Assembly: GCA_903835275.1 (NCBI GenBank)
Contig: CAILMK010000635.1
Location: forward strand, 1-13,949
Direction: 5' to 3'
Length of the DNA stretch: 13,949 nucleotides
From: an uncultured bacterium
GTDB lineage: Bacteria; Bacteroidota; Bacteroidia; CAILMK01
Below are positions 1 to 13,949 of this stretch, piece by piece. The position numbers and the translations under genes are program-made. The notes under the pieces are model-generated. The model saw only the letters and a list, made by a program, of their open reading frames with translations. It ran no database searches and was not told the origin of the DNA. Every line of letters starts with the position of its first letter. Position 1 is the stretch's first letter.

Positions 1-135
1 AAAGCAGCAGCAAAGCCGGCAGCAAAGAAAGCAGCTCCTAAAAAAGCAGCTCCTAAAAAAGCAGCAGCAAAGAAAGCAGCTCCAGCAAAGAAAGCAGCAG
101 CTAAGCCAAAAGCTAAAGCAGCAGCTAAGCCAAAG
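1..135 (+). repeat. Low-complexity Lys/Ala/Pro codon repeat inside the SWIB gene
   Basis: The DNA is built from degenerate units such as aaagcagctcct and aagaaagcagca, encoding basic AAKKAAP-type repeats. Such tracts are prone to slippage, so the number of units probably varies between strains. The left edge is cut by the window. Confidence 0.7.
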
Positions 136-393
136 GTGAAGAGGAAACCTAATGCAGCGTTCATGAAACCAATGACTATTGGTGCAGTGTTACACCCTGT
201 AGTTGGTACCGGTCCTCTTCCAAGAACAGAAGTGACCAAGAAAGTTTGGGAGTACATCAAGAAACACAAACTTCAGGACGCTAAGGAAAGAAGGAACATC
301 AATGCTGACTTAAACCTCCAAAAAGTATTTGGTGGAAAGAAAACAGTAAACATGTTCGAAATGACTAAAATGATTAACGCTCACCTTAAATAA
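1..393 (+). CDS. SWIB/MDM2-domain protein with H1-like Lys/Ala/Pro tail (5' partial)
   Basis: The reading frame is open from base 1, so the gene begins upstream of the window; 130 residues are visible. The first ~50 are almost only Lys, Ala and Pro (AAKKAAPKK-type units), resembling bacterial histone-H1-like tails. Residues ~51-130 form a SWIB/MDM2 fold: the opening FMKPMTIG, the LPRTEVTKKVWEYIKKHKLQD segment (split here as LPRTEVTKK + VWEYIKKHKLQD), the NINADLNLQKVFGG segment, and a C-terminal helix with MFEMTKMINAHL. A GTG at 136 could be read as a start but would remove the tail that the frame clearly encodes. Stand-alone SWIB proteins are known in Chlamydiae and Bacteroidota; a nucleoid- or DNA-associated role is inferred from the basic tail, and the exact function is unknown. 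The gene ends at a strong terminator 23 bp downstream of the stop. Confidence 0.9.
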   Translation, partial: KAAAKPAAKKAAPKKAAPKKAAAKKAAPAKKAAAKPKAKAAAKPKVKRKPNAAFMKPMTIGAVLHPVVGTGPLPRTEVTKKVWEYIKKHKLQDAKERRNINADLNLQKVFGGKKTVNMFEMTKMINAHLK

Positions 394-415
394 GGTTAGA
401 GTTAAGTAGCACAAG

Positions 416-449
416 ACAGGCGCTCCGAAAGGGCGCCTGTTTTTGTTTT
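416..449 (+). terminator. Intrinsic terminator of the SWIB gene
   Basis: An 8-bp perfect stem (acaggcgc, 416-423, with gcgcctgt, 433-440) can extend by two C-G pairs inside it to close a GAAA tetraloop (427-430), leaving one bulged T at 424. It is followed by a T-rich run (tttttgtttt, 440-449). It lies 23 bp after the SWIB stop. Confidence 0.9.
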
Positions 450-469
450 AGGGCATATATCATCCTTTT

Positions 470-497
470 GTAGAGACGTAGCATGCTACGTCTCTAC
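470..497. repeat. Perfect 28-bp palindrome between convergent genes
   Basis: The left half gtagagacgtagca (470-483) is followed exactly by its reverse complement (484-497), giving an uninterrupted 28-bp palindrome with a GCATGC centre. It lies between the SWIB terminator and the stop of the minus-strand Asp-box gene, 9 bp from that stop. No T-run follows on either strand, so it is not a classic intrinsic terminator, although the RNA hairpin could protect or end the minus-strand transcript. Very similar GTAGAGACG-type palindromes are, from memory, dispersed in many Bacteroidota and cyanobacterial genomes, which fits a REP/MITE-like element. No second copy was noticed in this window. Confidence 0.75.
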
Positions 498-506
498 TCC
501 AACATT

Positions 507-2072
507 TCACTGCTTCTCGATTTTCTCTTCCTGGCTGATTTTGCCTGAAGTTAACCTCAGGATATACTTACCCGCAGGCAAACCAGGAAATGCGATCCTG
601 AGCGTATTGGAGTGGTTCGGAGCATAGGTTTTGCTGAACTGCTGCCGACCCTGAATATCGTAAACGCTGATTTGAATACTTTCCGTCGTTGCCTGCAGAA
701 ATTCAATTTTTAGTTCGTCGGCAAATGGGTTGGGAGCAACCTTAAAGAATTTCGTTGCCGGGGCTTTAAAGGCATTTACCCCTGAAAAAATTGAAAGTGC
801 AGCTTTATTAAAATAGATCTCCGGAAAAGTCCCTTTAAGACCGGCCCAGCAGGAATGAATACTATCGTTACTTAAGGATGTACCTATAAAATCATTTCCC
901 TTGCTCAGGTTTATTGATTTGGAAGTATCTGAATTGAGTTTGATATTGGCACTGAAACTTTTCCCCGCATCGGTGGAAACTGCCGAATAAATATCAAATG
1001 CAGCCATTGAACCATTGCCCGTATTCCTTCTATCTCGCCAGCTTATTCCATAAGTTCCGGAGGCGGAAAATCCACCCCAAACCATGTCCTGTCCTTTTCC
1101 GTTCGATTTTGTATCGTCATTTACGCGAACTGCTTTGCTCCAGCTTTTTCCATAATTGGATGAATATGCGGAATAGATATCCGGGTCACCGTTTATATTA
1201 TCCACCCACGAAATAACAATATTGGAAGCATTGGAAGGATTGGCAGCAAGTGTATATCCTGCCTGGTACAGGCTATCAGTAACTGAGCTCGAGGCAGTGA
1301 AACTATCAATGACTGTATAATTGAAACTTCCGCCTCCATCGGTTGAGCGAAGCAGGATCAACCTTGCATACAAGCTTGATTTTATATGATAGGAATAATA
1401 AGCAGTATATAAACTTCCGTCCGGAGCCACTGTTGGAATGGCAAGGTTATTTTCTATAAGGTCTGAAGGGATAATGCTGTCGAGGAGTTTTATTCCACTC
1501 CATGTTTTTCCTTCATCATCGGAACTGCGTATCCATACATGATGGGGCTTGGCACCTACATCCACACTTTTCATGCATACATAAATCCGTCCGTCGTATT
1601 TCCCCCCTGAATTATCAATAGCCAGCCAAGGGCGGTCAATGGGTTTGTCAGGCTTCACAGTACCATCTGATACCTTTGAGGGACTGCTCCAATTTTGTCC
1701 TCCATCCGATGAATTCATTATATAAATTGCTCCGGAATCCTTATTGGGTTTATAATCTATATAAGTAAAGAATACTTTTCCGCCTTTTGTAAAAGCCAGT
1801 CCTGGATCCGCACAAGTATATTTTGGATGTGCATGTGCCACCGTTTGAGGAGCGCTCCAAGTCTTGCCGCCGTCCCCGGAGTAACTCGTTTTCATTTGTA
1901 TATAGGTAGTGGAGGCGCTCATCCATGCAGCTACAATATTGGAAGCATCATTGGGGTTTACTGCCAGACTGGGTTCGGAATCAAAGTAGGGATAATTAGA
2001 TACATTAACGTCCTGCGCATTGGCAATCATCACAGAAAAGAGTATCGTCAATGCTGAAAGTAAATACTTCAT
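507..2072 (-). CDS. Secreted Asp-box (BNR) sialidase-fold protein with T9SS type A sorting domain
   Basis: 521 residues. Residues 1-20 form a signal peptide ending MIANAQ, probably cleaved near Q20. Six Asp-box motifs (S-x-D-x-G-x-x-W/F) occur at about 63-72, 119-128, 182-191, 242-250, 303-311 and 364-373, for example SSDGGQNW and SSDDEGKTW, spaced 50-60 residues apart as expected of a six-bladed beta-propeller. Residues ~443-521 form a Por_Secre_tail domain (VAPNPFADEL, then SVYDIQGR, then LPAGKYILRL), which directs export through the T9SS and surface attachment or release. The fold resembles exo-sialidases and other BNR proteins, but I cannot identify the sialidase FRIP motif or the arginine triad, so enzymatic activity is unproven; a binding or structural role is equally possible. 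It is convergent with the SWIB gene and divergent from the sigma operon, with its own promoter region. Confidence 0.9.
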   Translation of the reverse strand: MKYLLSALTILFSVMIANAQDVNVSNYPYFDSEPSLAVNPNDASNIVAAWMSASTTYIQMKTSYSGDGGKTWSAPQTVAHAHPKYTCADPGLAFTKGGKVFFTYIDYKPNKDSGAIYIMNSSDGGQNWSSPSKVSDGTVKPDKPIDRPWLAIDNSGGKYDGRIYVCMKSVDVGAKPHHVWIRSSDDEGKTWSGIKLLDSIIPSDLIENNLAIPTVAPDGSLYTAYYSYHIKSSLYARLILLRSTDGGGSFNYTVIDSFTASSSVTDSLYQAGYTLAANPSNASNIVISWVDNINGDPDIYSAYSSNYGKSWSKAVRVNDDTKSNGKGQDMVWGGFSASGTYGISWRDRRNTGNGSMAAFDIYSAVSTDAGKSFSANIKLNSDTSKSINLSKGNDFIGTSLSNDSIHSCWAGLKGTFPEIYFNKAALSIFSGVNAFKAPATKFFKVAPNPFADELKIEFLQATTESIQISVYDIQGRQQFSKTYAPNHSNTLRIAFPGLPAGKYILRLTSGKISQEEKIEKQ

Positions 2073-2091
2073 AGGTGCATAAATTTATAAG

Positions 2092-2121
2092 TAAAGTTAT
2101 TAAATATTGTGGAAAGTGCAA
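2092..2121 (-). promoter_or_regulatory. Candidate Bacteroidota-type promoter for the Asp-box gene
   Basis: On the minus strand TTGC (2121-2118) lies 18 bp before TAACTTTA (2099-2092), approximating the Bacteroidota -33 TTTG / -7 TAnnTTTG pattern with one mismatch in each element. The start codon is ~20 bp further on. This rests on pattern only; AT-rich DNA yields such matches by chance. Confidence 0.3.
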
Positions 2122-2224
2122 CATGCCCATGGTTCATTTCAATAAATCCTGACATTATTTGCAACCATATTAACTTTTGCCGTCTATGCTATTGAAAGTT
2201 CAGTATTAATTAGGTTAAATATTA

Positions 2225-2240
2225 TAACTTGCCTAACTTG
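2225..2240 (+). promoter_or_regulatory. Tandem TAACTTG repeat before the sigma-factor gene
   Basis: TAACTTG occurs at 2225-2231 and again at 2234-2240, separated by CC, ending 16 bp before the GTG start. A related TAACTTTTG lies at 2171-2179. Each half resembles a degenerate -7 element (TAnnTTTG with one mismatch). The repeat may be part of the promoter or an operator site; I found no well-spaced -33 partner. Confidence 0.25.
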
Positions 2241-2256
2241 GTAATAAAAAGAAATT

Positions 2257-2814
2257 GTGACCGAATCAGAACTCATCAGCAGATGCAGGAAAAAGGACAG
2301 GGTAGCACAGGAGCAACTCTTTCGCCTCCATTCGGGCAGCATGATGGGAATATGCGTCCGCTATTCAAGGGACAGGGATGAAGCCAGGGACCTGCTTAAC
2401 GATGGGTTTATCAAGGTTTTCACAAGTATTGAATCTTTCAGGGGTGATAGTGCCGTTAAAACGTGGATGTCGCGGATTTTTGTGAACACCTGTCTCACGC
2501 ACCTCAAGGATAAGTATAAAAAGTACAGGCTTATTGATGAGGATGAGGATTTTGCAGCAGAAGAGGAGGAAGTGGATGATAGTATCCTGAACGAAATAAG
2601 TTCAGAAGAGGCCTTGGAAATGGTACAGCAATTACCGGATAAATACAGGCTCATCATAAATATGTACAGTATAGATGGATACACACATAAAATGATTGCC
2701 GGACACCTTGGGATTTCCGAAGGTACTTCCAAATCACAATTATCCAGGGCGCGGCAATTGTTACTTAAAACCATCGAGCTAAAACGTAAGAAAAATGAAA
2801 AAGCAAGAAAATAA
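2257..2814 (+). CDS. ECF-type RNA polymerase sigma factor (sigma-70 family)
   Basis: 185 residues, the usual ECF length. Residues ~18-88 are sigma region 2: LFRLHSGSMMG opening, SRDRDEARDLLNDGFIKVF (core binding), and FRGDSAVKTWMSRIFVN (-10 recognition). An acidic linker (about 94-108, DEDEDFAAEEEEVDD) separates it from region 4 at ~118-172 (LPDKYRLIINMY, then a helix-turn-helix GYTHKMIAGHLGISEGTSKS, and QLSRARQLL). The start is a GTG at 2257; it is preferred because the next in-frame ATG (about 2341) would remove the start of region 2. The 3' end overlaps the next gene by 20 bp, so the two are probably translationally coupled. It is the first gene of the five-gene operon. ECF sigma factors redirect RNA polymerase to a small regulon, normally under an adjacent anti-sigma factor; the regulon is not known here. 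Confidence 0.93.
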   Translation: MTESELISRCRKKDRVAQEQLFRLHSGSMMGICVRYSRDRDEARDLLNDGFIKVFTSIESFRGDSAVKTWMSRIFVNTCLTHLKDKYKKYRLIDEDEDFAAEEEEVDDSILNEISSEEALEMVQQLPDKYRLIINMYSIDGYTHKMIAGHLGISEGTSKSQLSRARQLLLKTIELKRKKNEKARK

Positions 2815-4381
2815 ACTGGACGCTTTGCTCAGGCAAAAGCTGGAAGGCCTTGAGGGGGACGTAGGCCCTCAGGACTGGAATGCTATCAGCGAGCGGCTGG
2901 ATAATGAGCAAAAAAAGCCCGGAGGCTTCTTTGCAGGCAATCGCAAATACTTTGCTGCGGCAGCATTGGCTTTGTTAATAACGTTTGCAGGTTATTATGT
3001 TGGCAGGAGGAATTCATCGGGGGACCAGACCGGCAAAGCCGAAATCAAAACTACGGGCGAATCTGTTAACAAGGAAAACATCGCATCTTCTTCAAATGAT
3101 AACACGGACAAGAATAATTTAAACAAGCAATTTAATAAGTTTGCAACACCAAATACCAAAACTGATAATACATCACAATCCACTTTAACCACTAACACAA
3201 CTGCGACCGGCGATCAATCAGGAAAAACAAATCCAAACCTTAGCCAAGCCAAGCAGCAAACCATAACTTTAAGGAGGGATGGGGAGCAAAATACCAAAAC
3301 TGTAATTGCCGGAAATAGAAGCCATGCCAGCACTAATTCGGCGACCCATCCCTCTCATTTTTTAAATGAGAGCCCATCCAGCTCCACTACGGATAAGACC
3401 TCAAAGTCCGTAAATCCTGAAAATCCGACACAACTGATGTCGGATAATAATTCCGCTCAAAAGTCCCAAACGGACGAAAAAGCGATCCGTCCGGAAAAAA
3501 ACACTTATTCATCCATTTCACCGGATTCTGCAAAAACTTCAGCACAATCAAATGCCTTAACGGTTTCACCTGAAACTGTAAAGGATTCCGCGAATGCTAA
3601 AAAGCAACTTGCGCAAAATTCACCGAAAGCAGATAGTGCTACCAACGACACTAAAAAACCTGCTTTAAATATCCCCGCTAAAACAGGGCGCATTACATTT
3701 TATGTATCACTGGGAGGAGATTATTCCAATCATTCCCTAAGTGCTAATACTGCACAGGCTGATCGTACGCATGAAGATTATATGCACCTTCGCTCCAGCC
3801 AGGAAAGAGGCGGCATAGGTTACAATTTCAGTGCGGGAGCGGAATTCAAACCCTGGAAAAATATTCTTTTCCAAACCGGCATCGGCTACACGCGTATTAG
3901 TGAAAATGTCAATTATAATTTTGTAAACAATAAAATCCCTGTAGTGGATTCTGCCAGTGGAAAAATCCTTGCATATATAACTGTCCCGAACGGGACGCGT
4001 ACCCAATACACCCATACCAATACTTACAATTATGTAAGCGTACCTTTTCTGGCAGGATATACTTTTAAAATGGGCGACAGGTTTTCACTCAGTTTGAAAG
4101 CAGGAGGCACCATGATGATCTTATCCTCTGTAAATGGGGAAATCCTGAAAGCCGATGACCTTACTCTTCAATCACTCGATGATAAAAAACAATTGCGAAA
4201 TTTGAACTTTAGTTACGATGGGCGCGCTGAACTTGAATATGCACTTTCAAGATATATTTCCCTTGCCTTTGGTACCAGCTACAGGCAGATGGGAAATTCA
4301 TTATTGAATGCAGATGCTACAGCGGGATTTAAGCCATCTGGAGCGGGAGCATATATAAGTATGAAACTAAAGACTTTTTAA
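2795..4381 (+). CDS. Putative dual-membrane-spanning anti-sigma factor (inner-membrane helix + outer-membrane beta-barrel)
   Basis: 528 residues without a signal peptide. Residues 1-50 are a charged cytoplasmic segment with LDALLRQKLEGLE and a PQDW motif (W28) followed by an amphipathic ISERL helix, the pattern found at the N-terminus of such proteins next to ECF sigma genes. Residues ~52-69 are a single transmembrane helix (YFAAAALALLITFAGYYVG). Residues ~72-297 are a Ser/Thr/Asn/Lys-rich, probably disordered linker, long enough to cross the periplasm. Residues ~299-528 alternate polar and hydrophobic strands (ITFYVSLGGDY, IGYNFSAGAEF, LFQTGIGYTRI, VSVPFLAGYTF and so on), about eight strands, ending in the terminal Phe typical of outer-membrane barrels. 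The 20-bp overlap with the sigma gene supports a sigma/anti-sigma pair. Anti-sigma function is inferred from context and architecture; I recall the same layout in the Dma family of Bacteroides thetaiotaomicron. The alternative is a plain porin-family protein. Confidence 0.8.
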   Translation: MKKQENKLDALLRQKLEGLEGDVGPQDWNAISERLDNEQKKPGGFFAGNRKYFAAAALALLITFAGYYVGRRNSSGDQTGKAEIKTTGESVNKENIASSSNDNTDKNNLNKQFNKFATPNTKTDNTSQSTLTTNTTATGDQSGKTNPNLSQAKQQTITLRRDGEQNTKTVIAGNRSHASTNSATHPSHFLNESPSSSTTDKTSKSVNPENPTQLMSDNNSAQKSQTDEKAIRPEKNTYSSISPDSAKTSAQSNALTVSPETVKDSANAKKQLAQNSPKADSATNDTKKPALNIPAKTGRITFYVSLGGDYSNHSLSANTAQADRTHEDYMHLRSSQERGGIGYNFSAGAEFKPWKNILFQTGIGYTRISENVNYNFVNNKIPVVDSASGKILAYITVPNGTRTQYTHTNTYNYVSVPFLAGYTFKMGDRFSLSLKAGGTMMILSSVNGEILKADDLTLQSLDDKKQLRNLNFSYDGRAELEYALSRYISLAFGTSYRQMGNSLLNADATAGFKPSGAGAYISMKLKTF

Positions 4382-4408
4382 AACCACAGAACGAGTAAAA
4401 ATGGAATT

Positions 4409-7024
4409 ATGAGAATAGTATCAAAATTTAAAGTAGCCATCCTGGCAGGCCTCACCAGCCTGCTATTATTGCTTAATAGCGGAAATGTGAAAGGACAGAT
4501 GGTGCGCCCTATGGATATGGGCTTACCCGATACTGCCCTTGCAACGTGTACAGATTCAGCCGGAAATTATTATGTATTGTATAACTTACACAAGCCTGGA
4601 ACTCCCTATGTCGGTTCTTGCAGGGTGGCAGTGTGGAACGGAACGTTCTGGTCAACATATCCGCCAATAAATTATTATCATATAAATAATAATTCCATTG
4701 TACACAAGGGAATGGCTATTTATCAAAATGAATTATACGTATCCGTTGCAGATTCTGGCAAAAACAGATTGATCCGCTGGCATAATGATGGTTGGGACAG
4801 TATTCCGGATGCCTTGAATAAATCATTTTCGGATATGTTTGTAGCAAACAATCATCTTATTGTTGTTGGGGGATTTGATAGTTTGTACCATAAACACCCC
4901 AGTCATAATATAGCAGCGTGGAACGGTTCTTATTGGGATACTACCATTGCAGGTGTAAAAATATCCGGCAAACTTGCAGATCTTGATTTTAATCCTGGCA
5001 ATCCTTATTGTGTCTATAAAAATAAACTTTATGTAGCTGCTAATATCGCCCCTAAGAAAGGGGAATACCAGAATGTATTGGCTTCCTGGACGGGTACTTC
5101 CTGGACCACTATTACAAACCCATCAGGGATGGATTCTTTTCCCAGCACTCATTTTATTTATGATCTTGCCGCTACGAGCAACAGGTTATATGCATTTTCT
5201 TATAATTATACTGGTTCCATTACGGGACCGGATAGTTTTTTTAATGAATGGAATGATTCTTCAGCCAAGCCTTTCTGGACAAAAATACAATCCCATCAAA
5301 ACGGATTTTATGTTAGCTATTGTACTTCCTATAAAAACAGGTTGGTAGTATATGGTAATAGCACTTCATGGTTCTCCATTTTGAATGGTACCACCTTGAA
5401 ATCAATAATAAAACCGGGGGATGGATATTATTTGCTATCGTCACCTGCAAGGGAATACCATGGAAAATTATGGTTTCTGGAGCTGTGTTCAGACGGCAGT
5501 AAAATAAAATTCATAACATGGAATGGAAGTACCTGGCAGGCTTTAGGAGGTTTTTTTCCGCGCCCGAACTCAGGCTTTGATGTTCTTCCAATTTTGGACA
5601 CCACGACTAATCATTTATTTGTATCAGGGACTATTATATACTATGCCAATGTAAAGTTGAATTTTGTTGGTGAAATAGCGCCTTATTCGTATGTAAAAGG
5701 CAATGCTTACATTGATATGAATGGTAATTGCAAATTCGATTCAGGTGATGTTGCAGATAAATATGCAATTATAGAATCAACTACTAACAGCTTATATACC
5801 ATTACAGATTCTAACGGGGACTATACCTTATTTACTAATCCCGGATTTAACAATATTGTTATACATGCTAGAAAGTATTTAACTCAATCCTGTCCTTTAA
5901 TCGGAACGGATACTTTTACTTTAAGTGCAGACTCAGGAGTTTCCAATGTAAATTTTGCCTCTGTTTTCACTTCAAAAGTTCCGGACCTGAAAGTCAGTAT
6001 CAGTTGCAATACCGGATATCGTTTTCATCCAAGTATTGACCAAACTTTTTATATAACCTACGAAAATGTTGGCAGTGTTAACCTTTCAGGAAGAATCTAT
6101 TTTCAAAAGCCGAAACGACTGATAAATTTTTCTTCCAGTCCTGTGGCAGATTCATTTAATGATCCGATTGCTTCCTGGTCATTTAGTTCTTTAGCACCCG
6201 GAGATAAGAAGATCATCACGGTGAAACTACATGCTGATAAAGCCTTAAATTCAGGAGATAGTTTGGTTTTCTATGTTCGTTCAGATTATGGAATACTTGC
6301 CATTGATTCGGACAAGACCGATAACTTTGATACTCTCATTATGATTTCCGGTGATAGCCATGATCCTAATGGCAAGCAATCCTGCCCTCCTGCGGATATA
6401 ACGCAAAGCACGAAGGAAATAAAATACCATATAGATTTCCAGAATACCGGAACAACATCAGCATACCAGGTGGTAGTAATAGATACCATTGATGTGAATT
6501 TACCGCTTACTAAAGTGGTGATGAATTCAGCCAGTCACAAATACCGACTCGATATAAACAACAATGTATTCCGCTGGACTTTTGAAAATATAAATCTTGC
6601 TGACGCTAAGGATGATTCAGTAAATAGCCGCGGCTACATCAGCTATACCACGCAAATAAAACCCGGCCTTGCCGTGGGTACGGAGATAAAGAACAAGGCA
6701 TATATATATTTTGATTATAATCCCCCGATGCCTACCAATCAAACCATGAATAAGATCGGAATCAAAACCTCTGAAATTAACCCGATAAAAATCAGCGAAT
6801 CCATAAATGTATATCCCAACCCTGCCAATGAAGAATTGATGATAGATAATCGCAGCCCTGAAACTAAAAAGTTTATCATTTACAATTCCGTTGGACAAGC
6901 AATGACGCAATTGCAAATTGGGAAGGACCAGCGCGAAATACTCAACACTACTGCTTTCCCCGCGGATATTTATTTTATCCGCGGAGAGAAAGGAGAATCA
7001 ACAAAATTTGTGATACAACATTAA
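4409..7024 (+). CDS. T9SS-exported multidomain surface protein, paralog 1 (WNG-repeat / SdrB-like / DUF7619-like)
   Basis: 871 residues. Signal peptide 1-30 (basic MRIVSKFK, hydrophobic core, VKGQ). Residues ~31-425 carry about six Trp-rich repeats (W76-W81, W124-W129, W171-W176, W227-W232, W281-W290, W371-W376; typically WNGxxW), each after a hydrophobic 'LYV' strand, suggesting a beta-propeller. Residues ~428-485 are an SdrD-B-like module with an acidic loop (DMNGNCKFDSGD) and Cys441/Cys494 that could pair. Residues ~526-643 are CARDB/DUF11-like; ~648-783 are DUF7619-like (SHDPNGKQ, FQNTGT, VVIDTIDVNLPL, YIYFDYN). Residues ~796-871 are the T9SS type A tail (VYPNPANEEL), where the usual FPAGIYF reads FPADIYF. 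It starts 27 bp after the barrel gene, so it is probably cotranscribed. A four-codon ORF at 4401-4412 overlaps its ATG. No enzymatic motif was seen; an adhesive or structural surface role is inferred. Confidence 0.9.
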   Translation: MRIVSKFKVAILAGLTSLLLLLNSGNVKGQMVRPMDMGLPDTALATCTDSAGNYYVLYNLHKPGTPYVGSCRVAVWNGTFWSTYPPINYYHINNNSIVHKGMAIYQNELYVSVADSGKNRLIRWHNDGWDSIPDALNKSFSDMFVANNHLIVVGGFDSLYHKHPSHNIAAWNGSYWDTTIAGVKISGKLADLDFNPGNPYCVYKNKLYVAANIAPKKGEYQNVLASWTGTSWTTITNPSGMDSFPSTHFIYDLAATSNRLYAFSYNYTGSITGPDSFFNEWNDSSAKPFWTKIQSHQNGFYVSYCTSYKNRLVVYGNSTSWFSILNGTTLKSIIKPGDGYYLLSSPAREYHGKLWFLELCSDGSKIKFITWNGSTWQALGGFFPRPNSGFDVLPILDTTTNHLFVSGTIIYYANVKLNFVGEIAPYSYVKGNAYIDMNGNCKFDSGDVADKYAIIESTTNSLYTITDSNGDYTLFTNPGFNNIVIHARKYLTQSCPLIGTDTFTLSADSGVSNVNFASVFTSKVPDLKVSISCNTGYRFHPSIDQTFYITYENVGSVNLSGRIYFQKPKRLINFSSSPVADSFNDPIASWSFSSLAPGDKKIITVKLHADKALNSGDSLVFYVRSDYGILAIDSDKTDNFDTLIMISGDSHDPNGKQSCPPADITQSTKEIKYHIDFQNTGTTSAYQVVVIDTIDVNLPLTKVVMNSASHKYRLDINNNVFRWTFENINLADAKDDSVNSRGYISYTTQIKPGLAVGTEIKNKAYIYFDYNPPMPTNQTMNKIGIKTSEINPIKISESINVYPNPANEELMIDNRSPETKKFIIYNSVGQAMTQLQIGKDQREILNTTAFPADIYFIRGEKGESTKFVIQH
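6815..7024 (+). repeat. T9SS-tail repeat, copy 1 of 3
   Basis: This 210-bp 3' end of paralog 1 recurs at 9457-9666 and 12011-12220. By eye I count about 16 base differences from copy 2, nearly all at third codon positions. Confidence 0.8.
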
Positions 7025-7062
7025 TATGTGTTTTTTTGATGAACTATTTAACAAGTAAAACC

Positions 7063-9666
7063 ATGAGCAAATCAAATATTATGAAGTCAGCAATGATCTG
7101 CGGAATCACTACAATGATTCTTTTGCTAAATGCAGGAAATGCAAAGGCACAACTTGTGCGTCCTATGGATAAGGGAGTGCCGGATTCTGTAGCGGCTACT
7201 TGCCTGGATACGGCAGGAAATTATTACGTAGCGTATAATGTGCGTGATACCAGTGTCCACTTTCAATTCAACGGATATATATACACGGATACATTTGCGG
7301 TGGCAGTATGGAACGGAACATTCTGGTCCGAGTATCCGCATTTTAATTCTAATGCCGGATATGGAATGAATATTTTGGTCTATCAGGGCGAGCTATACAT
7401 ACAGTGTAGTTATAAATCAGGTGTTGTAGTGATGCGCTGGCATTCAGATAACTGGGATACTGTTTCGAAACAAATGAATGGTACCGTTAATCAAATGTTT
7501 TTGTATAATAAGAACCTTTTATTCACAGGATCATTTACGAAAGCAGGCGGACAAATTGCCAATAGAATTGCAGCATGGAATGGAACAAAAATTGATAGTT
7601 TGGGAGGAGGAATAGCCAATGGTATGAAAATTATAAATATAAATACCACTTGTATTCATAAAAACACTTTAATGGTCGGAGCCATCCTTGATAGTGCGGG
7701 AAGACATAATCACAGGATCGTGCAATGGAATGGAGCTTCGTGGAATGTATTACCTTATATGGTTTCCCAGCAGGATTCTGAAGAGGTGAATGCAATGATT
7801 TCTGCGAATGGTAGATTATATGTCTCAAGGCAATCTTATATCAAGAAATACGGATATGATGATGATTCTTTAATCTACGAATGGAATGGTGCTGCCTGGA
7901 ATAAAATGCAATTGCCCATTGCCGTTTATCCGTTTAGTAGCTATTTATTTTCTACGTACAATAATAATCTTATTGTTTTTGGACAAGACAAGGCCTATAA
8001 AATGTTTTGTTTAAGTTTAGATAGCAGTAGTTGGAGTGTCCTATCAAGAAATATGTATGCGCAAAGATGGAATTATTCTTATGGAATTCAAAACAGCTCT
8101 CCTGTTGTAGTAGAATATAAAGGAAAATTGATTGTAAATAACGGAGCAGGCTTTTCTATTTGGGATGGCACCACCTGGTCAAGCTTTCAGGGGTTTTCCA
8201 AATCATTCGGATCATATTACGGTCTCTATTTTATAGATGCCAATGCGCAACATTTGTATTTTGCCGGTAATTTTAATGTTTTGGCAAAGCGTCCAATAAA
8301 TTATGTTGGGGAATTTACTACGCATGTTTCATCTTTCTCCGGAAAGGTTTATATAGATCTGGATTCCAATTGCAAATATGATGTAACTGATATTCCGGCA
8401 AGAAATGCATTTGTAAAAATTGCACCGAACGGATACATTACAAATACGGATTCTGATGGAAATTATACTGTTTTTTCGGATACTCCAAATTGTACGGTAA
8501 CTGCGATACTTCCTAAATACGGCGTTTCTTCATGCCCTTCTTCAGGTTCGGCTACTTTCAACTTCCCCAGGGATTCAAGTGTACAAAATGTGGATTTTGC
8601 CGTTAAGTTCAATGAGAAAATTAATGATTTGAAAATGACTTTGAGCTGTAACATGGGGTATAGATTTCATCCAATGATAAAACAATATTTTTATTTGACA
8701 TATGAAAATATTGGTACTACTATCCAGTCAGGAAAAATATATTTCAAAAAACCTGTACGACTGATTAATTTTAGTGCCTCGCCCAAGGAAGATTCAGTTA
8801 ACAGCGCCATTGCCTATTGGTCATTTTACAAGCTTTATCCGGGAGATAAAAGGTTAATTACAGTTGAACTTAATGCTGACAAAGATTTAAAAAAAGGGGA
8901 TAGCCTGGTATTTAATACCTGGTTTGATTCTGCAACCACGGCAAAAGATTCGGATAAAAGCAATAACTCCGATACCCTTGTGATGGTGTCCGGTGATAGT
9001 CATGATCCGAATAATAAACAATCTTATCCGCCTGCGGATATAACGCAAAGCACTAAGGAAATTAAATACCATATAGAATTCCAGAATACGGGAAATACAG
9101 AGGCTCGTCAAATTGTAGTGATTGATACTATTGATGCAAATCTGCCGCTGACGGAAGTGATCATGAATTCATCCAGCCATAAATACCGTCTGGATATAAA
9201 TAACAATGTATTCCGTTGGACGTTCAATGACATTAATCTTTCCGATAGCACCAGTGATGAAAAACACAGTCATGGTTTTATCAGCTACACTGCCAAAATA
9301 AAACAAGGCATTGCTGCAGGTACGGCTATAAAAAACAAAGCGTATATATACTTTGATTATAATAAGCCCATGCCTACCAATCAAACCATGAATAAGATCG
9401 GAATCAAAACTTCCGAGATTGAACCTATAAAAATTAGCGAATCCATAAATGTATTTCCCAACCCTGCCAATGAAGAATTGATGATAGACAACCGCAGCCC
9501 TGAAACTAAAAAGTTTATCATTTATAATTCGGTCGGACAAGCAATGACGCAATTGCAAATTGGAAAAGACCAGCGTGAAATACTCAACACTACTGCTTTC
9601 CCCGCGGGTATCTATTTTATCCGCGGTGAGAAAGGAGAATCAGGAAAGTTTGTGATACAGCATTAG
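7063..9666 (+). CDS. T9SS-exported multidomain surface protein, paralog 2
   Basis: 867 residues from the ATG at 7063. In-frame alternatives are TTG 7036 and ATG 7039; 7063 is chosen because it gives a 30-residue signal peptide (ending GNAKAQ, followed by LVRPMDKG) that aligns residue for residue with the 30-residue signal peptide and MVRPMDMG of paralog 1. The WNG-type repeats are at W83-W88, W126-W131, W172-I177, W222-W227, W274-W279 and W367-W372. An SdrB-like module is at ~426-482 (DLDSNCKYDVTD; Cys437/Cys491), a CARDB/DUF11-like module at ~521-640, a DUF7619-like module at ~644-781 (GDSHDPNNKQ, YIYFDYNKP) and a T9SS tail at ~793-867 (VFPNPANEEL, FPAGIYF). It begins 38 bp after paralog 1 and is its closest relative here. 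It is probably an extracellular or surface protein of unknown specific role. Confidence 0.88.
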   Translation: MSKSNIMKSAMICGITTMILLLNAGNAKAQLVRPMDKGVPDSVAATCLDTAGNYYVAYNVRDTSVHFQFNGYIYTDTFAVAVWNGTFWSEYPHFNSNAGYGMNILVYQGELYIQCSYKSGVVVMRWHSDNWDTVSKQMNGTVNQMFLYNKNLLFTGSFTKAGGQIANRIAAWNGTKIDSLGGGIANGMKIININTTCIHKNTLMVGAILDSAGRHNHRIVQWNGASWNVLPYMVSQQDSEEVNAMISANGRLYVSRQSYIKKYGYDDDSLIYEWNGAAWNKMQLPIAVYPFSSYLFSTYNNNLIVFGQDKAYKMFCLSLDSSSWSVLSRNMYAQRWNYSYGIQNSSPVVVEYKGKLIVNNGAGFSIWDGTTWSSFQGFSKSFGSYYGLYFIDANAQHLYFAGNFNVLAKRPINYVGEFTTHVSSFSGKVYIDLDSNCKYDVTDIPARNAFVKIAPNGYITNTDSDGNYTVFSDTPNCTVTAILPKYGVSSCPSSGSATFNFPRDSSVQNVDFAVKFNEKINDLKMTLSCNMGYRFHPMIKQYFYLTYENIGTTIQSGKIYFKKPVRLINFSASPKEDSVNSAIAYWSFYKLYPGDKRLITVELNADKDLKKGDSLVFNTWFDSATTAKDSDKSNNSDTLVMVSGDSHDPNNKQSYPPADITQSTKEIKYHIEFQNTGNTEARQIVVIDTIDANLPLTEVIMNSSSHKYRLDINNNVFRWTFNDINLSDSTSDEKHSHGFISYTAKIKQGIAAGTAIKNKAYIYFDYNKPMPTNQTMNKIGIKTSEIEPIKISESINVFPNPANEELMIDNRSPETKKFIIYNSVGQAMTQLQIGKDQREILNTTAFPAGIYFIRGEKGESGKFVIQH
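9457..9666 (+). repeat. T9SS-tail repeat, copy 2 of 3
   Basis: 210-bp 3' end of paralog 2, same length and in register with the copies at 6815-7024 and 12011-12220. Relative to copy 1 the coding changes are D to G in FPADIYF/FPAGIYF and T to G near the end. Confidence 0.8.
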
Positions 9667-9751
9667 GAATTAGAATTAGCCGGAAAAACTGCAAAGACTC
9701 GTTCCAAGGAGGAACATTTTGAACAAATTGTAAAATTAAAAAATTAAAGGC

Positions 9752-12220
9752 ATGGAAAATTTTTACAAATGTGTACTATCACTAAAAGCAGGTATTATGC
9801 TATTATTCCTGTTGGGCATTGCAGCACCTTCACACGCGCAAGTATTCAAGGCTTTGGGCGATGAGCAAGGAACTGTGGGAGTACCCAATACCATTTATGC
9901 TTCCTGTAGTAACGGTGATGATGTGTACGTAGCGTACGGAGTTCAAAGTGGAAAAAATTATTTAGCATATTTTGCCAAATGGAATGGAATTTTTTGGGAT
10001 ACGTTACCATCATTGCTATTAATGGGATCTCAAACAAATGGGTTAACCGCTCCTAATGTAATTAATTCAATGTCATTTTATAAGAATGAGCTTTATGTGG
10101 CAGGTGCATTTGATAGTGTTCATAATGTTCCTTTGGCATTGGGATTGATAAAATGGAATGGCAGTTCATGGACTAATGTTAAAATGAACACGTCAAATGG
10201 CCAGAGCATCTTAAGTGGGCTTATAATATATAATGATAAGTTATATGTATCCGCCTTTACCGGATGGATGACTGGAAAACGGCGTAATGTTTCATCCTGG
10301 GATGGAACAAAATGGGATAGTATACCCGGACTTCCATTTTATGATGTAGGTGCCATGGCAGTATACAACAATAGTTTATACCTTACGGACTTGACTCCCA
10401 CCGATCACTATATGATGGGCTATGTATGGAATGATACTTCCCTAAAGAAAATTCAGTCTGTTTACGAACAAGGTGGTATAAGTGCACTCGATACTTTTAA
10501 TGGGAATATAGTTGCTTGTGGCACGGATTCATATAGTAATATAATAAATGTAAAGCTATTTAATGGAACCAAGTGGACTGATATTTCTAAGGGTTTAAAA
10601 AATTATTATTGTGGGACGCAAACAGACCGGATATTCTATTTTAAGGAGTTTGGCGGGCGCTTATGGGCGAGCGGAAATTTTTATGATAATACCAAAAATA
10701 TCCAGAGACATCTGGCTGTTTATGATGGTTCCTCATGGAATGTCTTTCCCGATACGATCGGAGCAGGCTACCCTTATCAACTTTTAAGAACGGATAACAA
10801 GCTTTTTGTCATGGGAGGTTTCAAAACAATTGGTAATCAAACAGTAAATAATATTGCTGAGATAGGAGGAAAAATAGTAAAGATAGGCGGGAAAGTTTAT
10901 TTTGACAGAGACAGTAATTGTGTATTTACCAAAGGTGACATTCCACTGGTAAATCGCCTCGTATACATAGATAATGGAGCATACAATACCAATACAGATG
11001 ACAGCGGGAATTACAATTTGTATGTTGATAGCGGAATGCATACAATACACGTTTCCGGCCAAAAGGATTTAATTCAAATGTGTCCGTCAGGAAATGCTGA
11101 CATTACCCTGAATGCTGATCCCGATAGCAGCTATTCAGCAATGAATTTTGCTTTCAAATTAAAGCCCGGAATACAGGATCTTTCAGTTGCAATTTCTCCA
11201 ATGGAAAGGCTGAGGCCCGGACGAATTGTAACTTATGTATTAAGTTATGAAAACCTTGGAAGTATAACTATTAACAATGCGTATATACAAATGAGAGTTG
11301 ATAAACGCCTGAGCGGTCTGATTGCTGATTCAACTATTTTTTCTTCCAATGATTCCACATATACATTTCATCTTAAGGGAATAAAATCTCTTGAAAGAGG
11401 ACAAATTAAATTTGATGTAACCGCGTCGACACAGTTAAAGCAGGGGCAAATTGTTACATTCTTTATCAGGGCGGATTCAGGTTTGGTGGGAAAAGATAGT
11501 GACCTGACCAATAATTTTGATACACTCAACCAGAACGTATCAAACTCCCATGATCCCAATGGAAAATTCGTTTCTCCTGACGGGGCAATTGCTGCCAATA
11601 CCTCGCAGATAAAATATACTATTTTATTCCAGAATACCGGAAATGGAAAGGCATATAAAGTGGAAGTGCTGGATACAATAGATACCAATCTCCCATTGAC
11701 GGAAGTAACTATGAATTCAGCCAGTCATAAATATGTTTTGCATATTAATAATAATGTAATGAGATGGACATTTGATAACATTAATCTGGCAGACAGTACC
11801 ACTGATGAAGAACACAGTCACGGATATATATCATTTAGCACAAAGCTTAAAAAAGGAATGGCTGTGGGTACGGAAATAAAAAACAAGGCCTATATATATT
11901 TCGATTATAATGATCCTGTACCTACCAATCAAACAATGAATAAGATTACCGCTGCAGTTATTACATCTATTGCAGAAAAAGTGAATATCTCTCGCGGCAT
12001 CAATCTTTACCCCAACCCGGCCAATGAAGAATTAAAGATAGACAACCGCAGCCCTGAAACTAAAAAGTTTATCATTTATAATTCCGTGGGTCAGGCAATG
12101 ACGCAATTGCAAATCGGGAAGGATCAGCGTGAGATACTCAACACTGCTGCTTTCCCTGCTGGTATCTATTTTATCCGCGGTGAGAAAGGCGAATCAATCA
12201 AGTTCGTAATTCAACATTAA
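9752..12220 (+). CDS. T9SS-exported multidomain surface protein, paralog 3 (divergent N-terminus)
   Basis: 822 residues. Signal peptide ends APSHAQ (residue 30). The WNG-type repeats are W77-W82, W135-W140, W183-W188, W226-L231, F270-W275 and Y324-W329; the last three have lost one aromatic or Trp position. An SdrB-like module lies at ~378-435 (DRDSNCVFTKGD; Cys390/Cys444), CARDB/DUF11-like at ~474-592, DUF7619-like at ~597-731 (SNSHDPNGK, FQNTGN, YIYFDYNDP) and a T9SS tail at ~748-822 nearly identical to those of the two upstream paralogs. The N-terminal half differs much more from paralogs 1 and 2 than they do from each other, so it is the most diverged copy. The CARDB-like cysteine of paralogs 1 and 2 (C533, C529) is absent. 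It lies 85 bp after paralog 2 and ends 16 bp before the operon terminator. Confidence 0.9.
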   Translation: MENFYKCVLSLKAGIMLLFLLGIAAPSHAQVFKALGDEQGTVGVPNTIYASCSNGDDVYVAYGVQSGKNYLAYFAKWNGIFWDTLPSLLLMGSQTNGLTAPNVINSMSFYKNELYVAGAFDSVHNVPLALGLIKWNGSSWTNVKMNTSNGQSILSGLIIYNDKLYVSAFTGWMTGKRRNVSSWDGTKWDSIPGLPFYDVGAMAVYNNSLYLTDLTPTDHYMMGYVWNDTSLKKIQSVYEQGGISALDTFNGNIVACGTDSYSNIINVKLFNGTKWTDISKGLKNYYCGTQTDRIFYFKEFGGRLWASGNFYDNTKNIQRHLAVYDGSSWNVFPDTIGAGYPYQLLRTDNKLFVMGGFKTIGNQTVNNIAEIGGKIVKIGGKVYFDRDSNCVFTKGDIPLVNRLVYIDNGAYNTNTDDSGNYNLYVDSGMHTIHVSGQKDLIQMCPSGNADITLNADPDSSYSAMNFAFKLKPGIQDLSVAISPMERLRPGRIVTYVLSYENLGSITINNAYIQMRVDKRLSGLIADSTIFSSNDSTYTFHLKGIKSLERGQIKFDVTASTQLKQGQIVTFFIRADSGLVGKDSDLTNNFDTLNQNVSNSHDPNGKFVSPDGAIAANTSQIKYTILFQNTGNGKAYKVEVLDTIDTNLPLTEVTMNSASHKYVLHINNNVMRWTFDNINLADSTTDEEHSHGYISFSTKLKKGMAVGTEIKNKAYIYFDYNDPVPTNQTMNKITAAVITSIAEKVNISRGINLYPNPANEELKIDNRSPETKKFIIYNSVGQAMTQLQIGKDQREILNTAAFPAGIYFIRGEKGESIKFVIQH
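12011..12220 (+). repeat. T9SS-tail repeat, copy 3 of 3
   Basis: 210-bp 3' end of paralog 3. The protein differs from copies 1 and 2 at only a few positions (such as EELK for EELM, NTAA for NTTA) although the N-terminal halves of the genes have diverged strongly. Confidence 0.8.
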
Positions 12221-12236
12221 TAGCTCTGTAGACAGG

Positions 12237-12264
12237 AGGGCGGCTGAAAAGCCGCCCTTTTTTT
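12237..12264 (+). terminator. Intrinsic terminator of the sigma / surface-protein operon
   Basis: An 8-bp GC-rich stem (agggcggc, 12237-12244, with gccgccct, 12251-12258), loop TGAAAA, then a run of T to 12264. It lies 16 bp after the stop of paralog 3 and is the only convincing plus-strand terminator between 2257 and 12264, supporting a single five-gene transcript. Confidence 0.92.
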
Positions 12265-12275
12265 ACTTCTCCCTA

Positions 12276-12307
12276 TTCGCCGCGGCGAACCTCTCCTTAG
12301 AGAGAGG
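12276..12307. repeat. Composite palindromic intergenic element
   Basis: A perfect 14-bp palindrome (ttcgccgcggcgaa, 12276-12289) is directly followed by a hairpin with stem cctctc (12290-12295) / gagagg (12302-12307) and loop CTTAGA. It lies between the convergent operon terminator and the rhodanese gene. There is no T-run on the minus strand, so it is not a clear terminator for the rhodanese transcript. GC content is well above the surrounding DNA, and the sequence looks like a small dispersed repeat; no other copy was seen here. Confidence 0.45.
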
Positions 12308-12327
12308 GATTTTAACTTAACAATATT

Positions 12328-12639
12328 TTACTCAACATCGCCTTGCCATGCTAGGATACCACCGAGCATATTGTGTACCTTTTCAAATCCCTGCGTTTGC
12401 ATGTACTTGCAGGCATTGCTGCTTCTCGCTCCGGACCTGCAATAGATAAAATATTCTGTTTCGCGATCCAGTTCTTCAATCTGTTCATGGAATTCATGCC
12501 CCATGATGTTTATGTTTAATGCGCCCGGTAAATGGCCACCTTCAAATTCTTCTTCGGTACGTACATCCAGCAATATAGCACCGGGAGTATTTTTATATGT
12601 TTCGCCAAATTCTGCGGCAGTAAGATCTACATTTTCCAT
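12328..12639 (-). CDS. Single-domain rhodanese-like sulfurtransferase
   Basis: 103 residues, the size of single-domain rhodaneses (GlpE/PspE type) and cytoplasmic, with no signal peptide. It contains the LLDVRTEEEFEGGHLPGALN segment (residues 23-42), the catalytic loop C67-RSGARS with the persulfide-forming cysteine, and the C-terminal VHNMLGGILAW motif that completes the fold. The expected chemistry is transfer of a sulfane sulfur from thiosulfate or a protein persulfide to an acceptor; the natural donor and acceptor are unknown. It lies 24 bp downstream of the MscS-like gene on the same strand and is probably cotranscribed with it. It ends convergently with the surface-protein operon. Confidence 0.93.
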   Translation of the reverse strand: MENVDLTAAEFGETYKNTPGAILLDVRTEEEFEGGHLPGALNINIMGHEFHEQIEELDRETEYFIYCRSGARSSNACKYMQTQGFEKVHNMLGGILAWQGDVE

Positions 12640-12663
12640 AATATAAATTTATAATTAAACTAC

Positions 12664-13545
12664 TTAATCTTCTTTATCTGTCCCTGTGTGTACATGGATT
12701 TCCGTTGAATCAGTGGTAAAACTAATTTTTGCCTTTTCAAACTCTAACGCTATTTTTTCATAGACGGAATATTGCACTTCACCCAAGTTAATTCTTTTTA
12801 CCCAGAATAAAAAATCCATGTTTATTCCGCCTGAACTGATATCATGTATTCCGATAACAGGCTTGGGGTCTTTCAGGATCTTCTCATCAGAATCAACGAT
12901 GGACTGAAGGATTTTTTTAGCCTCCATAATATTGGATCCATGGGCAATGGGGATTTTTAAATCTATTCTTCGGTTATCTTCAGCGGTATAATTGATAACA
13001 TCCTTATTGGAAAGGCTACCATTCGGAATAACCACTTTTTTATTTTCCGGTGTTATAATGGTTGTATATAAGATCTGAATTTCGCGGACGCTGCCCTTGT
13101 GTCCTCCGGCTTCAATAAAATCACCTACTCTGAATGGTTTGAACATAAGGATCAGTACACCACCTGCAAAGTTTGAAAGGCTGCCTTGCAATGCAAGAGC
13201 CACCGCAAGTCCTACGGCACCGAGTGCGGTGATGAAGGATGTTGTATTAAAGCCCATGAATGAAAGCACACTCAGGATGAGGGTTGCCTTCAGGAAAATG
13301 GAAAGAACCGAACGTACAAAAGGCACCAGTGATTTATCAACGTTCCTTGCCATGAGGAGGGTAGTCAATCCATGGCTGAGCTTGCGGATGAGCCACAAAC
13401 CAATACTCAGGGCTATAATGCCTACAATGATCCGCGGACCGTAATGGACGGCCATTTGCTCCAGCGTTTCCAGATAAAAATCCAAACTTTTCAGTTTTGA
13501 ACTAAAGGAAGTGGATTGCAATATAGTAGAGAGAAAAAAGTGCAT
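12664..13545 (-). CDS. MscS-family small-conductance mechanosensitive channel
   Basis: 293 residues, close to the ~286 of E. coli MscS. Three transmembrane helices are seen at about 36-54, 78-97 and 102-134. TM3 carries the family signature (ALGAVGLAVALALQGSLSNF, then AGGVLILMFKPFRVGDFI), which forms the pore and its kink. The soluble C-terminal beta domain follows (VREIQILYTTIITPENKKVV, then IPNGSLSN, residues ~153-180) and an alpha/beta vestibule to residue ~283. The role is release of solutes through the inner membrane when hypo-osmotic shock raises membrane tension. The start at 13545 gives the normal N-terminal length; an internal Met at 31 would sit just before TM1. It is probably cotranscribed with the downstream rhodanese gene. 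Confidence 0.94.
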   Translation of the reverse strand: MHFFLSTILQSTSFSSKLKSLDFYLETLEQMAVHYGPRIIVGIIALSIGLWLIRKLSHGLTTLLMARNVDKSLVPFVRSVLSIFLKATLILSVLSFMGFNTTSFITALGAVGLAVALALQGSLSNFAGGVLILMFKPFRVGDFIEAGGHKGSVREIQILYTTIITPENKKVVIPNGSLSNKDVINYTAEDNRRIDLKIPIAHGSNIMEAKKILQSIVDSDEKILKDPKPVIGIHDISSGGINMDFLFWVKRINLGEVQYSVYEKIALEFEKAKISFTTDSTEIHVHTGTDKED

Positions 13546-13554
13546 AAAAAAGAA

Positions 13555-13571
13555 GCAAAATTAATTTTTGC
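13555..13571 (-). promoter_or_regulatory. AT-rich hairpin / possible promoter element before the MscS-like gene
   Basis: On the minus strand GCAAAA (13571-13566) and TTTTGC (13560-13555) can pair around a 5-nt loop, followed by TTCTTTTTT. The same bases contain TAATTTTG (13563-13556), a match to the Bacteroidota -7 consensus. It could be a weak terminator of the glycosyltransferase transcript, or a promoter; the ~10 bp left to the start codon argues against a normal leader, and no -33 partner was found. Confidence 0.2.
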
Positions 13572-13578
13572 AAAAAAC

Positions 13579-13949
13579 TCAGATCTTGTATTTCCTGAAC
13601 CAGCTTTTCATCTTCATTTCAAGAACCCCGAAAACGGCTTCTTTGAAGATGCCACTGGTCATCTTGGAAGCACCTTCAGAACGGTCAGTGAAAATAATAG
13701 GGACTTCTACAATTTTAAAACCATACTTCCAGGTGGCAAATTTCATTTCAATCTGAAAAGCATATCCGCGGAATTTGATATGATCCATATCTATGGCTTC
13801 AAGAACCCTGCGATGATAACACATAAAACCGGCTGTAGCATCTCTGAAAGGCATTCCGGTAATGGTGCGCACGTATTTGGAAGCGTAATAGCTCATAATT
13901 ACCCTGCCCATCGGCCAGTTAACGACATTCACGCCGGTAACGTACCGGG
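13579..13949 (-). CDS. GT2-family polyprenol-phosphate mannosyltransferase-like (5' partial)
   Basis: The gene runs off the right edge; the last ~123 residues are visible. The frame is open to the edge and reads RYVTGVNVVNWP before a GTG that is not the true start. Recognisable features of the DPM1/Ppm1-type glycosyltransferase 2 family are: the (S)RYV..G...NWP segment, the acceptor-region motif RDATAGF, RRVLEAID, GYAFQIEM, and the near-C-terminal EVPIIFTDRSEGASKMT. Enzymes of this group transfer a mannose (or related hexose) from a nucleotide sugar to undecaprenyl or dolichyl phosphate at the cytoplasmic face of the membrane. There is no C-terminal membrane domain after the catalytic part, so it is the short, single-domain form. 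The N-terminal DxD site is outside the window. It is on the same strand as the MscS-like gene, 33 bp upstream of it. Confidence 0.88.
   Translation of the reverse strand, partial: RYVTGVNVVNWPMGRVIMSYYASKYVRTITGMPFRDATAGFMCYHRRVLEAIDMDHIKFRGYAFQIEMKFATWKYGFKIVEVPIIFTDRSEGASKMTSGIFKEAVFGVLEMKMKSWFRKYKI

Follow-up and report, generated by a model that had tools for sequence, protein, structure and literature searches.

It is, to our knowledge, an open question how bacteria with a T9SS detect the condition of their surface and adjust secretion accordingly. The FecIR- and SusCD-type systems of sigma factor, anti-sigma factor and TonB-dependent transducer pass a surface signal over two membranes to an ECF sigma factor, using separate inner- and outer-membrane proteins. 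We analysed a stretch of 13,949 nucleotides from an uncultured member of the Bacteroidota (contig CAILMK010000635.1, hereafter the window), in which, unlike in those systems, one chain would do both jobs. A sequence-only reading of the window had described an ECF sigma factor gene overlapped by a second gene, and had proposed that the product of the second gene spans both membranes and carries a surface signal directly to the sigma factor. Our analysis confirms the observation on the gene pair and partly supports the interpretation.

Table 1. Positions in the window of the features discussed in the text.
Feature	Position	Strand	Evidence
Predicted sigma-dependent promoter, TGCAACCA-N14-GTCTA	2160..2186	+	strict-element copy at 2160-2184
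ECF sigma factor gene, 185 aa	2257..2814	+	GTG start; Sigma70_r2 E 9e-13, Sigma70_r4_2 E 9.9e-16
Dma-type anti-sigma gene, 528 aa	2795..4381	+	ATG at 2795; 20-bp overlap with the sigma gene
N-terminal domain, residues 1-49, presumed sigma-binding	2795..2941	+	PQDW at 25-28; Asp9 and Trp28 invariant in 17 rows
Transmembrane helix, residues 50-69	2942..3001	+	hydrophobicity and AlphaFold2
Disordered tether, residues 73-298 (about 226 residues)	3011..3688	+	composition and AlphaFold2 coil
Outer-membrane barrel, residues 299-528, C-terminal Phe	3689..4378	+	Pfam, AlphaFold2, Foldseek
T9SS cargo protein 1, 871 aa	4409..7024	+	W-repeat half, DUF7619, type A sorting domain
T9SS cargo protein 2, 876 aa	7036..9666	+	W-repeat half, DUF7619, type A sorting tail
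T9SS cargo protein 3, 822 aa	9752..12220	+	W-repeat half, DUF7619, type A sorting tail
Terminator-like hairpin after the third cargo gene	12234..12261	+	12 pairs, 7 of them G-C, then a T-rich tail

The overlap of 20 bp stands, with the sigma stop at 2814 and the ATG of the second gene at 2795 (Table 1). The sigma protein resembles solved ECF sigma factors. In the 528-aa protein, hydrophobicity peaks in the 19-residue stretch that begins at residue 52. The AlphaFold2 model of this protein is weak (mean pLDDT 45, from an alignment of five rows), with pLDDT of 72-85 in the barrel strand blocks, 38-55 in the other barrel blocks and in the 40s for residues 1-50; it places helices at residues 5-17, 25-37 and 50-69 of the N-terminal region. 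The tether (residues 73-298) is coil in the model and is composed of 15% Ser, 15% Thr and 12% Asn, the residues ILVFWYM together making up 11.5%. Residues 299-528 score 29.5 bits against OMP_b-brl, above the cut-off of 28.7, and 25.9 bits against OMP_b-brl_2, below the cut-off of 27.

Eight barrel strands are modelled (299-311, 340-354, 357-384, 391-425, 430-444, 471-483, 488-502 and 515-526), and the best solved matches of the model in Foldseek are OmpA barrels (1bxw, E 3.3e-6, TM by target 0.67). By sequence, no PDB chain matches the 528-aa protein at E up to 1. The layout first proposed, an N-terminus with a PxxW motif, one helix, about 225 disordered residues and a C-terminal barrel ending in Phe, is thus borne out, and so is the barrel itself. 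Chance does not account for this order of parts, which is found again downstream of ECF sigma genes in the class at large.

The four parts are those by which Dma proteins are defined: an N-terminal sigma-binding domain, a transmembrane helix, a disordered tether and a C-terminal barrel (PMC13088901, available text). The sequence-only reading had named such a family from Bacteroides thetaiotaomicron, rightly so, since the window's layout equals the description in the available text of that paper. As described there, the Dma1/Das1 and Dma2/Das2 systems likewise set an ECF sigma factor beside an anti-sigma factor with the same parts. The Dma concept is already in print, in papers of 2024 (PNAS) and 2026 (PMC13088901, available text), and another member is by itself ordinary. 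In contrast to the window, T9SS cargo is not mentioned for Dma1/Das1 and Dma2/Das2 in the available text of PMC13088901. What is new here relative to the known Dma proteins is the dedicated T9SS cargo, a sigma branch of its own and a shared promoter element.

The gene pair, for which a search across Bacteroidota had been suggested, is widespread in the class. We built a profile of N-terminal domain and helix from 17 sequences, drawn from the window, its relatives and the order and class to which it belongs. It matches at least 232 of 295 class genomes at E up to 1e-3, with the best 20 candidates or fewer scored per genome. All of 60 profile-match regions, picked from the upper part of the list and outside the window's order, have an ECF sigma gene directly upstream, which overlaps in 43; two of these regions come from genomes that contributed profile rows. 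Within the window's order, a downstream frame is present at each of the 30 top sigma loci and a Trp motif lies near the N-terminus, outside the helix, in 27 of them.

Across 175 sigma/anti-sigma pairs, Trp falls within residues 19-42 in 166 and a helix-like stretch starts at residues 35-75 in 157, frequencies that are partly a product of selection because most pairs came from the profile. Anti-sigma factors of this layout are common in the class. In the same 175 pairs, sigma distances and N-domain distances correlate (r 0.479, permuted maximum 0.082). Such co-divergence agrees with binding of one by the other; co-inheritance in one operon could give the same correlation.

Other searches returned little. 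Protein searches of a 5.8-billion set gave only 5, 2 and 4 relatives, the 5 from a search that scored the best 7998 candidates by shared words. None of the 215 stretches from a first contig scan with the anti-sigma alignment was confirmed, and a search for plasmids found none.

Next to the pair lie three tandem cargo genes, the first starting 27 bp past it. Por_Secre_tail and TIGR04183 are above cut-off in all three products. The N-terminus is hydrophobic in cargo 1, and by eye in cargo 2 and 3. The window's genome also contains the T9SS component SprA (SprA_N, 537.6 bits). The window's cargo proteins thereby show the marks of T9SS cargo: a signal peptide, a C-terminal sorting domain and a T9SS in the genome. 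Throughout a set of 21 cargo proteins, DUF7619 is found together with a T9SS tail, and Lys605, Asp641 and Asn711 (alignment numbering) are invariant. DUF7619 is listed among the intramolecular isopeptide-bond domains in the available text of PMC12617251. The first half may form a propeller, as its W-repeats suggest, with Pfam propeller matches in two (Rax2) and one (DUF5122) of the 21; its alignment is too variable for searching.

The three paralogs of the window (4409-12220) share 73-76% DNA identity in their C-terminal parts and little in their N-terminal halves, with nearly identical sorting tails. This pattern would fit either an outer half that has diversified or a tail subject to gene conversion. 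A consensus scan found 18 terminator-like sites, against 8.7 in shuffles, and the one after the third cargo gene has the most G-C pairs.

Beyond this block, a divergent gene at 507-2072 (minus strand) encodes a BNR-repeat protein with a T9SS sorting tail. The other neighbours are ordinary: a SWIB-domain protein with a lysine/alanine-rich N-terminus at 1-393 (plus strand), a rhodanese at 12328-12639 and an MscS-type channel at 12664-13545 (both minus strand).

The order of sigma gene, Dma-type gene and cargo gene recurs. Among the matches listed, 15 of 17 full-length cargo loci have the three in a row and two stand alone (in genomes G009 and G012). Six further regions with relatives of about 800 aa comprise four operons, one probable operon at a contig end and one region without. 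None of 14 cargo relatives that match in the C-terminal part only lies behind a sigma-Dma pair, and none of eight DUF7619 loci of the order, the solitary G009 locus included, has the operon. The distance from the Dma stop to the cargo start is -4 to +27 bp in 18 of 19 operons, and the nineteenth has a broken Dma frame. At L206:3906-5250 (genome G249), an operon that is intact in other respects has its Dma gene broken into two frames, of 142 and 309 aa. Nine of 18 scanned Dma proteins match OMP_b-brl_2 and three match OMP_b-brl (E up to 0.01).

Carriers of the operon are found in class families f1, f4, f14, f41, f56 and f61. The class survey took the best 3 candidates per genome, and the cargo-locus counts are lower bounds because only these were scored and not all matches are listed. 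The distribution is patchy: among the best 3 candidates per genome, the operon occurs in at least 2 of 12 genomes of the order and was not seen in the one other genome of the genus. One record titled Sphingomonadales (Pseudomonadota; L275) carries a Bacteroidota-type sigma-Dma-T9SS cargo operon, and its label is probably wrong.

The sigma factors of these operons group together. When 104 sigma proteins are placed in a tree, the 19 from operons form one side of a single branch (support 77), which takes 1 change of label against 17.9 in shuffles. We then added named GTDB relatives, which gave 80 loci, 77 with the N-terminal domain beside a sigma gene and 13 with cargo (6 duplicates were dropped). 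In the resulting tree of 178 rows, all 29 operon sigmas fall into a set of 33 rows (support 97), with 3 label changes against 27.1 in shuffles; the other members of the set are L258, L276 and two rows cut by contig ends. FastTree on the same 178 rows gave 7 label changes against 27.1 in shuffles, a count in which four contig-end rows were scored as being without cargo.

The operons also share a sequence upstream of the sigma gene. A TGCAACC motif found in 29 operon upstream regions reaches 11.9 bits, against 6.1-6.9 in five shuffles. The strict element TGCAACCW-N14/15-GTC precedes 18 of the 29 operon sigma genes from which the motif was itself learned, none of 145 other sigma genes and 3 of 4 of undetermined status; it is absent from 11 of the 29 operons. 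A looser form of the element is found at 21 of 29 operon sigma genes and at 9 of the 145 others.

In 12 operon-bearing genomes we counted 28 sites, against 11 for the reversed pattern: 9 of the 28 precede sigma genes, 7 stand 15-87 bp upstream of other genes and 12 do neither. A T9SS tail is present in 4 of the 7 other products, and one, cut at a contig end, has GEVED and PKD domains; the remaining two, one of them cut, matched no Pfam family. In the window's own genome a wide regulon has little support, as one of four sites precedes a gene, namely the sigma gene. The window's minus strand, which carries the divergent BNR-repeat gene, has no copy of the element. The T9SS link suggested by the sequence-only reading is hence real, and through adjacency, sigma branch and promoter element it is stronger than could be seen from the window.

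Four operon genomes carry, just upstream of the sigma gene, a gene for a secreted protein of about 1,365-1,385 aa (L337:385-4539, L344:3607-7755, L345:888-4982 and L346:788-4939). The protein at L337 (genome G249) has a T9SS tail, and its gene has its own TGCAACC-GTC element.

A comparable arrangement with a different product is known. The EcfO-Reo pair of Phocaeicola vulgatus, first described from Bacteroides fragilis, also joins a sigma factor with an anti-sigma factor predicted to reach from the cytoplasm to the surface with an outer-membrane barrel, and its regulon includes surface proteins (PMC9308784 and PMC13114119, available text). According to the same texts, EcfO of P. vulgatus drives nigD surface lipoproteins, one nigD gene lying beside the pair by locus numbers; the surface products of EcfO-Reo are thus NigD lipoproteins and not T9SS cargo. 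Our sigma alignment, based on the window, retrieves sigma-Dma-NigD loci of Parabacteroides and Tannerella. A NigD-like third gene follows the anti-sigma gene in 23 of 24 scanned Tannerellaceae loci (out of 27), and two other scanned Bacteroidales third genes (L266, L284) have no NigD match. For 37 other third genes of class regions, a T9SS tail is found in 5 and a barrel family in 3. The third-gene slot that is NigD-like in Tannerellaceae is taken in the window's branch by a T9SS protein. This suggests a general rule by which Dma operons may have a third slot, for a NigD lipoprotein in one lineage and a T9SS surface protein in another.

What the sequences show directly is the architecture, the conservation of the operon, the grouping of its sigma factors in one branch and the promoter element that the operons share. 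From them we consider it likely that the locus encodes a Dma-type switch from envelope to cytoplasm, which autoregulates its own operon of T9SS surface proteins. By analogy with the known family and from the architecture, the N-terminal domain of the 528-aa protein would tie the ECF sigma factor to the inner membrane, and the same chain would end, by way of tether and barrel, in the outer membrane. The sigma factor would be freed by a change on the barrel side; the signal is a guess, and might be a ligand, envelope damage or the loss or arrival of a surface partner. Judging from the conserved sequence, the freed sigma factor would read TGCAACC-N14-GTC before its own gene. The predicted output is sigma factor and anti-sigma factor in larger amounts, together with a set of surface proteins that the T9SS exports and that carry an isopeptide-type domain. 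A few further genes, encoding other large surface proteins, are probably read by the sigma factor in related genomes as well.

The cargo might be more than an output of this switch. If the Dma barrel also had the cargo as its partner on the outside, the switch would be set by whether the cargo reaches the surface or is lost from it, and the circuit would report the status of secretion or of the surface. We regard this as unlikely, even though 19 operons have the cargo gene very closely spaced next to that for Dma, the cargo tracks one sigma branch, and the invariant Lys, Asp and Asn of the isopeptide-type domain would suit a load-bearing surface stalk. Co-transcription with the regulator is equally expected of an output gene, two full-length cargo genes are solitary and in the window a single Dma protein goes with three cargo copies that differ from one another. 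Furthermore, the adjacent nigD of P. vulgatus is known as a regulon output (PMC13114119 and PMC9308784, available text), a precedent that favours the cargo as output over the cargo as partner. Tentatively, and with similar doubt, a distinct ECF-Dma branch may have been wired to the T9SS such that the exported protein returns as barrel partner and one chain reports surface or secretion status to a transcription factor, closing the loop across both membranes.

The chain may also not stay whole. The first description of the protein had seen no evident signal peptide cleavage, a claim that is softer than it was put, since the residues T63-F64-A65 and G66 just after the helix are readable as signal-peptidase-like, with a possible cut between A65 and G66. 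A periplasmic cut, as in regulated anti-sigma proteolysis, would leave the barrel separate, and proteolysis rather than a continuous link would be the signal. The long disordered tether is a likely protease target, some lineages have a short N-domain-helix protein followed by a separate secreted gene, and the 3 third genes out of 37 with a barrel family point the same way. We nonetheless judge this form improbable: the relatives P0004 and P0005 do not conserve the cut site, the N-domain-helix part usually continues, by length, into a long C-terminal part (30 profile-match loci, 23 judged by length and not by barrel family) and the published Dma models take the protein as one chain (PMC13088901, available text).

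Finally, an ordinary Dma pair with a chance downstream neighbour, as might be expected where ECF-Dma pairs are very common and T9SS-tailed proteins are common (the tail being present in 5 of the 37 other third genes), is rejected as highly improbable in view of cargo adjacency at 15 of 17 loci against 0 of 14 C-terminal-only relatives, the 0 of 8 DUF7619 loci of the order, the one sigma branch in the trees and the promoter element at 18 of 29 against 0 of 145 sigma genes.

With the cargo as probable output of the Dma-type switch, the sigma-Dma-cargo operon and its own promoter element represent a short, testable path from surface to gene. It occurs in lineages distant from the gut Bacteroides that yielded the described Dma proteins. 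Among the titles and abstract openings of the mostly open-access literature searched, none describes a sigma-Dma-T9SS cargo operon.

The class also contains other anti-sigma-like forms. In a sister set (G000:C480 in the window's own genome, at L074:4663-5973 and also L052; L039, L042, L043, L044, L045, L051, L053, L060 and L061), the anti-sigma-like proteins have the N-terminal Trp motif and one transmembrane helix, and a CHU_C/T9SS type B sorting domain, mostly with PKD, replaces the barrel. Ten sister proteins chosen for their tails all match CHU_C at E 1.6e-4 or better, nine of them over the cut-off, and TIGR04131 is over the cut-off in six. Their sigma factors form one fork (support 84) in the 104-sigma tree. 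If such an anti-sigma factor keeps its helix, its T9SS sorting tail could let it report directly on T9SS engagement.

At L014:6644-8539 (genome G022), L038, L040 and L049, the anti-sigma-like gene that follows the ECF sigma gene carries the Trp-containing N-terminal motif in several tandem copies. A possible split form occurs at L110, L118, L127, L140 and L147, where an N-domain-helix protein of 222-283 aa, with no room for a barrel, is followed by a separate secreted gene.
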